Shown here: one piece after another, positions 1 through 36,029 of the stretch | How positions within the stretch are numbered: the stretch's first letter is position 1 | How the letters are laid out: the number at the start of each line of letters is the position of its first letter | Virus record (IMG/VR): IMGVR_UViG_3300030107_002598 | Coordinates: 1-36,029 of that record | DNA length: 36,029 nt | Origin: a virus | Direction: 5' to 3' (one strand) | Notes under the pieces: generated by a model | Database searches by the model: none | Told to the model about the DNA's origin: nothing | Seen by the model: only the letters and a program-made list of their open reading frames with translations | Translations under genes and position numbers: made by a program

Positions 1-885
1 TTGAATGCGGGATTGTGCGACAACGTCGAGAAGGTTCGGAATGCCATTCGGAACGCCTCGGACCCCTACTCCCTAGTGGAAGTCCACGGTCTCCAGAACG
101 CCCCGATTGACTCCATCTTGCGATGGTCTACCCCTCCCGGGCTCACGCCGAGTTTCGATAACATGCGGGGCAGATGTATCCAGATCATTGAGTTTATTCT
201 TGGACTTCCGCAGTATTCACGCGGCGCAGTCGGTGTCGCTGACGTGGCGACCGAGGTGGCTCTCGCGGACACAGCACTACGGACCCGGAACGGACGCCGT
301 ATCAAGGCCATTCACGATGTCATCCGAGATTGGGCAACCAAGATCGTAGCCCTCTACGAAGAGTTCTTGGATGAGGAGACGGTCCTCCCACTTCGACTCA
401 CTGACTCCAAGGAAGTCCTCGAAGCAACCCGAGAGGAGTTGGCGTTCCGTGATGTCAACGCTGAGGAGGATCCAATGGAGTGGGACTACGAGGCCTTGCC
501 CTATTCTCCCACAGAGAACAATCGCCTCGTTCAACTCCAGATGATTCAAAACAATTTGGAGACGCTCCTCCAGTTGCCGGGTGTGGACCAACAGAAGGTC
601 GTCTTCAAATACCTTGACCTCCTCCAACTACGCGAGGCGGCAATACCTGCTCCTCCTCCAGGGGCGATGCAGCCCGGTGCGCCGTTGCCCGGTGAGCAGA
701 TGCCACAGCAGGTGGATGAGGCAGGCCTGCCCAACGTGATGGCAGGCGAGATGCCTATGGGAACTGAGCCTCCACAGGCCCCACTCCCCTTCGGTGGTCC
801 AGGCTCTACCAACCAGTCCCTCAATACGGCGTCTGTAATCGGTGGCCATAAGGGTTCTGGCTTTGACATCCCGGGAGTAAGTTGA
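1..885 (+). CDS. Portal protein, C-terminal part (5' end outside window)
   Basis: The reading frame is open from the first base, so this is the 3' part of a longer gene. The first 150 residues are mostly helical, with an ATE-type segment (GVADVATEVALADTALRTR) followed by long amphipathic helices, as in the stem and wing region of podovirus-type portals. The last 80 residues are rich in Pro, Gly, Met and Gln, a typical disordered portal tail. The next genes are a zinc ribbon, scaffold and capsid, which is the standard portal-scaffold-capsid order. A portal is the dodecameric ring through which DNA is packaged and ejected. The terminase would be expected upstream, outside the window. The stop shares one base with the next start (TGATG). 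The call is an inference from context and helical pattern; the N-terminal core is not visible. Confidence 0.6.
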   Translation: MNAGLCDNVEKVRNAIRNASDPYSLVEVHGLQNAPIDSILRWSTPPGLTPSFDNMRGRCIQIIEFILGLPQYSRGAVGVADVATEVALADTALRTRNGRRIKAIHDVIRDWATKIVALYEEFLDEETVLPLRLTDSKEVLEATREELAFRDVNAEEDPMEWDYEALPYSPTENNRLVQLQMIQNNLETLLQLPGVDQQKVVFKYLDLLQLREAAIPAPPPGAMQPGAPLPGEQMPQQVDEAGLPNVMAGEMPMGTEPPQAPLPFGGPGSTNQSLNTASVIGGHKGSGFDIPGVS

Positions 886-1286
886 TGCCCATTTACGAAA
901 TCTTCTGTGAGGAGTGCGGGCCAGGGGAAGAGTATGCGAAAGTCGCTGACCGCGACAACATCCATTGCCCGGGCTGCCATCGCAAGGTTGAACGTATCCT
1001 TTCGCCTGTGACAACAGTGGGAATTGTCTGGGATAATCGAGTACATGTTCCGCAAATTGGTAGAACCTTCCAGAGTAATTCCGAGATGCGGCAATATGAG
1101 AAGGACAACCCTGGTTTTGCCTTTATGACAAAGAACAGTCCCGAGTGGAGAAAGAAGCTCGACCGGTCACGGGAGCGAGTTGATAAGCTCGCTAAGCGGT
1201 CTGGATTCTCAGACTGGGATGCCATGCAGAAACATGGTCGCGAAGAAAAGAAGAAAAAAGCGGCTAAGGCTAACTCTGCTGGTTGA
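885..1286 (+). CDS. FmdB-type zinc-ribbon protein
   Basis: The start is the ATG at 885, overlapping the portal stop by one base; a TTG one codon upstream is less likely. The N-terminus MPIYEIFCEECG matches the FmdB/CxxC-CxxC zinc-ribbon family. One CxxC pair is in EIFCEECG and a second in HCPGCHRKVERILSP, within the first 40 residues, together able to bind one zinc ion. The remaining 90 residues are a charged helical tail ending in a Lys-rich stretch (EEKKKKAAKA). Small FmdB-like proteins are common between portal and scaffold genes in tailed phages; their function is not established, and a regulatory or assembly role is only guessed. The last codon and stop overlap the -35 box of the promoter that follows. 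Confidence 0.75.
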   Translation: MPIYEIFCEECGPGEEYAKVADRDNIHCPGCHRKVERILSPVTTVGIVWDNRVHVPQIGRTFQSNSEMRQYEKDNPGFAFMTKNSPEWRKKLDRSRERVDKLAKRSGFSDWDAMQKHGREEKKKKAAKANSAG

Positions 1287-1310
1287 CATTTCTACTATGT
1301 CCAGTATAGA
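1283..1310 (+). promoter_or_regulatory. Sigma-70-like promoter for the scaffold/capsid genes
   Basis: A perfect -35 box TTGACA lies at 1283-1288 and a -10 box TATAGA at 1305-1310, separated by 16 bp. The -35 overlaps the stop codon of the zinc-ribbon gene. Transcription would begin near 1317, just ahead of the gene starting at 1334. This is the best sigma-70-type match noticed in the window. It would allow extra transcription of the scaffold and capsid genes, whose products are needed in high copy number. Confidence 0.6.
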
Positions 1311-1333
1311 CCATTATACCTAGCGAGGTTTTA

Positions 1334-1684
1334 ATGCCACTTCCAGGTCAGACCCCAGAGGGTCCCGAAGGTAAATACACTCCACTCCAAATGGCTGACT
1401 GGCTTATTGAGAAGGCTAGTGAGTTCAAGAGTGGTCAAGACCTCCTCGATGAAATGGGGCGTCAAGGCTTCGATTTGGCTTCCTCCGAGGCCGCTCCGAT
1501 GGAAGACCCCATGGCAGACATGCTGGGTGAGCCTCCAATGGAAGAGCCCCCTATGGACGAGGACAAGGGTAAGGGCAAGAAGAAGGTCTCCCTTTCGATC
1601 ATGCGTATCGGCGCAGCCGAGAAGGCGATTGACAAGGACAAGAAGGCTAAGAAGAAGGCCAAGGACGAAGAGGAAGGCTACTGA
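1334..1684 (+). CDS. Small charged protein, unknown function
   Basis: This is a 116-residue protein not recognised from sequence. The N-terminal 50 residues could form a small helical domain (YTPLQMADWLIEKASEF). A Met/Pro/Glu/Asp-rich linker follows (residues 55-77), then a strongly Lys-rich C-terminus (KDKKAKKKAKDEEEGY). An alternating acidic and basic tail is typical of small assembly factors or scaffold partners. It is the first gene after the 1283-1310 promoter, with GCGAGG ahead of the ATG. Its stop overlaps the scaffold start by one base, suggesting translational coupling. A role in procapsid assembly is inferred only from position. Confidence 0.6.
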   Translation: MPLPGQTPEGPEGKYTPLQMADWLIEKASEFKSGQDLLDEMGRQGFDLASSEAAPMEDPMADMLGEPPMEEPPMDEDKGKGKKKVSLSIMRIGAAEKAIDKDKKAKKKAKDEEEGY

Positions 1685-2526
1685 TGGCTGATGACGCGAC
1701 TCCGACTAGCGTTGAAGCACCCGTAGAGAGCGCACCCGTTGAGAGTGCGCCCGCTGCGGAGCCTGCTGCTGTTGAGGCTGCCCCTGATACCTCTGCCGAT
1801 ACCAGCGCACCTACTACCGAGTCACGCCCCAGCGCCGATGACTTTGGTTGGGATGACTGGGACGGCGAGCACTCCGGGCTACCCGAGGACATTTCTCCTT
1901 GGGCAGAAAAAGTTTCGTCGTACCACTCGAAGCGCCATCAGGCGGAGATCGACGAGCACAATCAGTCGTATGAGAGGCTGTCCAAGCTCTACAACGACTA
2001 CCTACTCTCGGGAGAAGATCCCCGGGTCGCTGAACTGACCACTGCTAGTAAGGAGTGGGAGGAGAAGTACAACAACATCAACTCCGAGTTCGAGACTTAT
2101 CGGGCTGGGATTCAGAATCAACTGGAGACTGATGCGAAGGAATGGGCCGACACATTCATCGCGAAGCACAAGGATGTCCTCCAAGGTGAGAACATTCCTA
2201 AGTTCGAGGCAGCGCTTGCCGCTGGCTGGGAACCAGAAGATATCGTGGTGTATCTGGGATTAGACGCTAAGGCGCAAGCCGAAGCCGATGCCGCCCTCAA
2301 GGCCGGTGCCCCATCCAATTTCGCTTTGAAGTATGCCCAGAGGACTGTTGAGCCGCCCAAGCAGGCTCCTCCCCCTCGGGCTGCATCTCACATAGTTTCC
2401 GGCGCTGATGTCGGATCTCGTCCCTCCAAATCCACTCGCGGTCTGAACGACATTAAAAGTCTGGAAGAACGTCGGAAATTGGTTTCGGAAAGGGCAATTC
2501 GAAAATCCAGAAGTGGAAGGAGTTGA
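1684..2526 (+). CDS. Capsid assembly scaffolding protein (putative)
   Basis: The 280-residue protein has the architecture of a phage scaffold. It starts with an Ala/Pro/Glu-rich disordered region (residues 1-60). A helical, coiled-coil-prone and acidic centre follows (about 75-160), including EEKYNNINSEFETYRAG. A Pro-rich linker leads to a basic C-terminal helix ending RAIRKSRSGRS. In P22-like phages a basic C-terminal helix of the scaffold binds the coat protein. The gene lies immediately before the capsid gene, three bases apart, and its start overlaps the preceding stop. Scaffolds diverge quickly, so the assignment rests on composition, length and position. Confidence 0.7.
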   Translation: MADDATPTSVEAPVESAPVESAPAAEPAAVEAAPDTSADTSAPTTESRPSADDFGWDDWDGEHSGLPEDISPWAEKVSSYHSKRHQAEIDEHNQSYERLSKLYNDYLLSGEDPRVAELTTASKEWEEKYNNINSEFETYRAGIQNQLETDAKEWADTFIAKHKDVLQGENIPKFEAALAAGWEPEDIVVYLGLDAKAQAEADAALKAGAPSNFALKYAQRTVEPPKQAPPPRAASHIVSGADVGSRPSKSTRGLNDIKSLEERRKLVSERAIRKSRSGRS

Positions 2527-2529
2527 TAG

Positions 2530-3009
2530 ATGGCTATTTCAGCCGACGTCCTCGCTTCGGCGCTACAGGATCTAGCGCCGGGGTATTCCGAAACCTTCAT
2601 GAAGTGGCATCCGATCTTTGAGAAGATTGTCGCTCGTGGAGGAGTTCAAACCAAGGACCTTCAAGGCCCATACAAGCAGTTCACTGTGGTTACGCAGGGA
2701 CCCGGCTCGACGACGGAAGTTGTCTACGGTTCGGAGCTTGTGAAGGGTGGTCGTAAGCAGGTTGCCTCCTCGGGCACCAGCTACGCCCCGCGCCTCATTC
2801 ACGCGTTCGACGTTCCCCGTAAGGAACTCGACGAGGCGAATGGCGCACAAGACTTGGCGCGTATCCTTGAGAAGTACCCGGAGCTAGCCATGGGCGAGTT
2901 CCATGAGCAGATTGCTTCGCAGCTTGGTACGGGCGCAGGCGCTAACAACCTGGGCGGCTTCATGACGCTCAATGGTGGCGTAGGCGATGCCAGTGCGGGC
3001 AACCCGTAA
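2530..3009 (+). CDS. Major capsid protein, N-terminal half (frame broken)
   Basis: This frame encodes 159 residues and ends at TAA 3007-3009. It begins MAISADVLASALQDLAPGYS and contains the N-arm and E-loop-like segment of an HK97-fold coat protein of the epsilon15 gp7 type: KQFTVVTQGPGSTTEVVYG, then FDVPRKELDEANGAQDLARI and FHEQIASQLGTGAGANNLGG. The rest of the fold continues in the next frame downstream. No stable coat protein is expected from this half alone. The two halves together give about 358 residues, near the usual length for the family. Either one extra base is present in the sequence or ribosomes shift +1 here. The most likely junction is between 2984 and 3007. Confidence 0.8.
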   Translation: MAISADVLASALQDLAPGYSETFMKWHPIFEKIVARGGVQTKDLQGPYKQFTVVTQGPGSTTEVVYGSELVKGGRKQVASSGTSYAPRLIHAFDVPRKELDEANGAQDLARILEKYPELAMGEFHEQIASQLGTGAGANNLGGFMTLNGGVGDASAGNP

Positions 3010-3607
3010 CGGACTCTTCGAGTTCGCGGCCCCCGCTTCGCAGGCTGGCGTTGTCCATGCTCTCGACAAGGGCACCGTGACTGGTTGGGAAAACCAGTTC
3101 GAGACCATCTCCGGTTTCGCGAACGACGGTCGTCGCAAGATGCGCGAAGTGTACTACACTTGTTCGCGTCAGGGCAAGACTCGCGGCAAGGTCGATCTGA
3201 TCTTGGCTGATGAGGCTTCATACCACAACTACCTCGAAGACCTTGAGGACTTCGTGCAGGTTGGTAGCGTTGAGAACGATCACTCCCCCGCCGACGTGCG
3301 TCAGGGCGTGAAGTTCATGGACGCGACGATGTGGCTGGAAGATGCCATCGACATCACGAGCACTGCCTTCCCGACCAACTCCGGTCGTAGCGGTGGTACC
3401 TCGCCAGGTGTGATGTACTTCCTCAACTCGAAGACCTTCCACGCTTACACCCTTTCGGGTGAGGGCGGCGGCGGTTACTTCAAGACCTCTGGCCCGTTCC
3501 GTATTCCGGAGCAGGACCTGTTCCGCTATGAGATCATCCTCTACATGGGTCTCTACTGCGACCAACTCCGAGCCAACGGTGCCATCATCGGTGGCGCGAA
3601 CGCCTAG
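2987..3607 (+). CDS. Major capsid protein, C-terminal half (frame broken)
   Basis: This frame carries the rest of the coat protein. The ATG at 2987 is probably not a real start; no ribosome binding site suits it, and the coding part is best read from about 3008. The P-domain helix (GWENQFETISGFANDGRRKM) precedes a VDLILADEASYHNYLEDL strand-helix. The C-terminal A-domain shows GVMYFLNSKTFHAY and later DLFRYEIILYMGLYC followed by NGAIIGGANA. In the epsilon15-gp7-type coat family the matching segments read like HMYFLNTK and ILWMGNL, which is why this family is proposed. The protein would form the icosahedral shell. The stop at 3605-3607 is followed by GGGAGG for the next gene. Confidence 0.8.
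   Translation: MPVRATRNGLFEFAAPASQAGVVHALDKGTVTGWENQFETISGFANDGRRKMREVYYTCSRQGKTRGKVDLILADEASYHNYLEDLEDFVQVGSVENDHSPADVRQGVKFMDATMWLEDAIDITSTAFPTNSGRSGGTSPGVMYFLNSKTFHAYTLSGEGGGGYFKTSGPFRIPEQDLFRYEIILYMGLYCDQLRANGAIIGGANA
3001..3010 (+). other. Frame-change site in the capsid gene
   Basis: The zero frame reads GGC AAC CCG TAA and the downstream frame needs a +1 move, after which translation reads AAC GGA CTC TTC (N G L F). CCG-TAA is a poor slip site because the proline tRNA cannot re-pair well with CGT. Deleting one C from the CCC at 3003-3005, or one G from 2997-2999, would restore a single frame. A base-call or natural indel is therefore favoured over programmed shifting. Confidence 0.6.
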
Positions 3608-3618
3608 GGAGGTTCGAT

Positions 3619-4119
3619 ATGTCTGGAACTGCTTTTGGTGGAAGTGTTACTCGCGTAACGACCACCCAGGAATTGCCACTCGGCTTCCAAGTTACCGTCC
3701 CGAATGGTGATCTTGGGATGCAGAAGTGGGTCTACGTCTTCAATGACGAGGCTTCGACTGCTTTTGCCGTCGGGCAAATCATCTACCGCGACCCAAGTGC
3801 GGCCACGCAGGACTTTTACGGGGGGCTTATTGCGCCCGTAGATGTCCACCAGCCCAAGGTCATGGTGTTGGGTGTTGCCCAACATGCCATCGCCGCAGGC
3901 TCGTATGGCTTCATTCTTCTGAAGGGTGTCGGCACAATCTTGGCGGGCACTGCCGCGTTGACATTGGACACCCCGTTCACCTCTGGCGGCGCGGACAATG
4001 CCGGTAGGGCTATCGACTACGCTGATGGCACTAACAACGAAAATATCGCTGTTATCGGACACACAGCCACTGCCATTGCTGGCGATGCCACCGGTACCGC
4101 TTACATCGACTGTGACTGA
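3619..4119 (+). CDS. Capsid decoration / head-associated protein (putative)
   Basis: The 166-residue protein is rich in Ala, Gly, Thr and Val, with predicted beta strands and no membrane segment. The pattern ...VLGVAQHAIAAGSYGFILLKG followed by GTILAG and NIAVIGHTATAIAG is typical of small beta-barrel proteins coded directly after a capsid gene, which bind the outside of the shell or form fibre bases. GGGAGG stands 5-6 bases before the ATG. The assignment rests on position and beta pattern. It shares the general style of the protein at 21017-21916, but no close alignment is claimed. Confidence 0.55.
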   Translation: MSGTAFGGSVTRVTTTQELPLGFQVTVPNGDLGMQKWVYVFNDEASTAFAVGQIIYRDPSAATQDFYGGLIAPVDVHQPKVMVLGVAQHAIAAGSYGFILLKGVGTILAGTAALTLDTPFTSGGADNAGRAIDYADGTNNENIAVIGHTATAIAGDATGTAYIDCD

Positions 4120-4141
4120 CATCTGATTTGGAGAGGCGACC

Positions 4142-5656
4142 ATGAACCTGAAGGATATCCGACAGGCTATCTTTGATTCGGCGGATTGGTCGCCCCTCCA
4201 AAGTTCAGACGCGGTGGGCACTGCCAACCGCTTCATCAACCGTGCTTACAATGTAATCGCGGAAGATGCCCCCTATCTGTTCTTCGAGTCGCAGGTGAAG
4301 CTGGCGACGAAGGCAGATTTTTCGCCGGGGACTGGCGATACTCTAGAGATGACCACAGTAGATGACTACTGGGTGCTCACTCGTAGTGCCGCAGGCACTA
4401 CTGCTGGCGGGTGGCCTACGGCTGCCGCCGATGATGGGGACTGGGATGGCAGAATGATTGCCATTACAGATCCCCGTGGTGTCGTTCGTAGACGTCGAAT
4501 CCGTACAATGTGGAAGGATGGATCTACAGAGTACCTCACGATTGACAAGCCGTGGCCGAACATCACGGACACGGGAATGACCTACAAGGTCTACTCGGAC
4601 GCATACTACCTGCCAGACGATGTCATCATGGTCAACTCGATGCGCCTCTACGAGGACGGCAAGACTTGGCCACTCGTTATGGTAGGACAGCTTGAGGCGG
4701 AAGATGCGGGGTTCGTCGATACGACTTCGAATTCCATTACTGGGGTTCCTCGATACGCATTCCGCCGAGGTCATTTTAAGCTACCGTCTCCTGCCACTGC
4801 ACCCGTCGCAACCGTCACAAGCGACACCGGCTCGTTCGATACGGCAGAGTTTGAGGCACCCGGTACGTTTCGCTACATCTACACTTGGGTATGGGGCCGA
4901 CGTGATGATGAAGTTGCGGACATGGGGCCACTGACTAACGCATCGGGTGGGGCACCTCGTAAGCGTCCGCCGATGTGGGAGTCTTCTCCCAGCCCGGCGA
5001 GTGCGCTAGTCACGGTAGCCCGGGACCAGAAGGTTACGCTGACGATCCCGCCGAACCCCCACCTCCTGGGCTTCGGAGACGACGCAGGCGGACGCTACCA
5101 GCGAACAGGGTGGCGAGCCCGCATCTACCGTCGTCGTGAGTCGATTGATACTGCGACGGATGCCCAGACCGCGTTGGAGGTTTCGGACCAGTACTACCTA
5201 ATTGGCGAGCAACTCGCTACGAGTAGTTCTTCCGAGGATACTGGCGTCACTATCCCCGACTACACTCGGAGACTCCGCAATGTCAACGGCTACCAGTCCT
5301 TTGGACTTCATCCGTGGCCTGATGCTCGATACGAGGTCGACATCCGATGCGTTCGGCGTCCCGAGCCTCTCGTCCATGATCAGGATGCTCCTCGACTACA
5401 TCCGGACGCTGTGGAAATCCTAATCCAACAGACGCTCGCCTATATGTACGAGAAGCTGGGCGACTTCAATGGGTTGGCGCTAGCGAACCAGCGCTACGAG
5501 AGTCGACTTTCGGTCCTAGCCAAGCGCTACAGCGACCTTCAATCTTCTGCCGTTGTGACTGCCCGACGCCCAGCCCGGGCTATGAGGGGCGGGCGCAGAC
5601 AGCGCAGATGGTATAAGTTAGTTACGGACTCCGCAAGTTGGGGACCGTTCGGTTGA
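4142..5656 (+). CDS. Head-tail connector / adaptor-like protein (putative)
   Basis: The 504-residue protein starts MNLKDIRQAIFDSADW and has an early helix (AVGTANRFINRAYNVIAEDA) followed by aromatic residues and YYLPDDVIMVNSM, a pattern seen in adaptor or tail-tubular-A-like proteins that bind under the portal. The middle (residues about 220-300) is a beta-rich insertion (TFRYIYTWVWGRRDDEVADM). The C-terminal part returns to helices (DAVEILIQQTLAYMYEKLGD), and the tail is Arg-rich. It lies between the decoration and tail nozzle genes, as expected for a connector. It is larger than T7 gp11 because of the insertion. Other head-completion roles are possible. Confidence 0.5.
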   Translation: MNLKDIRQAIFDSADWSPLQSSDAVGTANRFINRAYNVIAEDAPYLFFESQVKLATKADFSPGTGDTLEMTTVDDYWVLTRSAAGTTAGGWPTAAADDGDWDGRMIAITDPRGVVRRRRIRTMWKDGSTEYLTIDKPWPNITDTGMTYKVYSDAYYLPDDVIMVNSMRLYEDGKTWPLVMVGQLEAEDAGFVDTTSNSITGVPRYAFRRGHFKLPSPATAPVATVTSDTGSFDTAEFEAPGTFRYIYTWVWGRRDDEVADMGPLTNASGGAPRKRPPMWESSPSPASALVTVARDQKVTLTIPPNPHLLGFGDDAGGRYQRTGWRARIYRRRESIDTATDAQTALEVSDQYYLIGEQLATSSSSEDTGVTIPDYTRRLRNVNGYQSFGLHPWPDARYEVDIRCVRRPEPLVHDQDAPRLHPDAVEILIQQTLAYMYEKLGDFNGLALANQRYESRLSVLAKRYSDLQSSAVVTARRPARAMRGGRRQRRWYKLVTDSASWGPFG

Positions 5657-5670
5657 TCTAAGGAGATAGC

Positions 5671-5943
5671 ATGTCCGACCCTATCACTGTTGCAAAGCCT
5701 AAGCAGAACGAGCCTCCCCGACTGGTGGCTGGTGCCATCTACTACTCGGTCCAAGACGGCTTGGAAGAGTACGCTACCTGCATGGCGACCAAGAAGATTG
5801 CGGGACGCCTTTACGGCTACCTTCAGCGTGTTGGCTGGAAGCCCCTGGAATTGGAGGAAGGCTCCGAGGAGTCCAAGCAGTGGAAGCTGCACTGGGAGCC
5901 TGTCGTACCTAAGAAGCGGGGTCGTCCGCGTAAGGTGGCCTAA
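5671..5943 (+). CDS. Small protein with C-terminal AT-hook
   Basis: A 90-residue protein with AAGGAG seven bases before its ATG. The body could fold into a small alpha/beta domain (AIYYSVQDGLEEYATCMAT, then LYGYLQRVGWKPLEL). The last residues, PKKRGRPRKVA, contain a classical AT-hook core (RGRP flanked by Lys/Arg), which binds the minor groove of AT-rich DNA. Its place between connector and tail nozzle genes suggests a virion or DNA-end role, but that is inference. The stop overlaps the next start by one base (TAATG). Confidence 0.6.
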   Translation: MSDPITVAKPKQNEPPRLVAGAIYYSVQDGLEEYATCMATKKIAGRLYGYLQRVGWKPLELEEGSEESKQWKLHWEPVVPKKRGRPRKVA

Positions 5944-8546
5944 TGGCGCGTCAGGGGAGAGTCTACCAGGGACCACTGTTCCCAAGGGTGGAGTCGGGTA
6001 GTCTACTCGCTCCAGACAAGGTAGCTGCACGTATCACCAACATGGTGAGTACGCCCGAGGGTAGCCTCAAGAGTGTCGTCGGGCCTGCCCCATATCTCCC
6101 CTGGATTAGTGCTGGCGAGGGTTTCTCTGCTATCCACAACTACTTCGAGGACTACAACGACACTCATGGCATCTTCCATGCTGTGATTGCCGGGGGTACT
6201 CGGGAGATCTTCCTCCTGCATTCGGGGAAGGAGATCTGGAGTTTCGAGGGGTGGGAGCGAGGGTGGAGAGTCATCCTCGGTCCTGGTGAACTAGAGGCTG
6301 ATAACTCTACCCAGACTGATGTGCGGTACAAGACATCGGGGATTGCCAACGATTTGGCAACCCGAGCACCCACGCAGTTTGAGGCTGCTCCTAACGGCGT
6401 CATCATCGTACCCCAGGGCGATAGGGCGTACTTCTACGATGGCGTGGTTGTTGCCCCCTTGGGCTACGACCGTGCGCCAGGTGCACCCCAAGCATTGGGT
6501 CCCCACTCAAGTTCGCCCGAGCCACAGTCGTTCAAGTACACAAAACTTACGGGGGAAGCGTTTTTCAAGAACCCCTGGGGAACAACCAACTTCAAAGAAC
6601 AAGACCAGCTAAACGGCGACTTTCTAACGCCGATGAAGAATGATGCAGGATACGCGCATGATGCACAGCGCGGCTACTACGAGGGGTATCCAAGTGCTAG
6701 CCGACGTACTAGTCAGCACTGGATCCCTGGTGTCGTCCTCACTACGGGGATGCACCCAGCGTTTGGTCGATGCTACGTGGGAACTGTGACGTTCCCCCCC
6801 GGGATGGCACCCCTCTCTGTCGATTCGGCTAACCCAGGAACAGGCACAACAGGTAGCCTTGCCGCAGTGCGTACTCCTACTACGGTTGGAATCTTACTGG
6901 AGGGAGAATACTACGGAGCAGTCCAGTGGATTGACCGTTGGGGCAACCTCTCTCCCGTGTCGGAGAGGAGTAGTGCCATCCGTTTCGACCGTCAGGTATC
7001 CGCTGGCGTACAAATTATTGGCAATCAGGGCTCATATGGACGGGACAACCGCCGCCATTGCCAAGTCCCGGGGGCGGGCGAACTCGTTGCAAAACAAGTT
7101 GCCTGGGCAGGCATTGAGCCCGGACGAGATGGGACAATTGGCCGTATCCTGTATCGTACTCGGGACACTTTCAACTCGGGCACGAATGAACTCTTCGAGA
7201 TGCCTCCCAATGCTTCGGGCGGGACCACAGCCTACGCTACCCTCCCCGACAACATCTCTACGTTCTACGCGGACAATGTGTCGGACGCCCGGCTACGGAA
7301 CCCTGCCCCCGACCTAGTTCCTGTCCCCAAGTTCAAGCTATGTCGCCTTGCACTGGGACGGCTCTGGGTTGCAGGGATTGAAGGCGCTCCTGGCATGATC
7401 CGACCCTCTCTCCCTGGCCGATGGGGAACCTTCCCCGCGAATCAGGAGATCTTCCCAGACCCCAGAGCGGGGGAAATCACGGGGCTATGGTCCAGCCCCA
7501 ACGGGCTCCTAGCCTTCACGAAGACTAGCATCTACCTCGTTGCCAGCAGGGGCGGGGGCTTCGAGACTCGCTCACTAAGCTCGACTATTGGATGTGTCGC
7601 CCCTAGTTCCATCGCCGAGATGCCGGGTGGTATACTGGTATGGCTGGGCGTGGACGGCTTCTACCAGATGGATGCCTCCAACCCAGTGCCTCAACCGATT
7701 TCTGTTCCCATCGGAGATCGAATGAAGAACCTGAACCTGGCCCGAGCGGAGAGGGCTACGGCAGCGTTTGACCCAGTGTCGGGTGAGTACCGGTGTTGGG
7801 TCGCGATTGATGGGACATCCCGCAACTCGGTGTGCTTCGCCTATGATGGAGAGGGTTGGAGAGAGCGGACGGACATGTACGAGGTGACGGACGTCTGTGT
7901 GACCCAGAACCATCAGTCGTACATGATCGTCTGCGGTAAAGCCTCGGGGAGAGCGCAATACCGCGATGTGAAGGATGGGTCTGTCGCGAAGGAGTCCCAT
8001 ATTGCTAAGAGTGGCGTATGGGTCCTCGACCATGAGAACCACACTTGGATCCCAGAGAATGTCGCCCCATCCATCGAGACTAGCTGGATAGGGGCTGGGT
8101 CGTCCCAGCAACGCAAGTCCGTCATCCGGGCTTACCTGTGGCTACGAGAGACGCAGAAGCCTTCTGTGGCGTTGGCAGAGTCTGCTAAGACTCCTGGGGT
8201 AGTTACTCCTGCCCTTTCCCTACAGGTGTCGGTATACACCGATTGGAGAAAGAAGCGAACCATCAGCGGCACTGTGGTCGCCACGCCAGTGTCTTACGCT
8301 TCCATGTATCCAGAAGAAGACCCTCCCCCCGCCTGGGAGCAAGAGTCTTGGTCCACGACTACGGAGACGTGGAAGAGGCGTCGTCCCTTCTGGGTAAAGG
8401 TGGAGATCTCTGTCCCAAGTTGCGAGGTCTTCAAACTGCAAATGGAACCAACTGAAGACCCCTACCGGTTTGAGTTCATCGGACTGTCCTTTGACATGGT
8501 TGCCCGTCCGGGTGCCCGGATGTCTAAAGTTACGGAGACTATCTGA
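5943..8546 (+). CDS. Tail nozzle / hub protein, P22 gp10-like (putative)
   Basis: The 867-residue protein has an N-terminal signature, ITNMVSTPEGSLKSVVGP, resembling the NML-TPEG-LRSFPG start of P22 gp10-type DNA-stabilisation proteins and T7 gp12-like nozzles. From about residue 450 it shows repeated beta-blades (GRLWVAGIEGAPGMIRPS, ITGLWSSPNGLLAFTKTSIY, AAFDPVSGEYRCWVAIDG), as expected of a beta-propeller. A beta-rich C-terminal domain of about 170 residues follows. Such proteins plug or extend the portal tube in short-tailed phages. The size, the fold pattern and the absence of tail-tube and tape-measure genes support a podovirus tail. It overlaps both neighbours by one base. Confidence 0.65.
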   Translation: MARQGRVYQGPLFPRVESGSLLAPDKVAARITNMVSTPEGSLKSVVGPAPYLPWISAGEGFSAIHNYFEDYNDTHGIFHAVIAGGTREIFLLHSGKEIWSFEGWERGWRVILGPGELEADNSTQTDVRYKTSGIANDLATRAPTQFEAAPNGVIIVPQGDRAYFYDGVVVAPLGYDRAPGAPQALGPHSSSPEPQSFKYTKLTGEAFFKNPWGTTNFKEQDQLNGDFLTPMKNDAGYAHDAQRGYYEGYPSASRRTSQHWIPGVVLTTGMHPAFGRCYVGTVTFPPGMAPLSVDSANPGTGTTGSLAAVRTPTTVGILLEGEYYGAVQWIDRWGNLSPVSERSSAIRFDRQVSAGVQIIGNQGSYGRDNRRHCQVPGAGELVAKQVAWAGIEPGRDGTIGRILYRTRDTFNSGTNELFEMPPNASGGTTAYATLPDNISTFYADNVSDARLRNPAPDLVPVPKFKLCRLALGRLWVAGIEGAPGMIRPSLPGRWGTFPANQEIFPDPRAGEITGLWSSPNGLLAFTKTSIYLVASRGGGFETRSLSSTIGCVAPSSIAEMPGGILVWLGVDGFYQMDASNPVPQPISVPIGDRMKNLNLARAERATAAFDPVSGEYRCWVAIDGTSRNSVCFAYDGEGWRERTDMYEVTDVCVTQNHQSYMIVCGKASGRAQYRDVKDGSVAKESHIAKSGVWVLDHENHTWIPENVAPSIETSWIGAGSSQQRKSVIRAYLWLRETQKPSVALAESAKTPGVVTPALSLQVSVYTDWRKKRTISGTVVATPVSYASMYPEEDPPPAWEQESWSTTTETWKRRRPFWVKVEISVPSCEVFKLQMEPTEDPYRFEFIGLSFDMVARPGARMSKVTETI

Positions 8547-9325
8547 TGCCCTACGTATTCCCTAAACATCGCCTCGAAGCCAACACTCCGATGGACTACG
8601 AGGAGGTCAACGAGAACTTCCAGGACCTTATTGGGGAAGCAAGCGGCGGGCTCAACGAACACAACTTCAACTCCAACACGTTTACCCAAGGGGTTGCAAT
8701 ATCTTCGGTTGAGCCGATGGCGTGCTGGTGGGATGTCAATGTTACCATGGACCCTGCCGTGAACGTGGGCTACGTCGTGGAGGTTGGCTCGGTCAGTGGG
8801 TCGGAGCCCAGCCTTACCACTGACAACCCCGACTACTTCTACCAGAGGGGCCAAGGGACATGGGAAGTGATTGCCGGATTAACAAAGGAAATCACAGCGA
8901 CAGGAGGTTTGTATTGGCTCTTAGCCTCCCTCCAACATGATGGTCGGACCAAGTATATCGTTGACCCAGAGTTCTTTCTAAACCACTACGGTGCCCTCTA
9001 CGCTATCCGCATTAACGGACGGATTGTCTACGAGACTGTTACGGGCGGCGTCCACAACAACCCCATCATCGCGCAAGGGTCGGTCCGAGACGGCGAGGGT
9101 GTCTTCGACGCCAAGGTCAAGATCACAAACACTGGTGAGAAGGTGTACGATACCCATGCCATCCATGGGGATACTGGATTGCTTCCCATTTCGCTGGATT
9201 TTATCGTCGACCTTCCCCCCGGCACTCATACAATCGACGTCGTGATGCAGACCCTGCCACATCCCCAGGCGGGGAACGTGTCGGTAAGTACTCGTGAGTT
9301 GATCATCCTAGAGATGAGGGCGTAA
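8546..9325 (+). CDS. Accessory virion protein, tandem family member 1
   Basis: A 259-residue protein, first of three similar-looking neighbours. The N-terminus has the attachment-type motif MDYEEVNENFQDLIGEA and then LNEHNFNSNTFTQG, a pattern common in phage tail-fibre or baseplate attachment segments (VNxNF, L..HN). The C-terminal half is a predicted beta-sandwich (ALYAIRINGRIVYETVTGG, then PISLDFIVDLPPGTHTIDVV) ending in a strand, STRELIILEMRA. It could be a host-binding or decoration protein on the tail. No enzymatic motif is visible. The gene overlaps both neighbours by one base. Confidence 0.55.
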   Translation: MPYVFPKHRLEANTPMDYEEVNENFQDLIGEASGGLNEHNFNSNTFTQGVAISSVEPMACWWDVNVTMDPAVNVGYVVEVGSVSGSEPSLTTDNPDYFYQRGQGTWEVIAGLTKEITATGGLYWLLASLQHDGRTKYIVDPEFFLNHYGALYAIRINGRIVYETVTGGVHNNPIIAQGSVRDGEGVFDAKVKITNTGEKVYDTHAIHGDTGLLPISLDFIVDLPPGTHTIDVVMQTLPHPQAGNVSVSTRELIILEMRA

Positions 9326-10368
9326 TGGCCGACTATAAGCCAATCCAAGAGGGAGATAGCCTTGACGCCAGTAAGCTGGACGAAAGGTTTACTACCCTCG
9401 AAGAGGCTGCGAATAACGTGAGTGCGGTGTCGCGACGTACGTTCGATCACTATCACGGGACGCATAGTCTTGTAGAGCCGAACATTGCCTTCGATACAGG
9501 TGCGCGGTTCATGGGCCACGCAGGCAACGGTTCGGCAGAGAACGATGTGGCCATCGACCTGTACGGTGCCCACAGGCACCACTACACTTATGGCGGGTCT
9601 GGGAACGCAGTGTGGCCCGGAGTCGCATCGTCTGACCTAGCCTCGGGCGCTACTGGAGTGGGGTGGAGGGTCATAGGCGATACCCTTCCCACCTACGGGT
9701 ACGGCGACGACACGATTCAGGGCAGATCAGACGCCAAACTAGAATGCACTTTCGGAGCAGGGGTAGGAGTACAACTTGCCGAAGCCGGGCACGAGGGGGC
9801 ACTTGACCAGATCGGAGGTGTCCTTGTACTGTTTAATGCTGAAGCACTGTTCTTCCACGACGAGGCCAAGACGCCGCAATGCGTGGGCAAGACGGTGAGT
9901 GACATCGGGATTAAGTTCCGAGCACGCTTTGTCCTACAAGTCAAGGTCCGAAAGCATGACGGTGCAGACTTGGGATGGCTAAACCTAAAGAAGTCCCATA
10001 GGGCTTTGAGTATGCCCAGTTCGGGGATGAACTCTGACACAAGTTCGAAGATCTTCGGCGTCGAGTTCAAGTCTGCTGGACTTGCAACCTCACACCATCG
10101 ACCTGTTCGTGGAGCTATGTGGAAAGATATCTCCATTCGGACTTTGATCACACACGATGACCTAAACATAGACGGCTTGGATTACCCGCTAGACCCGGGG
10201 CCGCTGAAGTTGCAGGGGGTTCGTGCCGTAGTGTCCTTGGAGATCCCAGGAACAATTCCGACGATAACAGGGACTGACCTGTATGACGACTGCCCCGAGG
10301 GGGCAGGGATTGCCCTCAAAGCCTATAGTATGACCACCCTAGCTCTCTCTTCCGAGTACAAGGTGTAA
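9325..10368 (+). CDS. Accessory virion protein, tandem family member 2
   Basis: A 347-residue protein with an N-terminal layout like its neighbours: a short polar start, the helix DASKLDERFTTLEEAANNVS, then FDHYHGTHSLVEPNIAFDTG, corresponding to the NENF...HN segment of member 1. The remainder is beta-rich and Gly-rich, with no recognised catalytic motif, and ends in a strand (MTTLALSSEYKV) as members 1 and 3 do. It probably sits on the tail or head-tail junction. The start overlaps the previous stop by one base and the next gene begins two bases after the stop, so the three genes are likely translated together. Confidence 0.55.
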   Translation: MADYKPIQEGDSLDASKLDERFTTLEEAANNVSAVSRRTFDHYHGTHSLVEPNIAFDTGARFMGHAGNGSAENDVAIDLYGAHRHHYTYGGSGNAVWPGVASSDLASGATGVGWRVIGDTLPTYGYGDDTIQGRSDAKLECTFGAGVGVQLAEAGHEGALDQIGGVLVLFNAEALFFHDEAKTPQCVGKTVSDIGIKFRARFVLQVKVRKHDGADLGWLNLKKSHRALSMPSSGMNSDTSSKIFGVEFKSAGLATSHHRPVRGAMWKDISIRTLITHDDLNIDGLDYPLDPGPLKLQGVRAVVSLEIPGTIPTITGTDLYDDCPEGAGIALKAYSMTTLALSSEYKV

Positions 10369-10370
10369 CC

Positions 10371-11306
10371 ATGCCTAAGATTACGATCCCCTACTCGGCA
10401 GCCGTAGGCGCAGACAAGACCCCCACCGAAGAGGTCAACCAGTCTTTTTTCTCTGCTGTGCCAGCGGTTGCAGACCAAGACTCGGGCGCAGTCCTTAATG
10501 GCAGTCTACAAGAGGACAATCTCGCAGGCACTGTCACCCATCTTGACTTCAAGCGGGGGGCCTACTCTCAGGCAGGTGCCATGGGTGCGACAGATAATCA
10601 AGACTACTTCCCAGATATCTTTCCCGCCATCACTGCCATCACCGAGCATCCAGCGGCGGCAGCCCTCAAGGCCACCTCCCACCTTGCGTTCCCCAATCGA
10701 ACCGACTTCTTCCAGCCCATCCCCGGGCTTAACCAGACCTTCTACAACCCGTACAAGAAGGCATTGGCCATCTTTACGTGGAACCTAAGTCTTGCGGTAG
10801 ATGGCTGGGTAAACAAGGCCGTGGACACCACCTACGGCAAAGAATCGGAAGAGAACAAGTATGGGGCCTGGGTCATCTTTAAGATGACGAAGCCCGATGG
10901 GACGGAAGTTGTGCGGGGAGTCAATGAGGCGGAGACCGCGTTCCGATCAGTTCTGCCCCGGCAGGATCGGCCCGAAGCGGCATCGCGGCGGGGTGCGCAA
11001 AACGATTTGTATTACTCTGGCCACATGACACTAGAGCTAGAAGATGAAGGCTGGTACACTGCTGGCTTGCATTTGGGGATGGCAGGTACTCCTAAGGTAC
11101 AGGCTAGTAGCCTGGGGAGTAGTTCAATTCCACTGTGGATTTTCGCCCTCGACCACGCCGGTATGGGCATCCTTCCTTACCAGTCTCCCCCCGATTATGA
11201 GATGCAAGAAACCCCCATTGGTAAGGACTTCACAATCTGGGGAGAGGGCATCCGTCAGGCCAGAGTCCGAGTCCGTTCTATCCGTCACGTTCTCTTTCGC
11301 CTCTAG
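10371..11306 (+). CDS. Accessory virion protein, tandem family member 3
   Basis: A 311-residue protein. The N-terminus has KTPTEEVNQSFFSAVPAVAD, again the VNxxF attachment-like helix, then GSLQEDNLAG where members 1 and 2 have an HN or H-rich turn. The centre is predicted beta-sandwich (ALAIFTWNLSLAVDGWV, HMTLELEDEGWYTAGLHLG). It ends with a hydrophobic strand, VRVRSIRHVLFRL. Tail-surface or receptor-binding roles are plausible. Sequence identity among the three is low, and the family grouping is based on layout. Confidence 0.55.
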   Translation: MPKITIPYSAAVGADKTPTEEVNQSFFSAVPAVADQDSGAVLNGSLQEDNLAGTVTHLDFKRGAYSQAGAMGATDNQDYFPDIFPAITAITEHPAAAALKATSHLAFPNRTDFFQPIPGLNQTFYNPYKKALAIFTWNLSLAVDGWVNKAVDTTYGKESEENKYGAWVIFKMTKPDGTEVVRGVNEAETAFRSVLPRQDRPEAASRRGAQNDLYYSGHMTLELEDEGWYTAGLHLGMAGTPKVQASSLGSSSIPLWIFALDHAGMGILPYQSPPDYEMQETPIGKDFTIWGEGIRQARVRVRSIRHVLFRL

Positions 11307-11350
11307 TTGCCCGAAAGGTGCCTACAAGGTAAAGTTTTTGAGGAGGCCCC

Positions 11351-11824
11351 ATGGCTCAGCAGTGGAACCGCAATAAGCAAGGCAAGATCAAGAGCATCAA
11401 GAAAGAGCAAAACAGGATGCTTGCCGAGACGATGGGGCAGATGCGTGAAGGGCAGGAGGTTGGCCCCGGCTTCCAGCAGTTCCGCGCCCAGGCAGACCAA
11501 GCAGTTGGGTCTACGGTAGGTGATGTCCAGCGAGGCATGGCTCAAGACCAACTGACTGCGGGTGCAGGATACTCGGGTTTCCAACAAGAGTCTGCACGTC
11601 AGGCAGGAGATGCCCAGACTGCCCAGACTGCCAACCTTCTTGCCCAGTACAAGAAACAGCAAGATCAAGCGGCCCTCCAGCGACAACAAGCCGTCTCAAC
11701 CGGGCTTCAGTACGAACGAGGCGAGCGACGGGCAGACCGGAAAGAAGTGATTGATACTCACGCGAGTATCTCGGGCGCAGTCACTGACTTCTTGAGCGCA
11801 GTCGGTGAGATCATTCCAGCGTAG
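11351..11824 (+). CDS. Internal virion / ejection-type protein, small
   Basis: A 157-residue protein, almost entirely helical and rich in Gln, Ala and Arg (MAQQWNRNKQGKIKSIKKEQ; RRADRKEVIDTHASISGAV), ending in a hydrophobic stretch, FLSAVGEIIPA. AGGAGG lies five bases before the ATG. Short Gln/Ala-rich helical proteins ahead of very large internal proteins are typical of T7- or P22-type ejection protein sets, which leave the head with the DNA and build a channel in the cell envelope. The assignment comes from composition and position. Confidence 0.55.
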   Translation: MAQQWNRNKQGKIKSIKKEQNRMLAETMGQMREGQEVGPGFQQFRAQADQAVGSTVGDVQRGMAQDQLTAGAGYSGFQQESARQAGDAQTAQTANLLAQYKKQQDQAALQRQQAVSTGLQYERGERRADRKEVIDTHASISGAVTDFLSAVGEIIPA

Positions 11825-11835
11825 AGGGGGGCTAG

Positions 11836-13515
11836 GTGGCGAAGAAGAGACTAACCGAGGGCGAGTACGCGGCTGCTACTGGCCTCTCCGGAGGCGAGGC
11901 GGAAGAGCTTTACCGCAAGATGCGCGAGTGGCGTCGAGCCAAGACTAAGGCAGACCTTAAACGAGGACTCTACCTTACACAGGGTGCCTTCGCCGCTATG
12001 GGTGGTCGCCCCATCCAGGCCTACAAGCGGGACTACATGACTCCCGAGCAGGTCCAGGCGATGCAGGCATCCCTGCTTGGGCAGATCAACAACATCACTG
12101 AAGGACGCCGCAAGAGCGCCGAGGACTACCGTAGGGCGCTGCTACAGTCTGCCACGACTGTCTATGCCCAGAGGGCGGGAGCAAGCCGTGAGGCTGCCCA
12201 ACGGGCGGGTAAGCTCCTTGAGATTCGGTACAAGGCACTCTTCCCCGAGCATGTGGGTGTTGGGGGAGGAAGAAGCCCGGGTGGGGGTACGGATGATCCT
12301 AAGCGGAAGTACGCCACCGCTCCTGCTCTACGGGACCGTCTTGAGGCGGGGCAAAACCTTAGCTCAAGCATAGAGCACGACGTAAAAACGGGAGGATGGA
12401 CACTCACCTATGCGGACGAGGGACCCGGTGCAGGGGGATTTGATGATGAGTTAACCGCACTCCATACTAACCAACAGAGTCCGACCGTGTTCGGACGAGA
12501 CGTGGATGGCTTTAGTGCATTCGCTGCGGGCCTATTTGGCGATCGAGGCGTAGACCCCGAGACTCAGCGAAATCTGGCCTTTGCAGCACTGCTCCAAAAC
12601 GTGACGGGGCTAACCCCTACCGAGGTGGATGAAGGGTACTTGACTGCGGACGGGGAACTTGACTGGGGGAAGCTAAGGGGAACAACGCGGCGCGCTAGAG
12701 ACATAACTGCCCTACAAACGCTAGAGGCAAACCTCGATAAAGCCGCAGCAGATGAAGACTCGGGGGGAGGAGGCGGCGGAGGTGGCTACGCCACGATCCC
12801 AGGCATTGACCAGGACCAGTTCAAAGCCCTAGAAGATATCGCCGAGGAGAGTCTCGGGAAGGTCGGAGTCGGCGGGGGTGGAGATTTCTCCGCCCTCCTA
12901 CAGAAGATTGTCACTGCCGCTCCCGGCGAACTCCCCGGGCTCGAAGCCCAGATCAAAGAGTCCATCGATCTACCTGTGTCCCAGGGGGAAGCGGAGCCCG
13001 GTCGGACTCCTGCGGGAGAGGGAACTCTTCCTCCTGGGGCCTCTGGTGAAGCTCCCGATGGGGACCCGACTTCCGGCACCAACCCCGGCGACAAGGTCAC
13101 CCAGAAGATTCAGAATGTCCGAGACCCTGACGCGGGACTGGACCAACTCTGGGAGATGTACGAGAGGTTGGACAATGCCCAAACGACTGAGCGTGACCTC
13201 CACCTGATGAGTCAGATCCAGGCTAGCCCCCAATTCAAGGCAATGCAGGAGAAGTTGGGGATCAGTGACCCCAAGGCAGCCATCAAGGCTGCGAAGATGC
13301 TGACACGTCAACGTAGGCGGGATGAACGCTTCCGCGATGTTCAGAAGCTGCGCCAGATTCGCAAGGACACAAACCGCAGTGCCCTCATGGGCGGATTGGC
13401 AAATAGGCGGCGGGAGACAATGCCTCCCACAGTGGATAGGGGATCCTCGGGTGCAGCCGTGATGGGTGGTGCCGGTGGCTTCGATACTCCTGACGATAAG
13501 AAGAGGGAAGTCTGA
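11836..13515 (+). CDS. Internal virion protein (putative), GTG start
   Basis: A 559-residue protein starting with GTG at 11836 after a GAGGGGGG purine run; no suitable ATG exists near the start. The first 140 residues are helical and Arg/Ala-rich (RKSAEDYRRALLQSATTVYA). A Gly-rich linker (eight Gly in a row at about residue 315) separates two mixed regions, and a second disordered stretch of Pro/Gly/Glu follows near residue 390. The C-terminus is basic and helical (KMLTRQRRRDERFRDVQKLR). No enzyme motif is recognised. It lies in a run of four likely ejection genes and overlaps the next start by one base. Confidence 0.5.
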   Translation: MAKKRLTEGEYAAATGLSGGEAEELYRKMREWRRAKTKADLKRGLYLTQGAFAAMGGRPIQAYKRDYMTPEQVQAMQASLLGQINNITEGRRKSAEDYRRALLQSATTVYAQRAGASREAAQRAGKLLEIRYKALFPEHVGVGGGRSPGGGTDDPKRKYATAPALRDRLEAGQNLSSSIEHDVKTGGWTLTYADEGPGAGGFDDELTALHTNQQSPTVFGRDVDGFSAFAAGLFGDRGVDPETQRNLAFAALLQNVTGLTPTEVDEGYLTADGELDWGKLRGTTRRARDITALQTLEANLDKAAADEDSGGGGGGGGYATIPGIDQDQFKALEDIAEESLGKVGVGGGGDFSALLQKIVTAAPGELPGLEAQIKESIDLPVSQGEAEPGRTPAGEGTLPPGASGEAPDGDPTSGTNPGDKVTQKIQNVRDPDAGLDQLWEMYERLDNAQTTERDLHLMSQIQASPQFKAMQEKLGISDPKAAIKAAKMLTRQRRRDERFRDVQKLRQIRKDTNRSALMGGLANRRRETMPPTVDRGSSGAAVMGGAGGFDTPDDKKREV

Positions 13516-15023
13516 TGGCTACGAACGAACAGGAACGTAAGCGAGTCGCAAATAGCTACTTTGAGGAAGAGGCTCCCCTTGTACGGGGGGGCTTGCTTCC
13601 TACCCGTCCCGGTCGCCGTCAGAAGCGGGCTCAAACGGAAGGCATCCATCGTAGTAGCCACCGGACACCCTCCGAGAAGAGGGCAGACGCCGAGTTCCAG
13701 GCTCTCATGGACGCCCCGCTGGGGCAAGACGACTCCCCCAAGACTCCCCCCGAGTTTTCCGAAACAGAGCGTGGCTTCCAAGAGGAAGCTGCGGAGAAGG
13801 GGAAGAAGGGAGATCTATGGCAAGAAGGGGAACTGGAGCACGAGGACGAGATCCGAGAAGGACTTCAGGGTCAACGTATCAGTCGGACCCTTGAGGCGAT
13901 TGATGCGGACAGAGCAGAGCGGGCAGACGAGTATGGCCAGTATGCGAGCGCACGAGACGCTATGCGTGAGGGTGGGATTGGCGATGAGGACCGCAGGAAG
14001 GCTCTTCAAGGCGTAGCCGAAGGACTCGCCGGAGATCAGCAAGACCGGCGCGAAGGAGAGATTGCCGATGCCGACCGCGCCAACGCCGCCCTGTTCCAGC
14101 GACTCACGGGCGTCTACGAACAGAAGATGACTCCCACCCCCCCGGGTTTTCAAGGCAAGCGTGGGATGGCAGCCTTGTCCAAGGGCACCTATGGGGCACA
14201 GGACCCTTATGAGTATCGTAGGAACCAAGACGGAACTTACACTGTCGTTGGAGTGGACATCAACCGAGTGCCCGAGGCGCGTCGAGAGAGTGCTCAAGCG
14301 GCAATAAACTACGTGATCTCCGAGGGTTCTCCCGAGTTCAATGAGCTTGAAGCCCGGTTTGGAGCGAGCGGGGCTGCGGCAGGTGGAGCAGGTGGAGCAC
14401 CCGGAGCACCCGAGGTACGTGAGGTACTACGAGGTGATGTGCCCGGAGCACCCGAAGCACCTGCACCTACGGGAGAGAAGCGGGGCTTTACGAAGGATGC
14501 TGCACGACTACCCGGAGGGGAACCCTCAGGGGATCGCGCATCAGTTGCTACCGGCTTGCCTCCTTACCCTGGAGATGATCTTGTTGAACCAGAGTACCGA
14601 GGCCATCTAGGGCTACGTGGCGACGATGGGACCTCCTATGGTGACATCATTGGAACTGGCCAAGACGCGGAAGGTAAACGGTATTCGGACGTGGTTAGGC
14701 CCGACGGTACCGTAATTCGACTGTTCCCTGATGGATCGGGGCAAATAATGGGCAACATCAGAGATCGGTACCCCGACGCTAGGGTAGCACCCGGGGATCC
14801 CACATATGGAGGTGGACCCCAAGAGCAGTTGGACAGGTTCAAGGCTTTCTTCGGGCTAGACTCCGAACGTCCTCCCACTCGATCCGAACAACTTAGCGCC
14901 CAAGATGTACGTAGAAGCCGCATACGTCAACTCATCCTCAAGCATGGGTGGGCTGGTTTGTCCCCGGAAGTGAAGGAAGATATTATCGGGGAATTCCGAG
15001 GCGGCTTCGACCCTAACCGATAG
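13515..15023 (+). CDS. Internal virion protein (putative), highly charged
   Basis: A 502-residue hydrophilic protein. Residues 1-200 are dense in Glu, Arg and Lys with long helices (EIREGLQGQRISRTLEAIDA; RRKALQGVAEGLAGD). The centre, around residue 295, carries an imperfect GGAGGAPGAPE / VPGAPEAPAP repeat, visible in DNA as repeated GGAGCACCCG units near 14388-14465. The C-terminus has a short alpha/beta segment (YSDVVRPDGTVIRLFPDGSG). No catalytic motif was found. Its position between other internal proteins suggests a virion component. A start overlap and a spacing of eight bases to the next gene keep it in the same transcription unit. Confidence 0.5.
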   Translation: MATNEQERKRVANSYFEEEAPLVRGGLLPTRPGRRQKRAQTEGIHRSSHRTPSEKRADAEFQALMDAPLGQDDSPKTPPEFSETERGFQEEAAEKGKKGDLWQEGELEHEDEIREGLQGQRISRTLEAIDADRAERADEYGQYASARDAMREGGIGDEDRRKALQGVAEGLAGDQQDRREGEIADADRANAALFQRLTGVYEQKMTPTPPGFQGKRGMAALSKGTYGAQDPYEYRRNQDGTYTVVGVDINRVPEARRESAQAAINYVISEGSPEFNELEARFGASGAAAGGAGGAPGAPEVREVLRGDVPGAPEAPAPTGEKRGFTKDAARLPGGEPSGDRASVATGLPPYPGDDLVEPEYRGHLGLRGDDGTSYGDIIGTGQDAEGKRYSDVVRPDGTVIRLFPDGSGQIMGNIRDRYPDARVAPGDPTYGGGPQEQLDRFKAFFGLDSERPPTRSEQLSAQDVRRSRIRQLILKHGWAGLSPEVKEDIIGEFRGGFDPNR

Positions 15024-15031
15024 GAGGCGAT

Positions 15032-18000
15032 ATGGCCGAACCTCGCGAAGACGACTCGGAAGAGGGGCAGGACAAATATACTCGGCACCTCCTTCCGATA
15101 GGTAGGAGGAAGCCAAAGTATACCTCCCCTACGCCTCAACCAGAGTTGGGGGTGGGATCTTCTGGAGGAGTTGACTACACTCAACACCTTCTTCCGATAG
15201 GTAGGCAGAAGAAGAAGTTAAAGGCAGAACCTACGCCTCAACTGGACACGCAGGAGATGCGTCCGGAGTACGAGGGGGAGCCACTGCCGAAGTTCGAGCA
15301 GGCTCCCACTCTTACCGAGCAACGTAAGAAGGAAGAAGAGGAGAAGGCGAAGCCAAAGGGCTGGGACGATAAGCTCTTCGACTGGGCAAGTTGGGCAGCG
15401 GGGAGGTCGGCTGAAACACAGATGAGTGTTGGGGCATCAGGGTCGGGTGTCGCTGGTCACCTAGTTGGCTCAATGATGGAGTCCCAAGAAGAGAAGGACA
15501 AGCGAGAAGAGAAGGAGAAGGAGAAGGAGAAGGAGAAGGAGAAGGAGAAGGGTCCTGTCCTCGCCGAGGGAGACATCGCCCAGCATACTCCTGCTGTTCA
15601 GCATGTACTGCGGAACTGGGACGACATTAGTCCTCGTGTCGAAGAGGGTGAGAGTCGGGGGGCGAACATGGAAGTTCCCCTTATGACGTACATGCACCAG
15701 CCGAACTTCCTGATGTTTGGGGAGAAGCGGCAGGTAGTCAACATGCCTGCTATCCGTAGTAGGCTCCGGGGATACATCCACGCCTTAGAGCTTGATAAGC
15801 TAGGTAAGACCTCTGACTTCGACTTGTCCGAGGAGGAGCGAGAGCGACTCGGGAGACGTGTCGAAGAGCGTCTTCGCAACGAGTTGATGGATGATATGAA
15901 CCTCACGGGCCTCCACTACGGAGACACGGACCCGAAAGACCTCTCTCGAAAAATCTCTGAAGGCGAAGCCAGCACGATTGGGCGGATCTTATCCGGGGGA
16001 ATGAAGACCGTCCTCGGTGAAAAGTGGGGCGAGGAACTCTTCGAGGCCACCTGGGTTCCCATTGAAGCTGTCCTTACTCCAGCAACTTCGATGGAGATGA
16101 TGGACAGGCAGAGTCTACGTCAGGTGAGTCAACATCCCATCCACCACTACTTGAATGCGGGACTTGGAGTCTTCGGTTCATGGTATCTCTCTGACGATCC
16201 CGACATGGACTTGGGCTCTCCCGAGTGGGTTCATAAGGTACGTACTGGATACTCTGTCTTTGACGAGACCCAGAAGGTCGGGGAGAAGATCTACGACTTG
16301 CCGTCTATGCGGCCCGTCCGGGAGGCTACCAGACTCATATGGGGCGATGAGAACCTGACCCGGGCCGAGCACGTTATGGGCTTCGGTGCCGCGATGGTGT
16401 ACGACCTCGGCCTTCTCGACGCAGGCGTGGGCATAGTGGGCAAAGGCCTCAAGACTAAGCCCGCGATGGAAGCACTGGAAAGAATGGGAGTAGGCAAGGC
16501 GGGGGCCCAGAGGTCTGCCAAGACGGCAGTGGATGACATCATCACCCGTATAGACAACGGGGAGATCGAAAGTGTCAGGCCAATCCTTGAAGGACTGTCG
16601 GGAGACCCCGCACAACTCGGAACACGGCAACACTTCTGGAACATGCTCGCTCCCACGATTGCGGAGAAGGCAGATGTTGCCGTGTCTACCCAGCTTGACA
16701 AGCTGATCGGGGATATTCCCGAACTAACTCGGAAGGCCCAAAAGGCAGAGCGTGAAGCTAGGGCAGCACAGGGAACCAAGAATGCAGCCCAACTGAAGCA
16801 GGCAGCACTGGAAGCAAGGGAGAAGCTGTACACTCAAACTCTGACCGTCGAGCGGGCTAAGCTCGCCGCGCACGAGCAGGGTTCAATCCTCACTGTCGAG
16901 AACGCACTAGATGTCCTTACCCAAGCAAGAGCAAAGGCACTGACCCCTAAGGAAGCGGCTGAACTCGCTGCACTCCAGGCTCGTCAGGCACAGTTTGCCA
17001 AGCAGGGGAGGAACCTTCCCTCTAAGGCCCAACAACGACTGTACGAACTGATGCCAGAGGCAGACTGGAGGAAGGTGTCTTTGGCAGACGCTGACATCGC
17101 CGTACATAAGAACTTTCAACAAGCACTGCGGAAAGCCGCACAGATCCGAAAACTAGAGAGCAAAAAGAAGTCATTCAGGACGCTAACAGCTAAGGAGCAG
17201 GCACAAGTCACCGCCCTACAGGCGAAGAAGACGCTGACGCCTAAGGAGCAGGCCCGGCTGGATCGCTTTCTAAAGAAGACTAAGACTCCGAAGGGATTGA
17301 ACAAGGCAGAAGCCGCAAGATTACAAAAGTACCGAAGGGAAGGCAAAGCTCTCCACGATCTCGGGCTCCGACTTCGAGCCCAACAGGCACTCTCTGGCGT
17401 CTTGGAGAAGACTCGGGGGATCAGGACCGTAATAGCCAATAGCGAAGCGAAGCTCGCCAAGATCCCCAAAAAGCTAGAAAAGACCGCGAAGGATTTGAAG
17501 AAGGTGGGCAAGCTAGAAGCCCGGGCTGCTCGGAGAGCACAGGCCCTGGCGGAAGCGAAGGACATCATACCTACCGCGAGGAAGATCTTAGAGCGGATTA
17601 GCTCCAGCCTCGGGGAGGGTTTGGAAGTGACCCGTGCCACTCCGGGCTTCACTCGCTTCGTTGACGAGACGTATCAAGGCGTTCTACCCAAGATGGTCGG
17701 GAAGGATGCTGCGACGAACGCACAGTACCTATCGCCCCAACACGCCTACACTGCACTACTAAAGGCGTATGGGAGTAAGGCAGTCCAGAGGTTCCTAAAC
17801 AAGGGAGACTCCGCGATTGCTCGTCACATCGTTGCCCCGATGGCACGGCAAGGTAGGACAATCCCGCTTAGGCGGTTGAGTCCAACGGAGGTCGCAGAGC
17901 TTCACGCTGCCGAACGTGTTCTCGCGAAGCAGGCCCGAGGGTCGATGCTCACCAGTAAGAATCTGCTGCACGCCCAGCGTATCCTTGACGAAATGGCCGA

Positions 18001-20881
18001 GGCCGGGTTGGAGCTAGGGACCTTCAACCTGATGCGACCCAAGACGTGGAAGCCGACGATGCAGCGGAACGTCCGCAGTGTCCTTGGTAACATGGAGACC
18101 TTCCTCAATAAGGTTGGCGTCCCAGAGCGTGCCACGAAAATACTCGGAGCGGCGTCTGACGAGATGTTGCACATCTTTGGAGGGGTCAACCACTGGCTTC
18201 TCCGGGCTAACGACGAGACGTCGGCCCTCGTGAACTTCGCAGTCAAGAGCCAGACTAGAGTATGGGATGCGGCAGAGGGGAAGTGGGTAACTAAGATTCC
18301 TTGGGCAGAGTCTGTCGCTAGGTACTACGACGAGAGCCTCTCCATCCCAGTAGGTAGCGGCCAAAGCAGCCTGAATCAGGGGCCCATAGGTCTTCACCAG
18401 ATGGCGTTCCGGGCGGTGATGGAGTTACCTTTTGCTCAAGCCATTCTGAAGGGCAAAGACTTCAAGGACCTCCCTCCCGAGGGTTTCCCTGGATTCTTTG
18501 ATGGACTGGCTCGGATGTGGCTCCCCAGTCAAAGTCGATCAACACAAGTGACACTTCCTCCGGGCATACTCGATGACCTCCGACAGCGGATGGTCAAGAT
18601 CATCTCCGAAGGTGGTGAGGACCTGACGTGGGGAGGAGAGAACGGGTTCGAGCAGTTGATGCGGAAAGCCACGATGGCGGCAACTGCCAAGGTCAGTGGA
18701 TTAAGCCCCGCACCGTTGGGTAAGAGAGATGCGAAGGCTGTCCTCTTCGGGGTGCAGGCAGTCACTGCTGGTGCCATGAGGTACAAGCTGTCCCGCGATG
18801 TTCACCGAGCGATTGGCAGTGTTTCCGACGATACCGCGAAACGAATCGCCGGAATGATGAAAGGAAAGAAGGGGAAGAAGGGAGACAAGCTGGACATCGT
18901 CAAGGACGTCGATCTACTAGATGACGTCTTCGAGCAACTGGCAGGGTATGGGATGCCCTCTTTTGCTCACCGTGCAGTCAAGCAGACCCTTGGTGAGATG
19001 CGGGACGTGGCCGGGACCATCGACGCGACCACAAGACTTCAAGGTAGGAAGGGGGAACTCGTCCATATCCCCTACCCACTCCTCCGGGCTCTGGAGATCA
19101 AGCACGACAAGTTTGTCAAGTCCCTCCGGGCTTATAACCCCAAGGCTGTGAGAGACCCTGTCCCGAAGGCCATCGAGTGGGGCTTGACGGCACTAGACGA
19201 GTTCGCCAACATTTGGCGTCAAGACAAGGTCTACGGTATCGGTATCCCCCGTACTGCCCACTTCGTGATGACGGCAATATCAGACTGGGCGCAGATGGGA
19301 GTTCATCTCGGCTGGGGTACGGCGACGAAGTTGTCGTTCCAGAACGGGTTCACGAACTTGCCGAAGATTGGGGCGAAGTACTACGACATTTTCGCCGAGA
19401 TGGCTGGAGACAAGCTAGGTGAGGTTCCTGTATTGGCGACCCCCATCAATGCTGTACTGAACCCACACATTGCGGCGGTGTGGAAACGCGAAGATCGTCT
19501 CATTCAGACTGCCTCTGGGGAGGTCCTCAACTTCAAAGACATCTTCGATATGGCGACTGAAGATGGGGTGATGGAGACATTCTACCGGTACGACCAACAG
19601 AAGCTGGTCGAGAAGGTCACCGCCCGTCTCGACAAGCAGAGGATCTACGGCATTCCCGGGACCGGAGCGGCCAAGGATGCTTGGTCGAGGGCACGCGAGA
19701 TCCCCTCCGAGATGATGACTACTGTCCAACAGCGTCAGCGAATGGGCGTGTACTTAGAGTACCTCATCAATAGGGGCGCGGGACGACAGGGCGCGAAGGA
19801 GGCAGTCAACGGGGCACTCTACGATTGGACGCATGGAGTTAGCGAATGGGAGATGTACTCCCTCGCTAAGGTCTCTGCCTTCTATCGGTATCTGCGACTT
19901 TCAATGAACCAAATCTCGGGAATCTACGCCGACCTTCTTCGGACACCCTCCTTCGAGACTTTCAATCGTGCTCATCGTCTACGCCAGCTAGGGCACATGT
20001 CAGTACACGGTCCTCAATCCATTAGTGATGTCATCTATGCGTCTCCAGACAGGGACGAACGGATGAAAGATCAAGGTGACCTAGAGAACTTCGCGGAGAG
20101 TATGCGGCCAGACTACCTAGTAGGCTCCAGGCCCGTTGGGCCTGTCAGGGAGGCCAGCGAGAAGGAGTTGCGGCACCTGCAAGTGGACGTGGACGGGCGG
20201 AAGGTAACTAGGGCGACACATTACGTGACCCGGTACCACAGCACCGGACCTCCCGAAGCGCTCTCCATGTGGCTCAATATCGCCAACGGCATCCGAGGGT
20301 CGATGAAGATCATAGGCGACCCCCTCGGGTTATCCGAGGGAGTTCCCGAGGCATTCTATGAGGAGACAGCGAAGCCCTTCACTGACATCTTCATGCCGCC
20401 AGTTCAGAAGCTCATGGAAGCAGGACTAGACGCCACACTTGGCACTGAGTTGTCCCACGAGAAGGACTCAATCCAATGGGGCAGTGGAGAGGAAATCCTC
20501 TGGGAAGCGTACATGGGTGAGGATTACCGTCCCGGTCCCTTCCTAGGCTGGGCCTACCAAGGTGTAGATGACAAGGGTCGGCACCAATTTAATTCAAACT
20601 ACTTGGCGTTTATGAGGACTATTCCTGTCATAAGTACGGCGGCAGTCCGGCACGCAGAAATGTGGGCGGGAGCGCCCGAGGATGCGACAATGGGCGAGGA
20701 GTTTGAGCACGTCTTTAGGACCGCATCTGGCCTCAAGAAAGTATGGTTCAACCCCAAGACTCTCCACAATTGGCAGGTCCGAGAGCGCGAACAAAACCTG
20801 GCCGAGACTGAGCAGAAGTACGAAGATCTGGTCAGAGGAATGAAGGAAGGGGCACGTCGCAGGGCAAAAGATAAGAAATAG
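15032..20881 (+). CDS. Giant internal virion / polyvalent ejection protein
   Basis: At 1949 residues this is the largest gene in the window. AGGAGG precedes the ATG. The N-terminus has a duplicated motif, YTxHLLPIGR (residues 16-25 and 49-58), then an (EK)7 run at about residue 160. Residues 550-850 are a Lys/Ala-rich, coiled-coil-prone region (KSFRTLTAKEQAQVTALQAK). The C-terminal third shows the pattern of phage large polyvalent/internal proteins: hydrophobic helices (FVMTAISDWAQMGVHLGWGT) and, near residue 1597, YDWTHGVSEWEMYSLAKV followed by SAFYRYLRLSMNQ, like the DW-LS-FE-xLRKVIPFY segment of that group. It is probably ejected with the genome. No lytic transglycosylase or RNA polymerase motif was recognised. 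Confidence 0.65.
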   Translation: MAEPREDDSEEGQDKYTRHLLPIGRRKPKYTSPTPQPELGVGSSGGVDYTQHLLPIGRQKKKLKAEPTPQLDTQEMRPEYEGEPLPKFEQAPTLTEQRKKEEEEKAKPKGWDDKLFDWASWAAGRSAETQMSVGASGSGVAGHLVGSMMESQEEKDKREEKEKEKEKEKEKEKGPVLAEGDIAQHTPAVQHVLRNWDDISPRVEEGESRGANMEVPLMTYMHQPNFLMFGEKRQVVNMPAIRSRLRGYIHALELDKLGKTSDFDLSEEERERLGRRVEERLRNELMDDMNLTGLHYGDTDPKDLSRKISEGEASTIGRILSGGMKTVLGEKWGEELFEATWVPIEAVLTPATSMEMMDRQSLRQVSQHPIHHYLNAGLGVFGSWYLSDDPDMDLGSPEWVHKVRTGYSVFDETQKVGEKIYDLPSMRPVREATRLIWGDENLTRAEHVMGFGAAMVYDLGLLDAGVGIVGKGLKTKPAMEALERMGVGKAGAQRSAKTAVDDIITRIDNGEIESVRPILEGLSGDPAQLGTRQHFWNMLAPTIAEKADVAVSTQLDKLIGDIPELTRKAQKAEREARAAQGTKNAAQLKQAALEAREKLYTQTLTVERAKLAAHEQGSILTVENALDVLTQARAKALTPKEAAELAALQARQAQFAKQGRNLPSKAQQRLYELMPEADWRKVSLADADIAVHKNFQQALRKAAQIRKLESKKKSFRTLTAKEQAQVTALQAKKTLTPKEQARLDRFLKKTKTPKGLNKAEAARLQKYRREGKALHDLGLRLRAQQALSGVLEKTRGIRTVIANSEAKLAKIPKKLEKTAKDLKKVGKLEARAARRAQALAEAKDIIPTARKILERISSSLGEGLEVTRATPGFTRFVDETYQGVLPKMVGKDAATNAQYLSPQHAYTALLKAYGSKAVQRFLNKGDSAIARHIVAPMARQGRTIPLRRLSPTEVAELHAAERVLAKQARGSMLTSKNLLHAQRILDEMAEAGLELGTFNLMRPKTWKPTMQRNVRSVLGNMETFLNKVGVPERATKILGAASDEMLHIFGGVNHWLLRANDETSALVNFAVKSQTRVWDAAEGKWVTKIPWAESVARYYDESLSIPVGSGQSSLNQGPIGLHQMAFRAVMELPFAQAILKGKDFKDLPPEGFPGFFDGLARMWLPSQSRSTQVTLPPGILDDLRQRMVKIISEGGEDLTWGGENGFEQLMRKATMAATAKVSGLSPAPLGKRDAKAVLFGVQAVTAGAMRYKLSRDVHRAIGSVSDDTAKRIAGMMKGKKGKKGDKLDIVKDVDLLDDVFEQLAGYGMPSFAHRAVKQTLGEMRDVAGTIDATTRLQGRKGELVHIPYPLLRALEIKHDKFVKSLRAYNPKAVRDPVPKAIEWGLTALDEFANIWRQDKVYGIGIPRTAHFVMTAISDWAQMGVHLGWGTATKLSFQNGFTNLPKIGAKYYDIFAEMAGDKLGEVPVLATPINAVLNPHIAAVWKREDRLIQTASGEVLNFKDIFDMATEDGVMETFYRYDQQKLVEKVTARLDKQRIYGIPGTGAAKDAWSRAREIPSEMMTTVQQRQRMGVYLEYLINRGAGRQGAKEAVNGALYDWTHGVSEWEMYSLAKVSAFYRYLRLSMNQISGIYADLLRTPSFETFNRAHRLRQLGHMSVHGPQSISDVIYASPDRDERMKDQGDLENFAESMRPDYLVGSRPVGPVREASEKELRHLQVDVDGRKVTRATHYVTRYHSTGPPEALSMWLNIANGIRGSMKIIGDPLGLSEGVPEAFYEETAKPFTDIFMPPVQKLMEAGLDATLGTELSHEKDSIQWGSGEEILWEAYMGEDYRPGPFLGWAYQGVDDKGRHQFNSNYLAFMRTIPVISTAAVRHAEMWAGAPEDATMGEEFEHVFRTASGLKKVWFNPKTLHNWQVREREQNLAETEQKYEDLVRGMKEGARRRAKDKK
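15077..15205 (+). repeat. In-frame duplicated module in giant protein gene
   Basis: Two 30-base segments, 15077-15106 and 15176-15205 (period 99 bases), encode YTRHLLPIGR and YTQHLLPIGR. A second shared word, CCTACGCCTCAAC, follows each copy (15128 and 15230). Synonymous changes between copies indicate an older duplication kept for the protein sequence. Confidence 0.85.
15509..15550 (+). repeat. (GAGAAG)7 microsatellite coding for (Glu-Lys)7
   Basis: Seven perfect in-frame GAGAAG units sit in the giant protein gene and encode alternating Glu-Lys. Copy-number change by slippage would keep the frame and only lengthen a charged helical linker. Confidence 0.9.
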
Positions 20882-20944
20882 GGGACAGTAGAGACTAGCG
20901 AACTACCGGCAAACCGTTACAATAGCCATACCGGATATCCCGGC

Positions 20945-20984
20945 TGAACCAGAAGACGGTTCAAGGCCTCTTGAAGAAAGAGGC
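20945..20984 (+). other. Two consecutive intergenic hairpins
   Basis: Hairpin 1 has arms TGAACC (20945-20950) and GGTTCA (20958-20963) with a seven-base loop. Hairpin 2 has arms GCCTCTT (20966-20972) and AAGAGGC (20978-20984) with a five-base loop. They are two bases apart in the 135-bp gap after the giant gene and 32 bases before the next ATG. No U-tract follows, so a classical terminator is unlikely. An RNase processing site or a 5' stabiliser for the distal mRNA is possible. Confidence 0.5.
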
Positions 20985-21016
20985 TGACTGCTTTGGAAGA
21001 GAAGGAGTAAGCCCAA

Positions 21017-21916
21017 ATGGCTGTCAAGCAGAAGCAAGTTCGCCCCGTAGTTGATGGTACCCCCTGGTCTACAGGAGTTCGAGTCAAGAACTCGACCGGA
21101 GCTACCATTGCCGCAGACAAGCTAGTCTACTTCAGTGGCATCACAGGTAAGACGCCGACGATTGCGGTCGCCGACGCTGACACGTCAGACGTTCCAGCGC
21201 GTACCCTCTGGGTGACACGTACTGCGATCCCGGACGGCTCGACCGGACATGTCCTCCCCTGGAAGGTGTCGGACGGATTCTCTGGCCTCACTGCTGGCCT
21301 GCCCCTCTACATGACTAACACGGGATCCGTGGCAGAGAGTGTGGCATCGGGTACGGCTGACGCACAGGCTGTGCGGGGCGGCGTGATTGTCGGAGAGTCG
21401 CTCTCCGCAACGACTGCATTGATTGCTCCCGGTATTCCACGAGCACTCTTCGGTGCCCCACGAGTGGAGACGATCACGCCTAGCGGGAACGGTAGTGCTG
21501 GCAGCCCAACCCGAACGCTGGTTGCCCGGGACTCGGGAACCACCTACTTCTTCGACATCTCGACCTACCACGTCGTGATTAAGCTCCCTGCGCCCCTACC
21601 GGGAATGAGCTTCAAGTTTGTCGCCAGCCGTGCGTCGGATGGCGAGAACTCTAAGGACCTCATCATCACAACCAACGCCAACGGCACGAACTTCGCGGGC
21701 TTCTATCGGCATATGGGTGTTGCGGGCAGTGTGGCGGCAGGAATTGTCGAGCTTAACGGCAACGATAAGTCCACGCTGAAGATGGATACGTCAACCAGTA
21801 ACGCACCGTGTTCGGCAGGCGACTTCATCGAGATCGTCTCGGACGGTACTGACTGGATGGTGAACGGAGTTAGCGTCTACAACAACCTGGCTGTTACTGA
21901 CGACATCCTCTCCTAA
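21017..21916 (+). CDS. Virion decoration / head-fibre-type protein (putative)
   Basis: The 299-residue protein is rich in Thr, Ser, Gly and Val. Residues 15-130 follow the pattern of phage decoration or fibre-base beta domains (GVRVKNSTGATIAADKLVYF; GLTAGLPLYMTNTGSVAE; GGVIVGESLSATTALI). Residues 150-285 form a second beta domain (TYFFDISTYHVVIKLPAPLP; SAGDFIEIVSDGTDWMVNG) like those of particle-surface proteins. AAGGAG lies before the ATG. It is first of a distal group of beta-rich structural genes and follows the two-hairpin gap, so it may be expressed as a separate message. The exact virion location is unknown. Confidence 0.5.
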   Translation: MAVKQKQVRPVVDGTPWSTGVRVKNSTGATIAADKLVYFSGITGKTPTIAVADADTSDVPARTLWVTRTAIPDGSTGHVLPWKVSDGFSGLTAGLPLYMTNTGSVAESVASGTADAQAVRGGVIVGESLSATTALIAPGIPRALFGAPRVETITPSGNGSAGSPTRTLVARDSGTTYFFDISTYHVVIKLPAPLPGMSFKFVASRASDGENSKDLIITTNANGTNFAGFYRHMGVAGSVAAGIVELNGNDKSTLKMDTSTSNAPCSAGDFIEIVSDGTDWMVNGVSVYNNLAVTDDILS

Positions 21917-21939
21917 CATCCCCTCCTTGGAGGTAGCCT

Positions 21940-22332
21940 ATGGCTGCAACTGTTACGAGGACAACCAAGAATGTCCGGGGAAGTTGGCACTGCCAGTACA
22001 ACATTGTTGAGACTGGCATCAGGGACACCACAGAGACGACTATCACTGGTGTCCCTGAGTTCGGTACAATTGTGACCTTCTACTCTGTCTTCGTCTCTGG
22101 GACAGGGAGTACTGTGAATCCCGAACTGGGATCCTCTTCCGGGTGGACGACCAACGATATCAATCAAGTTCTCCCAGAGCCCGGGAGTGCCGCTACACTG
22201 ATTCGGGACCTGACGCGAACCCCCTACCATGCTCCTGACGGGATTCTGTACCTGAGGTCACAGCCGAATAACACTGCGACAGACCACACTGTCCACACGA
22301 AAATCCTGATTGTAACTGGCTTCAAGGCTTAG
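21940..22332 (+). CDS. Small beta-rich virion protein, unknown
   Basis: A 130-residue protein with TTGGAGG seven bases before the ATG. It is beta-rich and rich in Thr (TRTTKNVRGSWHCQYNIVET; FGTIVTFYSVFVSGTGSTVN; HTVHTKILIVTGFKA). There is no signal peptide, membrane segment or recognised motif. It lies between a decoration-type gene and a lipoprotein gene, so a structural role is inferred from company and composition only. Confidence 0.5.
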   Translation: MAATVTRTTKNVRGSWHCQYNIVETGIRDTTETTITGVPEFGTIVTFYSVFVSGTGSTVNPELGSSSGWTTNDINQVLPEPGSAATLIRDLTRTPYHAPDGILYLRSQPNNTATDHTVHTKILIVTGFKA

Positions 22333-22340
22333 GAGTAACC

Positions 22341-22880
22341 ATGCGACTACTGCCGCTTGTCTTCCTCCTAGGTTGTCCCAGGCCCGTTCCCGGCCCCGAG
22401 TTCGTGTCTGCCGTTCCCACCATCGTGGCCGCTTTCGAGTCGGCTGCGGTGTTTGGGGAACTGGGTGCAGGGATTGCCATTGCGGCGGGAAGCTACGAGG
22501 GATGCCTCGTTGGCCTGTCCGTAGGTGCTGCCTCTGCCTCCGGGGCTGAAGCTATCCTCGGCGCACTAGACGGTGCAGTCCTCCCCTCCATCGAGGTGGA
22601 CGTCAGTGCCTGCCTAGCGCTTGGTAAGAGCCCGGAGGGGTTGGACGTCGAGTCTTGGGTAGGCGACCTCGTGAGCGCCTCCCTATCGGCTCCTCGGGGG
22701 ATCCTCGCCAGCCTCAAGCCCGGGCTTTGCGAAGAGGATGCTCAAGCCTACGCCTGGAGCTTGGCTGCATTAGAGTATGCTCAAGGTGCCGCCGGTCCCA
22801 TCGTCGATGAGATTAGTAGCCCGGATGGGGTGCTGGAGATCCCAGCCGTTGACGTTGACTTCGAACTGTGTGAGGATTGA
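22341..22880 (+). CDS. Predicted lipoprotein (lipobox at Cys12)
   Basis: The 179-residue protein begins MRLLPLVFLLGCPRP: one positive residue, a short hydrophobic core and the lipobox LLGC. Signal peptidase II would cut before Cys12 and lipid would be added there. The mature part is Ala/Gly-rich in the first half (VPTIVAAFESAAVFGELGAG) and acidic later, with four further cysteines that could form disulfides in the periplasm. AGGAGT lies before the ATG. Phage lipoproteins are known as outer-membrane spanins and as receptor-blocking exclusion proteins (T5 Llp type). This one is longer than either class usually is, and the role is not settled. Confidence 0.6.
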   Translation: MRLLPLVFLLGCPRPVPGPEFVSAVPTIVAAFESAAVFGELGAGIAIAAGSYEGCLVGLSVGAASASGAEAILGALDGAVLPSIEVDVSACLALGKSPEGLDVESWVGDLVSASLSAPRGILASLKPGLCEEDAQAYAWSLAALEYAQGAAGPIVDEISSPDGVLEIPAVDVDFELCED

Positions 22881-22883
22881 CCG

Positions 22884-23252
22884 ATGGCAATCACCGTAAA
22901 CAACCAGGGCACCAATCTTGGGAAGCGGATCGTCAAGGACACGGCGGTCACCAACAGCGTTGTCCACAATGTGACCGGCGCAAGCGGCTCGATCCACTGT
23001 ATCTTCGTGGACAACAGCGGTCTCGGTGCCGTTGTCTATCTGAAGCTCTACGACCAGGCGACTACGGTCACGCTCGGGACGACGGACCCGGTCCACATCT
23101 TCATGATCCCAGCGTCAAGTCGGGAGGTTCTTGAGTTTCCCGATGGCCTTGCGTTCACGACCGCTATTTCCTACGCTTGCGTCACCGACGCAGGTACGGC
23201 GGGAACGAGTGCCCCGTCGACCCCACCTACCGTCTACATGATCACCTCGTGA
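22884..23252 (+). CDS. Small beta-sandwich virion protein, paralogue A
   Basis: A 122-residue protein, clearly related to the next gene: both have LGxxIVxDTAVT near residue 12, YLKxxDxA around residue 52 and FTTAISYACVT near residue 90. The predicted fold is all beta. The start lies three bases after the lipoprotein stop. Proteins of this size and composition beside decoration genes are probably particle-surface components. Tandem duplication with divergence is evident. No enzymatic motif is present. Confidence 0.6.
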   Translation: MAITVNNQGTNLGKRIVKDTAVTNSVVHNVTGASGSIHCIFVDNSGLGAVVYLKLYDQATTVTLGTTDPVHIFMIPASSREVLEFPDGLAFTTAISYACVTDAGTAGTSAPSTPPTVYMITS

Positions 23253-23259
23253 GGCTCTG

Positions 23260-23625
23260 ATGGCAGCTAGTGTAACCGTACAGAACAATGCCCTCGGAGC
23301 CAAGATCGTCGAGGATACCGCAGTCACAGCGACTGCGGTGACTAACGTCATCGGCTCTACGGGTACTCTCTACTACGTCGAAGTGGACAACACGAACAAC
23401 TCGGCTGCGTCCTACTTGAAGATCTGGGACCACGCCAGTCCTACAGTAGGAACGACCGCTCCCGACATGGTCCTCCGGGCTCCAGCGAGCACCCGCGAGT
23501 ACTTCGTCTTCCCGACCGGCATCGCGTTCACGACCGCTATCTCCTATGCCTGCGTCACTGCCGCAGGTACGGGTGGCACGGGAAGTCCATCGAGTTCGGT
23601 GACCACTCGCCTCATCGCAGGGTAG
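23260..23625 (+). CDS. Small beta-sandwich virion protein, paralogue B
   Basis: A 121-residue protein and tandem copy of the preceding gene. Shared blocks are LGAKIVEDTAVT (LGKRIVKDTAVT in A), YLKIWDHA, VGTT, APASTREYFVFPTGIAFTTA and ISYACVT. The DNA of the last block is nearly the same in both (for example GCGTTCACGACCGCTAT, at 23152 and 23524), while other parts differ, so selection or recent gene conversion acts on that strand-turn. It probably forms part of the virion surface, perhaps as a mixed oligomer with A. Confidence 0.6.
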   Translation: MAASVTVQNNALGAKIVEDTAVTATAVTNVIGSTGTLYYVEVDNTNNSAASYLKIWDHASPTVGTTAPDMVLRAPASTREYFVFPTGIAFTTAISYACVTAAGTGGTGSPSSSVTTRLIAG

Positions 23626-23629
23626 TAAG

Positions 23630-24244
23630 ATGGCTGATTACAATAGTTCCAATTCTTCCGATAGAAAAGAAGCCAAGCGCCAGGAGCGTGGCGAAAAGAA
23701 GTTTGTGCGGCAAAACGAGCCCAAAGTCAAGTCGGGAGATGACCGTTGGCAACGGCTGACTCGGGCCGCTGAACGGGCACTAGCCGAGGAACAAGGTAGT
23801 CGTCCCACTGCCGCCCAGCGAGGCCAAATTCGTAGTGATGAGGCCCAGAGGTTGGCCGCCGGTCAAAGTACCCACCGTGAGTGGGAGGCTCGGAAACGTG
23901 ATGACCTGCGCAGACGCGCCGACCATGATCCAGAAGCAAAGGCTCGACTGGGGGAAATCGAAGGAGAATTTCTAGAGTCGCAACGAGGGTCGGCCCTCAA
24001 GGGACGTCGCCAAGTTCGTGAGATGCGCCCACAACCTCCATTTGTAGTTGACCGCGTCGAGGGGAAGTACGCGATTGTACGAGATGCTCTCGGCCAGGAG
24101 TCACAATGGTTACTCGATGGCTCGGGGGAGATCGTTGGGCAGAGATCTGGCACACTAGGTGGGCGGGGTCGTCCGATCAGAGAGGGAGACACATTGGAAG
24201 AAGTTCCCCTAGACTGGGGCGCACACACGCCCACCTGGAAATAA
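23630..24244 (+). CDS. Highly charged protein, unknown function
   Basis: A 204-residue protein. The first 130 residues are very rich in Arg, Glu, Lys and Gln, strongly helical and without hydrophobic segments (RKEAKRQERGEKKFVRQNEP; RREWEARKRDD-like stretches). The C-terminal 70 residues could form a small beta domain (PPFVVDRVEGKYAIVRDALG; QWLLDGSGEIVG). It begins five bases after paralogue B and ends five bases before the next gene. No family is recognised. A virion-internal or DNA-binding role is possible from charge only. Confidence 0.5.
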   Translation: MADYNSSNSSDRKEAKRQERGEKKFVRQNEPKVKSGDDRWQRLTRAAERALAEEQGSRPTAAQRGQIRSDEAQRLAAGQSTHREWEARKRDDLRRRADHDPEAKARLGEIEGEFLESQRGSALKGRRQVREMRPQPPFVVDRVEGKYAIVRDALGQESQWLLDGSGEIVGQRSGTLGGRGRPIREGDTLEEVPLDWGAHTPTWK

Positions 24245-24248
24245 GTAG

Positions 24249-24752
24249 ATGGCTGACCCGAGGGACATTTATAAGGACCAAGATCTCAGGGGAGGAAAGC
24301 CTATACCTCCCCCGAAAGGGCCTTCCTCTGGTCACCCGCAGGACGTTGAAGTTGTTGACCTTCGGGAAAGAGAACGTGTCGAGAAGATGCGAGAGGAGGA
24401 TCGCGCCCGGAGAAACCAAGGCAAGCCCGAGGAACCTTCCTCTCGTTTCGATGACGTTGACACTCTAGGAGCTATTCCTCGTCGGCCCCACCAAGGAGCA
24501 AAGGCGGCAGACCAAGATCTCAACATGGGAGTACCACCCGAGGAACCTTCCTCTCGTTTCGATGACGTTGACACTCTAGGAGCTGACCGCCCCGACCCTC
24601 ACGATTACCCAGATCGACAGAGCTATCTTCAAGCTCTCGCCGAACGTGCAATGGGCGGGATCCATGGTCTTGTCGAAAGCACTCCCCAGGGGGCCGCACT
24701 CTATAAGACCCTGGATGCGATAGGGGCCGAACTCCCTGGGAGGAAGAAGTAG
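24249..24752 (+). CDS. Repeat-containing acidic protein, unknown function
   Basis: A 167-residue hydrophilic protein with two exact copies of PEEPSSRFDDVDTLGA (residues 60-75 and 97-112). A shorter word, DQDL, precedes each copy. At residues 122-136 it has DRQSYLQALAERAMG, closely matching residues 14-28 of the LysM protein two genes downstream. These shared and repeated short motifs look like docking segments to a common partner. The stop TAG directly abuts the next ATG. No enzyme fold is apparent; a small virion or lysis-complex adaptor is one guess. Confidence 0.5.
   Translation: MADPRDIYKDQDLRGGKPIPPPKGPSSGHPQDVEVVDLRERERVEKMREEDRARRNQGKPEEPSSRFDDVDTLGAIPRRPHQGAKAADQDLNMGVPPEEPSSRFDDVDTLGADRPDPHDYPDRQSYLQALAERAMGGIHGLVESTPQGAALYKTLDAIGAELPGRKK
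24426..24584 (+). repeat. Two identical 48-bp in-frame direct repeats
   Basis: The 48 bases at 24426-24473 recur without a change at 24537-24584 (period 111 bases, 37 codons). Both begin CCCGAGGAACC and end TCTAGGAGCT. Absence of any synonymous change points to a recent duplication or ongoing recombination. Confidence 0.95.
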
Positions 24753-25076
24753 ATGGACCCCCTGATGTCGCCAGAGGTACTAGCTTGGGCCGAGTCGCTG
24801 GGATTCTCTGCGACTGTGGGACTCGTCCTCCTGGGCTACATCCTCAAGGTGCTCATCCCTGCCCAACAGAAGATGTTCCAAGAGGCACTCAAGGCAGAAC
24901 AGGAAGCCCACTCTAAGCTCATCCAAGCGATGACGGACTCCAACGAGAAGGCTTTCTCCCAGTTCGCACAAGTGCTCGTTGAGCAAAACCGTCAAATCGA
25001 ACGCCTCGCTGAGGCGGTTAACAAACTCCACGGCATGTTCCTTGCCGAGGACCAGTCGAGAGTTTCCAATGGCTGA
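24753..25076 (+). CDS. Membrane-anchored coiled-coil protein (holin or i-spanin candidate)
   Basis: A 107-residue protein with one membrane segment near residues 17-37 (FSATVGLVLLGYILKVLI) followed by a long Gln/Glu/Ala-rich coiled coil (residues 40-95). The layout fits a BhlA/UviB-like holin or an inner-membrane spanin with a periplasmic coiled coil. GGGAGG lies before the ATG, which abuts the previous stop. The next gene, with a LysM domain, overlaps it by eight bases. Holin and spanin roles cannot be separated from sequence alone; the short N-terminus before the membrane helix fits either. Confidence 0.55.
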   Translation: MDPLMSPEVLAWAESLGFSATVGLVLLGYILKVLIPAQQKMFQEALKAEQEAHSKLIQAMTDSNEKAFSQFAQVLVEQNRQIERLAEAVNKLHGMFLAEDQSRVSNG

Positions 25077-25761
25077 GATGAGTCGTACTCCAGTTCCTTC
25101 CGGCGCAGACCGGACTGATTACCTCCAACAAGTGGCTGATCGCGCCATGGGTCCACAAACCCAGACTTATGAGATCAAACCAGGAGATACTCTGAGTGAG
25201 ATCGCTGCTCGTCACGGCGTGACGGTGGCTGAGATGATGGACCTCAACCCACAGGTTCGAGATCCCAGTCGCATTGCGGCGGGAGCCATGTTGAACTTGC
25301 CCGGATCCGCGCCTTCGATGGAAACGGTGGAGCGGGGGTCGGCCCTCGACGAGGCTCTAGCAGACCTTGGTGGAGACGACACGGGTGGGATGCCGATGTC
25401 CGAGGGTCCACCTGCGGCACCCCCCTCTATGCCCAGCTTTGGGGCAATGGACGTGGCGAGCCCCCGACCAGACGAGGGTCGTGACCCCTGGCAAGACCAG
25501 ATTGAGGCCGCGCAATCTTTCCGCGAGGTTCGCGACATCGAGGATGAGTGGCTGAGCAAGATCGCAGACCGGCCCGAGAACCGTCCCGAGTCTGCTTACC
25601 CTGGGCAACTCCGCTACATGCAGCAAGGACTCTTCTCCGCAGGCTCGAAGCGACGTGCAGAGCTAGCGGAAATGGAAGGCCAGGACAAGCGTGCCGGTCG
25701 CCTCGAAGCTCGATCTGAGCGACAAGAGGCGAGGGCTGAAGACCTAGCCGACAAAGTCTAA
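25069..25761 (+). CDS. LysM-domain protein (peptidoglycan binding)
   Basis: The ATG at 25069 (MAEMSRTPVP) is chosen over a longer frame that would run back through most of the preceding gene. The protein has 230 residues. Residues 33-78 are a LysM module (YEIKPGDTLSEIAARHGVTV, then LNPQ and AGAMLNLPG), which binds peptidoglycan sugars. No amidase, muramidase or peptidase motif follows; instead there is a Pro/Gly/Asp-rich linker and a charged helical C-terminus (RRAELAEMEGQDKRAGRLEA). Residues 14-28, DRTDYLQQVADRAMG, match a segment of the protein at 24249-24752. A virion-associated wall-docking protein is likely. Confidence 0.7.
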   Translation: MAEMSRTPVPSGADRTDYLQQVADRAMGPQTQTYEIKPGDTLSEIAARHGVTVAEMMDLNPQVRDPSRIAAGAMLNLPGSAPSMETVERGSALDEALADLGGDDTGGMPMSEGPPAAPPSMPSFGAMDVASPRPDEGRDPWQDQIEAAQSFREVRDIEDEWLSKIADRPENRPESAYPGQLRYMQQGLFSAGSKRRAELAEMEGQDKRAGRLEARSERQEARAEDLADKV

Positions 25762-25780
25762 CGGTAACCCCCGAGGTTCC

Positions 25781-26839
25781 ATGAATGCTTCCGATCTAAT
25801 CAAGATGCACGAGGATCGGATCCGCCAGTTCCGGGCTCAAGGTCTGGGACGTAGGCGTATCGCTAGTGCTCTCAAAGAGTACGGGATTGACGTCCCACCC
25901 TACGTAGTGCAACTTGCACTAGATCGGATGGGGATAGGTCGAGGCCGCCCCACACCAGTGGCGATTGTCGAAGAGGCAAAGTCTCCTGACGCGGAAGAGG
26001 AGCCCATCGAGGACTGGATTGCCCGACGTGTTGAGGCATCCAAGCGGAAGATGGCTAAGGCAGACCGGAGTAAACGGACGCTGACGCTACCCGCAGAGCC
26101 CGTGGGGATCGCCGTGCTTGGCGATCCTCATCTGGATAACGAGGGCTGCGACTGGGCCCAACTGTACGACGACGTCGAGACTCTCCGCAGCACCCCCGGG
26201 GTCCTGGCATCGACGGTAGGCGACTGCCTCGACAATTGGATTGGACGATTGGGTAGGCTATACGCCAACTCTTCCACGACAGCATCGGACGGTTGGCGAG
26301 TAAGTCGGTGGCTTCTCGACGAGCTACAGTGGATCGCAATCGTCGGCGGCAACCATGACTCCTGGGCTCACGTGCCTGGAGTAGATCCGTTGAAGCTCAT
26401 GTGTGAGGAGTTCAAGGTCAAGTGCTACGACCAAGACGAACTCCGCATCACGTTGACATGGAAGGATCGCCCTGACTTAGATCCTGTGGTTTGGATCTTA
26501 CGGCATGACTTCAGTGGTCGCTCGTGGTTCCACCCGACTCACGGGCCGAACAAGGAAGCGATGCTCGACCCCGAGGCGAACATCCTAACGTGCGGTCACG
26601 TCCACTCCTGGGCCCACCTACAGACCGAGCAGAGGCAGGGACGTATCACTCACGCCATCCGCGTGAGGGGATACAAGAGGGCTGACGCCTTCGCTAAGAC
26701 CAAGGGCTTCTACGAGCAGGTCAATGGCTACTCTTGCCTGATCGTCATTGACCCAACGGAGACATCCCCGAGCCGGATCCAAGTCTTCTGGGACCTAGCC
26801 CGGGGATGTGAGTACCTTCAGTTCTTGCGAAGCAGATAG
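25781..26839 (+). CDS. Calcineurin-like metallophosphoesterase
   Basis: The 352-residue protein has the full set of metallophosphoesterase motifs: GDPH (D115, H117), GDCLDN (D148, N152), GGNHD (N181, H182, D183), H232 in RHDF, and CGHVH (H263, H265), which together bind two metal ions. The first 50 residues look like a helix-turn-helix (RIRQFRAQGLGRRRIASALK), and residues 60-100 are a charged linker. The family includes nucleases such as SbcD/Mre11 as well as phosphatases, so the substrate is unknown. An SbcC-like ATPase is coded nearby on the other strand. This is the last + strand gene; its end overlaps the end of the methyltransferase gene by 22 bases. Confidence 0.8.
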   Translation: MNASDLIKMHEDRIRQFRAQGLGRRRIASALKEYGIDVPPYVVQLALDRMGIGRGRPTPVAIVEEAKSPDAEEEPIEDWIARRVEASKRKMAKADRSKRTLTLPAEPVGIAVLGDPHLDNEGCDWAQLYDDVETLRSTPGVLASTVGDCLDNWIGRLGRLYANSSTTASDGWRVSRWLLDELQWIAIVGGNHDSWAHVPGVDPLKLMCEEFKVKCYDQDELRITLTWKDRPDLDPVVWILRHDFSGRSWFHPTHGPNKEAMLDPEANILTCGHVHSWAHLQTEQRQGRITHAIRVRGYKRADAFAKTKGFYEQVNGYSCLIVIDPTETSPSRIQVFWDLARGCEYLQFLRSR

Positions 26840-27474
26840 CGAGGAGGCCCAGAACAGAGGTCCTTGCCCACAAGGAGCGCGGCCAGCGTTCCGAATCCCG
26901 CGCTCCAGACGTAGACACTGTGCCCACCCGGCGGGCTTTTCTGCGGCTTACCGTCTAGGTCCTCGAACGCTACTCGACCGAGGCACAGTTCAAAGTCGGC
27001 ATCCCAGACAAGCTCCAGTCGCTTCATGTCTGTAGCAGTAGGGATGCAGACAGCGACCGTAAGATCATACTTACATGCTTGTTCCTTCGCACGCTGGATG
27101 AAGACGTCTACGCCAGGAAAGGGAGCGAACTCCTCTGGGTCTAACCCCGCCTCACGCAATCGCTTCTTCGGCACCCCGCGTTGGCCGAAGGGTGGATTCA
27201 TCCAGACCCAAGCGCCTGAATGGAGATTCCACTCGTGAGTCAAGCATGAGTTATCTGTCGAGAGGAAGGCAAGTGCCGCCGATGACTCACGGTCTGCACA
27301 TGCGTCGAGGTCAAAACCGGGGATGTTCAAGAACTCGCAAACCCTTTTGACAACCCACTTGGGTGTTCTCCACTGCTGCGACTCCAAGATCATGTAGGGC
27401 TTGTCGTCCTCATGGCACAACTTGTATTGGCCTAGCTTCGATGTAGCGTGGCCAGTGTAATCATTGACTGTCAT
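26818..27474 (-). CDS. dam: DNA N6-adenine methyltransferase (Dam family)
   Basis: The 218-residue protein fits the phage Dam family: WRTPKWVV near residue 35, FDLDACADRESSAA at 54-67 (SAM-binding region), and the catalytic motif NPPF at 93-96 (variant of DPPY) in WVWMNPPFGQRG. It would methylate adenine in a short site, probably protecting phage DNA from host restriction or marking it for replication or packaging. The ATG overlaps the previous gene's stop (ATGA). It is the last gene of the - strand operon, and its 3' end overlaps the convergent phosphoesterase gene. The recognition site cannot be read from sequence. Confidence 0.85.
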   Translation of the reverse strand: MTVNDYTGHATSKLGQYKLCHEDDKPYMILESQQWRTPKWVVKRVCEFLNIPGFDLDACADRESSAALAFLSTDNSCLTHEWNLHSGAWVWMNPPFGQRGVPKKRLREAGLDPEEFAPFPGVDVFIQRAKEQACKYDLTVAVCIPTATDMKRLELVWDADFELCLGRVAFEDLDGKPQKSPPGGHSVYVWSAGFGTLAALLVGKDLCSGPPRYLLRKN

Positions 27475-27728
27475 GTGTACTTCTCCACGGGCATCCTAGC
27501 GTGTCGGCCTACACAACTACGGCACTTGTGAGTGCCCTTCTTGACGTAGGCCCCGTAGCAAGTGTCGGCCCCTTCGGGCACGACCTTGCCACAAAGTGTC
27601 ATGGCTTCGGTCATAGTCCCGAACCCGTCTTCGATCCGGTGCATCTGAACCTTGCCTACGTAGTGGACTGTCGAGCCTGCCCACGCCACGGGGATAGGTC
27701 GATCCTTATGTCCCCTATTGCGTGCCAT
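27471..27728 (-). CDS. Small zinc-finger-like protein
   Basis: An 85-residue protein from the ATG at 27728; a GTG one codon upstream is possible, but the ATG gives the usual stop/start overlap (TGATG). It contains VHYVGKVQMHR, then TLCGK, a further Cys in DTCYG, and CRSC. The order His, TLCGK, CxxC resembles small phage and actinobacterial zinc-finger proteins. Function is unknown; a DNA or protein adaptor role is plausible. It lies in a chain of overlapping genes between the SbcC-like ATPase and the Dam methyltransferase. Confidence 0.6.
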   Translation of the reverse strand: MARNRGHKDRPIPVAWAGSTVHYVGKVQMHRIEDGFGTMTEAMTLCGKVVPEGADTCYGAYVKKGTHKCRSCVGRHARMPVEKYT

Positions 27729-28084
27729 CACTCGGCTCCCTTCTTACTCGCGAGGGGATCTTCTAAGGTACATCCAGTCGCCCCTTGTATAAACATATGG
27801 TACAACGCCTTATGCCATCGGAGTCTACGTGCGCCCGGTTTTCGGGGGTGCATCCCCCTCTTGGTGTACAACTCATAGATCTCTGGCGTCCCAGGTTGCC
27901 CTGAGGGTCTGGGAGTCTCCATAATGTAGTGGCCGAGGTGATAGTCCACCAGGGACGGGTCAATGAACCGTCCGTGAAGCCGGTGTTCTGCCATGTCTAT
28001 CCTCATGGGCGGTGCCATCGAGTAAAGCCAACAGGCACCGTAGTAGTCATCCTTGACGTGAGGGTGCCTAGTCTCGTAGTCCAT
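27728..28084 (-). CDS. Hypothetical protein
   Basis: A 118-residue protein, not recognised. It is rich in Tyr, His, Arg and Pro (MDYETRHPHVKDDYYGACWL; LRWHKALYHMFIQGATG). There is no membrane segment. The two cysteines are far apart. Its start overlaps the end of the zinc-ribbon gene by 17 bases, and its stop overlaps the next start, so it is translated as part of the operon. The compact overlaps argue that it is a genuine gene. Confidence 0.6.
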   Translation of the reverse strand: MDYETRHPHVKDDYYGACWLYSMAPPMRIDMAEHRLHGRFIDPSLVDYHLGHYIMETPRPSGQPGTPEIYELYTKRGMHPRKPGARRLRWHKALYHMFIQGATGCTLEDPLASKKGAE

Positions 28085-28319
28085 TGTCGGCCTCCCTTAT
28101 CGTCACGTCCACCTCGAAGCGGACAGTCCAAGGGTCGCCGCAGTGGCCGCAGGTGAAGACCGTCTGCTTAGTGACGATGCTCACGCCCCGCTCCTCAAGG
28201 TCTCGTATTACCCACCGACCGCACTGCGGACACTCCGCCTTGATCGTAATGCCAGGCAGGAAGTAAACGCCAAAACCCTTATAGACGGGCGAGACGCATT
28301 CTCCTTCAATCTCAATCAT
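28068..28319 (-). CDS. Small zinc-ribbon protein
   Basis: An 83-residue protein with two CxxC pairs: ECPQCGRW and FTCGHCGDPW, about 27 residues apart, as in a zinc ribbon. The N-terminal 25 residues could form two strands (GECVSPVYKGFGVYFLPGIT). The start overlaps the ATPase stop by eight bases. Zinc ribbons of this size in phage replication operons often bind DNA or host proteins, but no specific role can be given. Confidence 0.65.
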   Translation of the reverse strand: MIEIEGECVSPVYKGFGVYFLPGITIKAECPQCGRWVIRDLEERGVSIVTKQTVFTCGHCGDPWTVRFEVDVTIREADNGLRD

Positions 28320-29316
28320 TTTTCACCTCGTGTAGGTTGAGTGTTGTCCATCCTTCTCGTGTCGTTTCCCGAACGGTCGGGAAGAGAACTACTCCCCGCA
28401 CACCTTCGGCGGCACCGAGGATGTGTTGGATCATAGTCTCGTCGTAAGCCCGGTCGGGGATGGTGACGATACAAAGGAAGCCCACGGAACCTACGGGGTG
28501 GGGGGGCGAATAGGAGGACGACGCGGCTGCACAGATGGCCGTAGCCAGCAGCACCCACTGGGCTCCTGATGCGTAGCGAAGGGGCATCGTGTCACCCCTA
28601 CTCCGCAGTAGTCCCATCTCGATCTTCTTGTCCGTAACGTTCATGTGGAACTTCATGGGAGCGTGCCTCAATTCGTGGTTAATGCAACGGATGAGGTGTG
28701 GGGCAGAATCCCTAAGTTCATCCCACATTCTCGCCCGGAGATCGTCCACGTCCTGGGACAGGTCCTTAATCTCATACGTTAAGGCACGAAGATCTAAGTC
28801 TGACTCCACGCCATGGCGTCGGAGGAGTTCTATCTCCTCCTCAACCGCCTTGAGCTTCTTCTTGAGGGAAGCGAGTCGCCTCTTCCGTCGCTTCCACTTG
28901 ACCACGTCAGCTTCCATCCCACAGAAGAGGTCTACGAGGATGGCCAGCCTTGTGTCAGGACCTCCCCGAATAGCTCCCATGACTTCGTCCATGAGGTAGC
29001 GGACCCGTCCCGGAAGATCGACATGGGTGGCGCGCTTACCGGGCTTCAGTCCCCAGAAAGCTACATGTCCTGACGAGAGGGTTAACTCGGAGTAGGGTGA
29101 GCGGTGGATGTCCCCGAGTTCGATGAGGTCCGAGCCTGCCTTGACTACAGCGAACTGGTCCTTCCCTCCTAGGTCCTGCCCGGAACCCACAAGCCCGAGG
29201 CGTAGGGCATTCAACAGCATGGTCTTACCCACTCCGTTGCCGCCAACGATGATGGTTCGGGGACCGATGTCGAACTCTAGGTCTTTCTCAAACAGTAGGT
29301 TGGTTCTGATTTTCAT
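28312..29316 (-). CDS. SbcC/RecF-like ATPase with short coiled coil
   Basis: The ATG at 29316 gives the TATGA overlap with the polymerase stop; a longer frame to 29382 lies inside the polymerase gene. The 334-residue protein has Walker A GGNGVGKT (residues 25-32) after a strand-rich N-terminus, as in SbcC, Rad50 and RecF. A short coiled coil follows near residues 145-210 (LASLKKKLKAVEEEIELLRR), then an ABC-signature-like SGAQ. The expected Walker B (hhhhDEP) reads CIVTIPDRAYD, so the usual Asp and Glu seem to be replaced. It may pair with the metallophosphoesterase at 25781-26839, or act as a RecF-like loader. ATP hydrolysis is uncertain. Confidence 0.7.
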   Translation of the reverse strand: MKIRTNLLFEKDLEFDIGPRTIIVGGNGVGKTMLLNALRLGLVGSGQDLGGKDQFAVVKAGSDLIELGDIHRSPYSELTLSSGHVAFWGLKPGKRATHVDLPGRVRYLMDEVMGAIRGGPDTRLAILVDLFCGMEADVVKWKRRKRRLASLKKKLKAVEEEIELLRRHGVESDLDLRALTYEIKDLSQDVDDLRARMWDELRDSAPHLIRCINHELRHAPMKFHMNVTDKKIEMGLLRSRGDTMPLRYASGAQWVLLATAICAAASSSYSPPHPVGSVGFLCIVTIPDRAYDETMIQHILGAAEGVRGVVLFPTVRETTREGWTTLNLHEVKND

Positions 29317-31757
29317 ACCATTCTCTCTTGAATCTCTGCCTCGGCGCTGAACTCTACGCCCAGGACAGTACGTGTTAAGCATTGCTCTACGATTCTTGCG
29401 GTTCTCTCTGCGTCTTCCTCCTTCACTAGGTACAACACACTGTCGTGCATTTGGTTGACGAGACCCGTGCGGGCCTCGAAGTCTGGTTGGATTCTCTCGC
29501 TAAGGTCGGCGAGGCCCATGGCGACTACGCCAAAGCCTCCCGCTTGGCAAGGAAAGTTGACAATAGCGGAGAGGTCCTCCCCGTTGGCGAAGTCACATCG
29601 CCTGCCCAGTACGGGGTCGAGCACGTAGCCCCGGCTACGCCACCCCTGAACCTCTGCCTTCCACCACTCCTCGAACTGTGGTGCTCCCTGCTTCCAGCGT
29701 CGGTGCAAGGCAGACACCTTGCGCACGTTGTAATGGGCGTAGATGAGGTTCCCGCTAGCATCCTCGGCACTGGTTAGCTGTTTGTGGATGGTCGTCGGAG
29801 ACGCCCCGTAGAGGCTCGCATAGCATAGGGTCTTGGCGAGGTCCCTCGCTGCCTTGAACTGTCCCTTACCCTTCTTGGTCTTATCCTTGGGAGCACCGTC
29901 GATCTTCCAGTAGGCATCCCCGAACATAGCCTGACCCGTAATGCCGTGAGGCTCGATGGGTATCTCCCCCTTGAACGACTTGAGGTACATGTCAGCGCCC
30001 GCAACGGCTGCGGCTAACCTTAACTCTAGCTGGTCCATGTCCGCGTAAACGAACCGGTAGCCCGGAGGGGCTGCGAAGATGTCGCGGATAGAGTAGGGCA
30101 GCGTCTGGAAGATGTCCGACGTGAAGCGTCCCGACATCGTACCGTGGGACGAGTAGTCAGCGTGGACCCAGCCGTCCCGGGCTTTATCTGCGATGGGTAG
30201 GAGGTACGTGGTGATCAACTTGTTAGCCCTACGCCACTGCCGTATGGCCTTGAGGTACTCTCGCTGGTCCTCGTCGATGATCGGGTTGCTGATTAGGGCA
30301 CGAAGGCTGGCGTCGTTGGTACTCGGCACGCCTGCCGCCGTGAAGTCCTGGGGAGGCAGGTGCCACTGGTAGTACAGTAGCTCTGCCAACTGCGTATGGG
30401 AGCCCGGATTGACGCTGGGTGCCTGCTGAACTAAGGCGCGAAGCCACTTGGCTCGCTCCTTCTCCTGCTTGGTGAGGTGTTCGAGGCGTCGGTTGTTGTC
30501 CAGGGGTAGACCTAGCCGCTTCATCTGGACGCACAGACCCTGCATCTTGCTGTCGAGTTCGAAGACCTTGGCTTGACCCCTGTCCGTCATGGAACGGAAC
30601 ACCTGGGGCGCACAGAGGCTCGTGACGGTGATGTCTCGGGCGTTGTATTGGTGTAGCTCCGCATCCGTCCGGGCTTCCGTAGCCGTATGGTCAGCCTTCC
30701 AGGCAGGAGCGTCGGTAAACTCGGCACCAACAAAGCCTAGGGAGTGGAAGACCTCATTGTTGTGGAGGCGATGGGCCAAGATCATGTCGAGGTGAGGCGT
30801 CGGAGTCACCCCAAGCCAGTTCTCGGTGACGATACGGTCGAAGTAGCCACTGTTATGGCCCACGATAGCCGTCTTAGGGTCCGTGAACAGGTCTCGGAGC
30901 GCTTCCTTGACCTCCTCGAACTGTTTGTCGGTGTACCAGTCCTGCTTCCCCGTCTCGATGGAGACCCAGGGGATGACAAGGACGTCGAGCCCTCGACCTA
31001 CGCCGAGACAGGTGGGAGTGACGAGCAATGTGTCGTCGCGAGTGGTCTCCCAGTCATATGCGACAGCCTTACCTCGCCATCGAGCCACTGCGTCCCGCGT
31101 TTGTTGGGGAGTGGGTCCGATGATGGGGACAGGCTCGGTCCAGTCGAGTTGTCCCTTGAAGTGGCGGGATGCCTTGATGATGTCGTGGCGGAAGTAGTGT
31201 CGCCACTTGGGTTGGTACCGCACGAGACCAGGGTCCTCGGTCGCGAGCACCTTGGTGCCGCTGTCGAGGGTGATGGGTGCCCCTCGCACGTCACGGAGGA
31301 CCGGAGCGCCGGGTAGGACAGCCTTGGTGGGGAAGGTACCGCACGTCAGGATGTTCTTGTGCTGCCGCATCTCCGCTTCGAGTCGCGGACGGCAGCACTC
31401 CTCCGGGCTTAGGAGGGGTTCCTCCTTGTTCCGCTTGCGTTGACGGTTGATCCGCTTACGCTTCGCGTCGAACTCTTTCTTCTTGTCCTTGGGATAGCGG
31501 CAGGCCACAGTCGTAGTCCACGACACGGTGTCGCGGGAGTAGCCTGCACGCTCTAAGGCTTCGAGGGCTTCGGCACCGTCTGGTCCGACGCCGGGGGCAC
31601 CTCGAAGCTCGTCTCGCTTGGAGGGGAACGGTAAGACCACCAGGGTATCGCTGTTAAGCTCCGCAGGGACGGGGCGAAAGCTCCCCTCCTTACGCAGGTG
31701 GATACCCAAGGCGCACTGGTCACATGCCGCCAGGCTTAGGCAGTCTTTACCGTTCAT
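29313..31757 (-). CDS. polA: DNA polymerase, family A, with N-terminal UDG-like domain
   Basis: The 814-residue protein has three parts. Residues 1-200 resemble 4Fe-4S uracil-DNA glycosylases, with cluster cysteines C12, C15, C86 and C121 or C122, but the catalytic GExPG is LPFPS and the HP motif is EDP, so it is probably inactive. Residues 230-380 are a 3'-5' exonuclease: DWE (D235, E237), HNSGYFD (N302, D307) and YNARD (Y371, D375). Residues 420-814 are the polymerase: motif A ADMDQLELR (D573), O-helix RDLAKTLCYASLYG (K642, Y646, Y650) and motif C HDS (H771, D772). Y646 aligns with E. coli Pol I Phe762. A similar fusion is known in SPO1. GGAG stands five bases before the ATG, inside a small hairpin. 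Confidence 0.93.
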   Translation of the reverse strand: MNGKDCLSLAACDQCALGIHLRKEGSFRPVPAELNSDTLVVLPFPSKRDELRGAPGVGPDGAEALEALERAGYSRDTVSWTTTVACRYPKDKKKEFDAKRKRINRQRKRNKEEPLLSPEECCRPRLEAEMRQHKNILTCGTFPTKAVLPGAPVLRDVRGAPITLDSGTKVLATEDPGLVRYQPKWRHYFRHDIIKASRHFKGQLDWTEPVPIIGPTPQQTRDAVARWRGKAVAYDWETTRDDTLLVTPTCLGVGRGLDVLVIPWVSIETGKQDWYTDKQFEEVKEALRDLFTDPKTAIVGHNSGYFDRIVTENWLGVTPTPHLDMILAHRLHNNEVFHSLGFVGAEFTDAPAWKADHTATEARTDAELHQYNARDITVTSLCAPQVFRSMTDRGQAKVFELDSKMQGLCVQMKRLGLPLDNNRRLEHLTKQEKERAKWLRALVQQAPSVNPGSHTQLAELLYYQWHLPPQDFTAAGVPSTNDASLRALISNPIIDEDQREYLKAIRQWRRANKLITTYLLPIADKARDGWVHADYSSHGTMSGRFTSDIFQTLPYSIRDIFAAPPGYRFVYADMDQLELRLAAAVAGADMYLKSFKGEIPIEPHGITGQAMFGDAYWKIDGAPKDKTKKGKGQFKAARDLAKTLCYASLYGASPTTIHKQLTSAEDASGNLIYAHYNVRKVSALHRRWKQGAPQFEEWWKAEVQGWRSRGYVLDPVLGRRCDFANGEDLSAIVNFPCQAGGFGVVAMGLADLSERIQPDFEARTGLVNQMHDSVLYLVKEEDAERTARIVEQCLTRTVLGVEFSAEAEIQERMV

Positions 31758-31760
31758 CTT

Positions 31761-31773
31761 CTCTCCAAGGGAG
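31761..31773 (-). promoter_or_regulatory. Small hairpin covering the polymerase ribosome binding site
   Basis: In the polymerase mRNA the Shine-Dalgarno GGAG (31766-31763) can pair with CUCC (31773-31770) across a three-base loop. A second CUCCC just upstream offers an alternative partner. The stem is short (4 bp), so any control of polymerase translation would be mild unless combined with the larger stem-loops upstream. Confidence 0.35.
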
Positions 31774-31841
31774 GTGGGAGGCAGGGGATAGGTGAAGCAC
31801 GGGGTACGCAGACACTGGACCTACGAGCACGAGTGTCCGCT

Positions 31842-32087
31842 CAGGAGCGCTGTAGGCTAGCCTCTTTGTTGCGCCCGCTCACCTTATCCCCCACCGACTC
31901 TGTCGGATATCGCCGACAGCCCACAAAGCCAGGAGGGCGAGGGTACTACGCTCGGAGGAATCCCACAACCCCCATGGATACCCCCGCCCTCAAGAAATTA
32001 GGGCCAGGAGAGCAAGGGTACCTAGTGCTAGCTTAACTTGGCCTCACCTTAGCCCGACGCTAGGTACCCTTGCCCTCAAGAAATTAG
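31842..32087 (-). repeat. Array of structured stem-loop units between SSB and polymerase genes
   Basis: The 326-bp gap between the SSB-like and polymerase genes holds two adjacent units, 31928-32001 and 32003-32087. On the + strand each starts GCCAGGAGRGCRAGGGTAC and ends GCCCTCAAGAAATTAG, and each folds on itself. Stem 1 pairs 31933-31946 with 31978-31991; stem 2 pairs 32008-32025 with 32060-32077. A degraded third unit at 31842-31898 shares CAGGAG, GCTAGC, CTCACCTTA-CCC and CCGAC with unit 2 in order. It is followed by a perfect hairpin, CTGTCGG/CCGACAG, at 31900-31919. All A.C mismatches on the + strand are G.U pairs in - strand RNA. The outer end overlaps the SSB stop codon. A structured RNA or a replication origin is likely. 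The rest of the gap, 31758-31841, shows only the small ribosome-site hairpin and a GACACT/AGTGTC dyad. Confidence 0.8.
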
Positions 32088-32590
32088 AAGTCGAGGACTT
32101 GATCCAAGGCAGCGGTGTCCTCGCTCTCCACGCCATTCATGGAGGTAGGAGTCGAGTCCTCCGAGTAGACATCCTTGGTCGCCTCGTAGTCCGCCTCGGT
32201 GATCCACTTGACCGTCGGGTAGCTACCCTCGGGTGCGGGCTTGAAGTAGACGTAGCCACGGCGTCCGAGGACAGCCTTGGCACTCATCTTCTTCTTGCCC
32301 CACTTGCTCGTGTCGTGTCCGACAGAGACAAGCAGTGCTGCCCAGAACGGGGAGAGCTTGGACCACTCCTGCGCGTTGCGGGGGATGTTGAGGCCATCGT
32401 AGATGGTGCGTCCCGTCATGTCACCTTCGACAACACGAGCCGTGAAGCGGGCACGAGGTGCTCCCTTCCGGGTCTCGGTCGTATCCGTCGAGATGATCTC
32501 GACAGCGAAGCTACCCTCGCGAGAGGGGGCACCCATTCCGGATGCTGCGGTTACACCATTGAAGTCTGCGTCAAAGTTCCAGTCACTCAT
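32084..32590 (-). CDS. Single-stranded DNA-binding protein candidate (DUF669-like)
   Basis: A 168-residue protein with an OB-fold-like strand pattern: FAVEIISTDTTETRKGAPRA, RFTARVVEGDMTGRTIYDGL, then AVLGRRGYVYFKPAP. The layout (EVxxxExxxTRKG...GxxxGRxxxDxL) matches DUF669-type phage proteins often coded with recombination genes. The C-terminus is disordered and acidic and ends ALDQVLDF, similar to the acidic tip with terminal Phe of bacterial SSB and T7 gp2.5 that recruits partners. It lies between a Sak4-like ATPase and the polymerase, as expected for a replication SSB. GGGAG precedes the ATG. The stop is part of a conserved repeat end. Confidence 0.7.
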   Translation of the reverse strand: MSDWNFDADFNGVTAASGMGAPSREGSFAVEIISTDTTETRKGAPRARFTARVVEGDMTGRTIYDGLNIPRNAQEWSKLSPFWAALLVSVGHDTSKWGKKKMSAKAVLGRRGYVYFKPAPEGSYPTVKWITEADYEATKDVYSEDSTPTSMNGVESEDTAALDQVLDF

Positions 32591-32593
32591 ATC

Positions 32594-33511
32594 TTACTCC
32601 CAATCCTCAATCACAGTTGTGAGGCTATCAATGAAATTGTCCAGCATGGACTCGTTAAGCCGCCGGATGGCAGCCCTGTCTACGGCATCGGACATCGCCC
32701 ACCGGATGTGGCGCGGGTCCTTTGCTTTCTTTTGTAAAGGTGGAACATTCTTTTTCAAGAATGCGTTTAGGTCGAAGTCTTTGTTGTCGTCCTCCTTCAG
32801 GATCTGTGTTGCGAGTGTCTCCACCACTGGGTCCATCCACTCCAACTCTTTGGGTCGGGGCAGGTCGTAGCCAGCGAGGAGCAAGGGCTCACGCAGGTTC
32901 ATCGGGAACCGGCGAGGGAATACGTTGTCCCGATCCTTCGTCACGTAGGTCGGGTCTGGCTCAGTCGAGAAAGCGTATGGCCAGATAGGATTGGTCTTGT
33001 CTGATACGACACGTAGGATGATGTCGAGCATACCTGGGATCTTCTCGGTAGCCTTGAAGCCTGCGAGAGAGAAGGTGCCGGGGACGAAAATCTTTTGTCC
33101 CCCCTTCTCCACCTCACGAGGCGGGCTCTCATGGAACTCCCAGATGACATTGCATCGCGCCTGACGCGCAGCATCCCGGGCTTCCAGCCAGAAGTCTCCG
33201 TACTTGTCCCAGACTGACCAGCCTGAGTACTCGGTGCGTAGCTTCTTGGCTTCGTTGTCCGCCTCGATGGACAGGTCGGAGAACACGATAGTGTCCACCT
33301 TCTGGCCAGCCTTAGCGATGATGCCAGGAATGTCACGGATACCTGCGGCAGGCAGGAACCGCCTAGGTTCGTAGCCCAAGTAAGACGCACACTTGAGTGC
33401 GCCTCGTGGTGCCACGAAGAGTGCCTCGGGAAAGGCGCGAATGTTGGCGAGTGTCTTGCCCCTACCAGGAGGCGAGTACATCGCCAAGAACAGAGGGTCC
33501 TTGGTCGTCAT
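32594..33511 (-). CDS. AAA_24 / Sak4-like recombination ATPase
   Basis: The ATG at 33511 overlaps the nuclease stop (ATGA); a longer frame to 33604 lies within the nuclease gene. The 305-residue protein begins TTKDPLFLAMYSPPGRGKT with Walker A SPPGRGKT (residues 13-20), and Walker B VDTIVFSDLS at about 72-81. This short start and the GxGKT P-loop are typical of phage AAA_24 (Sak4-type) ATPases, RecA-related single-strand annealing proteins. After residue 200 it is less typical, ending in a charged helical tail (SMLDNFIDSLTTVIEDWE). Its neighbours, a RecB-like nuclease and an SSB, form a recombination set with it. Confidence 0.75.
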   Translation of the reverse strand: MTTKDPLFLAMYSPPGRGKTLANIRAFPEALFVAPRGALKCASYLGYEPRRFLPAAGIRDIPGIIAKAGQKVDTIVFSDLSIEADNEAKKLRTEYSGWSVWDKYGDFWLEARDAARQARCNVIWEFHESPPREVEKGGQKIFVPGTFSLAGFKATEKIPGMLDIILRVVSDKTNPIWPYAFSTEPDPTYVTKDRDNVFPRRFPMNLREPLLLAGYDLPRPKELEWMDPVVETLATQILKEDDNKDFDLNAFLKKNVPPLQKKAKDPRHIRWAMSDAVDRAAIRRLNESMLDNFIDSLTTVIEDWE

Positions 33512-34362
33512 GGTATTTGGAATCCTTGAGTCTGCGTTGGGGTTGTGTCTGTGCCCTGTTTGCACTTGGCAACATAGGGGCAGGCACCATACCTTGTCCA
33601 ACAAATTTGATCGGAGATGGCCATAGGCCAGTTTGAAATAGGTAAATCACTTGCCTCTAATTTTGCCAGTTCCCGACGACGGTGGAGCATGGACGGCTTG
33701 AACGCTGCCTTCATCCCCTCCCCGATGTCGAGTACGTGGCGCGAGAACTTCCAGACACCATCCCTACCGGGCTTCCGCAGGAGATTGATGAGCACTCCTC
33801 CGAACTTCCGTCCGAACATCTTCTCGCCGAAGATCTGGTAGCCCACCATCTGTAGGCTTACCTCGAACGGGCGGATCCCAGGACGGCTAGCTGTCTTGTG
33901 ATCTACGATGTACACCTTACCTGTAGAGGCAGACTTCACGATGAGGTCAGCCCGCTGGGTGAAGAGGAAGGAGTCCCCCCCATCCCGTAGCTGCATCTTC
34001 AGTTCCTTCTCAATGGCCAGCGGAGTCCAGCCCTTGTCGGCGTAGTCGAACTCCCACCCGTACTGTAGGTAGAACTCCTCGACCTTGGGTGCAAGGTAGT
34101 CCCAGTTAGGCTCGTCCTCTAGCTTCGCGGCTAGTGCGTCGAGAGGTGCTAGGTACTCGTTCTCCTCTTCCCACTTCTCGCACATGCTTGCCATGTAGCG
34201 GTGGGCCAGGACAAGGTGGATGAGGGTGCCGAACATCTGCGGTTCAGTAGATGTCCGGGGCTCCTCCAACACATACGAGTAGCCGTACATGCGGAGGCAC
34301 CTGCCTAGGGTGTCATGCCTATGAGCACCCCAAGAGGATTGCCCTGGGTCAATCAGCTTCAT
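33508..34362 (-). CDS. RecB/Cas4-like PD-(D/E)XK nuclease with Fe-S cysteines
   Basis: The 284-residue protein shows the RecB-family nuclease motifs in order: GTLIH (H49), E118 in AIEKEL, D139 in QRADLIV, DHKT (D154, K156) and the QxxxY motif (Q171, Y175). Four cysteines, C22 near the start and C254, C261 and C267 near the end, fit the iron-sulphur cluster of AddB- and Cas4-type nucleases. It would resect or trim DNA ends for recombination with the downstream Sak4-like ATPase and SSB. The start overlaps the 40-residue upstream ORF by 14 bases. Confidence 0.85.
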   Translation of the reverse strand: MKLIDPGQSSWGAHRHDTLGRCLRMYGYSYVLEEPRTSTEPQMFGTLIHLVLAHRYMASMCEKWEEENEYLAPLDALAAKLEDEPNWDYLAPKVEEFYLQYGWEFDYADKGWTPLAIEKELKMQLRDGGDSFLFTQRADLIVKSASTGKVYIVDHKTASRPGIRPFEVSLQMVGYQIFGEKMFGRKFGGVLINLLRKPGRDGVWKFSRHVLDIGEGMKAAFKPSMLHRRRELAKLEASDLPISNWPMAISDQICWTRYGACPYVAKCKQGTDTTPTQTQGFQIP

Positions 34363-34471
34363 CTTCCTTCTCCCTCTTCTTCCGTTTCTTCTTTGGTATG
34401 GATGCGATCAGGCTTGCGATAAGTCCGACCAGCTTGACAATAGGTATTACAATCTTGGCTGGCTTCTTCAC
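34349..34471 (-). CDS. 40-residue cationic membrane-active-type peptide
   Basis: A small reading frame from GTG at 34471, with GGAG seven bases upstream. The product starts VKKPAKIVIPIVKLVGLIAS, continues with a hydrophobic/amphipathic helix (about residues 7-26), then PKKKRKKREKEDEAD. A short hydrophobic helix with a Lys/Arg cluster fits a membrane-associated peptide such as a small lysis or anti-holin factor. It overlaps the nuclease start by 14 bases, in line with coupled translation in this operon. No homologue is recalled with certainty. Its sequence has a clean hydrophobic-charged division, which supports it being coding. Confidence 0.5.
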   Translation of the reverse strand: MKKPAKIVIPIVKLVGLIASLIASIPKKKRKKREKEDEAD

Positions 34472-34522
34472 GAGTAGTCTCCACGTGGTTAAGTAAGGTT
34501 CAACCAATACTTTGGAGGACCT

Positions 34523-34792
34523 GTGTTAGAGGTAGCACGCAGGCTCGCAGTGTACTCGGTCGCCTACGTTGTCCTCCAAGTCATCACAGGTATCGAGGTA
34601 GCCCTGGTATCGGTGGCGCTAGTGCTGTTCGCAGAGTGGCCCCTGGTCGGAGCACTAGCGTTCACCACACCCTTCGGGCTACCACTACTAGTCATCCAGG
34701 CGGCACTAGTAGTGGTAGTCTACGAGAGACTAGAGACAACTCATGGTCGTGGTGAAGAGCAGGATGGCGTAGATTACGCCAATCGCCACTAG
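34523..34792 (+). CDS. Small two-helix membrane protein on opposite strand (holin candidate)
   Basis: An 89-residue protein read from GTG at 34523, with GGAGG four bases before it. It is strongly hydrophobic, with two or three membrane segments (YSVAYVVLQVITGIEVALVS; VALVLFAEWPLVGALAF; LPLLVIQAALVVVVYE) and a polar C-terminus. It fills the only 250-bp piece of this block without a - strand gene, and its 3' end overlaps the convergent gene at 34730-35113 by 63 bases. Small size, two or more helices and nearness to an amidase fit a holin. The opposite orientation is odd and lowers confidence. Confidence 0.5.
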   Translation: MLEVARRLAVYSVAYVVLQVITGIEVALVSVALVLFAEWPLVGALAFTTPFGLPLLVIQAALVVVVYERLETTHGRGEEQDGVDYANRH

Positions 34793-35113
34793 TACCACAC
34801 GAGTAGCCATACCCTCTAGGCCGCACTTGACCTTAGTGTCCTGTAGTTCCCGCGCCTTTCGGTAGGAGGGAACCTTCTGCCACTCACCCTTGGTGAGTCC
34901 TAGGTGCTCACAGAACCGCCTGCCTGTGACAGCAGACTTCACCGTAGAGGGACACTTCACGTACTCGACGCAAGGTTGTCCGGTGTCCTTGGTCGAGGTG
35001 CCTGTCATGGACATGTAGAGGGTATCAGGAAACTGTCGTGGGTAGTCGTAGTCGTAGCGACGCCACGCTGCGATTGACAGTTCCAGGTCTATGTCTCGTC
35101 CTATCCACGTCAT
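34730..35113 (-). CDS. Protein with C-terminal membrane anchor, unknown
   Basis: A 127-residue protein. The first 100 residues are soluble (MTWIGRDIDLELSIAAWRRY; RRFCEHLGLTKGEWQKVPSY), and the last 26 hold a hydrophobic helix (TRVVLVAIGVIYAILLF), so it is tail-anchored. Its start overlaps the amidase stop (ATGA), which makes a lysis-linked role possible, for example amidase control or membrane targeting. Four cysteines are present, one in the last residues (MSCL). The 3' end overlaps the + strand membrane gene. Confidence 0.55.
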   Translation of the reverse strand: MTWIGRDIDLELSIAAWRRYDYDYPRQFPDTLYMSMTGTSTKDTGQPCVEYVKCPSTVKSAVTGRRFCEHLGLTKGEWQKVPSYRKARELQDTKVKCGLEGMATRVVLVAIGVIYAILLFTTTMSCL

Positions 35114-35700
35114 GTCACCCTCGTCCAGTCGACAATACCGGCAGCGATTGTCCTGCCCATAAGTCTTAGGTCTGCGTTGTTGATCTTCGGTGTCGCGTTC
35201 ATCGCGAAGGGCTCACACAATACCGCACTGATGTTCGCAGGTCCAGCAAAGATCCCAGCCACACAAGCGTGGGCGTTGACTGTCCAGTCGTCAGGGCGAG
35301 TCTCCCGTACCGCGACAGGCATACTGTCAAACATCCGAGCTACCCTGTCGTTGATGCAGTGGGCCAGTGCCCTGCCTCCCTGACTACGAGCGTCGTGGAA
35401 GAACACTGCCTTCTGCTTGGGGTCCTCACCGGGGAGGGCGTTGAGGTGACAGGACACGTAGGCAACCTTGTCGAAGTCGTGGGCATACTGGCACGCCTTG
35501 CGTTGCCTCTCGTCTAGGCCACCTTCCCCATCAATGATGACGTGGAAACCTGCCTTGAGACACGTAGCCATGATGGCTTGGATGTACTTCCCAACCTCGA
35601 TGACTTCCCACTTGGCATTGAACGGAGACTCGGCACCCTTCGAGGGCTCCCTCCCGTGGGCACCGAGGTGCCCCCAGGAGATGTAGACTAGTGTCTTCAT
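35110..35700 (-). CDS. N-acetylmuramoyl-L-alanine amidase (endolysin, Amidase_3-like)
   Basis: The 196-residue protein begins MKTLVYISWGHLGAHG and carries the Amidase_3 set: zinc ligands H11 (GHLG), E32 and H85 (SCHLNA), plus the catalytic E163 in LCEPFAMN. It would cut the bond between N-acetylmuramic acid and L-alanine in peptidoglycan. It is single-domain, without a wall-binding module or signal peptide, as in endolysins of phages of Gram-negative hosts; release would need a holin. Overlaps with both neighbours place it at the head of the replication strand rather than beside the late genes, similar to the placing of T7 gp3.5. Confidence 0.85.
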   Translation of the reverse strand: MKTLVYISWGHLGAHGREPSKGAESPFNAKWEVIEVGKYIQAIMATCLKAGFHVIIDGEGGLDERQRKACQYAHDFDKVAYVSCHLNALPGEDPKQKAVFFHDARSQGGRALAHCINDRVARMFDSMPVAVRETRPDDWTVNAHACVAGIFAGPANISAVLCEPFAMNATPKINNADLRLMGRTIAAGIVDWTRVT

Positions 35701-35927
35701 GGGCTAGCCTCCCAGTTAACGGAACGGAACTCCATCGCCTCGATCAGTTCCTCGCTCTGGAACTCCTCGATGATCCCTTCGGATACGAGGTACTCCTTCT
35801 GCCCCGTCGTGAACAGGGGAGAGTGAATCAGGTTCGTCACTTGGAGTGCATCGTCCCCACCGTAGGGCTTGAATCTCTTCTGCCCTTTCAGCTTCAAGTA
35901 CAGTCGCCACATCTTTGTCTTACTCAT
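35697..35927 (-). CDS. Small hypothetical protein
   Basis: A 76-residue protein starting MSKTKMWRLYLKLKGQKRFK, basic at the N-terminus and acidic later (EEFQSEELIEAMEFRSVN). GGAGAG precedes the ATG. The sequence could be a small alpha/beta fold; no family is recognised. Its start overlaps the stop of the partial gene upstream, and its stop overlaps the amidase start, so it is embedded in the operon. Confidence 0.6.
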   Translation of the reverse strand: MSKTKMWRLYLKLKGQKRFKPYGGDDALQVTNLIHSPLFTTGQKEYLVSEGIIEEFQSEELIEAMEFRSVNWEASP

Positions 35928-36029
35928 TGGTCTCTCCGTGCCACGTTGTCAATGATAGTCCAGCCTTGTCGAGCCTCACGGGCTCGGGCTTCCCCTGGTT
36001 CCTTGGCTGCCTGTACCTCAAGTGACTCT
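35924..36029 (-). CDS. C-terminal end of an unknown gene (cut by window edge)
   Basis: The - strand frame is open from the window edge to TGA at 35926-35924, giving 34 residues (ESLEVQAAKEPGEARARE, then ARQGWTIIDNVARRDQ). The stop overlaps the next gene's ATG (ATGA), the same arrangement seen at several other junctions in this operon, which supports it being the end of a real gene. Too little is visible to name it. Confidence 0.6.
   Translation of the reverse strand, partial: ESLEVQAAKEPGEARAREARQGWTIIDNVARRDQ

Follow-up and report, generated by a model that had tools for sequence, protein, structure and literature searches.

An HK97-fold major capsid gene in two frames in an IMG/VR virus record, probably through the loss of about 26 bp from a loop-coding stretch

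Background

Programmed +1 shifts are known in phage structural genes, the case closest to the one considered here being Listeria phage PSA, in which the capsid gene (cps) shifts at ACA_CCC_(UCC_GAA) with a pseudoknot and the tail gene (tsh) at CCC_UGA, a site that an earlier sequence-only reading of our DNA had mistakenly assigned to the capsid gene; these shifts give a second, extended product and do not join the halves of one fold (PMC5009743). Frames may also be changed when replication slips from one short direct repeat to another at a hairpin, a process that occurs in vivo, in vitro and with some PCR enzymes (PMC4134008). The HK97-fold major capsid family PHROG 9953 ('major head protein') usually has a continuous reading frame, and its only solved relative by profile is the capsid of cyanophage Mic1 (6j3q, E 1e-9).

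Here we describe a member of this family that is read in two frames. It lies in a virus record from IMG/VR; the record has 36,029 bases and is referred to below as the window.

Results and discussion

One capsid gene in two frames

The split is truly present in the deposited sequence, where one major capsid gene occupies two frames with the open reading frames (ORFs) lying where the sequence-only reading had placed them (Table 1). The first ORF terminates with CCG-TAA at 3004-3009, while the ORF in frame +1 has its first ATG at 2987, inside the overlap, from which it would encode 206 aa. The PHROG 9953 profile matches the first product over positions 12-152 (E 1.8e-4) and the second over positions 152-327 (E 4e-8), consecutive to the first match, and our own profile of 342 positions, built from 29 relatives, matches the two halves over 8-152 and 155-339. 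Since these are consecutive parts of one profile, the two ORFs represent one gene and not two chance frames, and this gene belongs to the family as a broken copy. A Pfam search gave no capsid match, Rfam gave nothing for the whole window or the junction, and no tRNAs were found.

Table 1. Features of the split capsid gene (positions in the window)
Feature	Position	Strand	Remarks
N-terminal part, major capsid gene	2530..3009	+	159 aa; premature TAA at end
C-terminal part, major capsid gene, frame +1	open 2984..3607	+	199 aa past stop
TAA stop, frame 1, directly past junction	3007..3009	+	preceding codon CCG
Junction, 26 nt of L002 absent	3002..3003	+	DNA alignment gap; site of frame break
Strong predicted hairpin across junction	2978..3060	+	86-nt stretch 2975-3060, -41 kcal/mol, z -2.5

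Relatives with an intact capsid gene

A comparison with related phages had been proposed as a check. Of 127 related loci, 126 have > 65% of the model covered by a single ORF, the best ORFs comprising 76 distinct sequences; the one exception, locus L138 on contig IMGVR_UViG_3300026320_000030, carries group I introns. There are two of these (L138:57-348 and 1001-1226; Rfam RF00028, 60.8 and 66.8 bits), the second of which interrupts the capsid gene close to the 3' end, the first lying just upstream of or within the 5' part. The phage collection yielded only a weak match, the single-ORF capsid of Bradyrhizobium phage ppBjS10J-1, and the genome contigs searched for relatives yielded none. Nine viral contigs contain the 16-nt word that spans the junction, no capsid relative is encoded on any of them, and these matches were put down to chance.

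A protein scan of viral contigs returned one close relative, IMGVR_UViG_3300030104_005343 (L002), although this search may omit records very near the window and relatives closer than L002 may exist. The capsid gene of L002 is a single intact ORF of 367 aa. Its DNA aligns with window positions 2-3747 at about 90-91% identity, the N-terminal part of the split protein being 97-98% identical in amino acids to L002 residues 1-158 and the C-terminal part about 85-88% identical. At the junction 26 nt of L002 are absent from the window, and as this is not a multiple of three the gap accounts for the frame change. The four upstream genes keep their frames relative to L002, with length changes in whole codons only.

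Against L002, dN/dS is 0.14 for the N-terminal part and 0.30 for the C-terminal part, indicating purifying selection on both halves, and there are no further stops in either half besides that at the junction. Taken together, these two observations point to a break that is recent or artefactual.

Since one relative has group I introns within or next to its capsid gene, the gene might be supposed to be interrupted by an intron or another insertion here too. This can be discounted almost completely, as the window is missing sequence and not gaining it, Rfam finds no such element, and the comparison of lengths with L002 refutes it.

The loop and the predicted fold

The missing stretch corresponds to nine residues, about 159-167 of the L002 protein, which fall in a loop that follows the long spine helix. 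The length of this loop, counted between two flanking anchor residues, ranges from 5 to 20 residues in 30 relatives, and the loop thus appears to be a hotspot of length change within this capsid family. In an AlphaFold2 model of the intact relative (pLDDT 70.8, pTM 0.75) residues 151-168 have pLDDT below 50, as for a disordered loop, and sit between strands 146-148 and 170-172.

The predicted fold of the intact relative is HK97-like. Its model matches HK97-type capsids, in agreement with the fold named in the sequence-only reading, and its best Foldseek match is the Mic1 capsid (E 7e-12); the label 'epsilon15-gp7-type' given in the same reading is not borne out, and epsilon15 is absent from the best 50 matches of the fold. 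The window gene and the PHROG 9953 and Mic1 capsids are alike both in the profile that matches its two halves and in the fold predicted for its intact relative.

A second short stretch of the capsid gene, window 3369-3396, also diverges from L002, in frame, and probably encodes another surface loop.

Programmed frameshifting

If the split were real in a viable phage, ribosomes might produce a complete capsid protein, its loop shortened, by a high-yield +1 shift or short hop within the overlap (2984-3009), at a point midway through the HK97 fold. There are points of resemblance to known cases: as in PSA cps and tsh, the gene is a structural one and its downstream part lies in the +1 frame. The loop of the shifted product would be some nine residues shorter than that of L002, a length inside the natural range, and the stop has the context TAA-C with a short hairpin immediately 3' of it.

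The site itself argues otherwise. Read in frame, the overlap gives the tetranucleotides GGCG, GATG, GCCA, AGTG, GCGG, GGCA, AACC and CCGT, followed by TAAC, and none of these is CCC-N, UUU-N or another +1 slip site of that kind; the description of CCG-UAA as a weak slip site is upheld. By codon-anticodon rules, at no codon of the overlap would the tRNA in the P site pair well again after moving on by one base. PSA has CCC slip codons, whereas no CCC codon is in frame here and the break falls in mid-fold. At such a position all of the coat protein would hinge on shifting, while in the known cases only part of the product is extended. The stretch 3007-3086 folds no better than its shuffles (z 0.16), Rfam offers no match, and the same split arrangement is absent from all relatives examined.

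The hairpin across the junction (Table 1) has an energy reached by none of 299 sampled stretches, although 4.7% have a z as low. We set it aside as a frameshift stimulator, because it contains the slip codon instead of lying 3' of it and because of that 4.7%; it is a possible promoter of slippage.

We therefore regard a programmed +1 shift as very unlikely, and a high-yield shift or hop with no classical slippery codon, in a phage that is viable with the split, as an explanation of very low probability; nothing in the sequence requires or points to a shift of the ribosome. We know of no parallel for a coat protein wholly dependent on frameshifting.

It could also be supposed that the capsid is made as two separate chains which co-assemble, the second starting at ATG 2987 in the overlap with GGTGG upstream. 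However, this ATG comes from GAT-GCC codons, and GATGC is also found out of frame in L002, so that it constitutes no new signal; moreover a single HK97 fold would be divided, and no other relative is split in this way. We give this arrangement hardly any credence.

Origin of the break

We consider it highly probable that an ordinary HK97-fold major capsid gene has here lost about 26 bp from the stretch that codes for the loop, which broke its frame, most likely through a chance deletion or a sequencing or assembly fault and not a trick of translation. The sequence-only reading had preferred an indel to programmed shifting as the simpler cause, and an intact gene in L002, with 26 nt more at the very point of the frame change, bears this preference out.

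The ends of the missing piece suggest how it may have been lost. In L002 it is ended by CACGTA and CCCGTA, which lie exactly 26 nt apart and agree at five of six positions, and a near-repeat of this quality at a distance of 26 occurs at one position in the whole L002 gene (0.09% of positions), namely the junction. There is also an imperfect inverted repeat in L002 (71% over 21 nt), and its loop and the missing piece overlap. We propose that slipped-strand mispairing between the two near-repeats led to the loss, perhaps aided by the inverted repeat around the lost piece. The likeness to slippage deletions lies in a lost piece equal to the spacing of the near-repeats and overlapping an inverted-repeat loop; on the other side, the repeats have only 6 nt, of which 5 are identical, the left one differs from the window at one base, and with just one close relative the sequence of the parental strain is inferred.

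The event may have taken place in the phage genome, leaving a recent and probably defective copy, during library amplification, or in an assembly of mixed strains, and the joining of strains that differ in loop length is a possible alternative route. As slippage occurs both in vivo and with some PCR enzymes, the event may be either biological or a product of library preparation. As it stands, the sequence predicts two half proteins that would be non-functional.

The same sequence would also result if the strain had a loop shorter in frame, by 27 nt or so, together with a separate one- or two-base indel through sequencing, assembly or mutation. The loop of the relatives does vary widely in length by in-frame steps, and a CCC run (3003-3005) and a GGG run (2997-2999) do exist; a one-base indel in one of these runs was the simplest cause according to the sequence-only reading. 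With 26 nt missing relative to L002 it is no longer the simplest, because a one-base error needs a separate in-frame shortening of the loop by 27 nt, making two events where the deletion requires one. Runs of three bases are not usual sites of short-read error, and this explanation gives no reason to expect a near-repeat with 26-nt spacing at the junction. We consider it unlikely, and retain the loss of about 26 bp as the preferred account. More generally, split hallmark genes in metagenomic phage contigs should be checked against intact relatives before recoding is invoked.

Other features of the record

The record starts inside a gene (window 1-885), where L002 has an ORF of 610 aa, and the contig is therefore incomplete at its left end. 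Within the block of structural genes, an ORF of 1949 aa at window 15032-20881 matches no entry of PHROG or Pfam. The gene that follows the capsid gene, at window 3619-4119, whose product is possibly a decoration protein, keeps the first 40 or so codons of its counterpart at L002:2616-3074; its second part is replaced or strongly diverged, with no alignment to L002 over 3748-4104, and this pattern of divergence suggests a domain exchange.

Follow-up and report, generated by a model that had tools for sequence, protein, structure and literature searches.

A conserved slot for structured RNA between the SSB and DNA polymerase genes of an uncultured-phage lineage

The SSB-polymerase gap of the replication operon

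The window, by which we mean the whole stretch of 36,029 nucleotides analysed here (IMG/VR virus record IMGVR_UViG_3300030107_002598, positions 1 to 36,029), comes from an uncultured phage. Its plus-strand genes up to ∼26.8 kb encode virion proteins, with weak matches to head and tail families, and from ∼26.8 kb on a minus-strand operon runs leftward. The operon includes genes for an amidase, a PD-(D/E)XK exonuclease, an AAA ATPase, an SbcC/AAA_23-like ATPase and a Dam-like methylase, together with an SSB-like gene (DUF669, PF05037; 32084-32590, minus strand, stop codon TAA at 32086-32084), related to the SSB open reading frames of the relatives described below, and a family A DNA polymerase gene (29313-31757, minus strand). 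The SSB gene is transcribed before the polymerase gene. Most operon genes overlap or abut, and only two long gaps occur, at 31758-32083 between SSB and polymerase and at 34363-34729. Elsewhere in the window, the major head protein (phrog_9953) is split into overlapping plus-strand frames at 2530-3009 and 2987-3607 (2530-3607 in all), which represents either a programmed frameshift or a sequence error. Also on the plus strand, a long stem at 4127-4202, which starts 8 nt past the stop codon of gene 3619-4119, sequesters both the GGAGAGG site and the ATG (4142) of the next gene, which encodes a 504-aa tail protein; the fold z-scores of this stem are -4.9 sense and -6.1 antisense, and it could possibly serve translational coupling.

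In order of transcription, the minus strand of the SSB-polymerase gap carries unit 2 (32087-32003), unit 1 (32001-31928), a 7-bp hairpin (31919-31900) and a branched domain (31895-31780). The initial annotation had described two adjacent units with common ends and different middles, and these are real: on the minus strand both start with CTAATTTCTT and end with CCTGGC, lead and tail being exact, and the first lead (32087-32078) overlaps the SSB stop codon as described. In unit 2 (32003-32087), the CUAAUUUCUU lead is followed by an 18-pair stem (arms 32060-32077 and 32008-32025) with a 34-nt loop region and by the CCUGGC tail. Unit 1 (31928-32001) has the same lead and tail around a 14-pair stem (arms 31978-31991 and 31933-31946), with a predicted inner GGGGG/CCUCC stem, so that both stems have the lengths first given. 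Identity between the units is 91% over a 23-nt repeat and 89% over a 19-nt repeat. Both units, as minus-strand RNA, form every one of the 14 shared stem pairs, 10 of them invariant, 3 as wobbles and 1 with a two-sided change (32014-32071 versus 31939-31985). This one pair in 14 is the double compensating change already noted, and the three A.C mismatches of the plus strand, which become G.U wobbles on the minus strand, are likewise as described. The two-copy covariation within the window is not significant, 228 of 500 shuffles being equally high.

The perfect 7-bp hairpin that had been placed further along lies at 31900-31919 on the minus strand (CUGUCGG, a 6-nt loop and CCGACAG). A decayed third copy of the unit had been suspected as well; a search of the window with a model of the two units gave no further minus-strand copy and ruled out the branched domain (31780-31895) as one. 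This third domain is a separate, predicted fold, whose outer stem joins 31877-31895 to 31780-31798 with one bulge. Its end lies near the polymerase ribosome-binding region (GGAGAGAAG-AUG, 31758-31769, minus strand), which by predicted fold may be held in a local CUCC/GGAG hairpin.

The inverted repeat at 32008-32077 is the top-scoring one of the window (score 15.5; gapless search, span ≤120 nt), and none of 200 shuffles of the SSB-polymerase gap matched its score. The runner-up (score 14, 34679-34718) lies in the operon's other long gap. By plain folding of 100-nt windows on the minus strand, 32008-32077 placed third, with two other places higher. Fold z-scores (minus strand first, then plus strand) were -5.1 and -3.6 for the whole gap, -4.1 and -3.9 for unit 2 alone, and -2.3 and -1.6 for unit 1 alone; over the first 110 nt past the SSB stop, the antisense score (-5.0) was lower than the sense score (-4.1). 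A strand-neutral count of wobbles in the gap gave 7 G.T and 4 A.C, and the window's own strand signal is weak. The tail of the stem, CTGGCCCTAA, has 2 T in 8 nt and no U tract, in agreement with the initial annotation. A scan of the gap for hairpins with a U tract found none, the scan allowing loops of 3-8 nt only and being blind to these stems, and no sigma-70-like site was found in the gap.

The first stem-loop of the second long gap (34670-34729, minus strand; inverted repeat 34679-34718) starts ∼10 nt past the stop of gene 34730-35113 and also has no T tract. Fold z-scores there were -4.0 on the minus and -1.6 on the plus strand for the whole gap, and -3.4 and -4.7 for the first stem alone. 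As neither intergenic cluster of the window has a U tail, termination is unlikely at both. Besides its strong stem-loops, this gap contains a 40-aa minus-strand frame (34471-34349) whose C-terminal half is basic; neither this frame nor an 89-aa plus-strand frame across the gap nor the preceding gene had a match in the relative loci searched (E 0.1).

A conserved position behind the SSB stop codon

The lineage was reached only through alignments of the window polymerase with distant polymerases. Single-sequence searches of viral contigs with the polymerase and the SSB gave no relatives, nor did a genome contig collection yield any relatives of the window lineage, and there was no match for the region's DNA in phage and plasmid collections or for the SSB protein in a tblastn search of phage records. 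Among viral contigs, the lead CTAATTTCTTGAGGGC had 17 single matches, about the chance number by a rough estimate. The one match to the unit pattern in these contigs, a palindromic one, was rejected; it lies inside a long open frame of a contig with no operon-protein matches at E <0.4. Aligning the polymerase with three distant ones led to at least 80 loci, at least 32 of which (L022-L053) stood clearly above the rest, and a tighter polymerase alignment led to 67 loci on contigs partly shared with the first set. Wherever matched, the order of exonuclease, AAA ATPase and polymerase was kept in the 32 loci. The SSB was matched directly in 15 of these 32, and a profile search found an SSB frame and a polymerase start together in 71 of the 75 loci examined. 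Removal of 29 near-identical gaps left a non-redundant set of 43, the window included. The polymerase nearest to the window's own, that of L102, is 47% identical, and the placement of the window in the polymerase tree, on a long branch, is unsure; the nearest named phages are ∼25% identical to the polymerase of L024. In L022, an in-frame stop interrupts the polymerase frame (from 5001), through either a contig error or real decay.

A stem with a score of at least 8 began within 30 nt past the SSB stop in 41 of the 43 loci, compared with 8.1% of 1,075 control places in the same loci. L029 and L155 have no strong stem directly behind the SSB and are left out of the distance statistics. From the SSB stop to the stem the median distance is 9 nt (range 5-23, n = 41), independent of gap length, whereas from the first stem to the polymerase start it is 321 nt (range 15-1338, n = 41). 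This short distance to the stop codon and the variable distance to the polymerase indicate that the element is the 3' end of the SSB message. What is conserved is the slot and not the RNA of the window. Ten of 41 loci have a gap of ≤120 nt, mostly filled by the stem and a ribosome-binding site, and there polymerase transcripts should pass through the stem, barring a promoter within the SSB gene. Long gaps often have small open frames behind the first stem.

At least 4 T followed the stem within 8 nt in 27 of the 43 loci and at 0.65% of the control places; the count of 27 is rough, as the inner stem was chosen by script in L024, L114 and L122 and the stem end is debatable in L030, L031, L108, L109, L128, L134 and L161. 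The earlier view that the element is not a simple terminator stands for the window, but in general the slot may serve termination or attenuation. In 30 of the 43 loci, the segment behind the SSB ranked among the best-folding 5% of sense windows in that locus, and in the other 13 it ranked lower. Low ranks were seen in L110, L116, L118 and L124, which carry the class I RNA described below, perhaps because 80-nt windows cut this structure. Other places in the same loci fold equally well or better, and the slot may therefore be one instance of a wider habit. Separately, a very strong long hairpin, its sequence differing between relatives, occupies similar positions in several of them, namely the start, or its vicinity, of a coding frame that lies ∼1 kb downstream of the polymerase gene (L033:5901, L104:9441, L028:8441, L110:9741, L152:9721 and L023:7321).

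Wobble pairs were used to assign the strand, with first stems picked by a rule that treats both strands alike. On the operon strand, first stems had 57 G.T and 6 A.C, versus 372 and 359 at random places in the same loci; 30 loci leaned one way and 1 the other, with 11 ties and L029 without a stem. When every stem within 330 nt of the gap start was counted, the totals were 121 G.T and 34 A.C (29 loci versus 5, 9 ties). This bias against a balanced control indicates selection on RNA of the operon strand, so that the wobble argument, weak in the window, becomes firm through the relatives. Fold z-scores favour the same strand less sharply: sense was lower than antisense in 33 of 43 loci (medians -2.5 versus -1.9), with the reverse in the window. 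Stems behind the SSB stop in nearly all loci and this strand bias together support the initial annotation's proposal of a structured minus-strand RNA with a processing, stabilising or regulatory role.

Different RNAs in the same slot

One gene border in this uncultured-phage lineage is thus nearly always accompanied by strong RNA structure on the transcribed strand, and the RNA differs by sub-lineage. In 17 of the 43 gaps (L023, L024, L025, L026, L027, L047, L107, L108, L110, L114, L115, L116, L118, L122, L124, L128 and L152) it is a three-way-junction RNA, class I, in which an outer stem encloses stem 2 and stem 3, with AAT before stem 2, TA between stems 2 and 3, and two bases after stem 3 (for example, L024:1978-2057 and L152:5680-5993). 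The seed alignment of 17 copies from 13 loci, from which we built covariance model R1, has 96.2% of its cells paired and two-sided changes at 19 of 25 pairs; none of 500 shuffles was as good, and slid registers paired only 45-55%. Covariation also holds when the match alignment is reduced to its 26 distinct rows (L038 among them), and in all three helices, and the joining bases AAT, TA and CG are invariant. Searching 92 loci with R1 returned 38 matches at E ≤1. Thirty-seven of them, in 28 loci (some on the same contig), were strong and accepted, with 30.9-82.2 bits, all on the sense strand and all in the SSB-polymerase gap; the remaining match (L038, E 0.64) is at chance level and lies elsewhere. 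Tandem copies occur, two in seven loci and three in one, and the second copy in L107 extends about a dozen bases beyond the assigned start codon. Among 18 whole records, class I was present in 12 and at no second place (E 0.001). It was found in none of 69 other loci, and compared as DNA with phage records it gave one 23-nt match at chance level. Scans with loose DNA patterns of class I returned chance hits for the most part, and 6 of 13 newly fetched loci were without a model match in the first scan and 35 of 36 loci without a match in the second, whose sole match, L195, was again in the SSB-polymerase gap.

The window had no match to R1 up to E = 10 and, once filters were switched off, scored no more than 8.8 bits in the region. 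R2, a covariance model of the window's two units, had no match below E 4 in the 92 relative loci, the nearest being L130 and L160 (E 4.1). Covariance models on both strands, the approach suggested in the initial annotation, had a divided outcome: the units were not found in any other locus searched, but many relatives carry in the slot a different RNA, a three-way junction with strong covariation. At the gathering cut-off, the only Rfam 15 matches across the window and 39 relative loci were two tRNAs in L046, and weak matches of the window up to E 10 were to eukaryotic families, the best with 18.9 bits against a cut-off of 91. The literature searched, including the excerpt of Weinberg et al. 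2010 (PMC2864571), gave no description of the slot RNA.

Further occupants fall into three classes. Class II, in L109, L134 and L161, is a long structure unlike class I; class III comprises simple long stems that lack a clear U tail (L030, L031, L037, L120, L129 and L130), with 5 T in L037 and 4 T in L120; and class IV comprises terminator-like hairpins, for example in L022, L033, L104, L154 and L156. The class II motif CGTCCCTGTCTTGG ... AGACAGCGG.CGCC was seen at L109:4126, L134:1976, L151:4029 and L143:3601, with GGTAG and GGGTAG stretches. Directly after class I, seven sequences have a second branched RNA with an outer stem AAGC...GCTT and a TTTT tail (L025:3872-3984, L026:2105-2219, L027:2093-2197, L047:3599-3711, and also L114, L116 and L122), in which 4 of 32 predicted pairs have two-sided changes. 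Placed on the polymerase tree, class I requires 4 changes, at least 2 of them forced by well-supported branches, which means that the occupants of the slot were replaced more than once.

Function of the slot and comparison with known systems

SSB is generally made in excess over DNA polymerase. We lean slightly towards a reading in which RNA structure at the 3' end of the SSB message apportions expression between SSB and polymerase. Most relatives would do so by attenuation, and the window's phage by processing or by blocking decay. Long GC-rich stem-loops behind the SSB stop would uncouple SSB expression from that of the polymerase. In most relatives, the stem and the T-rich sequence would form a leaky intrinsic terminator, that is, an attenuator; relatives with a gap of ≤120 nt would have little space for a separate promoter, and their polymerase would be made by read-through. 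Leaky termination would then give more SSB than polymerase, the latter being downstream in the same operon. For the window phage, with its doubled stem-loop and no T tract, a post-transcriptional action would be likeliest. Its stems would block 3'-to-5' exonucleases and/or be cut by a putative host RNase III-type enzyme; as modelled, they provide long double-stranded RNA (18 and 14 pairs) between genes of one operon, as RNase III sites require, and protection and cleavage fit these features alike. The outcome would be an SSB message that is protected and a polymerase message that is separate from it and less abundant. A separate promoter for the polymerase, inside the SSB gene or of another type, may exist. 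According to the excerpt of PMC11696848, terminator stems of up to 14 nt stabilised the upstream mRNA and longer ones did so less, which was ascribed to RNase III. The slot pattern suggests that the output of SSB relative to DNA polymerase is constrained, and we infer that the slot probably sets the amount of each replication protein.

The element could instead be an intrinsic terminator, plain or partial, that has lost its U tract or serves a host RNA polymerase that needs none, a degenerate structure without further role. The T-rich tails in 27 loci and the position directly after the stop codon would fit, but we consider this doubtful: the window keeps two intact stems that differ by one compensating change and otherwise by wobbles only, long stems without a U tract occur in other groups too (L030/L031, L129/L130 and L109/L134/L161), and the invariant joining bases of class I are not needed in a terminator. 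Those bases, together with covariation in three helices, are the usual sign of a recognised fold and speak for a regulatory RNA, an attenuator or operator that binds a protein or ligand, for example SSB or polymerase, with T4-type autoregulation as the model. The confinement of class I to the SSB-polymerase gap in the 18 whole records agrees with such a role. Still, the element sits at the 3' end of SSB, typically hundreds of nucleotides from the polymerase start and not at its ribosome-binding site, and the units of the window do not have the class I fold, which makes a binding RNA improbable. As a tentative suggestion, somewhat more plausible than either of these, the slot may be dedicated to cis-acting RNAs with several unrelated occupants, class I being a new family whose recognised fold binds or senses a partner such as free SSB or the transcribing polymerase and thereby adjusts the SSB:polymerase ratio in the course of infection, and the window units an independent answer to that need.

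Two further accounts concern the window's DNA. The initial annotation had raised an origin of replication, and four related 14-bp boxes in alternating orientation do exist in the replication module, where they might act as DNA in an origin or protein-binding site. Cumulative GC skew peaks locally at 26-27 kb (1.08) and a second time at 32-33 kb (1.07). The skew itself, positive over the polymerase gene, is near zero starting with the gap, and its sign changes several times in the operon. This course is compatible with an origin, but as skew also tracks gene direction and codon use, it is no evidence alone. An origin is unlikely given that the pairing of unit 2 reaches beyond the box, that relatives have unrelated sequences in which the unit model found nothing below E 4, and that selection acts on the RNA strand. 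Most improbable of all is a functionless spacer hairpin from a recent local duplication. It would account for units that occur in one genome only and for repeat ends that are nearly identical, but the middles have diverged while stems and flanks were kept, and the slot is conserved.

With a division of SSB and polymerase expression by the SSB-message 3' end as the preferred reading, the slot can be compared with several known systems. The T4/RB69-type translational operator of the polymerase is a structure at the polymerase ribosome-binding site, unlike the first stem here with its median distance of 321 nt from the polymerase start. Intrinsic terminators and leaky attenuators share with the slot a GC-rich stem-loop directly after a stop codon and, in 27 of 43 loci, a T-rich tail; unlike them, 17 of 43 gaps have a three-way junction in place of a simple loop, and the window has tandem stems of 14 and 18 pairs, which provide the GC-rich stem-loop of an intrinsic terminator but not its U tract. 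To judge from the anatomy of T7 RNase III sites, T7-type processing hairpins are alike in being long intergenic stems in a phage operon, the sites here being putative. A search of the 18 records for a T7-type RNA polymerase, run with no positive control, gave no match. The role of RNase III in T7 is covered in the excerpt of PMC4858673. In Escherichia coli, two adjacent RNase III sites in tandem set the stability of betT mRNA, according to the excerpt of PMC4067347; betT is a bacterial gene and serves as an analogy only. Set against the structured RNAs of Rfam 15, class I has covariation at the level expected of a curated family, yet no match among them, and it is a covarying RNA family absent from that collection. 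Overall, the units of the window are a one-genome version of known intercistronic stem-loops, and the broader result is a conserved RNA slot together with an undescribed, covarying three-way-junction family.
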